Origin: Clostridiaceae bacterium
GTDB taxonomy: Bacteria; Bacillota; Clostridia; Acetivibrionales; DTU013
Assembly (NCBI GenBank): GCA_012519745.1
Contig: JAAYPO010000057.1
Coordinates: 1 to 44,151 of the forward strand
Direction: 5' to 3'
Length of the DNA: 44,151 nt
Shown here: in pieces, positions 1-44,151 of the stretch
Position numbering within the stretch: the first letter of the stretch is position 1
How the letters are laid out: each line of letters starts with the position of its first letter
Made by a program: the position numbers and the translations under genes
Notes under the pieces: model-generated
What the model saw: only the letters and a program-made list of their open reading frames with translations
What the model was told of the DNA's origin: nothing
Database searches by the model: none

Positions 1-494
1 AATCCCCATTATATCTCATATGGAACAGTCTAGGGGTTTTCCCCGGCAGTCAGACCGCTTCTTAGCCTCTTTTGCAAATATGGTTTCAAACAGCGATAAT
101 GCTCTCATACCGGCCAGTAATCGTGCATCTGATCTATTATCCACCATACCCACTCAAGGCAGGCTACGCTGTTCGCAGCATCATACGATACCGCCTAACA
201 GGTTTAATCCCTGATCGTAGTCGATACACAGCGTCATGTCTTTGAGCAGGAGAAAATCTCCATACCCGTCTGTCATGATTCTGCTTTCTTCCACAAGTCA
301 GGGTCTCCACGGTAAAGGGGTCAACGCCTGCATGCCATTGCAGATCGCCCCTGAACCTTAACTCCCAGCATCGACCCACCGCTGGGCGCAGCAAGCCGAC
401 ACAAGGAACTTCATCGATATGCCCTTAAACGGATTTTTAGGCCCGTCTTCAGAAGCGGCAGTACTGACTAGAATACTGCGCCACCTTGTTTCGA
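1..494 (-). ncRNA. ole: Probable OLE RNA, 3' part cut by the window edge
   Basis: This stretch directly downstream of ispA has no convincing reading frame but is full of short perfect hairpins. Examples are GCAGTA/TACTGC (458-463 with 474-479), CCCAGC/GCTGGG (364-369 with 381-386) and CTGCA/TGCAG (328-332 with 339-343), the last nested in TCAGGG/CCCTGA (298-303 with 349-354). Others are GGAGA/TCTCC (249-261), TACGAT/ATCGTA (184-189 with 214-219) enclosing CAGG/CCTG, and GGGG/CCCC (33-44). The known OLE RNA is about 600 nt, occurs in anaerobic and extremophilic Firmicutes, and lies after ispA, near dxs and the gene for its membrane partner OapA, in nusB-xseA-xseB-ispA operons. That is exactly this context. 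The identification rests on location, size, lack of coding potential and structure; I could not align it to the family model. The 5' end is placed from a promoter at 501-529. Confidence 0.78.
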
Positions 495-500
495 ATTCTC

Positions 501-529
501 ATTATAACATATATGCGAAAACTGATAAA
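501..529 (-). promoter_or_regulatory. Sigma-A-like promoter for the OLE-type RNA
   Basis: On the minus strand TTTATC (529-524) is followed after 17 nt by a perfect TATAAT (506-501). The predicted transcript start is near 494, just ahead of the first hairpin of the structured RNA. It lies about 100 bp past the ispA stop, so the RNA could be made alone as well as by readthrough from the operon. The -35 matches consensus at only three of six bases. Confidence 0.5.
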
Positions 530-628
530 GAATTACTTAGGTCCTGTTTCACACCCTAAAAGACCTGGTGCTTTTTTATGTCGATTTATCACCGCAATAC
601 TTATCCAGGATACATGCAATGAGCTTCA

Positions 629-1519
629 TCAGTTGTCCCTGTCTCTTATGAATATTGCCAGATCCTTCAGAAATCCGGCTCTGTCCCCAAAGCATTTCAG
701 TGAATCCACTGCCTCTTGTATCATTTCATCGAGCAGCTCCGATGCCCTTTCTGCTCCGTACAGGGTAGCATATGTTGATTTATTTGATGCAGCATCGCTG
801 CCCGACGGCTTTCCCATCTGCTGGGAACTGCCGCTGACATCCATGATATCATCTTTGACCTGGAAGGCCAACCCTATATTTCGTGCATATTTGCCAAGGC
901 TTTCATATTCATCCGGCGTTGCCCCGCATATACTGGCTGCCGCAAGCACAGGAGCCTTTATCAATGCACCGGTCTTACATCTGTGCATATATTCGAGGGT
1001 CTCACCTGATACTCTCTTTCCTTCCGACTCCATATCGATGACCTGCCCAAGGATCATCCCTTCGGCGCCGGCGCCGGCCGCTATGACATTGATCGCCTGG
1101 GCATAGTTCTTTGTATACAGACTGTTTTTGACAACGTGGGTTATCATCAGCTCATATGCCTTGTTGAGCAAAGCATCTCCCGCCAGGATCGCCGTTGCTT
1201 CTCCAAAGACCTTGTGATTCGTAGGTATGCCCCTTCTGTAGTCATCGTCGTCCATAGCAGGCAGATCGTCATGTATAAGGGAATATGTATGTATCAGCTC
1301 TATCGCACAGGCAAAGACCATCACATCGTTGATGTCGCCCTTTAGCAGCTCACACACAGCAAGTGCGAGAACAGGGCGCAATCTTTTTCCTCCGGCTGCT
1401 ACGCTGTACTTCATCGCGTCATAGATGACTGCACCGGGACCCGCACCCGTTTTAACAATACCGTCCAGTGCAGCATTCACTGCCTTTACGTATCCGTTGT
1501 ATTTACTCTTAAAATCCAT
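629..1519 (-). CDS. ispA: Polyprenyl synthetase, farnesyl diphosphate synthase type
   Basis: This 296-aa protein should condense dimethylallyl and geranyl diphosphate with isopentenyl diphosphate to give farnesyl diphosphate, in the cytosol. Both aspartate-rich motifs are present: DDLPAMDDDD at about residues 84-93 and DDIMD at about 223-227. The substrate-binding GGKRLRP lies at about 43-49. Length is normal for short-chain trans-prenyl synthases. It follows xseB, as in many Firmicutes, but 92 bp separate the two and are filled by a palindromic repeat. The OLE-like RNA follows, matching the known ispA-OLE-dxs arrangement; dxs would lie outside the window. Product chain length cannot be proven from sequence, but context favours farnesyl diphosphate. 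Confidence 0.95.
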   Translation of the reverse strand: MDFKSKYNGYVKAVNAALDGIVKTGAGPGAVIYDAMKYSVAAGGKRLRPVLALAVCELLKGDINDVMVFACAIELIHTYSLIHDDLPAMDDDDYRRGIPTNHKVFGEATAILAGDALLNKAYELMITHVVKNSLYTKNYAQAINVIAAGAGAEGMILGQVIDMESEGKRVSGETLEYMHRCKTGALIKAPVLAAASICGATPDEYESLGKYARNIGLAFQVKDDIMDVSGSSQQMGKPSGSDAASNKSTYATLYGAERASELLDEMIQEAVDSLKCFGDRAGFLKDLAIFIRDRDN

Positions 1520-1529
1520 AGCATATGTA

Positions 1530-1606
1530 TGGTGACACTTCTTTGCAAGGGGTATTCCGGATTGTAAATCAGTAAACTGATTTGCAACGGGCGAGAAATG
1601 TCACCA
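1530..1606. repeat. Palindromic repeat element, copy A (TGGTGACA/TGTCACCA ends)
   Basis: This 77-bp element starts TGGTGACA and ends TGTCACCA. It has an internal stem (TGTAAATCAGT with ACTGATTTGCA) and the conserved stretch GGTATTCCGGATTG. Read on the minus strand it matches the elements at 24893-25031, with the same order of blocks (CCCGTTGCA, CAATCCGGAATACCCC). It fills almost the whole xseB-ispA gap and, when transcribed, would fold into a long hairpin. Confidence 0.8.
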
Positions 1607-1611
1607 ATGTC

Positions 1612-1836
1612 CTATACGGACAACTCCTTTTCTGTTATTCCGTTTTCGCCTTCGATGAGCATGGTTATGCTTCTTTCAGCTTCATCAAGCTTTTTGTTGC
1701 AGTACTTCGTCAGTTCGACGCCTCTCTTGAAAAAGCCTATGGACTCATCCAGCGTCAGCTCTCCTTTTTCTAGCCTCTTAACAATTCCTTCCAGCTCGGC
1801 CATCGCCTGCTCGAATGTGATTCCTTCACTGTTCAT
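1612..1836 (-). CDS. xseB: Exodeoxyribonuclease VII small subunit
   Basis: XseB joins XseA to form exonuclease VII, which degrades single-stranded DNA from both ends. The 74-aa helical protein carries the family pattern FEQAMAELEGIVKRLEKGEL followed by LDESIGFFKRG. I start it at the ATG preceded by AAGGGGG at a 6-nt distance; this start overlaps the xseA stop by 11 bp and implies translational coupling. A longer frame opening at 1857 would put the start far inside xseA without a good ribosome site. A palindromic repeat directly follows the stop. Confidence 0.93.
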   Translation of the reverse strand: MNSEGITFEQAMAELEGIVKRLEKGELTLDESIGFFKRGVELTKYCNKKLDEAERSITMLIEGENGITEKELSV

Positions 1837-3049
1837 TTTCATCCCCCTTGATACCATCTACAGTACAGTCCAGCTTTCCATCTGTCAGACTTATTTCAAG
1901 TCTTTGCCCCAGACTGACGGAATGCACCGATTTTATCAGAGTATCGTCCTTTTCAGACCTGATTATACAATAGCCCCTTGCCAGCGAACTGAGCGGACTG
2001 AGTGAATCCAGCTGTGCCGCCAGCAGAGAGAGTTTGTTCCTTTGATCGATCTTCAGAGCCTCCAGTGCCTTCTCCATATACCTCTTTTGCACATCCAGCA
2101 GCATCCTGCTCTGATAGATCCTGTTATACGGCTGCTTGAAGGCTGTGCTTCCTTCGAGCCTCTTCAGTGAAAGCCTTTCCATGGATGTCTTTTTATTTAT
2201 TGCATTTCTCAGCCGCATTTTCAACCCGTCCAGCCTGTTTTCCATCACAGCCCTCTCAGGCATGGCGATCTCTGCTGCTGCAGAAGGAGTGGGTGCTCTG
2301 ACGTCTGCCACAAAATCGCAGATGGTGTAGTCGGTTTCGTGACCCACTGCCGAGATCACCGGAATATGTGATCCATATATGCTTCTTGCAACGATCTCCT
2401 CATTGAATGGCCACAGGTCTTCAAGAGATCCGCCTCCCCGGCCGACAATGATCACATCCACATTATCAAGCTCATTGAACCGCCCGATGGCTGCAGCTAT
2501 CTGGCCTGCCGCCTGTTCTCCCTGGACCTGCACCGGGTAGAGCTTGATATTCACATTATAGAACCTTCTGCTCAGTACATTGATTATGTCTCTTATCACA
2601 GCACCGGTGGAGGAGGTGACAACTCCTATTGAACGCGGTATATATGGCAGCTTCTTTTTCTTTTCCGCATCGAACAGACCTTCTGCGGCAAGCTTGTTTT
2701 TCAGCTTCTCATATGCGATATAAAGAGCGCCTATCCCGTCAGGCTGCATTTCCTCTGCATACAATTGGTACTGTCCGTCCCGTTCAAAAACAGAAATGTA
2801 ACCTCTTATGATGACCTTCATGCCATCTTCAGGCATAAAAGCCACCGAGGATGCATTGGATCTGAACATAACACATCTCAGAAGTGATTTTTCATCCTTC
2901 AGCGTAAAATAAAAATGACCGGAATAGTGGTTCTTGAAATTCGATATTTCGCCCTTCACCCACAATCCGGAGAGTATGACATCCTTTGCTACAAGCTCCT
3001 TTATATATCTATTGAGTTCGGAGACAGTAAGTGCGCTCATTTTGGGCAT
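1826..3049 (-). CDS. xseA: Exodeoxyribonuclease VII large subunit
   Basis: This is the catalytic subunit of exonuclease VII, about 407 aa and normal for the family. The N-terminal OB-fold (ALTVSELNRYIK, LWVKGEISNFK, GHFYFTLKDE) binds single-stranded DNA. The middle catalytic domain shows GVVTSSTGAVIRDI, VDVIIVGRGGGSLEDLWPFN and PVISAVGHETDYTICDFVAD, all hallmark motifs. The C-terminal half is predicted coiled coil for XseB binding. The ATG at 3049 is chosen, but a TTG at 3058 overlapping the nusB stop and an ATG at 3040 are also possible, and no strong ribosome site decides. folD, often found between nusB and xseA, is absent here. Confidence 0.95.
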   Translation of the reverse strand: MPKMSALTVSELNRYIKELVAKDVILSGLWVKGEISNFKNHYSGHFYFTLKDEKSLLRCVMFRSNASSVAFMPEDGMKVIIRGYISVFERDGQYQLYAEEMQPDGIGALYIAYEKLKNKLAAEGLFDAEKKKKLPYIPRSIGVVTSSTGAVIRDIINVLSRRFYNVNIKLYPVQVQGEQAAGQIAAAIGRFNELDNVDVIIVGRGGGSLEDLWPFNEEIVARSIYGSHIPVISAVGHETDYTICDFVADVRAPTPSAAAEIAMPERAVMENRLDGLKMRLRNAINKKTSMERLSLKRLEGSTAFKQPYNRIYQSRMLLDVQKRYMEKALEALKIDQRNKLSLLAAQLDSLSPLSSLARGYCIIRSEKDDTLIKSVHSVSLGQRLEISLTDGKLDCTVDGIKGDENEQ

Positions 3050-3054
3050 GATAT

Positions 3055-3498
3055 TCAACCGCCGTTTTTCTGTGCTTCCGTATCGGAATCACTGATATTT
3101 GGATCAATGGAAGAAATCTTGCTCAGTATGCCGTTTATAAATGAGCCTGCTTCCTCACCGCTGTAACGCTTTGCCAGCTCCACCGCCTCATTTACCGACA
3201 CATTGTAAGGGATATCGCTTCTGAAGCAGATCTCGTATATGCTCAGGCGCATAATGGACAGATCGATTTTTGATATCCTGCTTATTTTCCATCCCTTGGA
3301 ATGCTTTTCTATCAAATTGCTGATGGATTCATTATTTGCAAAAACACCATCGATGATATCGTTTATGTATGCCTTGTCATTGGGAGCCAGCGAATTCTCT
3401 TCAAAGAAACGCTCCTTTTGAGCTTCCCGGTCATCCTTCTGTATTTCCAACTGGTATAACAGCTTCATAGCCATCTCTCTGGAGGCTCTGCGTCCCAT
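3055..3498 (-). CDS. nusB: Transcription antitermination factor NusB
   Basis: This 147-aa all-helical protein binds boxA RNA with NusE (ribosomal protein S10) and supports antitermination in rRNA operons. The N-terminus MGRRASREMAMKLLYQLEI and the later RYSGEEAGSFINGILSKI block, which in the family reads K-[FY]-x(6)-FVNG(V/I)L, identify it. The start follows a strong AAGGAGG site. It heads the nusB-xseA-xseB-ispA run and touches xseA, which argues for one transcript. Confidence 0.95.
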   Translation of the reverse strand: MGRRASREMAMKLLYQLEIQKDDREAQKERFFEENSLAPNDKAYINDIIDGVFANNESISNLIEKHSKGWKISRISKIDLSIMRLSIYEICFRSDIPYNVSVNEAVELAKRYSGEEAGSFINGILSKISSIDPNISDSDTEAQKNGG

Positions 3499-3559
3499 TG
3501 TTTATCCTCCTTATATCATAACACCCTTGCTGCAGACACCGGCGGATACCTCACCATGG

Positions 3560-3790
3560 TTATCGATATGTCCCCGGCGGCAAGACCCTGTCAAGCAGGT
3601 TTTTTATGTAATTCTTGTCCTCGTGCATTCTTTTTCCAATATAATAACCCAGGCCCGTCAATATTGCAATAAAAAGCACCTTCAGAAAGCCGAGCACCAA
3701 TATGAGCACGGCCAGCAGAAAACCGATGGCCGCTCCCTTGATAGCGCCCTTGTGTTTTATATAGTATGCCAGCAGCTTTTCTGTATTCAT
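3560..3790 (-). CDS. DUF2273 small membrane protein
   Basis: This 76-aa protein has one long or two short hydrophobic segments (about residues 15-50: GAAIGFLLAVLILVLGF, then VLFIAILTGLGYYIG) and a basic C-terminal tail. It matches the DUF2273 pattern of small membrane proteins encoded beside Asp23 and AmaP genes in Firmicutes. The start follows GGAGG. It lies 11 bp after amaP, so the two are probably co-transcribed. The family's molecular role is unknown; a part in anchoring Asp23 at the membrane is inferred from the neighbours. Confidence 0.85.
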   Translation of the reverse strand: MNTEKLLAYYIKHKGAIKGAAIGFLLAVLILVLGFLKVLFIAILTGLGYYIGKRMHEDKNYIKNLLDRVLPPGTYR

Positions 3791-3801
3791 ACCTAGCCTC
3801 C

Positions 3802-4362
3802 TTACTCCACTCTTGGCTTATATGTGACACCGGAGTAGATGCTGTCGACTATGACCCTTACATTCCTGACAGTTATGCCTGACGCATCCTCCACCGACTT
3901 TTTCACACATCCCTGCACCTCTTCGGAAATGACGGGTATACTGATATCAGGCATCACTACGACCCTCACCTCTATATCCACTCCATCATCTGCTTTTTTG
4001 ACCAGCGTCTTGGACTCCTTTATGCCATTTGACCTTTTACATGCATTGATTGCTATGTTTTCGATGGAATTAAGGGATATCCTTATTTCCCCAATATTAG
4101 TATGTTTACTGACAGCCTTTTTATCCTTGCCGCTTCTGACGCCTGATAAAAGAAACATGATGCTCAGTGCGAAAAACAGCAGGGCTGTGACGAATACGGC
4201 AACTCTAAGCGCCGTGGCATTATCTGTGGATATGACATGTATTATGCTCTCTGATATATCGACAAAGGCCTGGGGAACAATGACCACATACATCGCGAAT
4301 GCGGAAAACACTGCAAGGCAGAAAGCATATACAGCCAGCAGTACTCTGAAGAGAATTTTCAT
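3802..4362 (-). CDS. amaP: Alkaline shock response membrane anchor protein AmaP
   Basis: The 186-aa protein has two N-terminal membrane helices (about residues 5-32 and 51-72) followed by a cytosolic Asp23-like domain. AmaP proteins tether Asp23 to the membrane, and the asp23 gene is immediately upstream. Its C-terminal domain resembles the Asp23 fold (IEVRVVVMPDISIPVISEEV, then VRNVRVIVDSI). A terminator and a possible promoter lie between asp23 and this gene, so it can be expressed separately. GAGGGGTGG precedes the ATG by about 11 nt. Confidence 0.85.
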   Translation of the reverse strand: MKILFRVLLAVYAFCLAVFSAFAMYVVIVPQAFVDISESIIHVISTDNATALRVAVFVTALLFFALSIMFLLSGVRSGKDKKAVSKHTNIGEIRISLNSIENIAINACKRSNGIKESKTLVKKADDGVDIEVRVVVMPDISIPVISEEVQGCVKKSVEDASGITVRNVRVIVDSIYSGVTYKPRVE

Positions 4363-4429
4363 TTACCATACCACCCCTCATTATTTTTTCATCTTTTGTT
4401 GAATCGATCCCTTTATTATTATTATTAAC

Positions 4430-4458
4430 ATTATAGTTTATTTTCCCAAAAAAATAAA
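4430..4458 (-). promoter_or_regulatory. Possible promoter for amaP
   Basis: On the minus strand a perfect TATAAT (4435-4430) follows, after 17 nt, a weak TTTATT box that overlaps the asp23 terminator. It would drive amaP, DUF2273 and perhaps nusB onward. The weak -35 keeps this uncertain. Confidence 0.4.
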
Positions 4459-4474
4459 CCCTGACGGGTTTATT
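4448..4474 (-). terminator. Intrinsic terminator after asp23
   Basis: On the minus strand AATAAACCC-GTCA-GGGTTTATT forms a 9-bp stem with a 4-nt loop, followed by a run of T. It lies 14 bp after the asp23 stop and separates it from amaP. Confidence 0.85.
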
Positions 4475-4487
4475 ATCAAATACGTAT

Positions 4488-4892
4488 TTATTTTGTCCTT
4501 GTCTGTTCTTCCAACAATTCTTTTTTATGTTCCTTCTCTATATTCACACCCTGAATATGTATATTGACTTCCACCACATTCAAGCCCGTCATATCCTCCA
4601 CGGCATTCTTGACTCTCTCCTGTATATTCCATGCCACCTCCGGTATACGGTAGCCATACTCGACGATTATAAACAGATCGATTGCCGCCTCTTTTTCTCC
4701 TACCTCGACCTTCACACCTTTAGAAAGGTTCTTTCTTCCAAGGGCTTCAGCTATGCCCCCCGCTATGCCTCCGCTCATGGAAGTAACACCGGGGACCTCC
4801 ATTGCTGCTATACCGGCAATGATTGCCACCACCTCGTCGGTAATCTTTATGGTCCCTATATCATTGACTACGCTTTGAACATTCTCTTCCAT
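4488..4892 (-). CDS. Asp23/Gls24 family envelope stress protein (YqhY-like)
   Basis: This 134-aa cytosolic protein shows the Asp23 signature: DIGTIKITDEVVAIIAGIAA, then VPGVTSMSGGIAGGIAE, a central GVKVEVGEKEAAIDLFIIVEYG strand pair and the tail VVEVNIHIQGV. Family members are abundant, membrane-associated through AmaP and linked to envelope stress; YqhY of Bacillus affects acetyl-CoA carboxylase. Here the usual accB-accC neighbours are missing, while the spoIIIA operon upstream and nusB downstream keep the conserved order. A near-consensus promoter precedes it and a terminator follows, so it may be a single-gene unit. Confidence 0.92.
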   Translation of the reverse strand: MEENVQSVVNDIGTIKITDEVVAIIAGIAAMEVPGVTSMSGGIAGGIAEALGRKNLSKGVKVEVGEKEAAIDLFIIVEYGYRIPEVAWNIQERVKNAVEDMTGLNVVEVNIHIQGVNIEKEHKKELLEEQTRTK

Positions 4893-4926
4893 ATCTTACC
4901 TCCATAGGCTTATTAGTGTATAAAAT

Positions 4927-4955
4927 ATTATAACACTTTAACTGCAATGTGTAAA
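4927..4955 (-). promoter_or_regulatory. Sigma-A promoter of the asp23 gene
   Basis: TTTACA (4955-4950), a 17-nt spacer and a perfect TATAAT (4932-4927) on the minus strand precede the gene by about 35 bp. This is one of the best promoter matches in the window. Confidence 0.8.
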
Positions 4956-4971
4956 ATGGATGCAAACAACA

Positions 4972-5004
4972 ATTTGCGACATATCTGCATGATACACCGC
5001 AAAT
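4972..5004 (-). terminator. Possible terminator after spoIIIAH
   Basis: On the minus strand ATTTGCG and CGCAAAT form a 7-bp stem with a 19-nt loop, followed by TGTTGTTT. The long loop and interrupted T run make it weak, but it sits where the spoIIIA operon should end. Confidence 0.4.
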
Positions 5005-5024
5005 CACTATGAAAGCTTATATTT

Positions 5025-5612
5025 TCAGAACATCGTCCTGATATGTATGTCAGCTACATCCACATCAGCCTGTCTTGTAACTATGTCTGTGATCTGAGCT
5101 GTCTGAGCAGTGGAAAGGCTCGGTGTCTTAATGATTATATCTATGCTTCCGTTATCGGCAAACAGAATAAAGCTTTCTTCAAACCCCATCTTATTGATCA
5201 GTGTCTCGATCCTGGTTTCCTTTTCTGTGTTTTCAACCATTGCCATCATTTTGATGTGGGCTTCATCCTTTATCTGGGTGCTTGCATTGATATCCTCTGT
5301 TATGGACTTTAATGATTCGGCAGCCTCGCTCCTGCTTTGTTCCTTGTCCATTCTGGCCTGTACAAAGTAATCATTTGCTATTTTTGATGCGGTCACATTC
5401 GTCTGTTCGTCCATATCCTCGGAGAAGTCCGCTCCAGCTGCTTCAAATCCCTCATTGTAGATCTCATTGTCCACATACACAGCCTCGCCCAGCTTCCCCT
5501 CAGCATCCGCTGCCGTGCTGCCCTGCCTGTAGCTGTACTGCAGGTAGCCTGCTACTACTATCAGAAGTATCAGCGCTAAAATGACTATCTGCTTTCTTTT
5601 AAATACCATCAT
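5025..5612 (-). CDS. spoIIIAH: Stage III sporulation protein AH
   Basis: SpoIIIAH is the mother-cell component whose outer domain pairs with forespore SpoIIQ to form the engulfment feeding channel. The 195-aa protein has an N-terminal membrane helix (after MMVFKRKQ, about residues 8-25), an acidic linker, and a C-terminal YscJ/FliF-like ring domain with KMMAMVENTEKETRIETLI and SIDIIIKTPSLSTAQTAQI. I start it at the first of two ATGs after AAGGGGG; an upstream extension to 5669 has no ribosome site. It is the last gene of the spoIIIA operon. Confidence 0.93.
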   Translation of the reverse strand: MMVFKRKQIVILALILLIVVAGYLQYSYRQGSTAADAEGKLGEAVYVDNEIYNEGFEAAGADFSEDMDEQTNVTASKIANDYFVQARMDKEQSRSEAAESLKSITEDINASTQIKDEAHIKMMAMVENTEKETRIETLINKMGFEESFILFADNGSIDIIIKTPSLSTAQTAQITDIVTRQADVDVADIHIRTMF

Positions 5613-5725
5613 CACTCTGCCCCCTTCATGAAACATGCAATTGTTTTTTACATTTTTTGTCCATCTCAATAAATAATATATTCACGTCACTGATTGTTTA
5701 TAACGCATCTGTTCAAAAGAAAAAA

Positions 5726-6337
5726 TCACTTTTTCCTCTGGATGACCTTCACCTTGTGCATTGGAACATCCAGAACCACAGTCACCGCATTGCATATCCT
5801 GTCCCTGACTTCGACGTTCTCAGCGCCTTCAGCCACGACCAGGACCCCTTTTACCTCCGGCTCCAGCTGTTTGAGTACCACAGGACGCTTCCCCCCTGAT
5901 GCAGAGTCCTCATAGGCAATAGCGCTTTCATATTCCTCCTCTCTCATTTTTCTCTCACCGCCTTCGCTGTCACTCTCTTCGGTGCTGCTGATCCCCTTTT
6001 TTATGTCATAGGCAGGTACATATTCCCTGGAGGCCGAGTATGTTATCATCACATCGACCTTTCCGACTCCCTGGATCTGTGACAGAAGGGATTTCAGTCT
6101 GATTTCCAGAGCATCCCCGGCATCTGCAGTCCTGTTTTCCTCTGTCTCCTCCACGCTTCCGCCCTGCCGGAAAGGTGGGTCCTCACTGCCTTTTCCGGGG
6201 CGCAGCAGTACTGAGCCCGCGATTATGATGATTACTCCTATTATTATCACAACAGCGGTGTTCTCGATGAGCTTTTTTCGGTCCTGGCCTGCGATCCAAT
6301 CCTTTATTTTCTTAATGATGCCGTTGATTAATTCCAT
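5726..6337 (-). CDS. spoIIIAG: Stage III sporulation protein AG
   Basis: SpoIIIAG forms a large ring in the intermembrane space of the engulfed forespore. The 203-aa protein has a short cytosolic start, one membrane helix (about residues 28-47, rich in V and I) and a soluble domain with the family motif LKSLLSQIQGVGKVDVMITY and the end GVLVVAEGAENVEVRDRI. The ATG at 6337 lies just after the spoIIIAF stop with GAGGTGAGG in front; a GTG at 6346 overlapping that stop is less likely. Confidence 0.93.
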   Translation of the reverse strand: MELINGIIKKIKDWIAGQDRKKLIENTAVVIIIGVIIIIAGSVLLRPGKGSEDPPFRQGGSVEETEENRTADAGDALEIRLKSLLSQIQGVGKVDVMITYSASREYVPAYDIKKGISSTEESDSEGGERKMREEEYESAIAYEDSASGGKRPVVLKQLEPEVKGVLVVAEGAENVEVRDRICNAVTVVLDVPMHKVKVIQRKK

Positions 6338-6342
6338 TTTCC

Positions 6343-7047
6343 TCACCTCTGTATCTGTTTGACAATTATACTTCCGGTCTCAACTCCAAAAATCTCTTCG
6401 ATCCTTTCAGTCAGGCGCCTTTCCAATCCGGCGTCATATACAGTGCTGCCGGAGTCGTCTCCGTCCATCCCTCCGGTCCTGATGCTTTCGATCCTGTCAA
6501 CTTTTATAGTGCCTTCCCTGGCGCTGTCGTCTTTGCGGGGAGCAGTGCTGTCCATTGAAGCCGGCTTGCTGTCTCCATTGGAGCCGGCTTTTGTATCGGC
6601 TCCGGCATTTCCTCTCATGTACACAGTTATATAGATCCTTTTTATCTCTCCGAAGTATTCCGAATCATGGTCCTCGTTGATAATGACATCTGCCTGCGCA
6701 TCCTTCACTCCCTCCACTTCCTTTGCGCTTTGTGTGATCTGCTCTATGATGCGCCTGCGGTACAGCTCCGTCGTCTGCCTTAGCTGCTCTTCCTCCAGAA
6801 GCTTGCTGGCTTTTTCGATCTCCCTCCTATCGATATTTCCGGCTGCTGCTGTCTGAGCCGCTGAAAAATCGAAATTTTGCCCAAACAGACCTGTTAAAGG
6901 TTCGATTATCACGATTATCAATATCGTACCTGTCAAAAGGTTGACATACTTTTTCATCCTGCCTCTCGGAAGCAGCATTTCAACGATCACTACAAACAAA
7001 ACCATCATTACGATGTTGACTGTCCAGTCCTTGATAAAACCCAGCAT
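6343..7047 (-). CDS. spoIIIAF: Stage III sporulation protein AF
   Basis: The 234-aa protein has two N-terminal membrane helices (about residues 8-26 and 36-54, including LLTGTILIIVIIEPLTGLFG) and a soluble domain that resembles other SpoIIIA ring proteins. The end LTERIEEIFGVETGSIIV is typical. A low-complexity Gly/Ser/Asp segment occupies about residues 145-185. It is part of the mother-cell complex needed for late forespore gene expression. It starts 9 bp after spoIIIAE. Confidence 0.92.
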   Translation of the reverse strand: MLGFIKDWTVNIVMMVLFVVIVEMLLPRGRMKKYVNLLTGTILIIVIIEPLTGLFGQNFDFSAAQTAAAGNIDRREIEKASKLLEEEQLRQTTELYRRRIIEQITQSAKEVEGVKDAQADVIINEDHDSEYFGEIKRIYITVYMRGNAGADTKAGSNGDSKPASMDSTAPRKDDSAREGTIKVDRIESIRTGGMDGDDSGSTVYDAGLERRLTERIEEIFGVETGSIIVKQIQR

Positions 7048-7055
7048 AGCATCTC

Positions 7056-8264
7056 CTATCTCAGCATTGCACTCAGATTTCCGGCACTTATCAATGCAGT
7101 CACTGAAATCAAAAACATGAATGCCACCGCTGCAGTCAGCGCAAAAATGTAGAGCATTGACCCTGCCACATCATTTATACAATTTGTTATCCTTGTCTCG
7201 GAGATCGGCTCAAGCAATGCACTGGCAGCCTTAAACAGACCAACCATAGCGATGATCTTGAGCAAAGGCACTACACATATCAAAAGTATCCCTATCATAG
7301 CCGCTGCTCCGGCTGCATTCTTGATCAGCAGTGTACATCCTATGACAGTGTCTGCGGCATCGGCAAGGGTCTTTCCGACTATCGGTATAAATGTGCTTAT
7401 TGCAAATTTCGCAGCCTTTTGTGTAGCTCCGTCGATCACTGCTCCAAGCGACCCCTGCAATGTCACTGCGATTATGAATACTGTCAGAATAATTCCAAGG
7501 GCCCAGGAAACTATCTGTTTTATCAAATTAACAAGTCTTGTGAGCTGTATCTTATCCGATATATTGTTTACGATCATCAATATATTCGACATGAACACCA
7601 GCGGGACAAACACATTCCTTATCAGGGTAGCTGCCGTTTCTACTATCAACAGGAGGACAGGATGCATTATTCCGCCGGCAGTAATATTGCCTCCTGAAAT
7701 GAGCAGCGCCAGTAAAACAGGGATCGTCGCATACATAAACCCCACCATACTGTCAATAATACCGGTGCCCATTTCGATCACAGTACCAAAGCTGACCAGC
7801 AGTATCGATACCGTCACTATGTAGCAAACATAGAATGCGATCCGGCCTGCACCCTCGCTCATAAAATCAGCCTGAAGATTCTTTAAAAGCGCACATATGA
7901 TAACAAGCACCGTTATTTTTATAAGGATCCCCATGTTTTGATAAAACTCCTTGAAAACCAACCTAAGGGCGTTGCCTCCGATACCTTTGAGGTCGATCCC
8001 GGCAGACCCGCTCAGCAAATCATTCATAAGCTCGTCCGCATCATACCCGCCAAGCAGATCCATGCTTTCGTCATCGACATAGTTCTCCAGCTCATCCCTG
8101 ATCCTGTCCAACCCGCCCATATCATATTGACGCCGAATCAACCCTTCGGTTTCTTCATTTTGGGCTGCACCTTCCTCTGCAGCGCATAAGACCGGCATGA
8201 ACAGCAGGAGAATGATGAAAATCGATACAGTCTTCATTTTTGTTTTTAGTCTTTTGTAATGCAT
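7056..8264 (-). CDS. spoIIIAE: Stage III sporulation protein AE
   Basis: SpoIIIAE is the multipass membrane subunit of the SpoIIIA channel. The 402-aa protein starts with a signal-like segment (MKTVSIFIILLLFMPVLC), followed by an acidic outer region (YDMGGLDRIRDELENYVDDE) and about seven hydrophobic helices, including LLALLISGGNITAGGIMHP and FIPIVGKTLADAADTVIGC. The ATG at 8264 has GGAG nine bases ahead; a TTG at 8279 abutting spoIIIAD is less likely. Confidence 0.93.
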   Translation of the reverse strand: MHYKRLKTKMKTVSIFIILLLFMPVLCAAEEGAAQNEETEGLIRRQYDMGGLDRIRDELENYVDDESMDLLGGYDADELMNDLLSGSAGIDLKGIGGNALRLVFKEFYQNMGILIKITVLVIICALLKNLQADFMSEGAGRIAFYVCYIVTVSILLVSFGTVIEMGTGIIDSMVGFMYATIPVLLALLISGGNITAGGIMHPVLLLIVETAATLIRNVFVPLVFMSNILMIVNNISDKIQLTRLVNLIKQIVSWALGIILTVFIIAVTLQGSLGAVIDGATQKAAKFAISTFIPIVGKTLADAADTVIGCTLLIKNAAGAAAMIGILLICVVPLLKIIAMVGLFKAASALLEPISETRITNCINDVAGSMLYIFALTAAVAFMFLISVTALISAGNLSAMLR

Positions 8265-8279
8265 ATGCTTAGTCTCCAA

Positions 8280-8666
8280 TCAAGGCATGATTTTTAGTAT
8301 CAGGTCCATCAGGGAGGTGATCACCGGTACAGCCAGAACGACGATCATGACCTTTCCTGCCATCTCGATCTTTGATGCTATCGCTCCCTCGCCGGCATCC
8401 CTGCATATCTCAGCCCCAAATTCTGCTATGTATGCAATTCCGGTTATTTTCAGTACTGTGATGAAATACGCCGGCTTTATGCCGGCCTTGTCCGCATATT
8501 CACCAAGCATATCTACAACTGCCGAGAGCTTTGCAGCCAGCATCAAAAAAATCATTGCGCCTGCCACTATGCTTACCTGTACAGCGATCTCAGGCTTTTG
8601 CTTCCTTAAAACGATTATTATCAATGTTGATACAAGTCCTATCCCGATTATCTGCAGAATTTCCAT
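8280..8666 (-). CDS. spoIIIAD: Stage III sporulation protein AD
   Basis: This 128-aa protein has about four hydrophobic helices and the family sequence TVLKITGIAYIAEFGAEICR followed by DAGEGAIASKIEMAGKV. With SpoIIIAC it is thought to form the membrane base of the channel; both resemble FliQ-type export proteins. GAGAG precedes the ATG. It abuts the spoIIIAE frame. Confidence 0.94.
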   Translation of the reverse strand: MEILQIIGIGLVSTLIIIVLRKQKPEIAVQVSIVAGAMIFLMLAAKLSAVVDMLGEYADKAGIKPAYFITVLKITGIAYIAEFGAEICRDAGEGAIASKIEMAGKVMIVVLAVPVITSLMDLILKIMP

Positions 8667-8684
8667 CTATCTCTCTCCCAGCCG

Positions 8685-8882
8685 TCAGTCAAGTCTGAAT
8701 ATTGTTTTGACCGTATCAAACAGCACTGCGATCTCCTTTACCACCATCAGAAGAACCACGATCAGTCCCGCAAGGGTAGTCATCATTGCCTGCTCTTCTC
8801 TTCCGGACCTTATCAGCAGTTGATTGAGCACCGCAACAAGTATTCCGATAGCCGCTATCCTGAAAATCAAGTCAACTCCCAT
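8685..8882 (-). CDS. spoIIIAC: Stage III sporulation protein AC
   Basis: This 65-aa two-helix membrane protein matches the SpoIIIAC length and pattern: LIFRIAAIGILVAVLNQLL, then a short polar loop RSGREEQA and a second helix with MTTLAGLIVVLLMVVKEI. It is a small membrane subunit of the mother-cell feeding complex. AAGGGG lies 10 nt before the ATG. The 76-bp gap to spoIIIAB is the widest between the first members of this operon and shows no terminator. Confidence 0.94.
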   Translation of the reverse strand: MGVDLIFRIAAIGILVAVLNQLLIRSGREEQAMMTTLAGLIVVLLMVVKEIAVLFDTVKTIFRLD

Positions 8883-8958
8883 AACCGAACAACCCCTTTT
8901 CTAATGATTCAACGAATATCTTAAGTAACAATATTATCAGCGGAGGCAAAATATGCAG

Positions 8959-9480
8959 TTACAGAAGTACTATTACCAAAGCTATACCACCGAGCATCCC
9001 CAGGCTTTTGTACATATTTTCGTTCTTTTTTTTGCTTTCCTCCGCTTTGTCCTCCTGCAAAGACAGCTGCCCCAGTGTCAGACGGATATTTTTTACCTGG
9101 CCCTCTATATCCGTATTTCCAAGCAGCTTGCCAAAGGACAGCAGTATCTCTTCATCCTCTTTATTCAGCGCTGTTGTCCTTATACATTGCCGCACCGCCT
9201 TTGTCCATGCCTCCGAAGCATTCGGAGCGTTCCCTTCCTTCAATATTTCAACAGTCCTTCTGAAAAAGATCCCGGTTCCGCTTCCTCCCACCCTGCCGAT
9301 CCTCTCAAATGCTTCGGTGATGATATCGGAAAGGTAGCTGATCTGATTTTCAAACATCTGCAGCAGGCCCTGAAGCTCTCTCAGCTGCCTTGGCCTCTTG
9401 CTGCAGTCACCGGACAGTATAAACCCCAAAAAGCTGCAGGATAAAATCACTATTATGCTGCCGGCTATCTTAAAGAGCAT
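8959..9480 (-). CDS. spoIIIAB: Stage III sporulation protein AB
   Basis: The 173-aa protein has an N-terminal membrane helix (about 5-22), a helical soluble region with RPRQLRELQGLLQMFENQIS, and a C-terminal helix (MLGGIALVIVLL). Its soluble part resembles GspF-type secretion platform proteins. It overlaps the spoIIIAA stop by 11 bp, implying translational coupling. Confidence 0.92.
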   Translation of the reverse strand: MLFKIAGSIIVILSCSFLGFILSGDCSKRPRQLRELQGLLQMFENQISYLSDIITEAFERIGRVGGSGTGIFFRRTVEILKEGNAPNASEAWTKAVRQCIRTTALNKEDEEILLSFGKLLGNTDIEGQVKNIRLTLGQLSLQEDKAEESKKKNENMYKSLGMLGGIALVIVLL

Positions 9481-10492
9481 CTGTACCTACCCCCGTCAAA
9501 ACACTCATATTTGTCCCGTCTATCACCTCGGCAAGGGAGCCGGGACCATTTGTATCATTGAGCACTATATACCTTTCAAATACTTTGTCTTGCACAAGCA
9601 TAAGTACCTCCCTCCTGCTTTTCAGCTCCGAGATATTGTAGCCGTGAGCCGTGGTTATGATCCTCACTCCGGCATTGAGTACGCTATGTACAGCCTGCCT
9701 GTCGCCCTCGTTCCCAATTTCATCGGTGATTATCACCTTTGGGGACATGGATCTTATCATCATTTTCATTCCGATGTTCTTAGGACAGCCGTCCAGCACA
9801 TCCGTCCTGATCCCCACATCGTTCTGGGGTATACCCTTCACACAGGCGGCAAGCTCGGACCTTTCATCCACTATTGCTACCTTGACTCCTTTGAACCCTG
9901 TATCGGGCATCCCATTGCTCAGATTCCTGGCGATATCTCTGAGGATCGTCGTTTTACCGCATTGAGGCGGTGATATGATCAGCGTATTGAATATATCAGA
10001 GGCATTTTTAACAATATAGCCCATGACCTTTGACGAGCATCCGAATATTTGATTTGACAGTCTTATATTGAGTCCTGAAATATCCTTGATATTTTTCACC
10101 CCTGAAGCGTCAAGGACGACCCTCCCTGTGAGTCCTACCCTGTGGCCCCCTCTTATGGTTATGTAACCGTTTTTTATCTCCTCCTGATAGGCATAGACGG
10201 AGTTTTCGCTCATCATTTCTATGGAATTTTTTATATCCTCCTGTGTTACGGTAAAACTGCCTGAAGGCTTTGATGAGGGAAGCCCGTCCCTGCCGATAAA
10301 CCATTCCCTGCAGCTGTTGAGCATAACAAGGGGCTTATCCGCCCTCAGACGTATCTCTTCCAGCGGTTCGAGCCCATAGATCATTGCTCCTTCAATAGCA
10401 GCCGCAACTCTCTTTGAAAGCACGGGAAGTATATCCTTATTAAGACTGCTTGTACTCTTCAGCGAAATATTATGTCCATTGCAGGTTTTCAT
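9470..10492 (-). CDS. spoIIIAA: Stage III sporulation protein AA, secretion-type ATPase
   Basis: SpoIIIAA is the cytosolic ATPase that may power the SpoIIIA channel. The 340-aa protein has a Walker A motif PPQCGKTT at about residues 175-182, an ATP-site aspartate run KVAIVDERSELAA, and the Walker B-like KVIITDEIGNEGDRQAV, as in type II/IV secretion ATPases. The N-terminal LEPLEEIRLRADKPL and RGGHRVGLTGRV are family-typical. The open frame runs up to 10576, but the ATG at 10492 has GAGGT in front and gives normal length. A strong terminator separates the operon from lepB. Sigma-E control is expected from the family; I found no clear -10/-35 pair. Confidence 0.93.
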   Translation of the reverse strand: MKTCNGHNISLKSTSSLNKDILPVLSKRVAAAIEGAMIYGLEPLEEIRLRADKPLVMLNSCREWFIGRDGLPSSKPSGSFTVTQEDIKNSIEMMSENSVYAYQEEIKNGYITIRGGHRVGLTGRVVLDASGVKNIKDISGLNIRLSNQIFGCSSKVMGYIVKNASDIFNTLIISPPQCGKTTILRDIARNLSNGMPDTGFKGVKVAIVDERSELAACVKGIPQNDVGIRTDVLDGCPKNIGMKMMIRSMSPKVIITDEIGNEGDRQAVHSVLNAGVRIITTAHGYNISELKSRREVLMLVQDKVFERYIVLNDTNGPGSLAEVIDGTNMSVLTGVGTDAL

Positions 10493-10585
10493 ATGTACCT
10501 CACATTTCTCTGTCCCGGTATTTTGTGATAAACAAACGCCTTGCCCGATACTTATACTTATTAGGCTTTGTCCCATTTTATGACT

Positions 10586-10654
10586 AAAAAAGGAGCCGGC
10601 ATAACAGAAAGACAGTCATTGAACAATAACTGTCTTTCTGCTAAGCCGGCTCCT
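10586..10654 (-). terminator. Strong intrinsic terminator after lepB
   Basis: On the minus strand AGGAGCCGGC pairs with GCCGGCTCCT (10654-10645 with 10600-10591). An inner stem CAGAAAGACAGT/ACTGTCTTTCTG continues the helix to a 12-nt loop, and a T run follows. It is one of the longest hairpins in the window and isolates spoIIIA from lepB. Confidence 0.9.
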
Positions 10655-10667
10655 ATATCAACTATTA

Positions 10668-11270
10668 TTATTTCAGTTTTCCGAATTTATCGAGGGGCCA
10701 GAATCTGAATACCGCCTTGCCTTCTATCTGTCTGCGGTCTATTGTCCCAAAGGTCCTGCTGTCCTTGCTGACCTCCCGGTTATCCCCCAGCACAAAAAAT
10801 TCTCCGTCCTTTAGTTTTATTGGGAAGCTCTGCTCCCTTTGGTATGTCTCTCCCCTGACATATGGCTCCATGAGCTCTTTACCGTTAATGTAGACCTTCC
10901 CGTCACGTATATCGACTTCATCGCCTGCAGTTGCTATGACTCTCTTGACAAGTCTGACATTGGTCTTGCTCCAGACAGGCTTGAATATTTCACTGACATC
11001 TGTCAGATATACCCTTACCCTGTCAAAATAGTTTTCCGGGTACTTGTCCTCCAGAAAAACGATTATATCTCCCTTTGAGGGATCACCAAATGCAAAGCTC
11101 AGCTTCTCAACGAAAAGGTGCTGACCCTCTGTCAGCGTGTTCTGCATGGAAGTCTGTCTGACCTGTGTTGTTGCAAACACAGCCGTATTCAGCACGGAAA
11201 CGATAAGAAACGCTGTGCCGAACACAACGATCCACTCCCATATTTCCTTGAGTACTGTTTTAGCAGACAT
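10668..11270 (-). CDS. lepB: Signal peptidase I
   Basis: LepB cleaves signal peptides from exported proteins on the outer face of the membrane. The 200-aa protein has one N-terminal membrane helix (about 12-34). The catalytic serine is S41 in QTSMQNTL, and the general-base lysine is K109 in RLVKRVIA. The third conserved box is GDNREVSKDSR at about 162-172. The usual SM-x-P-T-L box has N instead of P at the fourth place. Length and single anchor are typical of Gram-positive SipS enzymes. It lies between two terminators and is likely a single-gene unit, though no promoter stands out in the short gap. Confidence 0.94.
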   Translation of the reverse strand: MSAKTVLKEIWEWIVVFGTAFLIVSVLNTAVFATTQVRQTSMQNTLTEGQHLFVEKLSFAFGDPSKGDIIVFLEDKYPENYFDRVRVYLTDVSEIFKPVWSKTNVRLVKRVIATAGDEVDIRDGKVYINGKELMEPYVRGETYQREQSFPIKLKDGEFFVLGDNREVSKDSRTFGTIDRRQIEGKAVFRFWPLDKFGKLK

Positions 11271-11307
11271 ATCGACACCCCTTTTGTGTATTCAGGCCAA
11301 ACACCAA

Positions 11308-11342
11308 TAAAAAGGCGGGTCTTCTGTCTCCAGGACCCACCT
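11308..11342 (-). terminator. Intrinsic terminator after the CD1247-type gene
   Basis: On the minus strand AGGTGGGTC and GACCCGCCT pair (one G-T wobble) around a 12-nt loop and are followed by TTTTT. It lies 41 bp past the stop of the upstream gene. Confidence 0.8.
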
Positions 11343-11382
11343 GATACAACCCCTTGGTGCGTATCAACCTCCACTTGCCATA

Positions 11383-11847
11383 TCAGTCCTCCGGATCGTC
11401 ACCGCATTCATGACAATCCTGGCAGTCACAGTTCCATTCGATCTCGATTTCCTTATTGCAATGAGGACAGAGGACAGTGTCCTTCTTCATAAAAGCGTCA
11501 TGAAGATTCACTGTTTCACCACAGTGAGGACAGTCAAATTCTGCAAATATTTCTTCCTCATCATCGTCCTCATCATCGTCGTCATCATCATCGTCATCGC
11601 AGTATTCGTCAGCATCATCATCGAAGTCATATATCAGACTTTCGATCTCGGCCAAATCCTCATCCATCTCGTCCACCTGTTCACTTAGCTGTTCCTGTAC
11701 TTCTTCCATATCATCAACTGCCAGGGCCATATCGTCAAGGACTTCCAAAATCGCTTTGAACAGCTTTCCCTCATTTGTGGTTTGATCCAGCTGCATTCCC
11801 TCCGCCAGACCCTTGAGATATGCTACCTTTTCTTTTAAGTAATTCAT
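11383..11847 (-). CDS. CD1247-type N-terminal domain protein with acidic tract and zinc ribbon
   Basis: This 154-aa protein starts with a helical domain (YLKEKVAYLKGLAEGMQLD) shared with the clostridial CD1247 family. It continues with a coiled-coil acidic region and an almost pure Asp/Glu tract of about 25 residues, and ends in a zinc ribbon (CPHC about 40 residues before the end, a second CPHC 23 residues later). A further Cys cluster, CDCQDCHEC, closes the protein. The acidic tract is encoded by imperfect ATC/GTC trinucleotide repeats (about 11558-11625). The ATG at 11847 has GGAGG in front; the frame extends to 11883 without one. Function unknown; the family is often next to efp. Confidence 0.8.
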   Translation of the reverse strand: MNYLKEKVAYLKGLAEGMQLDQTTNEGKLFKAILEVLDDMALAVDDMEEVQEQLSEQVDEMDEDLAEIESLIYDFDDDADEYCDDDDDDDDDEDDDEEEIFAEFDCPHCGETVNLHDAFMKKDTVLCPHCNKEIEIEWNCDCQDCHECGDDPED

Positions 11848-11928
11848 AAGTACCTCCATTATATTACATACACGATATTTCACTTCTAAATAATATTCCC
11901 GCCGAATATCACATTATACAACTACAGG

Positions 11929-12486
11929 TCATGCCCTTTCCAGATAATCGCCGGTCCTGGTGTCTATCCTGATGATATCCCCCTGGTTTATAAAGAGCGG
12001 GACCTTGACTACGGCGCCTGTATCAAGGGTTGCAGGCTTCGTTGCTCCCGTTGCGGTATCACCCTTGAAGCCGGGCTCAGTCTCAATGACCTCCAGCTCC
12101 ACAAATGTCGGGGGCTCGATGCCAAATACATTTCCCTTGAAGGAAAGTATCTTGACTATCATATTCTCCTTTACAAACCTGAAGGTATCTCCAATGGTAT
12201 CCTTGCTGATGGGCAGCTGCTCATAAGACTCCATATCCATAAAATAGAAAAGGTCTCCGTCATTATACAGATACTGCATATCCTTCCTCTCGATATGCGC
12301 TCTGGGCATTTTGTCAGTAGGATTGAAGGTCCTTTCCACCGTTGCGCCTGTGATGACATTCTTCAGCTTTGTCCTGACAAACGCAGCGCCCTTTCCCGGT
12401 TTTACATGCTGGAATTCGACGATCTGGAATACCTGTCCGTCCAATTCGAATGTCGCGCCGTTTCTAAAATCTCCCGCTGTTATCAT
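11929..12486 (-). CDS. efp: Elongation factor P
   Basis: EF-P binds between the ribosomal P and E sites and relieves stalling at proline runs. The 185-aa protein has all three OB/KOW domains. The conserved tip loop reads [16 protein letters not shown] with the lysine at about residue 32, which is the modification position in many bacteria. The C-terminal [12 protein letters not shown] is typical. GGAGG precedes the ATG, and a good sigma-A promoter lies about 80 bp upstream, so efp need not depend on the peptidase gene transcript. No epmA or ymfI-type modification gene is nearby. Confidence 0.96.
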
Positions 12487-12564
12487 AAATACCTACCTCC
12501 GTTGTTTTATATCTGATACAGATTTGTTCCAATAGCTGCATATGTACCCTATAGTAACTATATA

Positions 12565-12593
12565 ATAATAAGTTAAATAAACACTCATTTCAA
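12565..12593 (-). promoter_or_regulatory. Sigma-A promoter of efp
   Basis: TTGAAA (12593-12588), a 17-nt spacer and TATTAT (12570-12565) on the minus strand each match consensus at five of six positions. Confidence 0.7.
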
Positions 12594-12614
12594 GGAAAAT
12601 TTTCGCCACACCTG

Positions 12615-13691
12615 CTACAAAACTATCATGTCCTTCGTCGAAGCAGTTAAAACACGTGCTTTCATACCGTCTGCCACCACCATATCTTCGATCCTGACGC
12701 CTCCGAGGTCAGGAAGGTAAATACCGGGTTCCACAGTCACCACCATTCCATCCTTCAGTATCATATCACCTCTGACCGACAATGTGGGATCCTCGTGGAT
12801 CTCAAGGCCGGTCCCATGGCCGAGGCCATGGCCGAAATATTCCCCGTAGCCGGCTTTGCAAATAAACTCTCTTACCACGGCATCGATCTGTTTTCCGGAC
12901 CTTCCGGATTGCACAGCCTCCAGTCCCAACAAGTTGGCCTCCAGAACAATATTGTATATCTTCTCCATCTCGCCGGCGGGTTTGCCGAGAAACACAGTCC
13001 TGGTGATATCGGAGCAGTATCCTTCATATATAGCTCCGAAATCCATGGTAATAACATCGCCTGCCTGGACTTCTTTATCCGATGCTACTCCGTGGGGCAT
13101 CGAAGCCCGTCTGCCGGAGGCCACTATCGTTTCGAAAGAAGGGCCTTGTGCTCCGAGACGTTTCATATGATGCTCTATCTCAGCGGCGATCTCGAGCTCG
13201 GAAATACCGGGCCTGATAAAGCCAAGGATATGCGAAAATACCTGATCTGCTATATCAACGGATTTCTTTATCAGCCTGAGCTCAGCATCCTCCTTCACTA
13301 TCCTAAGCTCCTCCGCCATCCTCCCGAGGGGTACCAGCCTGACTGACAGCTTATTTGTGTAATCGGTATATTGAGAATATGTCAGGTCACTGTCTTCAAA
13401 GGATAATTCACTTATATTATCACTTTCAAGCAGTTTGTTAAGTTCATCGTATACGCTTCCCTGATAGCGCACTATTTCATAGTCGGGAGCCTGCGCCGCA
13501 GCCTGCTGCGTGTATCTGAAATCCGTTATCAGCGCTGCCCTGTCATGAGTGATGTACAATATGGCCGATGTCCCGGTAAAACCAGACAAGTACATATAGT
13601 TCACCCTTTTAGTTATAAGGGCCGCATCTAAATTCTTCAGCTTCATCTTTGTGCGAAGCTTTTCTAATCTGCCTTGATATGTTTTAGACAA
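12615..13691 (-). CDS. M24 family Xaa-Pro aminopeptidase
   Basis: This 358-aa cytosolic metallopeptidase should remove N-terminal residues that precede proline. The N-terminal creatinase-like domain spans about residues 1-130. The catalytic domain shows the five metal ligands: two Asp in TMDFGAIYEGYCSDITRT, His in GHGLGHGTGLEIHEDP, and two Glu in EPGIYLPDLGGVRIED. I place the start at the TTG at 13691, which has AAAGGAG eight bases ahead; the frame continues to 13715 without a site and would overlap aroQ. It sits between aroQ and efp, the common Firmicutes order (yqhS-yqhT-efp). Confidence 0.92.
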   Translation of the reverse strand: MSKTYQGRLEKLRTKMKLKNLDAALITKRVNYMYLSGFTGTSAILYITHDRAALITDFRYTQQAAAQAPDYEIVRYQGSVYDELNKLLESDNISELSFEDSDLTYSQYTDYTNKLSVRLVPLGRMAEELRIVKEDAELRLIKKSVDIADQVFSHILGFIRPGISELEIAAEIEHHMKRLGAQGPSFETIVASGRRASMPHGVASDKEVQAGDVITMDFGAIYEGYCSDITRTVFLGKPAGEMEKIYNIVLEANLLGLEAVQSGRSGKQIDAVVREFICKAGYGEYFGHGLGHGTGLEIHEDPTLSVRGDMILKDGMVVTVEPGIYLPDLGGVRIEDMVVADGMKARVLTASTKDMIVL

Positions 13692-13707
13692 TTTGGTTTC
13701 TCCTTTT

Positions 13708-14148
13708 CTAATCACCCAGAATCATCGACGCCGCTCTGAGAGCAACCAAATAGCTGTCTGCTCCGAAACCGCTTATCTGTCCGGTGCAGACAGGAGCTAT
13801 GACCGACCTGCTCCTGAAATCCTCTCTTGCATGTATGTTGGACAGATGTACTTCGATGCATGGCAGCTCGACAGCCTTTACTGCATCCCTTATCGCTATA
13901 CTGTAATGAGTATATGCACCTGGATTGAGTAAAACAAGATCATATTTCCCTCTTGCTTCATGGAGCTTGTCTATGATCTCACCCTCATGGTTGGTCTGTA
14001 CAAAATCCACATCCAGCCCCAGCAGTTCGGCCTCGCGATTTACTTCAGCTGCTATCCCGGCAAGGGTGACAGTTCCGTAGATATCCGTTTCCCTTGTACC
14101 GAGCAGATTCAGGTTGGGACCGTTTATTACTATGATCTTTTTAAGCAT
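13708..14148 (-). CDS. aroQ: Type II 3-dehydroquinate dehydratase
   Basis: AroQ converts 3-dehydroquinate to 3-dehydroshikimate, the third step to chorismate. The 146-aa length fits the dodecameric type II family. Motifs are INGPNLNLLGTRETDIYG (with the catalytic Tyr), LNPGAYTHYSIAIRDA (Asn and active-site His region) and EVHLSNIHAREDFR. The frame runs up to 14187, but the ATG at 14148 gives the canonical MLKKIIVINGPN start with GGGG upstream. aroE lies 1.3 kb upstream, with two unrelated genes between. Confidence 0.96.
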   Translation of the reverse strand: MLKKIIVINGPNLNLLGTRETDIYGTVTLAGIAAEVNREAELLGLDVDFVQTNHEGEIIDKLHEARGKYDLVLLNPGAYTHYSIAIRDAVKAVELPCIEVHLSNIHAREDFRSRSVIAPVCTGQISGFGADSYLVALRAASMILGD

Positions 14149-14218
14149 ATTGATATGATTCCCCTTTACAATGCCATATATCCGCAAATATCGTGCCCCT
14201 CAGAAGCTGCGGCTGTCA

Positions 14219-14482
14219 TCAGTGTCTGGGTTTTCTCTTGACAAGCACCGCGGCTTTTGTTACTGCCGCTACCACATCGACCTCGAACTGCTGACCGAGA
14301 GTATTGATCTTTGAATAAAGCTCACCTTTTTCCGTTACGACATACTTGGGCGGCAGGTCATTTAGCGCTATGGCTGCTATATCAAGAAGACACTTTTCAC
14401 AGGTGCACATATTGATATCTGACAAAATTTCCTTCATCTGCCCGAATACTATCTCTTCCATGTAGTTTTTTATTTGTGCCAT
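14219..14482 (-). CDS. ComFB-like late competence protein
   Basis: This 87-aa protein carries the ComFB pattern: a Cys cluster MCTCEKCLLDIAAIALNDLP with PPKYVVTEKGELY next, and the C-terminal KPRH. The three clustered Cys (C-x-C-x2-C) may bind metal. Family members are encoded near competence or type IV pilus genes, but their role is poorly known; some cyanobacterial ComFB proteins bind cyclic nucleotides. The next gene upstream encodes a prepilin peptidase, which fits a pilus or DNA-uptake link. GGAGG precedes the ATG. Confidence 0.85.
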   Translation of the reverse strand: MAQIKNYMEEIVFGQMKEILSDINMCTCEKCLLDIAAIALNDLPPKYVVTEKGELYSKINTLGQQFEVDVVAAVTKAAVLVKRKPRH

Positions 14483-14532
14483 TGTATTACCTCCTCTGCC
14501 GGTATATATGTTTTTTTATCCATCACATCCTG

Positions 14533-15333
14533 TCAGAACCTCATATAACTGAAAAACCACTGTACAAGCTCCCATCCCCACATGATCGTCACAAAGGCCC
14601 CTATCACGATAAAGGGACCAAATGCAACAGTATCCTTTCTCTTCTTTATCCCAAAAAGCATAAGAGCCATCGAGATCAGTCCTCCCAACAGTACCGAGGC
14701 AGCGAGAGCAGTTATGCACAGCTTGTAGCCAAGGAACAGCCCAATGGGAGCCATCAGCTTCACATCGCCCATGCCCATGGCATCCTCTGTTCTGTAGATC
14801 AGCGATCCCAGGATAGCTACCAGAAGCAGAAAGCCTGACCCCGGCAGGAGTCCCGCCAGCGGCGTCCACCATTTGCTGTCGCCGAATATCCAGGGCATGG
14901 GACTGATACAGTTGTACACAAAAAAGAGCATGCCGCCTGCGAGTCCGGCCAGCACAAGACCGTTAGGTATGATCCTGTGGTCGATATCGATAAAGAATAC
15001 CGCTATCAACAGCATGATCAAATATGCATATGCGAAAAAAGGAACAGTAAAGCCATACTTTGAAAAAAGCACTATGAATATGACCGCCGTCAGAAGCTCT
15101 ACCAGCGGATAGCGCGGTGATATCCGCTCACCGCAATGCCTGCATTTGCCTCTGAGGAATATGTAGCTCAATACAGGGACAAGGTCGATGGCTGTGAGCC
15201 TGCTGCCGCAGCCGGTACATGCAGAGGGCGGGGAAACGATGGATCTGCCCTCAGGTATACGGCATATCATAACATTTACAAAGGAACCTACGATAAGCCC
15301 CAAAATAAAAATAATCACATATAAAGCAGCCAT
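14533..15333 (-). CDS. Prepilin peptidase / N-methyltransferase (type IV pilin or competence)
   Basis: This 266-aa multipass protein cleaves type III signal peptides of pilins and methylates the new N-terminus. The N-terminal helix and GSFVNVMICRIPEG are diagnostic. Two CxxC pairs (CTGCG at about 39-43 and CRHCG at about 64-68) form the methylase-linked zinc site. The two catalytic aspartates lie in FFIDIDHRIIP and GMGDVKLMA. About seven membrane helices follow. No pilin, PilB or PilC genes are in the window, so its substrates are encoded elsewhere. It may be called PilD or ComC in other genomes. Confidence 0.95.
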   Translation of the reverse strand: MAALYVIIFILGLIVGSFVNVMICRIPEGRSIVSPPSACTGCGSRLTAIDLVPVLSYIFLRGKCRHCGERISPRYPLVELLTAVIFIVLFSKYGFTVPFFAYAYLIMLLIAVFFIDIDHRIIPNGLVLAGLAGGMLFFVYNCISPMPWIFGDSKWWTPLAGLLPGSGFLLLVAILGSLIYRTEDAMGMGDVKLMAPIGLFLGYKLCITALAASVLLGGLISMALMLFGIKKRKDTVAFGPFIVIGAFVTIMWGWELVQWFFSYMRF

Positions 15334-15408
15334 AATTCACCCGACCTGACCTTGAATATTTTAATAAAATCTAATTTCGTTAATTCTCCATGCAGTATAA
15401 AAAACCCT

Positions 15409-16311
15409 CTAAACTGTCAAATAATTTAAGAATTCTGTTAAAAGATCCTCGACAATTTTTTCAGGAACACAGACACCCATCCAGATCTCGAAGGACCTCA
15501 GCCCCTGGAAAAAAAGCATACCTGCGCCGTTGACGGCAACACATCCTTTTGACCTTGCATGTCTGAGGAGTCTGGTTTCAGAAGGATTATATATAACGTC
15601 ATAAACTATGGGTCTTGATAAAAACCTGATATCATCCTTTATCGGACTTGAATCTGTATGAGGATGCATACCTGCAGAAGTAGTATTGACTATTACATCG
15701 TATCGATCAAGGACACAGCGTGCTTCATCCGAATCGGCAGCTGCCGTGCATGCATGCGTACCGCTTTTTAAAACACCTGCCAGGCTGCAATTGATATATT
15801 CTGCGATCTCGTCCGCCTTCGGCTTCGTTCTGTTTATAATGCAGATCCTGCCGGCTCCTTCAATAGCGAGCTTTACAGCCAGCGCTCTGGCCGTTCCGCC
15901 TGCGCCAAGCACACACACCTTTTTTCCCCTTATATCGGTCCCGGTCTGCTTTCTGAAAGCATGTATGAAGCCATCCCCGTCAGTATTATGGCCTATGAGC
16001 CTGCCATCCTTTATATGTACGGTATTGGCAGTTCCAAGAAGCCGCACCTCTTCACTGGCTACATCAAGATACTCAAGGATTGCCTCCTTGAACGGGATAG
16101 TAACATTAAAGCCTGTAAATCCGGCCGCCTTCAGTCCGGCCACAGCATTGCCCAGGCTGTCTGTGTCGGGTTTCATAGGGATGTAGATGCCGTTCATCCC
16201 CATCATGGTGAAAAGTGTATTATGAAGGACCGGCGAGACCGTGTGCTCCACAGGATTGCCTATCAGACCGGTAAGCTTAGTAGTTCCGTTGACCCTCTTG
16301 TCCAGTTCCAT
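15409..16311 (-). CDS. aroE: Shikimate dehydrogenase
   Basis: AroE reduces 3-dehydroshikimate to shikimate with NADPH. The 300-aa protein shows the substrate site LIGNPVEHTVSPVLHN, the catalytic lysine in VTIPFKEAILEYL, the conserved NT in GTANTVHIKDGRLIGHNTDG, and the nucleotide loop VLGAGGTARALAVKL. NTTSAGMHP and FFQGLRSFEIWMG close the family pattern. It is a little longer than usual because of an insert around SGTHACTAAADSDEAR. I start it at the ATG at 16311 with GGTAGGATC in front, 4 bp after the yqeG-like gene; the frame extends into that gene. Confidence 0.95.
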   Translation of the reverse strand: MELDKRVNGTTKLTGLIGNPVEHTVSPVLHNTLFTMMGMNGIYIPMKPDTDSLGNAVAGLKAAGFTGFNVTIPFKEAILEYLDVASEEVRLLGTANTVHIKDGRLIGHNTDGDGFIHAFRKQTGTDIRGKKVCVLGAGGTARALAVKLAIEGAGRICIINRTKPKADEIAEYINCSLAGVLKSGTHACTAAADSDEARCVLDRYDVIVNTTSAGMHPHTDSSPIKDDIRFLSRPIVYDVIYNPSETRLLRHARSKGCVAVNGAGMLFFQGLRSFEIWMGVCVPEKIVEDLLTEFLNYLTV

Positions 16312-16315
16312 GATC

Positions 16316-16816
16316 CTACCTTTTACTTTCGTGGTATCCTTCAAGGATCCGTCTCTCGAATCTGCGTTTGAATCTGACCAGCCTTCCCTCCCGCTGGTCT
16401 ATTGGTCTGACAAGTATAGTAAACATACCTGCCATATTTCCGCCATATATGTCTGTGAATATCTGATCGCCTACTACGGCAATGCTCCCCTTCTCCAGCC
16501 CCATTATCCTGCCGGCCTTCATAAAAGCCGCAGCCACCGGTTTCATCGCTCTGTGGACGGCATAGAGCTTTATATTGTCATTGAATCTGATGACGCGTTT
16601 TCTGGAAGCATTTGAAACGATGCACATCTTATAACCTGCCGCCTTCATTTGCTCTATCCAATTGAGCACCTTCTCATCGGCATCTGCAACATGGTTCGGT
16701 ACCAAAGTATTATCGATGTCCAGGATCAAGCCCTTTATTCCGTTCTTCTTCAATAGTTCATCAGTTATGCCATATATATCATCAACATATATTTTTGGAT
16801 AAAAAACGCTCTTCAT
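16316..16816 (-). CDS. YqeG family HAD-type phosphatase
   Basis: This 166-aa HAD IIIA enzyme has the nucleophile motif LILDIDNTLVPNH (first Asp catalytic, third acid/base), motif II CIVSNASRKR, a lysine in AMKPVAAAF, and motif IV AVVGDQIFTDIYGGNMAG. YqeG-like proteins include archaeal and plant phosphatidylglycerophosphate phosphatases; the bacterial role is not settled. The start has AGGAGGGG in front. It immediately precedes aroE, as in many Firmicutes. Confidence 0.9.
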   Translation of the reverse strand: MKSVFYPKIYVDDIYGITDELLKKNGIKGLILDIDNTLVPNHVADADEKVLNWIEQMKAAGYKMCIVSNASRKRVIRFNDNIKLYAVHRAMKPVAAAFMKAGRIMGLEKGSIAVVGDQIFTDIYGGNMAGMFTILVRPIDQREGRLVRFKRRFERRILEGYHESKR

Positions 16817-16923
16817 TGCCCCTCCTGTTGCTCTATCGTAATTACAAGCCGGTTGTTCCATCTGTTATGCTTGTAATAATAGCAAATAATTATTCCATTG
16901 GCAATGAGACCATTGATGTTCTA

Positions 16924-18408
16924 TCAATTAATATATTTGCTCATTTCCTCAGAGGTCTCGATCAATTCAAGCACATACTGGTTTGTTTCCTCAGCCTTAT
17001 CAAGATTCTGCGTGGTCAGCTCGCTGGCTTGCTGAGCGCTTGCAGTCACTTCCTGGCTCACTGCCGAGATCTCATTTATGCTCTCCACCAATTTGTTGTT
17101 TGCATTTAGTACCTTCAATATCTTGTCATTTACCCTGTCCACATTTTCTTTTACTTCATACATTTTATTGCTTATATCGCGGAATATCTCCATAGTCCTT
17201 CCGACAAGTGCTGTTTGCTCATTGTTGGCCTCCTTGAGCTTCAACACGGCCTCGACAGACCTGTCCGAATGTTCATACAGCTCAGTTGTGATTCTGCTGA
17301 TACTGTTGGTGGATTCCTTGCTCTGTGCTGCAAGCTTCCTAATCTCCTCGGCCACCACCGCAAATCCCTTGCCGCTCTCACCTGCACGTGCACTTTCAAT
17401 AGCCGCATTCAGTGACAGCATATTAGTCTGCTCAGATATTCCTGATATCAGATCGGATATAGAGCGTATCTCTTCTGTTTTGTTTTTCAATCCGACCATC
17501 AGGCTGTACGCACTGTCACTGTTTTCGCTTACATCCTCTGATTTATTGTTGAGTATTTCTATAATATCAAAGCCTTCCTCTACTGCCTTTACAGTATTCA
17601 GCGATATCTGCTCCATATTATTTGAATCCTCGGAGGTATCGTCTATCAAATTCTGTATATCATGTGTCAGTCCGGATTGTATCTGTATATTGGTGGCGGT
17701 TTCGGCAGCCCCCTTTTCGATTTCCTGCACGGCATTGGATGCTATGCTTGTATAGTTGGTCAATTCACCTACTATTCTATGTACCTCTCTTGAGTTCTTG
17801 TCGAGGACTGCAGCTATCTTCAGAACATCCTTCAATATGCTTTCCTGCTTTGCATGCTCCTTCTCAGTATCAGCTAGCTTTTCGATGCTGAACTGATTGG
17901 AAAGCCTCGTAGAAATGATCAGTGTCAATGAATACATGAATACACACGCGAATTGTATCAGAAAATCTGTAGTGCTGAAGCTGTCCCTAATGCCCAGAAA
18001 TACGATGTAATATATTATTTTTGCTACATTGACCAATGCGAACGCAATATTGCTGACTAAAATCAGCTTAAGATCAAAATATAAGAAATAGCAAAGAATA
18101 ATTGGGAAAATATATACAAATACAAGTATCCTTTCAGTTGGTGCTGTGAACAATACAAAATTATACAGGATGAAATAGCCGATAAGCGTGACATATTTCA
18201 TAAATATGGAACGGTTGTTTTTAATGTAAATAACAGAAGCTGCCGACATAGGCACCAAGATGATGGCCAGCATTGCGATGATATACTCCGGAGGTTTTGC
18301 GCCTTTCAAATATTCCAGCAAATATCCTCCAATCAGGAATATATCTATCCCCCAGTTTGAAAGTAAAACAAAGCGGTTTACTCTTTTAGATGAGACCTTT
18401 TTCTCCAT
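16924..18408 (-). CDS. Methyl-accepting chemotaxis protein with multipass membrane sensor
   Basis: The 494-aa receptor begins with about six hydrophobic helices (residues about 10-170) rather than the usual two helices around an extracellular domain, and I see no clear HAMP domain. The cytosolic signalling hairpin carries the invariant tip [40 protein letters not shown], here described in part: [19 protein letters not shown] at about 340-360. Coiled-coil arms flank it. It should control CheA at the pole. The multipass input suggests sensing of membrane state or a small hydrophobic ligand (inference). AGGGGG precedes the ATG. No chemotaxis genes are adjacent. Confidence 0.9.
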
Positions 18409-18583
18409 TTTTACACAATACCCCCTATTTACTTACATAACTCGACATTATTATTATATATTACATTAATGAATTAATATATCGCTTTTTATATATTTTT
18501 ACTGTAAGTCTGGATTTTTAATGAAAAAAGTTGCATAATAGAAAAAGTGTTAAGGGTTATTATAGTGAGGAGGTTGTTATACA

Positions 18584-19654
18584 GTGACTCAAAAAATAAG
18601 TATCTGCAAAACTCAAAACCCAAAATCCAGACCTGATCAGAAAAACCTTGGTTTCGGGCAGCACTTTTCAGACCACATGTTCATAATGGACTACAGCACA
18701 GAAAAAGGCTGGCATGATCCCAGGATCGTTCCTTATGGTCCATTGTCCATGGACCCGTCAACAATGGTGCTCCATTATGGTCAGGCGATTTTTGAAGGTT
18801 TGAAGGCATACAAGTCAAAGGATGGCAAAATATATCTTTTCAGACCTGAAATGAATATGAAGAGGATAAACAATTCCAACGATAGAATGTCCATTCCTCC
18901 TATAGATGTGGAGTTTGCCGTAGAGGCCCTCAAGGCCCTGGTAAGTACGGACAGGGACTGGATCCCGACAGAGCCGGGCACTTCCCTATATATCAGGCCC
19001 TTCATAATAGCCACCGATCCCTTCCTGGGTGTAAGAGCATCAAATACATACAAGTTCATGATCATACTCTCACCCAGCGGTGCATACTACCCGACGGGTA
19101 TAAATCCGGTGAAGATCCTTATAGAAAATGAATACGTTCGCGCAGTCAGAGGCGGGACAGGCTTTGCCAAAACACCGGCAAACTATGCGGCAAGTCTGAA
19201 GGCTCAGGATATTGCCCATGAAAAAGGCTATGTACAGGTTTTATGGCTTGACGGTGTGGAGAGGAAATATATCGAGGAAGTCGGCTCTATGAATGTCTTC
19301 TTCAAAATAGGCGACGAAGTGGTCACTCCTTCACTGGACGGAAGCATCCTTCCCGGAATAACCAGAGACTCGTGCATTCAGCTCCTTAAGAAATGGGGCA
19401 TCAAGGTCACAGAAAGAAAGATCACGGTACAGGAACTGTTTGACGCTCATGCAGACGGCAGGCTGACCGAAGCATTCGGCACCGGCACCGCAGCGGTCAT
19501 TTCCCCTATCGGCGAGCTGAACTGGGACGGCAGGGTAATAGAAGTCAACGGCGGCAGGATCGGAGAGGTCTCTGCAAAGCTTTATGACGCTATAACCGGC
19601 ATCCAGAACGGTACGGTCAGGGATGAATTCAACTGGATCACAGAAGTGAAATAA
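18584..19654 (+). CDS. ilvE: Branched-chain amino acid aminotransferase
   Basis: This 356-aa PLP enzyme moves the amino group between glutamate and Leu, Ile or Val. It belongs to the longer, eukaryote-like BCAT group, as shown by GLKAYKSKDGKIYLFRPEMN and IRPFIIATDPFLGV. The PLP lysine is probably K196 in GGTGFAKTPANYAASL. FGTGTAAVISPIGEL provides the cofactor phosphate loop. The start is a GTG with GAGGAGG ten bases upstream. It stands alone on the plus strand between divergent and convergent neighbours. The 175-bp leader shows neither a T-box nor a clear attenuator. Confidence 0.95.
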   Translation: MTQKISICKTQNPKSRPDQKNLGFGQHFSDHMFIMDYSTEKGWHDPRIVPYGPLSMDPSTMVLHYGQAIFEGLKAYKSKDGKIYLFRPEMNMKRINNSNDRMSIPPIDVEFAVEALKALVSTDRDWIPTEPGTSLYIRPFIIATDPFLGVRASNTYKFMIILSPSGAYYPTGINPVKILIENEYVRAVRGGTGFAKTPANYAASLKAQDIAHEKGYVQVLWLDGVERKYIEEVGSMNVFFKIGDEVVTPSLDGSILPGITRDSCIQLLKKWGIKVTERKITVQELFDAHADGRLTEAFGTGTAAVISPIGELNWDGRVIEVNGGRIGEVSAKLYDAITGIQNGTVRDEFNWITEVK

Positions 19655-19665
19655 ATAATCGGCAG

Positions 19666-19713
19666 GACGGTTCCGTAATGTGCAGTTCACTCCATGCGGA
19701 ACCGTCTTTTTTT
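19666..19713 (+). terminator. Intrinsic terminator after ilvE
   Basis: GACGGTTCCG and CGGAACCGTC (19666-19675 with 19697-19706) form a perfect 10-bp stem, followed by seven T. Confidence 0.9.
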
Positions 19714-19803
19714 ATGCGTCAGCCCATGTCTTATGGCCTGTTTGGAATATTTTCACATCCGTAAAATAAAATAAGTAGTAACGTCAGTAACCAGGCTGGT
19801 ACT

Positions 19804-21132
19804 ATGATATTTTCAGCTGTATTGGTAATTGCAGTATTTGTTTTGATACTGCTGGCAGTGAAGCCATCAAAGATAGTATATATAAAGTCATTGTCCATTC
19901 CGGCACTGTGTCTGCTGTTTGTCATATGTATCGTCATTTTTTCCGATTCGGCTGTCCGGTCGGCCCTTGATGGACTTGTTCTATGGTCCTCCATCGTCGT
20001 GCCTTCCCTGTTTCCCTTTTTTGTGGCAAGTGAGCTTATGAACTCCACGGGCTTCACACGTGCAGCCGGTATGCTGCTGGAACCTGTCATGAGGCCGTTT
20101 TTCAATGTACCGGGCTGTGCCTCCTTTGCTCTCGCCCTGGGTGTTACCTCGGGATATCCGGTAGGTGCAAAAATCACCGCCGACATGAGAAAGAATGGAT
20201 CTCTATCAAAATATGAAGCGGAGAGACTTCTTGCCTTTACCAACAATTCGGGGCCGCTCTTTATTATCGGCGCAGTGGGAACAGGGATGTTTGGTTCGGC
20301 AGCAGTCGGTCTGTTCCTGTTTGTATGTCATCTGCTGTCCTGCATCACAGTAGGGTTTCTCTTTAGATACTATAAATGGCGCCGGCCTGGGGATCGTGAC
20401 AGAAATGCTTCCTTGAAGGCTGCCGGCACAAAGGGGATAAAGCTTTCAAAGAATGCATTTGTAAAAATAGAAAGACTGTTGACTGAGCAAAGCAGCAAAA
20501 AAAAGAGTTTTGGAGAGCTCCTCGGAACAGCGATAAAGAACTCTGTTTCAACTATACTCGTCATTGGAGGTTTTATTGTATTATTCTCTGTCATAATCAG
20601 CTTGCTGAATGAAACCGGTCTCATCGGCATGATATCAGAGGTCATTGCTGATCTTATTGAGCCGCTGTTTCCCGGAGTCAGGCTAAAAGAGCTTATTTCC
20701 GGTGTGCTGGGAGGTTTTTTTGAGATCACTGCCGGTTCGCGTCTTGTCAGCAGGGCTTTGTCTGTCCCTCTGACACTTAAGCTGCCTGCTGTGAGCTTAT
20801 TGATAGGTTGGGCGGGTTTGTCAGTGCATTTTCAGGTAATGAGCATCGTATCTGAAACAGATATCGATGTCCGCCCTTACCTAGGGGGAAAGTCTCTCCA
20901 GGGAGTTCTGGCTTCGGTCTACACATTCCTTGGCGGCAGGTTCATTAATATAGCGTCTCCTGCCAATGAAGCAGTCCTTGGAACTGCGCCGCTGAACTTC
21001 CATGGTTTCTTCACATCCCTTGGCAATTCGGTACTGATACTTATACTTGTAATGATAGTCTGTTTTTTCATCAGCCGTCACGTCAAATCTCCGTCTGGTG
21101 GAAAAAGCCAAAAAAAAAGAAGCTCTATTTGA
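19804..21132 (+). CDS. ylbJ: Sporulation integral membrane protein YlbJ
   Basis: The 442-aa protein has about eight to ten hydrophobic helices and the nucleoside-transporter-gate pattern. Typical pieces are WSSIVVPSLFPFFVASELM, ALALGVTSGYPVGAKITADM and AFTNNSGPLFIIGAVGTGMFG. The second gate-like half has LSGVLGGFFEITAGSRLVS. YlbJ is needed for spore cortex formation in Bacillus and is usually made in the mother cell under sigma-E. The ribosome site is weak (AGG about 10 nt before ATG). The 3' end overlaps the convergent coiled-coil gene by 8 bp and encodes the lysine-rich tail over that gene's terminator. Confidence 0.93.
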   Translation: MIFSAVLVIAVFVLILLAVKPSKIVYIKSLSIPALCLLFVICIVIFSDSAVRSALDGLVLWSSIVVPSLFPFFVASELMNSTGFTRAAGMLLEPVMRPFFNVPGCASFALALGVTSGYPVGAKITADMRKNGSLSKYEAERLLAFTNNSGPLFIIGAVGTGMFGSAAVGLFLFVCHLLSCITVGFLFRYYKWRRPGDRDRNASLKAAGTKGIKLSKNAFVKIERLLTEQSSKKKSFGELLGTAIKNSVSTILVIGGFIVLFSVIISLLNETGLIGMISEVIADLIEPLFPGVRLKELISGVLGGFFEITAGSRLVSRALSVPLTLKLPAVSLLIGWAGLSVHFQVMSIVSETDIDVRPYLGGKSLQGVLASVYTFLGGRFINIASPANEAVLGTAPLNFHGFFTSLGNSVLILILVMIVCFFISRHVKSPSGGKSQKKRSSI

Positions 21133-21135
21133 GCT
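21110..21135 (-). terminator. Intrinsic terminator of the recG-rsmD-coaD unit, inside ylbJ
   Basis: On the minus strand AGCTC-AAATA-GAGCT forms a 5-bp stem followed by TTCTTTTTTTT. The stem covers both stop codons and the T run is the antisense of ylbJ's AAA lysine codons. The stem is short, so efficiency is uncertain. Confidence 0.55.
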
Positions 21136-21562
21136 CCTCCCGATTTGTTCTTATTACCTCGATGGTATCATTCAATATTTCCTCCACCCTGTTTAAAATA
21201 TTGTCTGCATAATCCTTTGTTCCAAGCCTGATCTCCCGGGCATTTTTCTGAGCAGCAGCCACTATTTCATTAGCCTGCTCATATGCCTTTTGTGTGATCT
21301 CGTGTTCATCCACCATGGATGCTATTTTGCTCTCGGCATCCTTGAGCATGTTTGCCGCTTCCTTCTGCGCATCCATCAGTATTCTCTGACGCTCTTCCTT
21401 GACCCACTTTGCCTGTTTGATATCGTCGGGCAGCTTCAATCTTAGTTCTTTTACTATTTCAAGTATCTCTTCCTTGTCAACAAGGCATTTACCCGAAAAG
21501 GGAACACTAACACTTTTTTCGACTAAATCTTCTAAAGTCTCCAGTATTGAAAGTATCTCCAT
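21125..21562 (-). CDS. Coiled-coil protein, function unknown
   Basis: This 145-aa protein is hydrophilic and almost wholly helical. After a short N-terminal stretch (ILETLEDLVEKSVSVPFSGK), a long coiled coil rich in Ala, Glu, Lys and Gln runs to the end. Such proteins are often labelled as ATP synthase subunit B-like or DivIVA-like by similarity of heptads, which is not evidence of function. The N-terminal EDLVEKSVSVPFSGKCLVDK with EEILEIVKELRLKLP resembles small clostridial DivIVA-related proteins found beside coaD. It lies 19 bp after coaD and is likely in the same transcript. Confidence 0.75.
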   Translation of the reverse strand: MEILSILETLEDLVEKSVSVPFSGKCLVDKEEILEIVKELRLKLPDDIKQAKWVKEERQRILMDAQKEAANMLKDAESKIASMVDEHEITQKAYEQANEIVAAAQKNAREIRLGTKDYADNILNRVEEILNDTIEVIRTNREELK

Positions 21563-21581
21563 GATTTTACCCCCTAATGAT

Positions 21582-22061
21582 CTATCTGCAGGTCAGCTTT
21601 TTTACTATCCTCTCTCTGATACACTCCGGCACGAGGCCGTTGATGCATCCGCCGTTCCTTGCGATTTCCTTTACTGCGCTTGAACTGAGATAAGAATAGT
21701 TTACACTCGTCATCATAAATAAGGTTTCCATATCCGGTTCCAGCTTTTTGTTCAACAGCGCCATTTGAAACTCATACTCAAAATCCGACATCGCCCTGAG
21801 TCCCTTTATCACAGTCTTTGAACCTGCGCTTCTGACAAAATCGGCTAAAAGTCCTGTGAATCCGGTGATCTGGATGTTCTCACAGTCACCGACGGCAGCC
21901 CTGATCAGGTCTATACGCTCTTCCACGGTAAAAGTGGGTTTTTTGCTTTCATTGCTGCCCACTGCCACAATAAGCTTGTCACAGATGCAGACTGCTCTGT
22001 TTATTATGTCGAGGTGCCCATTCGTGATGGGATCGAAGCTTCCCGGATATACCACTATCAT
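21582..22061 (-). CDS. coaD: Phosphopantetheine adenylyltransferase
   Basis: CoaD adenylates 4'-phosphopantetheine to dephospho-CoA, the fourth step of CoA synthesis. The 159-aa protein has the nucleotidyltransferase motif [15 protein letters not shown] (TNGH at residues 13-16), [16 protein letters not shown], and the second ATP motif [13 protein letters not shown]. Length is normal for the hexameric enzyme. Its ATG overlaps the rsmD stop (ATGA), so translation is probably coupled. Confidence 0.97.
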
Positions 22062-22633
22062 TGGCCGCTATTACCATCCTTATATATCGTTATCATTGTA
22101 TCACCATATTTTCTTGTGTCAATTACTTTTAATCTTCCGCAGCTCTCCGGAAGTTTATCCATAGGGCTGTGTTCGGCAATAATTATCCCATTGCTCACAA
22201 TTATATCATTTATTGCTACTAATTTTAATGCTTCTTGAATAAAATTTTTATTATATGGCGGATCCATAATAATTATATCGAATTTTTGGCCCTCAAGATA
22301 CATTTTATTGATACCTGCTGCAAAATCCATGTTGAATACAAGGGCCTTTTCTGTAAGCCTGGTATGCTCAAGATTTTCTTTTATAACCTTGAAGCACTGC
22401 AGACTTCTGTCAAAAAACACAGCCGAAGCCGCGCCTCTGCTAAGGGCCTCGATCCCCATGCTGCCTGTACCGGCGAACAGGTCCAGCACAGTGCTTCCCT
22501 CCACATATGCTGCAATAATGTTGTACACGGCACCCTTCACCTTGTCTGATGTAGGACGTGTCATGTCGCCCTTTATAGTCTTCAATCCGTGGCCCTTTGC
22601 GCTTCCTGCAATAACTCTGAGTATGTCACCCAC
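22058..22633 (-). CDS. rsmD: 16S rRNA (guanine(966)-N2)-methyltransferase RsmD
   Basis: RsmD methylates G966 of 16S rRNA with S-adenosylmethionine. The 191-aa protein has the N-terminal [13 protein letters not shown], the SAM site [20 protein letters not shown], and the catalytic DPPY in [11 protein letters not shown]. The frame starts at a GTG that directly abuts an AAGGGG sequence, which is too close; the true start could be the ATA four codons in, just ahead of the conserved RVIAG. It is flanked by recG and coaD, the standard Firmicutes order. Confidence 0.94.
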
Positions 22634-22658
22634 CCCTTATTATTGTGTCTGTTGCGAT

Positions 22659-24737
22659 TCAGTTCATACTCACGGACTTTATGACCCCTGAGAACCTGTC
22701 CCTTACGGCCTGTCCCAGCGGCCGGTTTTCCGGAGACTCCAGTGCCCTGTCGGTCTCTAACAGCTTTAGCGCTGCTTCCTGAGCCTTCTTTAATATTTCG
22801 GTATCTCTGTAGAGATTTGCGATTTTCAGATCAGGGATACCATGCTGCCTGGTACCGAAAAAGTCCCCCGGACCTCTTAGCTCAAGATCCTTTTCTGAAA
22901 TGATAAAGCCGTCCGAGGTCTTTTCCATTACCTTCATCCGTTCTTTGGCCACCTCTGATTTACTGTCGTTGAACAGTATGCAATAGGATTGGTACCCACT
23001 CCTGCCGACTCTGCCTCTTAACTGATGCAGCTGTGAGAGTCCGAACCGTTCCGCATTTTCCACCACCATGAGAGTTGCATTTGCCACATTGACGCCTACC
23101 TCGATGACAGTGGTGGAAACAAGAATGTCGATATCTCCGCTGACGAACCTTGACATCACATCATCCTTTTCCCTGGGCTTCATTTTTCCGTGTATCAGGC
23201 CCACCTTAAGGTCACTGAAGGTCTTTTGTGCCAATTCCGCAGACAGTTCAGAGGCCGATCTAGCCTCAACGGCATCGGATTCCTCCACCAGCGGACATAC
23301 AATATATACCTGTCTGCCCTCATTCACCTGTTTCCTGATGAATTTGTTGATCCTCTCCCGCATTCCCGAATCCACCGCATATGTCAAAACCTTTTTTCTG
23401 CCCGGCGGCAGCTCATCTATGATGGATATGTCAAGATCTCCATACAATATCAGCGCCAGTGTTCTTGGGATGGGAGTCGCCGTCATCACCAATATGTCCG
23501 GGTTGTCTCCCTTTCTGCCAAGTACTGCCCTTTGTCTTACTCCGAACCTGTGCTGTTCATCGGTAACGACAAGCCCAAGTCTGCTGAAGACGACCTTGTC
23601 TTCAAGCAATGCATGGGTGCCTACAACGATATCGATATCACCTGAGCCGATCTGCTCAAGGATCCTCCTGGATTCCTTGGCAGCCGTACTGCCGGTCAGC
23701 AGTGCGATCCTGATGCCCATTGACTCCAGCAGCTTGCTGATGGTAATGTAATGCTGGCCGGCCAGTATCTCGGTAGGCGCCATGAAAGCTCCCTGATATC
23801 CGCTTTTAACCGCCTTGACAAGCGCCAGCACGGCGACTATCGTCTTTCCCGAGCCTACATCTCCCTGGACGAGACGGTTCATGACCTTGCCGCTTTCCAT
23901 ATCACGCTCTATCTCCGAAAAAACTCTGTTCTGTGCATTTGTCAGCTTGAATGGAAGTTCCTCCATAAACCTCCGCACTTCTGTTCCTGCGCCGAAGCAT
24001 ATGCCTGATTGCACATTTTCACCGGCGGCTTTTAAGCTCACAAGAGCTGCCTGCAACAGAAACAGTTCCTCAAAAACCAATCTTTCCCTGGCTTTTAGAA
24101 AAGCCTCGTCATTTTCGGGATAATGTATGTTTTTGACTGCATACCGGGCATCAGCCAGACTGCAGCTGTCCCTTACCCATTGGGGCAGTATCTCTTCGAT
24201 GCTGTCACCGATATACTCCAAAGCATTTCTGATCACTGATCTGATAACATTCTGGGTCAGCTTTCCTGTGGACGGATATATGGGTATTATCCTGCATGTA
24301 TTGACAGGACCCGACTCATCGATTTTTTCATATACCGGGTTCAAGACCTCAAATGATCTTCTCCTGGTGATCTTACCATAGAAAAGATACTTCTCTCCCG
24401 GCTTGAAATTATCCTTCAGATAAGGCTGATTGAACCATGTTGCATTTATGATGCCCGTTTCATCCCTGATGCTGGTCCTGCATATGGTAAGACCCCTTCG
24501 CGGCCTGGACAGCACTACCTTTGATGCAATGATCCCCTCAAAGGAGCACTGGTCACCGTCCTGCAATTCAATAAGCTTTTTCAGCTTGCTGCGGTCTTCA
24601 TACTCTCTGGGATAATGTGTGATCACATCACCTACAGTAAAAATGCCGAGCTTTTGAAACAGAGCAGCGCGGGCTTCTCCGACACCCTTGAGGTACTGCA
24701 GCGGTTTTCCAAGTTTTCCGGCTCTTTGGTACATCAT
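22659..24737 (-). CDS. recG: ATP-dependent DNA helicase RecG
   Basis: RecG remodels stalled forks and Holliday junctions. The 692-aa protein has an N-terminal wedge/OB domain (LQYLKGVGEARAALFQKLGI, DQCSFEGIIASK), a helicase core with Walker A RLVQGDVGSGKTIVAVL, motif II VVTDEQHRFGVRQR, motif III MTATPIPRTLAL, and the C-terminal motifs VSTTVIEVGVNVANATLMVV and QLRGRVGRS. DLELRGPGDFFGTRQHG is the RecG-specific end. GGGAG precedes two tandem ATG codons. The upstream region is filled with palindromic repeats. Confidence 0.97.
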   Translation of the reverse strand: MMYQRAGKLGKPLQYLKGVGEARAALFQKLGIFTVGDVITHYPREYEDRSKLKKLIELQDGDQCSFEGIIASKVVLSRPRRGLTICRTSIRDETGIINATWFNQPYLKDNFKPGEKYLFYGKITRRRSFEVLNPVYEKIDESGPVNTCRIIPIYPSTGKLTQNVIRSVIRNALEYIGDSIEEILPQWVRDSCSLADARYAVKNIHYPENDEAFLKARERLVFEELFLLQAALVSLKAAGENVQSGICFGAGTEVRRFMEELPFKLTNAQNRVFSEIERDMESGKVMNRLVQGDVGSGKTIVAVLALVKAVKSGYQGAFMAPTEILAGQHYITISKLLESMGIRIALLTGSTAAKESRRILEQIGSGDIDIVVGTHALLEDKVVFSRLGLVVTDEQHRFGVRQRAVLGRKGDNPDILVMTATPIPRTLALILYGDLDISIIDELPPGRKKVLTYAVDSGMRERINKFIRKQVNEGRQVYIVCPLVEESDAVEARSASELSAELAQKTFSDLKVGLIHGKMKPREKDDVMSRFVSGDIDILVSTTVIEVGVNVANATLMVVENAERFGLSQLHQLRGRVGRSGYQSYCILFNDSKSEVAKERMKVMEKTSDGFIISEKDLELRGPGDFFGTRQHGIPDLKIANLYRDTEILKKAQEAALKLLETDRALESPENRPLGQAVRDRFSGVIKSVSMN

Positions 24738-24760
24738 TAGTCTCCCATTTTACTATAGTA

Positions 24761-24812
24761 ATGGCATTATGCCATAGTCCGGAATAATGGCTTTATACCA
24801 TAGTCCGGAATA
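24761..24812. repeat. 26-bp tandem repeat, two copies
   Basis: Two head-to-tail units (24761-24786 and 24787-24812) differ at three positions. Each begins with an inverted repeat (ATGGC-ATTAT-GCCAT in the first) and ends in CCATAGTCCGGAATA. The TCCGGAATA end is shared with the larger repeats at 1530 and 24893, so this may be a reduced member of the same family. It lies just upstream of the recG start. Confidence 0.8.
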
Positions 24813-24886
24813 GCGCCCTCTTTGTTCACGATATTATTCTAATATAATATCCTATTTCTTGCCACCCCTATTTGACCAATGGGATT

Positions 24887-25031
24887 CATATTTGGTGACA
24901 CTCCTCGACCCGTTGCATTTGATTTATTCAAATTGCAATCCGGAATACATATTTGGTGACACTCCTCGACCCGTTGCATTTGATTTATTCAAATAGCAAT
25001 CCGGAATACCCCCTGGGGAGGAGTGTCACCA
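24887..25031. repeat. Palindromic repeat element, copies B and C in tandem
   Basis: A 61-bp unit is directly repeated (24887-24947 and 24948-25008) with one difference near the middle. The second unit continues to a TGTCACCA end at 25031, giving a complete palindromic element (24954-25031, TGGTGACACTCCTC paired with GAGGAGTGTCACCA). The first copy lacks its right arm. The element matches copy A at 1530-1606 in reverse orientation. It occupies the recG-rpmB gap. Confidence 0.85.
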
Positions 25032-25051
25032 TACCATTTTTCAAAAACACC

Positions 25052-25081
25052 TTGCGGAATATGGTGGTATTGTGTTAAAAT
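25052..25081 (+). promoter_or_regulatory. Candidate promoter of rpmB
   Basis: TTGCGG, an 18-nt spacer and TAAAAT precede rpmB by about 50 bp, immediately right of the repeat element. The -35 is poor, so this is tentative. Confidence 0.4.
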
Positions 25082-25133
25082 AGTTAATGCTTTGTGGGTT
25101 TATAAGCTCCAGCTTAAAGGAGGTGTAATATAG

Positions 25134-25322
25134 ATGGCAAAATGTGAGATTTGCAGCAAGGATACCGTATTCGGAAATAATGTGAGTCACTCAATCAGAA
25201 AGACCAACAGGTCCTGGAAACCCAATATCAAAAAAGTCCGTGTCATTGATAAGGGCACACCCAAAACCATAAAGGTATGCTCCAGATGCCTGCGTTCCAA
25301 CAAGGTAACAAGAGCAGTCTGA
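25134..25322 (+). CDS. rpmB: 50S ribosomal protein L28, zinc-binding form
   Basis: This 62-aa basic protein is part of the large ribosomal subunit. It begins MAKCEICSKDT and contains SHSIRKTNRSWKPNIKKVRV, then VCSRCLRSNKV. The two CxxC-type pairs (C4/C7 and C47/C50) are the zinc-binding form of L28. AAGGAGG lies ahead of the ATG. It is monocistronic, with a long hairpin terminator downstream. Confidence 0.97.
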   Translation: MAKCEICSKDTVFGNNVSHSIRKTNRSWKPNIKKVRVIDKGTPKTIKVCSRCLRSNKVTRAV

Positions 25323-25369
25323 TAATCTTCAGACCGCTGGGTATTACATCAGATCATCGATTCATATTG

Positions 25370-25418
25370 AAGCGACATAAAAAGTAAGCGATTGGCTTTT
25401 TATGTCGCTTCGATTTTG
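25370..25418 (+). terminator. Hairpin terminator after rpmB
   Basis: GAAGCGACATAAAAAG and CTTTTTATGTCGCTTC (25370-25385 with 25397-25412) form a perfect 16-bp stem around an 11-nt loop, followed by GATTTTG. It may also stop transcripts from the GGDEF gene on the other strand, although its T run is poor there. Confidence 0.75.
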
Positions 25419-25570
25419 TGTAACATTTCAGTTCATTCTAAGCACTTTCTTAATCAAATTGCCGAAAAATCTTGGCATCTTGACCACCATGATCCTCATA
25501 CCCGGACTCCCCCTCTGAAAGGTCTGTTATTATCATGTTATGGTGGTTTTCAGCATTGGTGCATGTCTAA

Positions 25571-27295
25571 TCAGTACTCATACAATTTTCTTGCTACCAT
25601 GGCACAGTTCCGCCCTGCAGCCTTGGCTTCATATAATGCATCGTCAGCTGTTCTTACCAGATCGTTCTCATTGAAAGCGCATTCATCGAAGGACGAGATG
25701 CCAAAGCTTGCCGTGACAGATGCACTTATCAGATTGTCCTCGATGACATTTTCCGATATCTTCTTTCTGAGGGTCTCCACCTTTTCCAGGGCATCGGCCA
25801 GGTTTGTCCTTGGCAGGAGTATGATGAACTCTTCCCCTCCAAACCTTGCGATCATATCACCTTTCCTCAGTTCGGCCTTAACGGTCTCAACAGTGGAGAT
25901 CAGCACCTTGTCTCCAAACATATGCCCATATGTATCATTGAACCTCTTGAAATGATCTACATCAAATATGGCAAGGGATAAAGGATAGTTGTTCTTTTTT
26001 GCCTCATTGAGCTCGACCTCAAGACACTCCTGAAAATACTGCCTGTTGTAAATGCCTGTGAGACCGTCCCTTCTGGCTACCTCCTTCATCTGATAATACA
26101 GCTCGGCATTTTCCATTACGATCCCGACCTGTTGAGCAATAATGTTCAAAAATCTTATGTTCTCTTCATCAAAAGCATTATTGAACGTATGCTCAACAAG
26201 GATCAGCCCGAATTTCCTTGAGCTGGTTGTCAGAGGGATGCACATAAGTGAATTTATGTTGCGCCCGCAGGTGAAAATATACTGGAAATAATCCACATTA
26301 TTCTCAAGGATGCTCTCACTTCTGTTCAGCGCATCCATCAGCACACCGCTGTTTATATTATCAGTAATGGTAGCCAGTTCATTGATATTTGAAATATTAG
26401 TCGTATGTACTTTCAGCCGTCCGGTATTTTCATCATACAGAATGATGGTAGAATAGCTCACGCCCATAACGCCCAGGATTATATCGTTAAGACGTTTCAG
26501 CAGTTCTTTTATATCAAGTATGGAACCTATGGCCTGGCTTATTTGATTAAGTGTATAAAACTCTGCTATGCTTTTGGACAATACCTTGTTTGATTCCTCG
26601 AGCTTTCCGGAATTGGAGAAGAGCCTGTCGTACTTCTGTTTGATCTCCTCACCGCTCTGCTCCAGTTTCATGCAGCGTTCCTCATATTGCTCGACCTTGA
26701 CTTTATTGGATATCTCATCCTCGATCCTGCATTTATACAGCTTGCCGAAAAAGTATACGGCTATACAGAATAATACATAGAATGCAACAGCCTGTAACAG
26801 ATCCACTGTCAACCTTATACCCTCTGTCCTGATTTCATCCCTTAGCTTGAGGTAATAGAGCAGCATATGACCTGCAAATGAAAACACTAATATCCTATAT
26901 CCGAATCCGGCGCCTTTTATGAAGGTCGCTATCACGATGGGAAGCAAAAAGCCCAGATAAAACCACGGACCTATACCTGAGAATATGACTATAGCCGACA
27001 TTATCAAGAGCGAGAGTATCTTTTCAAGATAATACACCATTGGGTTTTCAAGCAGGAATCTGTCAAAAATGATGCGTCTTAGATGGTGGACAGCGAATAT
27101 CAACGCGCATGAAACCAAGCTTATAACAAGCCTGGTTCTCTGAGTTCGATCAAAAAAGAAGGAATTCTCTCCGAGAAGAAGGTTTTGCGCAAAATATATG
27201 ACTGATGAAGCAATGAAGAAAACGAGTGTCGTTTTTAAATAAATCAGTTCATAGTATTCATATTTTGTGTAGTTCTTTTCTTTATCGTACTTCAG
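25571..27295 (-). CDS. Membrane-bound GAF-GGDEF diguanylate cyclase
   Basis: The protein should make c-di-GMP from two GTP. A hydrophobic N-terminal region of several helices is followed by a coiled coil, a GAF-like sensor domain (LNQISQAIGSILDIKELL to IAQQVGIVMENAELYYQ) and a GGDEF domain (DGLTGIYNRQYFQECLE, DVDHFKRFNDTYGH, ARFGGEEFIILLP). The active site is GGEEF, with the product-inhibition site RKGD exactly five residues before it. An in-frame TTG at 27118 lacks a good site and falls inside a membrane segment. The frame stays open to a TAG near 27305, and an AGGGGG lies eight bases before an in-frame CTG at 27295. I use that as the start (574 aa), with low certainty on the exact codon. 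Confidence 0.85.
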   Translation of the reverse strand: MKYDKEKNYTKYEYYELIYLKTTLVFFIASSVIYFAQNLLLGENSFFFDRTQRTRLVISLVSCALIFAVHHLRRIIFDRFLLENPMVYYLEKILSLLIMSAIVIFSGIGPWFYLGFLLPIVIATFIKGAGFGYRILVFSFAGHMLLYYLKLRDEIRTEGIRLTVDLLQAVAFYVLFCIAVYFFGKLYKCRIEDEISNKVKVEQYEERCMKLEQSGEEIKQKYDRLFSNSGKLEESNKVLSKSIAEFYTLNQISQAIGSILDIKELLKRLNDIILGVMGVSYSTIILYDENTGRLKVHTTNISNINELATITDNINSGVLMDALNRSESILENNVDYFQYIFTCGRNINSLMCIPLTTSSRKFGLILVEHTFNNAFDEENIRFLNIIAQQVGIVMENAELYYQMKEVARRDGLTGIYNRQYFQECLEVELNEAKKNNYPLSLAIFDVDHFKRFNDTYGHMFGDKVLISTVETVKAELRKGDMIARFGGEEFIILLPRTNLADALEKVETLRKKISENVIEDNLISASVTASFGISSFDECAFNENDLVRTADDALYEAKAAGRNCAMVARKLYEY

Positions 27296-27368
27296 TGATA
27301 ATGCCCCCTAAAGCTTTGTCGACAATATCAAAGGTCCCACAGACATAAATAGATTATATATCAGATTT

Positions 27369-29606
27369 CTATTTTTTCCAATATATTTCTACATTATCTC
27401 CATGCTTTATCCTGTCTGTAAAGGCAGCCGGTTTCCCATTCAGTTTAAGCGCGATAGTCCCCTGGGGTTTAGATAAGTCAAACTCGATATAGTTGAAAAC
27501 GTCTACAAAAATATGCTGCGATCCGTTTTTCAGACGAGTCGCCTTGCCGTTTACCGTAATTACGCAGCAATCCGCGTCATCTTCGACGGCAGCTTCAATA
27601 TCTCCATCGGCGGCATCGTAATTTGTGCTGCCGGTATCGGGCAGCTGCTGATAAAGGGTGGTTTCTTCAATGTCGGCGGGATCAGGTTCAACAGATTTTT
27701 CAGTGATTTCTTCCCTTCTGCTGCATATAATCTGATCCATGTCCCTGAGAACATGATCCGGATCGGATCCGGCAACACCGTTGATCCTGATATCGTGATC
27801 CCCAAAGCTTGTAAAGCCGGCTGCCTCCAGCAGTTGGCCCAGTGTTTTTATTCGGGAGATCTCTACTATATCACCATCATTTATCAGTGTATCCTTGTCT
27901 GCCGGAACACCGTTTATGGTTATCAACGTACTTATGTTGACAGAATTCCCGTTCAATTTCACTGAACCTGTATAATACTCGTCGGTAAGTTCATACGCCT
28001 TTACCACAGCATTTTTGCCATCCACAGCCGGTATCACTGTTATTTTGTCTCCGTAGGCTAACGGAGTATCCAGGCTGGCCGGCTTACCGTTCAGGAATAT
28101 TTCCGCAGCCTTTCCATGTTCACCGCGAACTCTTCGTACATTATCGTTCACCGAGAATGTCACTCCCCTGCCCGACCTGCCTATGAGACTCTGGGCGTCG
28201 AAGCCATATATTATGAGTGCATCGGCTGTTGTCAGTTTTTTGGAGTTGAACAGCTTTATTTTTCTTTCGTTGACAGTAACGGAGAGAAAATCCTTTCCGC
28301 TGTACATACGGGCAGTGACTGCAATGCCGTAAGGTGTTATCGATTCAGGCCCAGACAGCCTCTTGTCATCATATTTCATACCCTTTATCACATCTCTGCT
28401 GCGTACTGCGACCCTGTCTTCAGGCAGCCCCAGCTGCTGTGCCATCATCTTCGGAAGAAGAGGTATACGGCTGCCGCCTCCTATGAGAAACACTGCATTG
28501 GGTGCTCTTCCGTTGAATTCAAGTATTTTCTGAGATATGGTTGATGCCAGCAACCGTATCGTTTCCTCAAGATCACTTAGGATATCAGTCACAGCAATAG
28601 TGTGCCTGGTTTTCATAATATCTGTGAAGGTCACATTTTCCTTCTTTGATGACAATGCGGTCTTTATTTTTTCACCTGTTGGAAAATCCACCAGATAGCG
28701 CTGGGCAATCCTTTCTGTTATTTCATCCCCTGCCATGGATGTCATTGCATATGCAAAAACACTTCCTTCCCTGGTCAGTGCAATATCGGATGTTCCCGCT
28801 CCGATATCCACCAGCGCAAGATTCAAAAGCCTCAGATCAGGCGGGATAACGGCATTGATGGCAGCAATGGGCTCCAGAGTCAGACTGGCGACCTCCAGCC
28901 CTATCCTGTTGACGACTGAGTAAAGACTGTCCACTACTATAAGCGGTAAGAAAGTTGCAAGAAGATCGGCTCCTACTGTTTTTCCCTTATGACCTGTCAG
29001 CTTTGATATCACATACCCGTTCAGATAATAATTTATCACACTGTAGCCCACACAATAGAACTGAGCTTTATCCCCGGCGGCTGATTCATCATCAAGCATC
29101 ATCTGTGCACGCTGTATACCTTCTATCTCAAGACCGCTGACGAAATCCTGATCGATCTCCACACCCTGCTCCAGGTTTTTCTCAACTCTGACCTGGCTTG
29201 TCCTCAGGACCCTTCCTGCAGCAGCTATCGCAACCTTTTTCAGCTTGAACCCTATCCTTGCCTCAAGCCTGTTCTTGACCTCCGCTGCAGTAGAAGCAAC
29301 CTGTTCGATATCATGGACCTGTCCATCGATCATGGATCTGCTTTTATGTGCACATACTTCTGTGGCGATTATCCTGAAATGCTGCTCATCCTGCATGCCA
29401 ATGACACCGACCACCGTGCGCGTGCCGATGTCCATGGCAAATATCGCGTTATCCGGCGTCAGGCCCTGCAAGCCTTGTGGATCGCTGTGCTGAGCGTCTG
29501 TCAGCTTGATTATCCGTCCCTTCCGTTCTGCTTTTTTCTGCTTAACGGGTGGTCCGGAGTTACCTTTTGTTTTGCCGGAGGCAATTTTTTTAGAACTGTC
29601 TGCCAT
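27369..29606 (-). CDS. FtsA/PilM-like ATPase with beta-grasp-like C-terminal repeats
   Basis: The first 440 residues form an actin/HSP70-type ATPase: phosphate-1 loop AMDIGTRTVVGVIG, an SHS2-like insert (IEQVASTAAEVKNRLEARIG), phosphate-2 loop LVDIGAGTSDIALTREG, and adenosine motif VFLIGGGSRIPLLPKM. This matches FtsA/PilM-type proteins. The last 300 residues are unlike FtsA and contain at least four short units of the form x-NG-x-PA ... GD-x-I, for example LNGKPASLDTPLAYGDKITV, INGVPADKDTLINDGDIVEI and LNGKPAAFTDRIKHGDNVEI. The pattern resembles beta-grasp (ThiS/S4-edge-like) folds. A lysine-rich N-terminal tail is present, and an acidic linker lies near residues 640-685. GAGGTGAGG precedes the ATG at 29606. 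Its role in division or envelope assembly is inferred. Confidence 0.82.
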   Translation of the reverse strand: MADSSKKIASGKTKGNSGPPVKQKKAERKGRIIKLTDAQHSDPQGLQGLTPDNAIFAMDIGTRTVVGVIGMQDEQHFRIIATEVCAHKSRSMIDGQVHDIEQVASTAAEVKNRLEARIGFKLKKVAIAAAGRVLRTSQVRVEKNLEQGVEIDQDFVSGLEIEGIQRAQMMLDDESAAGDKAQFYCVGYSVINYYLNGYVISKLTGHKGKTVGADLLATFLPLIVVDSLYSVVNRIGLEVASLTLEPIAAINAVIPPDLRLLNLALVDIGAGTSDIALTREGSVFAYAMTSMAGDEITERIAQRYLVDFPTGEKIKTALSSKKENVTFTDIMKTRHTIAVTDILSDLEETIRLLASTISQKILEFNGRAPNAVFLIGGGSRIPLLPKMMAQQLGLPEDRVAVRSRDVIKGMKYDDKRLSGPESITPYGIAVTARMYSGKDFLSVTVNERKIKLFNSKKLTTADALIIYGFDAQSLIGRSGRGVTFSVNDNVRRVRGEHGKAAEIFLNGKPASLDTPLAYGDKITVIPAVDGKNAVVKAYELTDEYYTGSVKLNGNSVNISTLITINGVPADKDTLINDGDIVEISRIKTLGQLLEAAGFTSFGDHDIRINGVAGSDPDHVLRDMDQIICSRREEITEKSVEPDPADIEETTLYQQLPDTGSTNYDAADGDIEAAVEDDADCCVITVNGKATRLKNGSQHIFVDVFNYIEFDLSKPQGTIALKLNGKPAAFTDRIKHGDNVEIYWKK

Positions 29607-29754
29607 TATTATCCTCACCTCATACAAAAGCCTTTGACCTAAACACTCAGTATTTATTTTATATTAGTTGACAAAAGTTTTAAATAGTCTATTAAAATTT
29701 TAGGTAATTCACCATATTACATATTATATCTTACATCGTTCTACATTTCTTGCT

Positions 29755-30408
29755 TTACTTCATCTTTGGTTTTGAAGCCGCCTTTTTTCCATAATCACAA
29801 TATTCTTTTATGTCACATATGTCACACAATGGCTTTCTGGCATTGCATACAGCCCTCCCGTGGTAGACCAGCTGGTGACAAAAGCTTCCCCACTTATCCC
29901 TGGGTATCTGCTTCATCAGATCATACTCTATTTTTTCAGGATCCTGGTTTTTTGTCAGGCCTATACGGTTAGACAGCCTTTTTGCATGGGTGTCCACCAC
30001 GATCCCCGGTATCCCGAAACAGTCATTGAGAAGCAGATTGGCCGTTTTCCTGCCCACCCCCGGAAGCTTCAGAAGACTTTCCATGTCCTGGGGGACCTTG
30101 CCTCCAAAGTCAGAAATGATCATTTTACAAGCAGCAATGATGTTTTTTGCCTTGTTGCGATAAAAACCCGTGGACCTGATGTATTGCTCCAGCTCCTCCT
30201 GATAGGCATCGGCAAAATCATATACCGTCTTGTACTTCTCAAACAGATCCTTTGTCACGATATTGACCCGTGCATCAGTGCATTGCGCAGCCAGCTGTGT
30301 TGCCACCATGAGCTGCAGAGGATCTGTGTAATCCAAAGAACAGGCAGCCTCAGGGTACATTTTTTCCAAACATTCTACTATTTTTTTGACTCTTTCTTTT
30401 CCTATCAT
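29755..30408 (-). CDS. nth: Endonuclease III
   Basis: Nth removes oxidised pyrimidines and nicks the abasic site. The 217-aa protein has the helix-hairpin-helix LPGVGRKTANLLL with catalytic Lys at about 121 and the catalytic Asp at about 139 in VVDTHAKRLSNR. The 4Fe-4S cluster cysteines are C188, C195, C198 and C204, with canonical x6-x2-x5 spacing. It overlaps the glgA stop by 4 bp. Confidence 0.96.
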   Translation of the reverse strand: MIGKERVKKIVECLEKMYPEAACSLDYTDPLQLMVATQLAAQCTDARVNIVTKDLFEKYKTVYDFADAYQEELEQYIRSTGFYRNKAKNIIAACKMIISDFGGKVPQDMESLLKLPGVGRKTANLLLNDCFGIPGIVVDTHAKRLSNRIGLTKNQDPEKIEYDLMKQIPRDKWGSFCHQLVYHGRAVCNARKPLCDICDIKEYCDYGKKAASKPKMK

Positions 30409-31871
30409 CCATTTATCCTCTTGTCAATGATATGTCTGTACAATTCATCATACTTGAGAGCAGATGAGTTCCAGGAAAAATCCTGCTTCATTGCCCTGAT
30501 CACGATCCTTTCCCACTCTCCCGGATCGTTTACATACACATGGATGGCCCTGTTTATCGCATCCATCATCGCATCTGCCGAGAAATCGGCAAAAGAGAAT
30601 CCGTTGCCGTTTTCAGGATCGCCGCTGTAGTCTGTGATAGTCTCAGCCAATCCTCCGGTAGCCCTGACCACAGGGATCGTACCGTAGCGCAGGCTGATCA
30701 GCTGGCCCAGTCCACAGGGCTCAAATCTTGAAGGCATCAGGAACATATCGCTGCCTGCGTATATCCTTTGGGCAAGCTGGGGATTGAATCCCAGATGTAT
30801 CGCTATTTTCCCGGGATACCTTTGGGTTATCTCCCTGAATCGGACATGATAATATTCATCCCCTGTGCCAAGCAATACAAACTGTATATCCTTTGACAGC
30901 ATCTCATCGATGCGGTCGATGACCAGGTTCAGTCCTTTTTGCCCGGACAGTCTGGATATGAGCCCAAACAATGGAACATCCCTGCAGGGCAGCCCCATCT
31001 CCTTTTGAAGGGCGGCTTTATTAAGCTTCTTGTCACCTGTACTGCTTACATTGAAATTCTTCTCGATGAGCTTGTCTGTTTCGGGGTCGAACTTATCATA
31101 ATCCAAACCGTTGAGTATGCCGTACAGATCCTCCGAACGCCTTTGGAGCAGTCCCTCAAGGCGTTCTCCATATTGCTGTGTCTTTATTTCCTCGGCATAT
31201 ACCCTGCTGACAGTGCTGATGGCGTCAGAATATACCAGTCCGGTTTTCATAAAGTTGAACATCCCATAAAACTCGGCTTTCTCAGGATCAAAGATATCGT
31301 AGCTGCAATTCAGAAGATTTATGATATGGCTTGAGAAATGGCCTTGGTATTCCAGATTGTGTATCGTATACAGGGTCGATATCCTGTTGTACCTCTTGTC
31401 GTCTGTATACTTTTCCCTCAGAAGAAGGCATATTGGACCGGTATGCCAGTCATTGCAATGGATCACATCCGGCTTGAACCCGATTGCAGGCAGCATTTCC
31501 AAAACAGCCTTACAGAAGAACACATACCGCTCGCCGTCGTCAAAATGCCCGTATATCCCGTCTCTGTCAAACAATCTGTAGCTGTCTGTAAAATAGACCT
31601 TCAGACCCTTTTTTCTTCCTTTGAGTTTGTACGGTACCTCTGTCTTTCTGATAATACAAGTCTCAACCGATTGATCCAGCTGTACCGGAAAATCGGCAAT
31701 ATATTCAAAGTCCCCTTTGATCAGACGGTATTTGGGCATTACCACACGCACATCATGGCCCAGCTCAGCCAGAGCCTTGGGCAGAGAACCTGCCACATCC
31801 GCCAGTCCGCCGGTCTTTGCAAAAGGGGTCATCTCCGCTGTTACAAACAGTATATTAAGCTTCTTCTTCAT
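30405..31871 (-). CDS. glgA: Glycogen synthase (ADP-glucose type, GT5)
   Basis: GlgA extends alpha-1,4-glucan from ADP-glucose. The 488-aa protein begins with the GT5 signature KTGGLADVAGSLPKALAELG near residue 19, has DVIHCNDWHTGPICLLLR and TIHNLEYQGHF, and the C-terminal nucleotide site MLMPSRFEPCGLGQLISL-like block (here FLMPSRFEPCGLGQLISLRY) with ATGGLAETI. No glgB, glgC or glgD genes are nearby; instead it is coupled to nth, an arrangement without clear functional logic. GAGGA precedes the ATG. Confidence 0.95.
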   Translation of the reverse strand: MKKKLNILFVTAEMTPFAKTGGLADVAGSLPKALAELGHDVRVVMPKYRLIKGDFEYIADFPVQLDQSVETCIIRKTEVPYKLKGRKKGLKVYFTDSYRLFDRDGIYGHFDDGERYVFFCKAVLEMLPAIGFKPDVIHCNDWHTGPICLLLREKYTDDKRYNRISTLYTIHNLEYQGHFSSHIINLLNCSYDIFDPEKAEFYGMFNFMKTGLVYSDAISTVSRVYAEEIKTQQYGERLEGLLQRRSEDLYGILNGLDYDKFDPETDKLIEKNFNVSSTGDKKLNKAALQKEMGLPCRDVPLFGLISRLSGQKGLNLVIDRIDEMLSKDIQFVLLGTGDEYYHVRFREITQRYPGKIAIHLGFNPQLAQRIYAGSDMFLMPSRFEPCGLGQLISLRYGTIPVVRATGGLAETITDYSGDPENGNGFSFADFSADAMMDAINRAIHVYVNDPGEWERIVIRAMKQDFSWNSSALKYDELYRHIIDKRING

Positions 31872-32040
31872 TATGAAATCCTCCCGTGCTATGGCTGTAA
31901 AAAATAAACTGCCGATATCGCTGCTTAAAATGCAATCACTTATCTATACCAAAATCTGCTCTGAGCCAATCAAGTTAATATTATATGCCATATTTTAGTT
32001 TTAAGCAATAAAGCTGGTGCACTTCCCTGCCCCCACATGA

Positions 32041-32100
32041 ACCACCCGTACCCGAACCACCCGAACCCGAACCGCCCGTACCCGAACCACCCGAACCCGA
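32041..32100. repeat. GC-rich tandem repeat, 2 x 30 bp (4 x 15 bp)
   Basis: Two 30-bp units differ at one base, and each consists of two 15-bp units (ACCACCCGTACCCGA and ACCACCCGAACCCGA). The tract is far more GC-rich than its surroundings and lies in the glgA-purL gap. A small frame crossing it on the minus strand encodes only a VRVV repeat and has no ribosome site. Confidence 0.9.
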
Positions 32101-32160
32101 AGGCCCTGTCCGGTCTGCCTGACAATCTCCTGACTGTATTTCCCGGTTAAAGACCCAACG

Positions 32161-32300
32161 TGAGCAAAATTTGAGGTTCTGGCCACGATTTCATGGAATT
32201 AATTGTTAATCTTCAATGAAAAGGGCACATAACACGTATATTGCGAAGTTATGGAAACTCACAATCAGCATTATGTGCCCAAAAGCTCAATTTTTGCTCA
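32161..32300. mobile_element. Nested inverted-repeat element, possible MITE relic
   Basis: Outer arms TGAGCAAAATTTGAG (32161-32175) and CTCAATTTTTGCTCA (32286-32300) are inverted repeats with one mismatch. Inner arms GGGCACATAA (32223-32232) and TTATGTGCCC (32271-32280) are a perfect 10-bp inverted repeat. The 140-bp unit encodes nothing. This arrangement fits a miniature inverted-repeat element or a deletion remnant of an insertion sequence. No clear target-site duplication is visible. Confidence 0.5.
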
Positions 32301-32313
32301 CTGCAATCACCGG

Positions 32314-32424
32314 ATGAAAACGAAACTATTATCCGTAATACCTGTTACCCGATGAAAACGAAACTATTATCCGTAATACCTGATACCCGATGAAAACAAA
32401 ACTGTTATCCGAAATACCTGACAC
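32314..32424. repeat. 38-bp tandem repeat derived from the 3' end of purL
   Basis: Units start at 32314, 32352 and 32390 with exact 38-bp spacing. The third unit is the last codons of purL with its stop (GVRYFG-stop on the minus strand). The first two are near copies lying beyond the stop, so the stop region has been duplicated twice. Confidence 0.9.
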
Positions 32425-35400
32425 CGGCCTCAAACAGCATTTGATCCTTGTTACCGGGAACATTGATGCAGACATTGGTGCCCTTTCTTTCCGAATGCCC
32501 CATCTTGCCGAGTATTCTGCCGTCCGGGCTTGTAATGCCCTCGATGGCATACATCGACCCGTTGGGATTGAACCTTATGTCGTAAGTGGCCCTGCCTTCT
32601 GTATCGACATACTGTGTCGCGATCTGACCATTTGCAGCCAATTCCTTGATGATCTCATCTGATGCGACAAATCTTCCCTCTCCATGGGATACGGCAACAG
32701 TGTGTATATCACCTGTCCTGACATTATTGAACCAGGGCGATTTGTCAGATGCGATCCTGGTCTCCACCATACAGGAGACATGTCTGCCAATGGAATTGAA
32801 GGTCAGAGTCGGGCTGGATACAGCCATCTCCCTTATCTGGCCGTAAGGCAGCAAGCCAAGCTTTATCAGCGCCTGGAAGCCGTTGCATATACCCAGGATC
32901 AGTCCGTCTCTATTTTCCAGCAGCTCCATAACTGCCTCCGTCAGATATGGATTCCTGAAAACAGTAGCAATAAACTTCCCTGAGCCTTCAGGCTCGTCAC
33001 CGGCACTAAAACCTCCCGGGAACATTATTATCTGGCTGCTCCTGATTCTCTCCGCCATATTGACGATAGTCTCATTGATGCACTCAGGGGTCAGGTTCCT
33101 GACGATGAATGTCTCAGCAATCGCCCCAGCCTTTTCAAAGGCTTTAGCCGAATCATATTCGCAGTTCGTACCGGGGAAAACAGGAATAAACACCCGTGGT
33201 CTGGCAATTCTCACCGCAGCCGAAGGCTTTTTGCAGCCTTGTTTGCTCACATAGCTGAAGGTCTCAATCCCATTATAGTCAACACCGGCTTTTGTCGGGA
33301 ATACCTTCTCCAAAGGCTGCATCCAGCCTTCAACCATTTTATCCAGCCCCATCACTGTACCATTGACCGAGATCACAGGCTCTGCAATAGTCCGGCCGAT
33401 CATACGATACTCCAGCCCTTCAAGAAGCTTGTCCGCATCAGCATCATTGCTTATCTCAAGTATCATTGAGCCATAATCCGACATGAACAATGCCTCCGGG
33501 TCAATGGCTTCAAATCTGAAGCCGATCATATTTCCAAAACACATACGGCTGACAGCTTCAGCGATCCCGCCCTGGCGTACCGTATGGGCCGCGGATATCA
33601 TACCTGCCTGGGCCAGCTCATGAATTTTCGTATACGTTCTGTCAAGATGCTCAAAATCGGGCAGCTCATATGAATCCTTGCTCACCTTGACAAGGACCGC
33701 TTTTCTCCCGGTATTTTTAAACTCCGAAGATACCACATGGGCGGCATCATTCGTACAAACCGCAAAAGCAACCAGTGTGGGCGGCACATCAAGGTCTCTG
33801 AAGGTGCCCGACATACTGTCCTTGCCTCCGATTGCCGGTATGCCAAGCTTTATTTGCGCATAATATGCGCCAAGCAATGCGCTAAAGGGCTTTCCCCACC
33901 TTGAGGGATCCTTCCCCGGTTTTTCGAAGTATTCCTGCAATGTCAGCCTTGTCTTTCTGTAGTCCCCGCCCATGGCTGCTATTTTCGCCACTGCTTCGAC
34001 GATTGCATACACCGCACCATGAAATGGGCTCCATTTTGAAATCGCCGGATTGAAGCCAAATGACATCAATGTACCGGTATCTGTATCCCCATCCATCACA
34101 GGCAGCTTTGCAGCCATTCCTTCGGCCGGACTGAGCTGGTACCTGCCTCCAAAGGGCATCAGTATCGTACCTGCCCCGATGGTGCTGTCGAAACGTTCCA
34201 CCAGGCCCTTCTGACTGCAGTGCTCAAGCCTCTGCAGATTATCAAGCCATGCTTCCTCGAGCCTGTCTGCCCTATCGGATACCATCTTGTTCAATGCCTC
34301 TGCTATCTTTAGCTTCTGCGGCTCTGACGCTGCTATGTCAATGTTTTGTTTTACTCCGTTGGTATTCAAAAACTCCCTGCTGATATCGACTATGGTTTTA
34401 TTGCGCCATTTCATCCTGAGTCTTCCGGTATCGGTCACAACAGCCACTTCCGTAGCCTCCAGGTTTTCATTCATGGCCTCCTGAATGAACCTGGCGCTGT
34501 CCTCTTTTGCAATCACAACAGCCATTCTTTCCTGGGACTCTGATATTGCCAGTTCTGTACCATCCAGGCCCTCATATTTCTTGGGTACGCTGTCCAGATC
34601 GATATCCAGGCCGTCTGCAAGCTCTCCAATGGCAACGGATACTCCGCCTGCCCCAAAGTCATTGCATTTTTTTATCATGCAGCTGACCTTTTCATTCCTG
34701 AAAAGCCTCTGTATTTTCCTTTCCGTAGGAGGATTTCCCTTCTGAACCTCTGCACCGCAGGTCAGCAGGGATTTCTCATCGTGCTCCTTTGACGAACCGG
34801 TAGCTCCGCCGCAGCCGTCACGGCCTGTCCTTCCGCCAAGCAGTATGATCACATCACCCGGCTGGGGCGCCATTCTGACAACGTTCTTTTTAGGAGCTGC
34901 TCCGATCACTGCGCCTATCTCCATCCTTTTTGCCACATAACCCTCATCATAGATCTCTGCCACCTGTCCTGTGGCAAGACCGATCTGATTGCCGTATGAG
35001 CTGTAGCCTGCTGCGGCCCCTGTCGTGATCTTCCTTTGGGGCAGCTTGCCCGGCAGTGTATCCTTCACAGATGTCCTGGGATCGCCGCTGCCCGTTACCC
35101 TCATTGCCTGATAAACATAAGCCCTGCCTGAAAGCGGATCTCTGATAGCACCGCCAAGGCATGTGGCAGCGCCGCCGAAGGGCTCTATCTCCGTGGGATG
35201 ATTATGGGTCTCGTTTTTAAACATGACCAGCCATTCTTCACTCTTGCCGTTTACTTTTGCATCGACAACGATGCTGCAGGCATTTATCTCATCTGAGACA
35301 TCCAGATCCTCCAGCCTGCCATCCTTTCTCAGTTCCTTCATGGCTATCGTCGCAAGGTCCATCAGACAGATGTCCTTCTCCTTATCGGAGTATACAAACT

Positions 35401-36211
35401 TTCTCGATGAAATATATCTCTCATATACCGACTTGAGGAACTTGCCAAAGGGGCCGTCATCAAAGCTGATGTCATTGATCCTCGTCAGGAATGTGGTGTG
35501 CCTGCAATGGTCGGACCAATATGTGTCTATGAGCCTGAGCTCTGTTATTGTTGGATCCCTTCTCTCAGTCTGCTCAAAATATTGTCTGCAAAACTCAAGA
35601 TCCTCCAATGACATCGCCATTCCAAGTTCACTGTGGAGCTCGCCCAGTTGTGAAATGTCCATTGAACCAAACCCCTTGAGAACGGAAACATCATCGGGAT
35701 AATTGATCTCTATGCTGAGTGAATCGGGCTTGCTCATATCGGCTTCACGGCTGTCCACCGGATTGATGCAATATTCCTTCACCCTGTTGAAATCTTCGTC
35801 AGATAACACACCCTTCAGTACGAATATCCTGGCTGCTCTGCAGCGCGGTCTCACTCCAAGGGTGAGAAACTGAATACATTGGGATGCCGAATCGGCTCTC
35901 TGGTCATATTGTCCCGGCAGATATTCTACGCCAAAGGCCCTTTCATCAGCTGCAAGGCTGATATTTTCCTCGTAAACATAATCTACCGGAGGTTCCGAAA
36001 ATATAACATTCTTTGAAGCTTCAAATTCATCATCAGTGATATCGGTAATATCATACCTGTTGATAATGCGGACCTGCTCCAGCCCGCTCAGATCCAGGCT
36101 GCTTTTCAGATCCCGGCAGATCCCCTGGGCCTCCACATCATATCCCTTTTTCTTCTCCGCAAAGATGCGTCTGACCTTTTTTCTCTGTCCGCTCTCGTCA
36201 AAAACCATCAT
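32405..36211 (-). CDS. purL: Phosphoribosylformylglycinamidine synthase, single-chain
   Basis: This 1268-aa enzyme converts FGAR and glutamine to FGAM in purine synthesis. It is the large fused form with a linker domain, two FGAM synthase halves (KNETHNHPTEIEPFGGAATC, GGRTGRDGCGGATGSSKEHD, LPVMDGDTDTGTLMSFGFNP) and a C-terminal class I glutaminase (PGGFSAGDEPEGSGKFIA, nucleophile Cys in ILGICNGFQALIKLG). The first half is divergent at its N-terminus, as in the clostridial and Bacteroides type. Most Bacilli use the split PurS/PurQ/PurL set instead. GAGAGGTG precedes two tandem ATGs. It is alone, with no other pur genes near, and no purine riboswitch is seen in the short leader. Confidence 0.96.
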   Translation of the reverse strand: MMVFDESGQRKKVRRIFAEKKKGYDVEAQGICRDLKSSLDLSGLEQVRIINRYDITDITDDEFEASKNVIFSEPPVDYVYEENISLAADERAFGVEYLPGQYDQRADSASQCIQFLTLGVRPRCRAARIFVLKGVLSDEDFNRVKEYCINPVDSREADMSKPDSLSIEINYPDDVSVLKGFGSMDISQLGELHSELGMAMSLEDLEFCRQYFEQTERRDPTITELRLIDTYWSDHCRHTTFLTRINDISFDDGPFGKFLKSVYERYISSRKFVYSDKEKDICLMDLATIAMKELRKDGRLEDLDVSDEINACSIVVDAKVNGKSEEWLVMFKNETHNHPTEIEPFGGAATCLGGAIRDPLSGRAYVYQAMRVTGSGDPRTSVKDTLPGKLPQRKITTGAAAGYSSYGNQIGLATGQVAEIYDEGYVAKRMEIGAVIGAAPKKNVVRMAPQPGDVIILLGGRTGRDGCGGATGSSKEHDEKSLLTCGAEVQKGNPPTERKIQRLFRNEKVSCMIKKCNDFGAGGVSVAIGELADGLDIDLDSVPKKYEGLDGTELAISESQERMAVVIAKEDSARFIQEAMNENLEATEVAVVTDTGRLRMKWRNKTIVDISREFLNTNGVKQNIDIAASEPQKLKIAEALNKMVSDRADRLEEAWLDNLQRLEHCSQKGLVERFDSTIGAGTILMPFGGRYQLSPAEGMAAKLPVMDGDTDTGTLMSFGFNPAISKWSPFHGAVYAIVEAVAKIAAMGGDYRKTRLTLQEYFEKPGKDPSRWGKPFSALLGAYYAQIKLGIPAIGGKDSMSGTFRDLDVPPTLVAFAVCTNDAAHVVSSEFKNTGRKAVLVKVSKDSYELPDFEHLDRTYTKIHELAQAGMISAAHTVRQGGIAEAVSRMCFGNMIGFRFEAIDPEALFMSDYGSMILEISNDADADKLLEGLEYRMIGRTIAEPVISVNGTVMGLDKMVEGWMQPLEKVFPTKAGVDYNGIETFSYVSKQGCKKPSAAVRIARPRVFIPVFPGTNCEYDSAKAFEKAGAIAETFIVRNLTPECINETIVNMAERIRSSQIIMFPGGFSAGDEPEGSGKFIATVFRNPYLTEAVMELLENRDGLILGICNGFQALIKLGLLPYGQIREMAVSSPTLTFNSIGRHVSCMVETRIASDKSPWFNNVRTGDIHTVAVSHGEGRFVASDEIIKELAANGQIATQYVDTEGRATYDIRFNPNGSMYAIEGITSPDGRILGKMGHSERKGTNVCINVPGNKDQMLFEAGVRYFG

Positions 36212-36272
36212 ACTGCTGCACCTCTCATCAGGCTCATGGCCGATATTTTCGATCTTCTTGATATCGTTTCAC

Positions 36273-36301
36273 TTCACAAATCAATTATACAATGATATAA
36301 T
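36273..36301 (+). promoter_or_regulatory. Sigma-A promoter of the LysR gene
   Basis: TTCACA, a 17-nt spacer and a perfect TATAAT lie about 47 bp before the regulator's start. Polymerase cannot occupy this and the purL promoter at once. Confidence 0.7.
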
Positions 36302-36311
36302 TTATAAACAA
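36284..36311 (-). promoter_or_regulatory. Candidate purL promoter, overlapping the LysR promoter
   Basis: On the minus strand TTGTTT (36311-36306), a 16-nt spacer and a perfect TATAAT (36289-36284) precede purL by about 70 bp. It physically overlaps the divergent promoter at 36273-36301. Confidence 0.55.
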
Positions 36312-36347
36312 AATTAATATATCTAATGCTTGGTATTAGGTGACCTT

Positions 36348-37229
36348 ATGGATATAAATTTTGAACTTTACAAGGTTTTTCATACCGCATCCACATCCGG
36401 CAGCTTTTCTGCAGCGGCCAGAAAGCTGTATATCTCCCAGTCTGCCGTCAGCCAGTCCATACGGAAGCTGGAAGAGAGCACGGGCAGTGTGCTTTTTGTC
36501 AGAGGCCCCAGGAGTGTGAAGCTTACGGCGGCCGGCGAGATGCTGTACAGTCATGTAGACCAGGCTTACAGCCTGTTCAGAGCCGCCGAAGGCAAAATGC
36601 GGGAAATGCAGTCCCTCAGCTTTGGCGAGGTCAAAATAGGCGTTGGCGATACCATACTTCGTTATCTCCTCATACCGCTGCTGCAGAAATTTATAGAAAA
36701 CTATCCAAACATAAAGATCAAAATAATTAACAGGACTTCTCCGGGTATAATCGATTGTATAAAGTCAGGAGCTGTTGACCTTGGCATCGTGACAATGCCC
36801 GTCGAAGACAAGGATATAGAAACAACTGACTTCAGCTCAGTGGAGGATGTTTTCATTTGTTCATCACGTTTCGGCCATCTCAAACACAGAAAGGTCACAA
36901 TAGATGAGCTGTCCGCCATGCCCCTTCTGCTGCTGCAAAAAGGCAGCACAACAAGGCGCAATCTGGACCTTTACTGTGCTTCAAGGGGCTGTATGATCAC
37001 ACCTGAGATCGAACTGGAAAACATGGACCTCTTAGTTGAGCTGTCACGTATAGGACTGGGCATCGCATATGTATTGAAGGAAAGTGCCGCTCAATTCGTA
37101 TCTGACAATGAGCTTTTCATACTGCAGCTGAAAGAGCCTATGCCCAGGCGCCAGTTGGTGATAGCCGAATTGGCCAATGTCCCTCTTTCTCCTGCAGCAG
37201 AGGTTTTTAAGGAGAAAATGCTGGAGTGA
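36348..37229 (+). CDS. LysR family transcriptional regulator
   Basis: The 293-aa protein has an N-terminal winged helix-turn-helix (FELYKVFHTASTSGSFSAAA, then KLYISQSAVSQSIRKLEE) and a LysR effector domain beginning GEVKIGVGDTILRYLLIPLL. The FGHLKHRKVTIDELSAMPLL and LVELSRIGLGIAYVLKES stretches are typical of the CysB/CynR-like fold. Its ligand is unknown. The ATG at 36348 is preceded by AGGTGA; an upstream in-frame GTG is less likely. It is divergent from purL with overlapping promoters, so it may regulate itself and possibly purL (inference). Confidence 0.92.
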   Translation: MDINFELYKVFHTASTSGSFSAAARKLYISQSAVSQSIRKLEESTGSVLFVRGPRSVKLTAAGEMLYSHVDQAYSLFRAAEGKMREMQSLSFGEVKIGVGDTILRYLLIPLLQKFIENYPNIKIKIINRTSPGIIDCIKSGAVDLGIVTMPVEDKDIETTDFSSVEDVFICSSRFGHLKHRKVTIDELSAMPLLLLQKGSTTRRNLDLYCASRGCMITPEIELENMDLLVELSRIGLGIAYVLKESAAQFVSDNELFILQLKEPMPRRQLVIAELANVPLSPAAEVFKEKMLE

Positions 37230-37250
37230 CCTTAAGTGACTGAAAAAAAC

Positions 37251-37285
37251 AAACGCCCTGTACAAGATGCAAGGCGTTTTTTATG
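37251..37285. terminator. Bidirectional terminator between the LysR gene and htpG
   Basis: AAACGCC and GGCGTTT (37251-37257 with 37273-37279) form a stem around a 15-nt loop. T runs lie on the right for the plus strand (CGTTTTTT) and on the left for the minus strand (GTTTTTTTC). Confidence 0.8.
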
Positions 37286-37308
37286 GTCATTTTTCCTCTG
37301 TAAGCTTG

Positions 37309-39246
37309 TTACTTCACTTCCAGCTCTGCCAGTTTGCCCAGCAGCAGGTTGCTTCTTTCGATGAACCTGGTCATAGCCTCCGGCTCCAGCTGCTTGTGGC
37401 TCATCATTGCCAGATCATAGATATGCTGGCAGATCAGTGTCGTATCATCCTTCTTTTCGCTGTTGTCAGACAATTTTATCACAGTCTGTATCAGCTGGTT
37501 GCTTGTGTTGAGTACCAGGGTCCTCTCATCCGGGAACATCCCCCCGATATCCATCCCCTTCATACCGTACATTCTGCTCATTTCCTGCATTCGTCTCGAA
37601 TGCTCCGACAGAAGTATGATCCCGGGAGTGGAAGCTGCCTTTAAGGCCTCTACGCTTACTTTCAGCTTGTCGTCGCCCAATGCCTCCTTGAATACCTTTT
37701 CCAGCTTCTGTGACAGTTCTGTGTCAGTTTCGGCTGCACTGGTATCCTTCATGCTGTCCGAAAGATCCGAATCGATCCGAGTGAACTTCACACTGCTCTC
37801 TTTCATCTCAAGGAACTGTATAAAGTGATTGTCTATCATTGTATTGAGTATAACAGCTTCCATATCCTGATCCTTGAACAGACGGATGTATTGTGCCTGC
37901 TGCTTTTCATCAGACACATAGAACACTTTGTCCTTATGCTTCTCACTGTTTCTGTCAAGGTAATCCTTTAGAGTGACATAGTCATCATTTGTGGTCTTAT
38001 AAATGATAATGTCCTTCACACGGTCAAAGAATTTTTCCTCACGTATACAGCCGTACTTCACAAAGGGGTTGATATCATCCCAGTACTTGTTGTATGTATC
38101 TCTCTCGTTTTCATACAGTGAGGTAAGCTTGTCAGCCACCTTTTTGGTGATATGTGATGATATCTTCGCCACATATCCGTCATTTTGCAAAAAGCTCCTG
38201 GACACGTTAAGAGGCAGGTCGGGACAGTCGATGACACCCTTTAGCAGCATCAGGAACTCCGGAATGACCTCCTTGATATTGTCAGCCACAAAAACCTGGT
38301 TGTAATACAGCTTTATTTGCCCCTCAATAGTCTCAAACTCATGCTTCAGCTTGGGGAAATACAGTATGCCCTTCAGGTTGAAGGGATAATCCATGTTCAG
38401 ATGTATCCAGAACAGGGGATCATTGAAATCGTGGAACACCTTTTTATAAAACTCCTTGTATTCCTCTTGGGTACAATCCTTCGGAGCCTTGAGCCACAGA
38501 GGATGGGTATCGTTGATGGGCTTATCCTCTTCAGTCCCGGCGGCATCGCCTTTATCTTCTTCCTTTTTATCCTCGGTCTTCTTTTCCTTATCCGCCTTTT
38601 TTGCTTCTTCCTCCTCATCCACTAAAAAGATCTCGAAGGGCATGAAGGAGCAGTACTTCTCCAGTATCTCCCTCATTTTGTGATACTCAAGGAATTCAAA
38701 TGAATCATCGGCAAGATACAGCGTAACAGTCGTTCCTCTCTCTGTACGCTCCGAATCATCCATCTCGAACTCCATCCCGCCGGTGCTGGTCCACTTTACG
38801 GCTTCGCTGCCCGGCTGCCAGGACAATGTATCTATGGTCACCTTCTCGGATACCATGAATGCGGAATAGAAGCCGAGACCGAAGTGTCCTATGATCTGGC
38901 TGCCTTCGTCTGTCTTATCCTTGTATTTTTCAAGAAAATCAACTGCGCCTGAAAAAGCTATCTGGTTGATATATTTTTTGACCTCATCGCCGGTCATGCC
39001 AATACCGTTGTCGGCAAACCGGATCGTCTTCTCCGATTTGTTTATCGACACCTTGATCTGGAACCTCTCATCCTCCTGTATCCGGGCTTCCCCCATGGAC
39101 ACGAGCTTCTTCAGCTTCATGGCAGCGTCATTTGCGTTTGACACAAGCTCCCTGACAAAAATGTCCTTCTCTGAATAGAGCCACTTTTTTATTATCGGTA
39201 AAATGTTCTCAGTATGTATTGATATGTTTCCGATCTCACGTGACAT
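37309..39246 (-). CDS. htpG: Molecular chaperone HtpG (Hsp90)
   Basis: HtpG is the bacterial Hsp90. The 645-aa protein has the GHKL ATPase domain (DIFVRELVSNANDAAMKLKK, FADNGIGMTGDEV, GHFGLGFYSAFMVS), an acidic-lysine rich linker (EEEAKKADKEKKTEDKKEED), the middle domain (KGVIDCPDLPLNVSRSFLQ) and a C-terminal dimer domain. The linker is longer and more charged than in E. coli. The ATG at 39246 has GGAGG in front. A CIRCE operator and a good promoter lie upstream, so HrcA control is expected. Confidence 0.97.
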   Translation of the reverse strand: MSREIGNISIHTENILPIIKKWLYSEKDIFVRELVSNANDAAMKLKKLVSMGEARIQEDERFQIKVSINKSEKTIRFADNGIGMTGDEVKKYINQIAFSGAVDFLEKYKDKTDEGSQIIGHFGLGFYSAFMVSEKVTIDTLSWQPGSEAVKWTSTGGMEFEMDDSERTERGTTVTLYLADDSFEFLEYHKMREILEKYCSFMPFEIFLVDEEEEAKKADKEKKTEDKKEEDKGDAAGTEEDKPINDTHPLWLKAPKDCTQEEYKEFYKKVFHDFNDPLFWIHLNMDYPFNLKGILYFPKLKHEFETIEGQIKLYYNQVFVADNIKEVIPEFLMLLKGVIDCPDLPLNVSRSFLQNDGYVAKISSHITKKVADKLTSLYENERDTYNKYWDDINPFVKYGCIREEKFFDRVKDIIIYKTTNDDYVTLKDYLDRNSEKHKDKVFYVSDEKQQAQYIRLFKDQDMEAVILNTMIDNHFIQFLEMKESSVKFTRIDSDLSDSMKDTSAAETDTELSQKLEKVFKEALGDDKLKVSVEALKAASTPGIILLSEHSRRMQEMSRMYGMKGMDIGGMFPDERTLVLNTSNQLIQTVIKLSDNSEKKDDTTLICQHIYDLAMMSHKQLEPEAMTRFIERSNLLLGKLAELEVK

Positions 39247-39290
39247 ATCGATACCTCCTTGCTCATTAGTGATTTTCATTGCCAATAAAT

Positions 39291-39320
39291 ATATTACAAC
39301 TCTTCTTCTTTCATTGTCAA
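39291..39320 (-). promoter_or_regulatory. Sigma-A promoter of htpG
   Basis: A perfect TTGACA (39320-39315) is followed after 18 nt by TAATAT (39296-39291) on the minus strand, about 45 bp before the htpG start. Confidence 0.75.
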
Positions 39321-39327
39321 CACAAAA

Positions 39328-39354
39328 TTAGCACTCTCATTTATAGAGTGCTAA
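39328..39354. promoter_or_regulatory. CIRCE operator for HrcA
   Basis: TTAGCACTC, nine bases, then GAGTGCTAA is a perfect match to the CIRCE consensus bound by the heat-shock repressor HrcA. It lies immediately upstream of the htpG -35 box, seven bases away. Confidence 0.95.
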
Positions 39355-39395
39355 CAAAAACCAGGCATACACCACTGCTTAAGCCATGGTGTATG
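39355..39395 (-). terminator. Intrinsic terminator after the PilZ gene
   Basis: On the minus strand CATACACCA and TGGTGTATG form a perfect 9-bp stem (39395-39387 with 39374-39366) and are followed by CCTGGTTTTTG. An adjoining 7-bp palindrome GTATGTA-TCT-TACATAC lies at 39391-39407. Confidence 0.7.
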
Positions 39396-39429
39396 TATCT
39401 TACATACCTGTCGCTTTATATAAACCTAT

Positions 39430-39840
39430 TTAGTTGGATCTATCCTTTGGCATCCTTAATAGAATATATCTGTCCCGCTTTGATGATATCTGTTCAAATA
39501 TCTTCAGCAGCAGCTGCCGCAGCTCGGTCCCGGGATGTTTAAAACAAAAGCCATATTCGTATTCGTGGACCTCGGTCTTCAATGAGCTTACCACATACCC
39601 CTCATACCGATACCATCTCCCGTCAAACTCCATGGAAAGCTCCAGCACCACCTTGCTGTCGGCAGGCAGCTTCAGCACCGAAGCGAATCTGACACCGCCG
39701 GAGCTTATGTCAAGCAGTCTCACCCTGGCATGACTGGAAAGAACATGTCTTCTCCCTATCTGTACGATCCTGATCTCTCCGTACACGGGGGGATCAGGCT
39801 TTATCCTGAGAAAGCGTCTTGAATAAGCAGCGGGTTTCAA
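39430..39840 (-). CDS. PilZ domain protein, probable c-di-GMP receptor
   Basis: The 136-aa protein has the PilZ arginine motif (SRRFLRIKP, R-x3-R type, near residue 7) and the second motif LLDISSGGVRFAS (D/N-x-S-x2-G, about 43-55). Both are the c-di-GMP contacts. The remainder is a beta barrel with a C-terminal helix (LRQLLLKIFEQISSKRDRYI). The start is a TTG with AGGTGA four bases ahead. The window also holds a GGDEF enzyme, so synthesis and binding of c-di-GMP are both represented. Its output partner is unknown. Confidence 0.87.
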   Translation of the reverse strand: MKPAAYSRRFLRIKPDPPVYGEIRIVQIGRRHVLSSHARVRLLDISSGGVRFASVLKLPADSKVVLELSMEFDGRWYRYEGYVVSSLKTEVHEYEYGFCFKHPGTELRQLLLKIFEQISSKRDRYILLRMPKDRSN

Positions 39841-39884
39841 ACTATCACCTGCCTAAAGGAATAATATCCCATCGCAGATATACA

Positions 39885-40721
39885 TTACCATATTTTTACA
39901 TGATTTTCAATATATTTCTCAAGCAATTTGTCATACTCGCGTCTGACAGCCGCTATGACCTGGTTTGCCGATGAATTGAGATTCAGGCTGTCTATTGCCT
40001 TTATCGGGAGTACCTTTATAGAAGTGCCCGACAAGAAGGCTCCCTCTGTCTGACCGATCTCATCGGCTGCAACAAACTGCTCCTTCACTTCAAAGCCGGC
40101 ATTCCTGCAGGCTTCAAAAACATATTTGCGCGTTATTCCCCGCAGCACGTATTCTCCCGGAGCTGTCAGCACCCTTCCGTCCTTGATGAAGAACAGATTT
40201 GACTTGCTGCCCTCAGTTAATCTTCCCTTGCTGTCTGCAAGCAGTACCTCAAAAAAGCCGCCCTCTGCGATTTTCTTTGCCACTGCCTCCTTATACGATC
40301 TATTTATTATCTTTGCATTGGGATTGTCCCGTTCTATCTGAAGCAGCCCTGTGTTCACCCCTGCATCCGTTTCTTCCACAGTCGGATAATAGCTTTTGCT
40401 TATATAAGCCAGCTGCTGGTTCTCTGTTTCATAAAAAACAGAGATCTTTACATTGCAGTTTTCAGATCTGCTTTTTTCAAGAAGCATGCGAATATTTTCA
40501 CACAGCTGGGCAAATGACATATTCAGGCGTATGCCGACAGCATTGAGGGTTTCTGTCAGCCTGTCATAATGGTCTTCAAAAAACAGTGGGACTCCATCTA
40601 TGATACGGATCACCTCATATGCAGCCCTGCCCTCTATCTGAGTCAGCTCACAGCTGACTTTGTCTGTGCATTCTCTCAGTATTCCATTATGAACTACATA
40701 TTTACCAGCATTATCATCCAT
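39885..40721 (-). CDS. Class IV aminotransferase (aminodeoxychorismate lyase or D-amino acid type)
   Basis: This 278-aa PLP enzyme has the fold-type IV pattern AAYEVIRIIDGVPLFFEDHYDRL, a probable PLP lysine at about 137 in NAKIINRSY, and the cofactor phosphate region LLADSKGRLTEGSKSNLFFI with GEYVLRGITRKYVFE. Sequence alone does not tell whether it is a 4-amino-4-deoxychorismate lyase, D-amino acid transaminase or branched-chain enzyme. The first ATG (40733) has AAAGG too close; the fifth-codon ATG (40721) has a better spacing and is used. Two adjacent perfect palindromes lie 70-100 bp upstream. Confidence 0.85.
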   Translation of the reverse strand: MDDNAGKYVVHNGILRECTDKVSCELTQIEGRAAYEVIRIIDGVPLFFEDHYDRLTETLNAVGIRLNMSFAQLCENIRMLLEKSRSENCNVKISVFYETENQQLAYISKSYYPTVEETDAGVNTGLLQIERDNPNAKIINRSYKEAVAKKIAEGGFFEVLLADSKGRLTEGSKSNLFFIKDGRVLTAPGEYVLRGITRKYVFEACRNAGFEVKEQFVAADEIGQTEGAFLSGTSIKVLPIKAIDSLNLNSSANQVIAAVRREYDKLLEKYIENHVKIW

Positions 40722-40789
40722 TTCAGCTATCATTCCTTTTGCATTTGTATTTGATATGCGCTGCCACTATGCAATTACTGCATCCCGGT

Positions 40790-40821
40790 ATCTGCAATTG
40801 CAGATAATGCGTTAACGCATT
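40790..40821. promoter_or_regulatory. Two abutting perfect 16-bp palindromes, likely operators
   Basis: ATCTGCAATTGCAGAT (40790-40805) and AATGCGTTAACGCATT (40806-40821) are each perfect palindromes and touch with no gap. They lie between a candidate promoter and the aminotransferase gene, around or just downstream of the predicted transcript start. Confidence 0.6.
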
Positions 40822-40827
40822 AATACA

Positions 40828-40856
40828 AATATATAGCAATTCAACATCATAATCAA
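40828..40856 (-). promoter_or_regulatory. Candidate promoter of the class IV aminotransferase
   Basis: TTGATT (40856-40851), a 17-nt spacer and TATATT (40833-40828) on the minus strand lie just before the paired palindromes. Confidence 0.6.
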
Positions 40857-40898
40857 CAGACTATCTGGTGTTTATCTGATAAAAACCCCTCAAGATAA

Positions 40899-40943
40899 AG
40901 AAACACTCTAAGTTAGATTGTTACTCTAACTTAGAGTGTTTCT
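40899..40943 (-). terminator. Long hairpin terminator after the CD3324-type gene
   Basis: AGAAACACTCTAAGTTAGA and TCTAACTTAGAGTGTTTCT (40899-40917 with 40925-40943) form a perfect 19-bp stem with a 7-nt loop. On the minus strand it is followed by TTATCTTGAGGGGTTTTTATC. It lies 27 bp past the stop. Confidence 0.75.
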
Positions 40944-40970
40944 CTATGCTGCAGCCTGAACATACTGCTT

Positions 40971-41255
40971 TTATTCTACTGCAAGAAAGACCTTCCTGTT
41001 GTTCAATACCTTACGTATACTATCCTCCGACAGATGGTAGGCATCCATCAGCTCCTGTACCGTAGCACCTTCCTGATATTTCATACATATCTCAGTATTT
41101 CTGTTCCTTAGCATCATCCTTGTTCCGTTGACCGAGCCCCATCCCGCTCTTGTGTTTCCCTGTCTCGGAATATAGAGGAGTTCTCCCTGCACATAGTGCT
41201 GCAGCTGTTCCAGCAATGATTTTGGCAATATATCCTTGCCATTAACATACTTCAT
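40971..41255 (-). CDS. CD3324-type small DNA-binding protein (Mor-like)
   Basis: This 94-aa protein has the family pattern LPKSLLEQLQHYVQGELLYIP with a WG...NG.R element, then RNRNTEICMKYQEGATVQEL, and a helix-turn-helix DAYHLSEDSIRKVL near the C-terminus. Such small clostridial proteins (CD3324 family) are related to Mor-type activators; their targets are unknown. AGGAGG precedes the ATG by ten bases. The gene sits between a hairpin terminator and a separate short leader unit, and may be expressed from its own or the leader's promoter. Confidence 0.82.
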   Translation of the reverse strand: MKYVNGKDILPKSLLEQLQHYVQGELLYIPRQGNTRAGWGSVNGTRMMLRNRNTEICMKYQEGATVQELMDAYHLSEDSIRKVLNNRKVFLAVE

Positions 41256-41334
41256 TTCAACTCTGCCTCCTGTTTCCTGTACGAATTACCGGCAATAACC
41301 TCAAGGGTCCAAATCAAGGCACTATAACGCAAAA

Positions 41335-41361
41335 CTCCGCCAGGCAAGAACCTTGGCGGAG
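41335..41361 (-). terminator. Second hairpin of the short unit upstream of the CD3324-type gene
   Basis: CTCCGCCA and TGGCGGAG (41335-41342 with 41354-41361) form a perfect 8-bp GC-rich stem; the minus strand continues TTTTGCG. It stands between the leader unit and the CD3324-type gene. Confidence 0.65.
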
Positions 41362-41374
41362 CTCAAACAGGCAT

Positions 41375-41401
41375 AAAAAAAGCACGATAACCATACCATG
41401 C
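41375..41401 (-). terminator. Intrinsic terminator of the short leader unit
   Basis: On the minus strand GCATG-GTATGGTTAT-CGTGC forms a 5-bp stem with one wobble pair, directly followed by seven T. Confidence 0.6.
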
Positions 41402-41419
41402 CATTTACCCGATTATTCT

Positions 41420-41560
41420 TTATTGACAAAGGTTATTCCCGATGATTTCGCTGAACGAATGCAGACAAAGCCCTTGAGAAAATAGGCTGATCACGTTCAC
41501 ATCCCTCAGCTTATTCAGTTAGATGACATTCACCTCAAAAACTTCACTGACAACCTTCAC
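41420..41560 (-). other. Leader peptide or decayed small gene after a strong promoter
   Basis: A GTG with GAAAGGAG eight bases ahead opens a 13-codon frame (MKVVSEVFEVNVI) ending in TAA at 41519. The same frame then runs another 32 codons to a second TAA at 41420, with plausible protein composition (SLFSQGLCLHSFSEI). This could be a short leader peptide or a small gene broken by one stop mutation. I do not recognise the peptide. Promoter, ribosome site and terminator are all in place, so the stretch is probably transcribed. Confidence 0.5.
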
Positions 41561-41601
41561 AAAAACAACTCCTTTCGTAAAATAGTGCATAACACATAAC
41601 C

Positions 41602-41631
41602 ATTATATGCCCGCAGGTTTCTTCCAGTCAA
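41602..41631 (-). promoter_or_regulatory. Strong sigma-A promoter upstream of the leader unit
   Basis: TTGACT (41631-41626), an 18-nt spacer and a perfect TATAAT (41607-41602) on the minus strand. It gives a predicted transcript of about 220 nt to the terminator at 41375-41401. The stretch 41632-41781 shows nothing further. Confidence 0.75.
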
Positions 41632-41781
41632 GACCATAATAGTGATAAAAAACAACTATAATAAAACTTTACAAATTGCTACTTATCTACATCAGCAGTA
41701 CTGCCAGCTCATCGTACAAACCGCAAGGGCAATATTACCAATAGGCACAGGTGAGGATGGCTAATTTATCGGCGGCATAGA

Positions 41782-43653
41782 CTAAGAGACTTTCTCAAGC
41801 TTTATTTTATAGTACATCCACTTGTCAAACTTATCTATCATATTGAGATGATCCTGTGATAATGTGTTTGTATATGACCCATCCGCTAGTCTGAAGTTAT
41901 TGCCGCATATTACAGGCAGCTCTCGCCGCATCTTGTTGAGGTAGTCGAAAAACGGGTCACTGCCAGTCATGCCGGTGATTTCATATACTAACGCACCTAG
42001 ATAATTGCTGCTCATCAAACCGTCCTTAGGTAGCTCAAGCTCTTTACTGATCTGTGAAAGGGGGAATTTTTTTTCATAGGCTTTGTTCTGCCAAATAATA
42101 TAGGGAGTTTCATATGTGCGAATTGTACTCTCTATTGAGCTGTTTACATTGACATCTATGCCAAGCTCTTTATATGTATTGCCGAGATTAGGCCTGTGGT
42201 CGCCAAAAAATACCAGCAGCACCGGCTCGTATAATGAGTCAAGATATTCAGTGAGTGATAACAGCATATTGGACGAATCTCTAACCCCCTCCATGTAAAC
42301 TGCTATTGTTTCTTTGGATGAATCACTGACCATAACCCTTAAAGGTGCTTCCGGCGGCTCAAATCCATATTTTCCATAAGTGTATGCCTGATGATTCTGG
42401 ATTGTCACCGAATAGGAGAAAATAGGATTACTATTCTCGGCAGTTTTTTCTTCAAAACCAGATATTAGTTCATCAAGGAAGGCTTCATCAGATATCCATG
42501 GTCCTTTGAAATCAGAGCTGTCAAATGCATCATTAAATACTTGATCATCTATTCCAAAGTATTTATATACGCTGTTCCTATTGTAGAACCAGCTATGTCC
42601 GGGATGCATAAAGGAACTTTCATAGCCGGCCTTTTTATATATTCTTGGAAGCGCAAGGATGTTCTTGTGGACGGTTCTGAAGGATGACGTTGTTTTATCG
42701 CTCAGCATATTTGTCTGCATACCGGTCAACACATCAAATTCGGTGTTAGCGGTACCTGCAGCAAAGTTTGATACTACAATGTGTCCGCTTATTACACCGT
42801 CACTATTACTTATCTTCTTGTAGTTTTTCAGTGGATCATCTTCAGGTGTATAGTCGAAAACATCCTCATCGGAAAGATCCGTAAATGCTTCGCACATAAC
42901 CATCAGAACATGAGGCTTTACCAGTCTATCGCTATCCTCCGGGGCTTGTGCGGCACCAGCATTTATCCATTTTTCAACTTCGGCCCTGGAAAATCCATCG
43001 GGCTTTTCCACCGGGTAAAGGTTAAAATTATATAGAAAGCAATAGTTGAATCCCAGGTTGTTAAATACTGATGTAATGTTATATCGTTGGGGAACATCGA
43101 AACTATTATATAGATCAGTGCTCCTATATACAAACTTAGTCATAAATACGACAACAGCTATAACGGCTACGCTACCGCATAAGCGTATCTTCCAATTTTG
43201 CTTGGGATTTTTTATAAATATACCCATTACGAATAGTATCGCTGAACAAAGTAAGATTAGGAATAATATAAATAGGTGTAGGTCAAGTTTATAATCACTG
43301 GCAGCGGTCAGGGCTTCCTTTATAAGTGCTATATCTGCTGGTACAAGAGGATCATCCCGGCCTTCAATTTTCAGGAGATTTGCATACGAGAACAAATTTA
43401 TAATCAATGCAGATATGGATGCACTGTAAAACGTATTTCCCAAAATAAAATAAAGAAATGTGATTATGAAGAAGCCGGGCGCAAAATTAAGTAAAATCAG
43501 CAGCGGTTGTCTTACAAAACCCTTCATAGTGTGCATAAATGAACCAGGCTGGATATACACAGATGTTAACATAACCAGCATAGATGTCAACAGCAATAAA
43601 AGTAATACCAAGTACCATTTCATTTCGAATCTATATTTTGATATTCGTATCAC
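41782..43653 (-). CDS. LTA synthase family sulfatase
   Basis: The 623-aa protein has about five N-terminal membrane helices (to about residue 190) and an extracellular alkaline-phosphatase-type domain. Metal-site pieces are VLMVMCEAFTDL (Glu), the catalytic Thr in AAGTANTEFDVLTG, SSFMHPGHSWFYNR, and VFFGDHRPNLGNTY (Asp, His). This is the architecture of lipoteichoic acid synthases and phosphoglycerol transferases, which add glycerol phosphate to surface glycans. Which polymer it serves is unknown. The frame opens at a TTG (43671), but AGGAG sits eight bases before the GTG used here. Its DNA is more AT-rich than neighbouring genes. Confidence 0.9.
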   Translation of the reverse strand: MIRISKYRFEMKWYLVLLLLLLTSMLVMLTSVYIQPGSFMHTMKGFVRQPLLILLNFAPGFFIITFLYFILGNTFYSASISALIINLFSYANLLKIEGRDDPLVPADIALIKEALTAASDYKLDLHLFILFLILLCSAILFVMGIFIKNPKQNWKIRLCGSVAVIAVVVFMTKFVYRSTDLYNSFDVPQRYNITSVFNNLGFNYCFLYNFNLYPVEKPDGFSRAEVEKWINAGAAQAPEDSDRLVKPHVLMVMCEAFTDLSDEDVFDYTPEDDPLKNYKKISNSDGVISGHIVVSNFAAGTANTEFDVLTGMQTNMLSDKTTSSFRTVHKNILALPRIYKKAGYESSFMHPGHSWFYNRNSVYKYFGIDDQVFNDAFDSSDFKGPWISDEAFLDELISGFEEKTAENSNPIFSYSVTIQNHQAYTYGKYGFEPPEAPLRVMVSDSSKETIAVYMEGVRDSSNMLLSLTEYLDSLYEPVLLVFFGDHRPNLGNTYKELGIDVNVNSSIESTIRTYETPYIIWQNKAYEKKFPLSQISKELELPKDGLMSSNYLGALVYEITGMTGSDPFFDYLNKMRRELPVICGNNFRLADGSYTNTLSQDHLNMIDKFDKWMYYKIKLEKVS

Positions 43654-43852
43654 ATTCAATTCTCCTATCAACTTTTGTACTAACTATTTGGTACTATACC
43701 ATATTTTCGAAGATTAGACACGAGCAAATAGTAATTCAAATGAGGTTTAAGTCCCTTCCTTTACCTTGCAAAAGGAAATACACCTCTCATTTTAACTCCG
43801 CGATTAGACTTTGCCCACCTCTCCATGGAATATATAACTCCAAATATCGGTA

Positions 43853-43881
43853 TTGTTTTTTTCTTGGTAATGGAGTATAAT
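43853..43881 (+). promoter_or_regulatory. Promoter of the truncated tRNA gene
   Basis: TTGTTT, a 17-nt spacer and a perfect TATAAT lie 22 bp before the tRNA fragment. The stretch 43672-43850 between it and the sulfatase gene shows no gene. Confidence 0.6.
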
Positions 43882-43903
43882 TCATTTTGCACGTCGAATA
43901 AAT

Positions 43904-43949
43904 GCCAACTTGGCTCAGTTGGTAGAGCAGCTCATTCGTAATGAGCTGC
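43904..43949 (+). pseudogene. 5' half of a tRNA-Thr(CGT) gene
   Basis: The acceptor 5' strand GCCAACT, the D arm GCTCAGTTGGTAGAGC and the anticodon arm GCTCATTCGTAATGAGC (anticodon CGT at 43937-43939) are intact. After the anticodon arm the variable loop, T arm and acceptor 3' strand are missing, and unrelated sequence follows. This looks like a tRNA gene cut by a deletion or an integration event. Confidence 0.75.
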
Positions 43950-44054
43950 ATCCACCCAAAAATAAGCTGCTCGTGACGATTTCTAATAATGACAAGCACA
44001 AGCAAATACACGAGCAACACATTCCATAAAAAATGCTCGAAACCATCTAAATAT

Positions 44055-44130
44055 GCTTCTGTAGCGCAGTTGGTAGCGCAATTGATTCGTAATCAATAGG
44101 TCAGGGGTTCGAATCCCCTCAGAAGCTCCA
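44055..44130 (+). tRNA. tRNA-Thr(CGT)
   Basis: All arms are present: acceptor GCTTCTG/CAGAAGC, D arm GCGC/GCGC around AGTTGGTA, anticodon stem ATTGA/TCAAT with loop TTCGTAA (anticodon CGT at 44088-44090), and T arm AGGGG-TTCGAAT-CCCCT. The CCA end is encoded after a T discriminator. It reads ACG codons. Confidence 0.95.
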
Positions 44131-44151
44131 AAACCCTCCAATGAAAGTTGG

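Follow-up and report, generated by a model that had tools for sequence, protein, structure and literature searches.

The window analysed here is contig C124, a stretch of 44,151 bases in a genome of 138 contigs and 3.07 Mb. On its minus strand, positions 1–500 form a non-coding, structured stretch that lies directly downstream of ispA and reaches the end of the contig. OLE is a large structured RNA known from bacteria, and it binds the membrane protein OapA. This locus raises the question of whether the stretch is an OLE RNA gene and, if so, whether the gene is complete.

Results

The segment downstream of ispA encodes OLE RNA

A sequence-only reading of this DNA had proposed an OLE-type RNA downstream of ispA and named the Rfam covariance model as the check. 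The OLE model (RF01071) was run over the window with cmscan and gave a minus-strand match at positions 500–1 that scores 360.3 bits (E = 2e-102). The gathering score of RF01071 is 50 bits, and this curated cut-off is exceeded even by a copy truncated at its 3′ side. The covariance-model match settles the identity of the segment as OLE RNA. It also corrects the coordinates of the gene, which starts at position 500 (the 5′ end of the Rfam model), runs to position 1 and then leaves the contig. The match spans model positions 1–450 of 616, the 5′ three quarters of the RNA, and its 3′ side ends with the contig. The absence of a plausible protein-coding gene noted earlier was borne out: the segment carries no annotated gene, and the longest ATG, GTG or TTG open reading frames wholly inside it are 64–76 amino acids.

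The missing 3′ part lies on an adjoining contig

The match breaks off at model position 450 of 616, where the contig runs out, as it also would if the locus were a decayed OLE pseudogene, genuinely truncated near window position 1. A search of the genome with window positions 1–140 recovered, apart from the query itself, an exact 39-nucleotide identity (window positions 1–39, minus strand) with the first 39 bases of contig C5, an assembly overlap. The first 205 bases of C5 (L029:1–205) match OLE model positions 409–616 with 196.5 bits, so the model positions absent from the window are intact at the start of C5. Joining C124 and C5 at the overlap gives an OLE RNA of 666 nucleotides, of which the last 166 are L029:40–205. 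The composite aligns end to end, unbroken at the join, with the OLE RNAs of 30 relatives, and same-genus copies of 669–671 nucleotides that are uninterrupted by a contig end carry the sequence expected at the join. The conserved core columns are retained, and oapA and dxs follow the OLE 3′ part on C5. The join rests on the 39-nucleotide overlap and on homologues rather than on reads; provided that it holds, C5 refutes the pseudogene, which we regard as extremely unlikely. The missing end on C5 and the unbroken alignment with relatives indicate that the OLE RNA is full length and that the truncation is an assembly artefact.

Gene neighborhood on the two contigs

The sequence-only reading placed the RNA after nusB-xseA-xseB-ispA and suggested that oapA and dxs be sought to the left of the window. 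Both expectations hold. All four upstream genes are on the minus strand: nusB (3055–3498; PF01029), xseA (1826–3058; TIGR00237), xseB (1612–1857; TIGR01280) and ispA (629–1519), the farnesyl diphosphate synthase gene immediately upstream of OLE (PF00348, and NF045485 above its cut-off). On the adjoining contig, the order after OLE is oapA, dxs, tlyA, NAD kinase, argR, recN and spoIVB. The locus is almost certainly a full-length OLE RNA gene of 666 nucleotides within the standard cluster, nusB-xseA-xseB-ispA-ole-oapA-dxs-tlyA, and only a break in the assembly divides it.

The same reading described a variant operon lacking folD. The gene is indeed missing from the cluster and is found on contig C31. 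The closest named relatives with loci that cover the interval between nusB and xseA (for example L058–L064 and L066–L069) also have no folD there, whereas folD is present in the cluster of more distant relatives (L084–L086, L096, L103, L114, L131, L136 and others). Because clusters without folD are the norm among the closest relatives, we rejected the idea of a variant operon of interest.

A repeat inserted before ispA, also part of the earlier description, is present but is a minor feature. It is a hairpin of about 80 base pairs (GGTGACA...TGTCACC) at 1528–1606 on the minus strand, between xseB and ispA and about 10 nucleotides upstream of the ispA start codon. The repeat is absent between xseB and ispA in the two same-genus relatives inspected and appears to be peculiar to this genome. 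It has a handful of diverged copies in the genome; the element is found at window positions 1528–1606 and 24892–25034 (the latter, near 24.9 kb, a tandem pair), C2:1221–1291, C43:36960–37037 and C51:16386–16466. The dispersed element is an imperfect hairpin of about 80 base pairs, ends in GGTGACA/TGTCACC or GGGGACA/TGTCCCC, and is MITE-like or REP-like.

Conserved structure and the P7 arm

The sequence-only reading also counted at least seven perfect hairpins in the segment, and this count did not survive. With loops of 3–12 nucleotides allowed, the segment contains four perfect stems of at least 5 base pairs, two of at least 6 and none of 7, compared with shuffle averages of 2.9 (at least 5 base pairs) and 0.8 (at least 6), and the observed numbers are not above chance. 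Hairpin numbers at chance level would fit a coding segment, or an intergenic region of some other kind (a leader or a repeat cluster, for example) whose hairpins are fortuitous. The covariance search refutes that reading, and both the short open reading frames and the pattern of substitution argue against it. The 666-nucleotide composite is 75–85% identical to the OLE RNAs of the 30 relatives, with 285 invariant columns; 190 base pairs were predicted on a 27-sequence alignment, and 75 of them show compensatory changes. The probability that chance hairpins explain the segment is vanishingly small. The folding energy of the segment is −187.3 kcal/mol compared with −156.0 ± 6.9 kcal/mol for shuffled sequences (z = −4.52), and none of 100 shuffles folded as well. 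The predicted OLE secondary structure is conserved and is backed by this covariation. The OapC-binding k-turn region reported near P5, nucleotides 83–147 in Halalkalibacterium halodurans (PMC9723947), falls within an almost invariant stretch of the alignment.

The sole unusual feature of this OLE RNA is an extended variable stem at 220–302 on the minus strand, assigned to the P7 region by model position in the cmscan alignment, where an arm of about 59 nucleotides replaces the 8 nucleotides of the Rfam consensus. J6/7 through P8 is listed as variable in OLE (PMC12265935). The length of the P7-region arm varies widely among the relatives, and the OLE RNAs with a lengthened arm in this family are 645–711 nucleotides long. 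The arm hairpin has a folding energy of −22.5 kcal/mol (z = −1.7), and 8 of 200 shuffles folded as well, so that its fold does not stand out clearly from chance; the corresponding value for a same-genus copy is z = −0.25, so a shared fold of the long insert is unsupported. It is very unlikely that the lengthened arm represents an extra, lineage-specific domain that binds a partner of its own. Assignment to OLE variant 1 or 2 (shortened P7–P9, or lacking P7 and P8) was rejected because the P7 region is extended, not reduced.

OapA and the other OLE partners

The oapA gene on C5 is a 221-amino acid open frame (L029:242–907) directly after OLE, and its start codon is probably the TTG at L029:269. 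A profile of OapA that was built with this copy included matches it with E = 1.9e-101. The conserved cores of the protein lie around FDIIG-TAA-E-PFH-MA-RK and CNDV-GDI. The protein also bears a weak resemblance to CNNM (E = 1.4e-4, which does not reach the Pfam cut-off), in line with the reported structural relation of OapA to MpfA (PMC11332333). A search for a solved structure related to OapA returned nothing meaningful.

The linkage of the RNA and the protein was followed in both directions. The oapA gene is the immediate downstream neighbor of OLE in each of the 29 relatives with a long enough contig, and in other clostridia and bacilli all 14 OapA loci searched have OLE immediately upstream of oapA. 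The OLE of one of these loci (L084, Anaerosolibacter sp., 4315–4935) scores 404 bits compared with 500–558 for the other 13, and is possibly divergent.

Homologues of three further OLE partners named in the literature, OapB, OapC and bS21 (PMC9723947 and PMC12054373), are encoded in this genome. The OapB homologue lies between map and infA, and its best PDB match is 7k9b, “OLE-associated protein B” (E = 2.3e-12). The YbxF/OapC homologue lies between rpoC and rpsL and matches 3v7e/4lck. The bS21 homologue is encoded elsewhere in the genome.

MpfA is reported to anticorrelate with OLE. This OLE-bearing genome also encodes a second, full CNNM-domain protein (C72:161–742; L046, L054), which scores 177.8 bits.

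Distribution of OLE and OapA among relatives

OLE was found above the cut-off in 53 of 60 related genomes, with one copy in each. It remained absent from the other seven after they were searched again with laxer filters. OapA is absent from all seven and was found in three OLE-bearing genomes searched alongside. The genomes without OLE and OapA belong to the same genus, order or class (G004, G011, G018, G034, G057, G058 and G059). Two of them, from one genus, are at least 99% complete, and one of these is a single 6.9-Mb contig; their congener G025 has both OLE and OapA. Joint loss of OLE and OapA has therefore probably happened. The co-occurrence of OLE and OapA is a published correlation (PMC11332333), and their shared absence from seven genomes agrees with it.

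Discussion

The OLE RNA described here is an unexceptional representative of an established RNA class. With 666 nucleotides covering model positions 1–616, it resembles the OLE RNAs that Fernando and Breaker (2024; PMC11332333) class as full length. It belongs to the same family as the OLE RNAs with cryo-EM structures from C. acetobutylicum and C. botulinum (PMC12286853; the latter is discussed in PMC12265935), with highly conserved 5′ domain columns, and is longer than the 577-nucleotide C. acetobutylicum OLE.

Work on H. halodurans and the two clostridia describes a dimeric, OapA-bound, membrane-associated ribonucleoprotein that is needed under stress (PMC12265935, PMC12286853, PMC9723947). 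Judged by H. halodurans and by the cryo-EM structures from clostridia, the RNA in this organism would most likely dimerize. OapA would most likely hold it at the cell membrane, and OapB and the k-turn binder OapC (YbxF) would most likely bind it. The resulting particle would most likely help the cell to cope with cold, alcohols, high Mg2+ and poor carbon sources, the stresses connected with OLE in the literature. Nothing in the present data suggests a different role.

OLE RNAs have already been recorded from 2,822 Bacillota genomes (PMC11332333), and the one described here is typical of them. For tests of OLE's biochemical task it offers no advantage over the cultured species. The locus adds a further full-length OLE RNA, with oapA linked to it, to those of a lineage of anaerobes almost all of which carry OLE.
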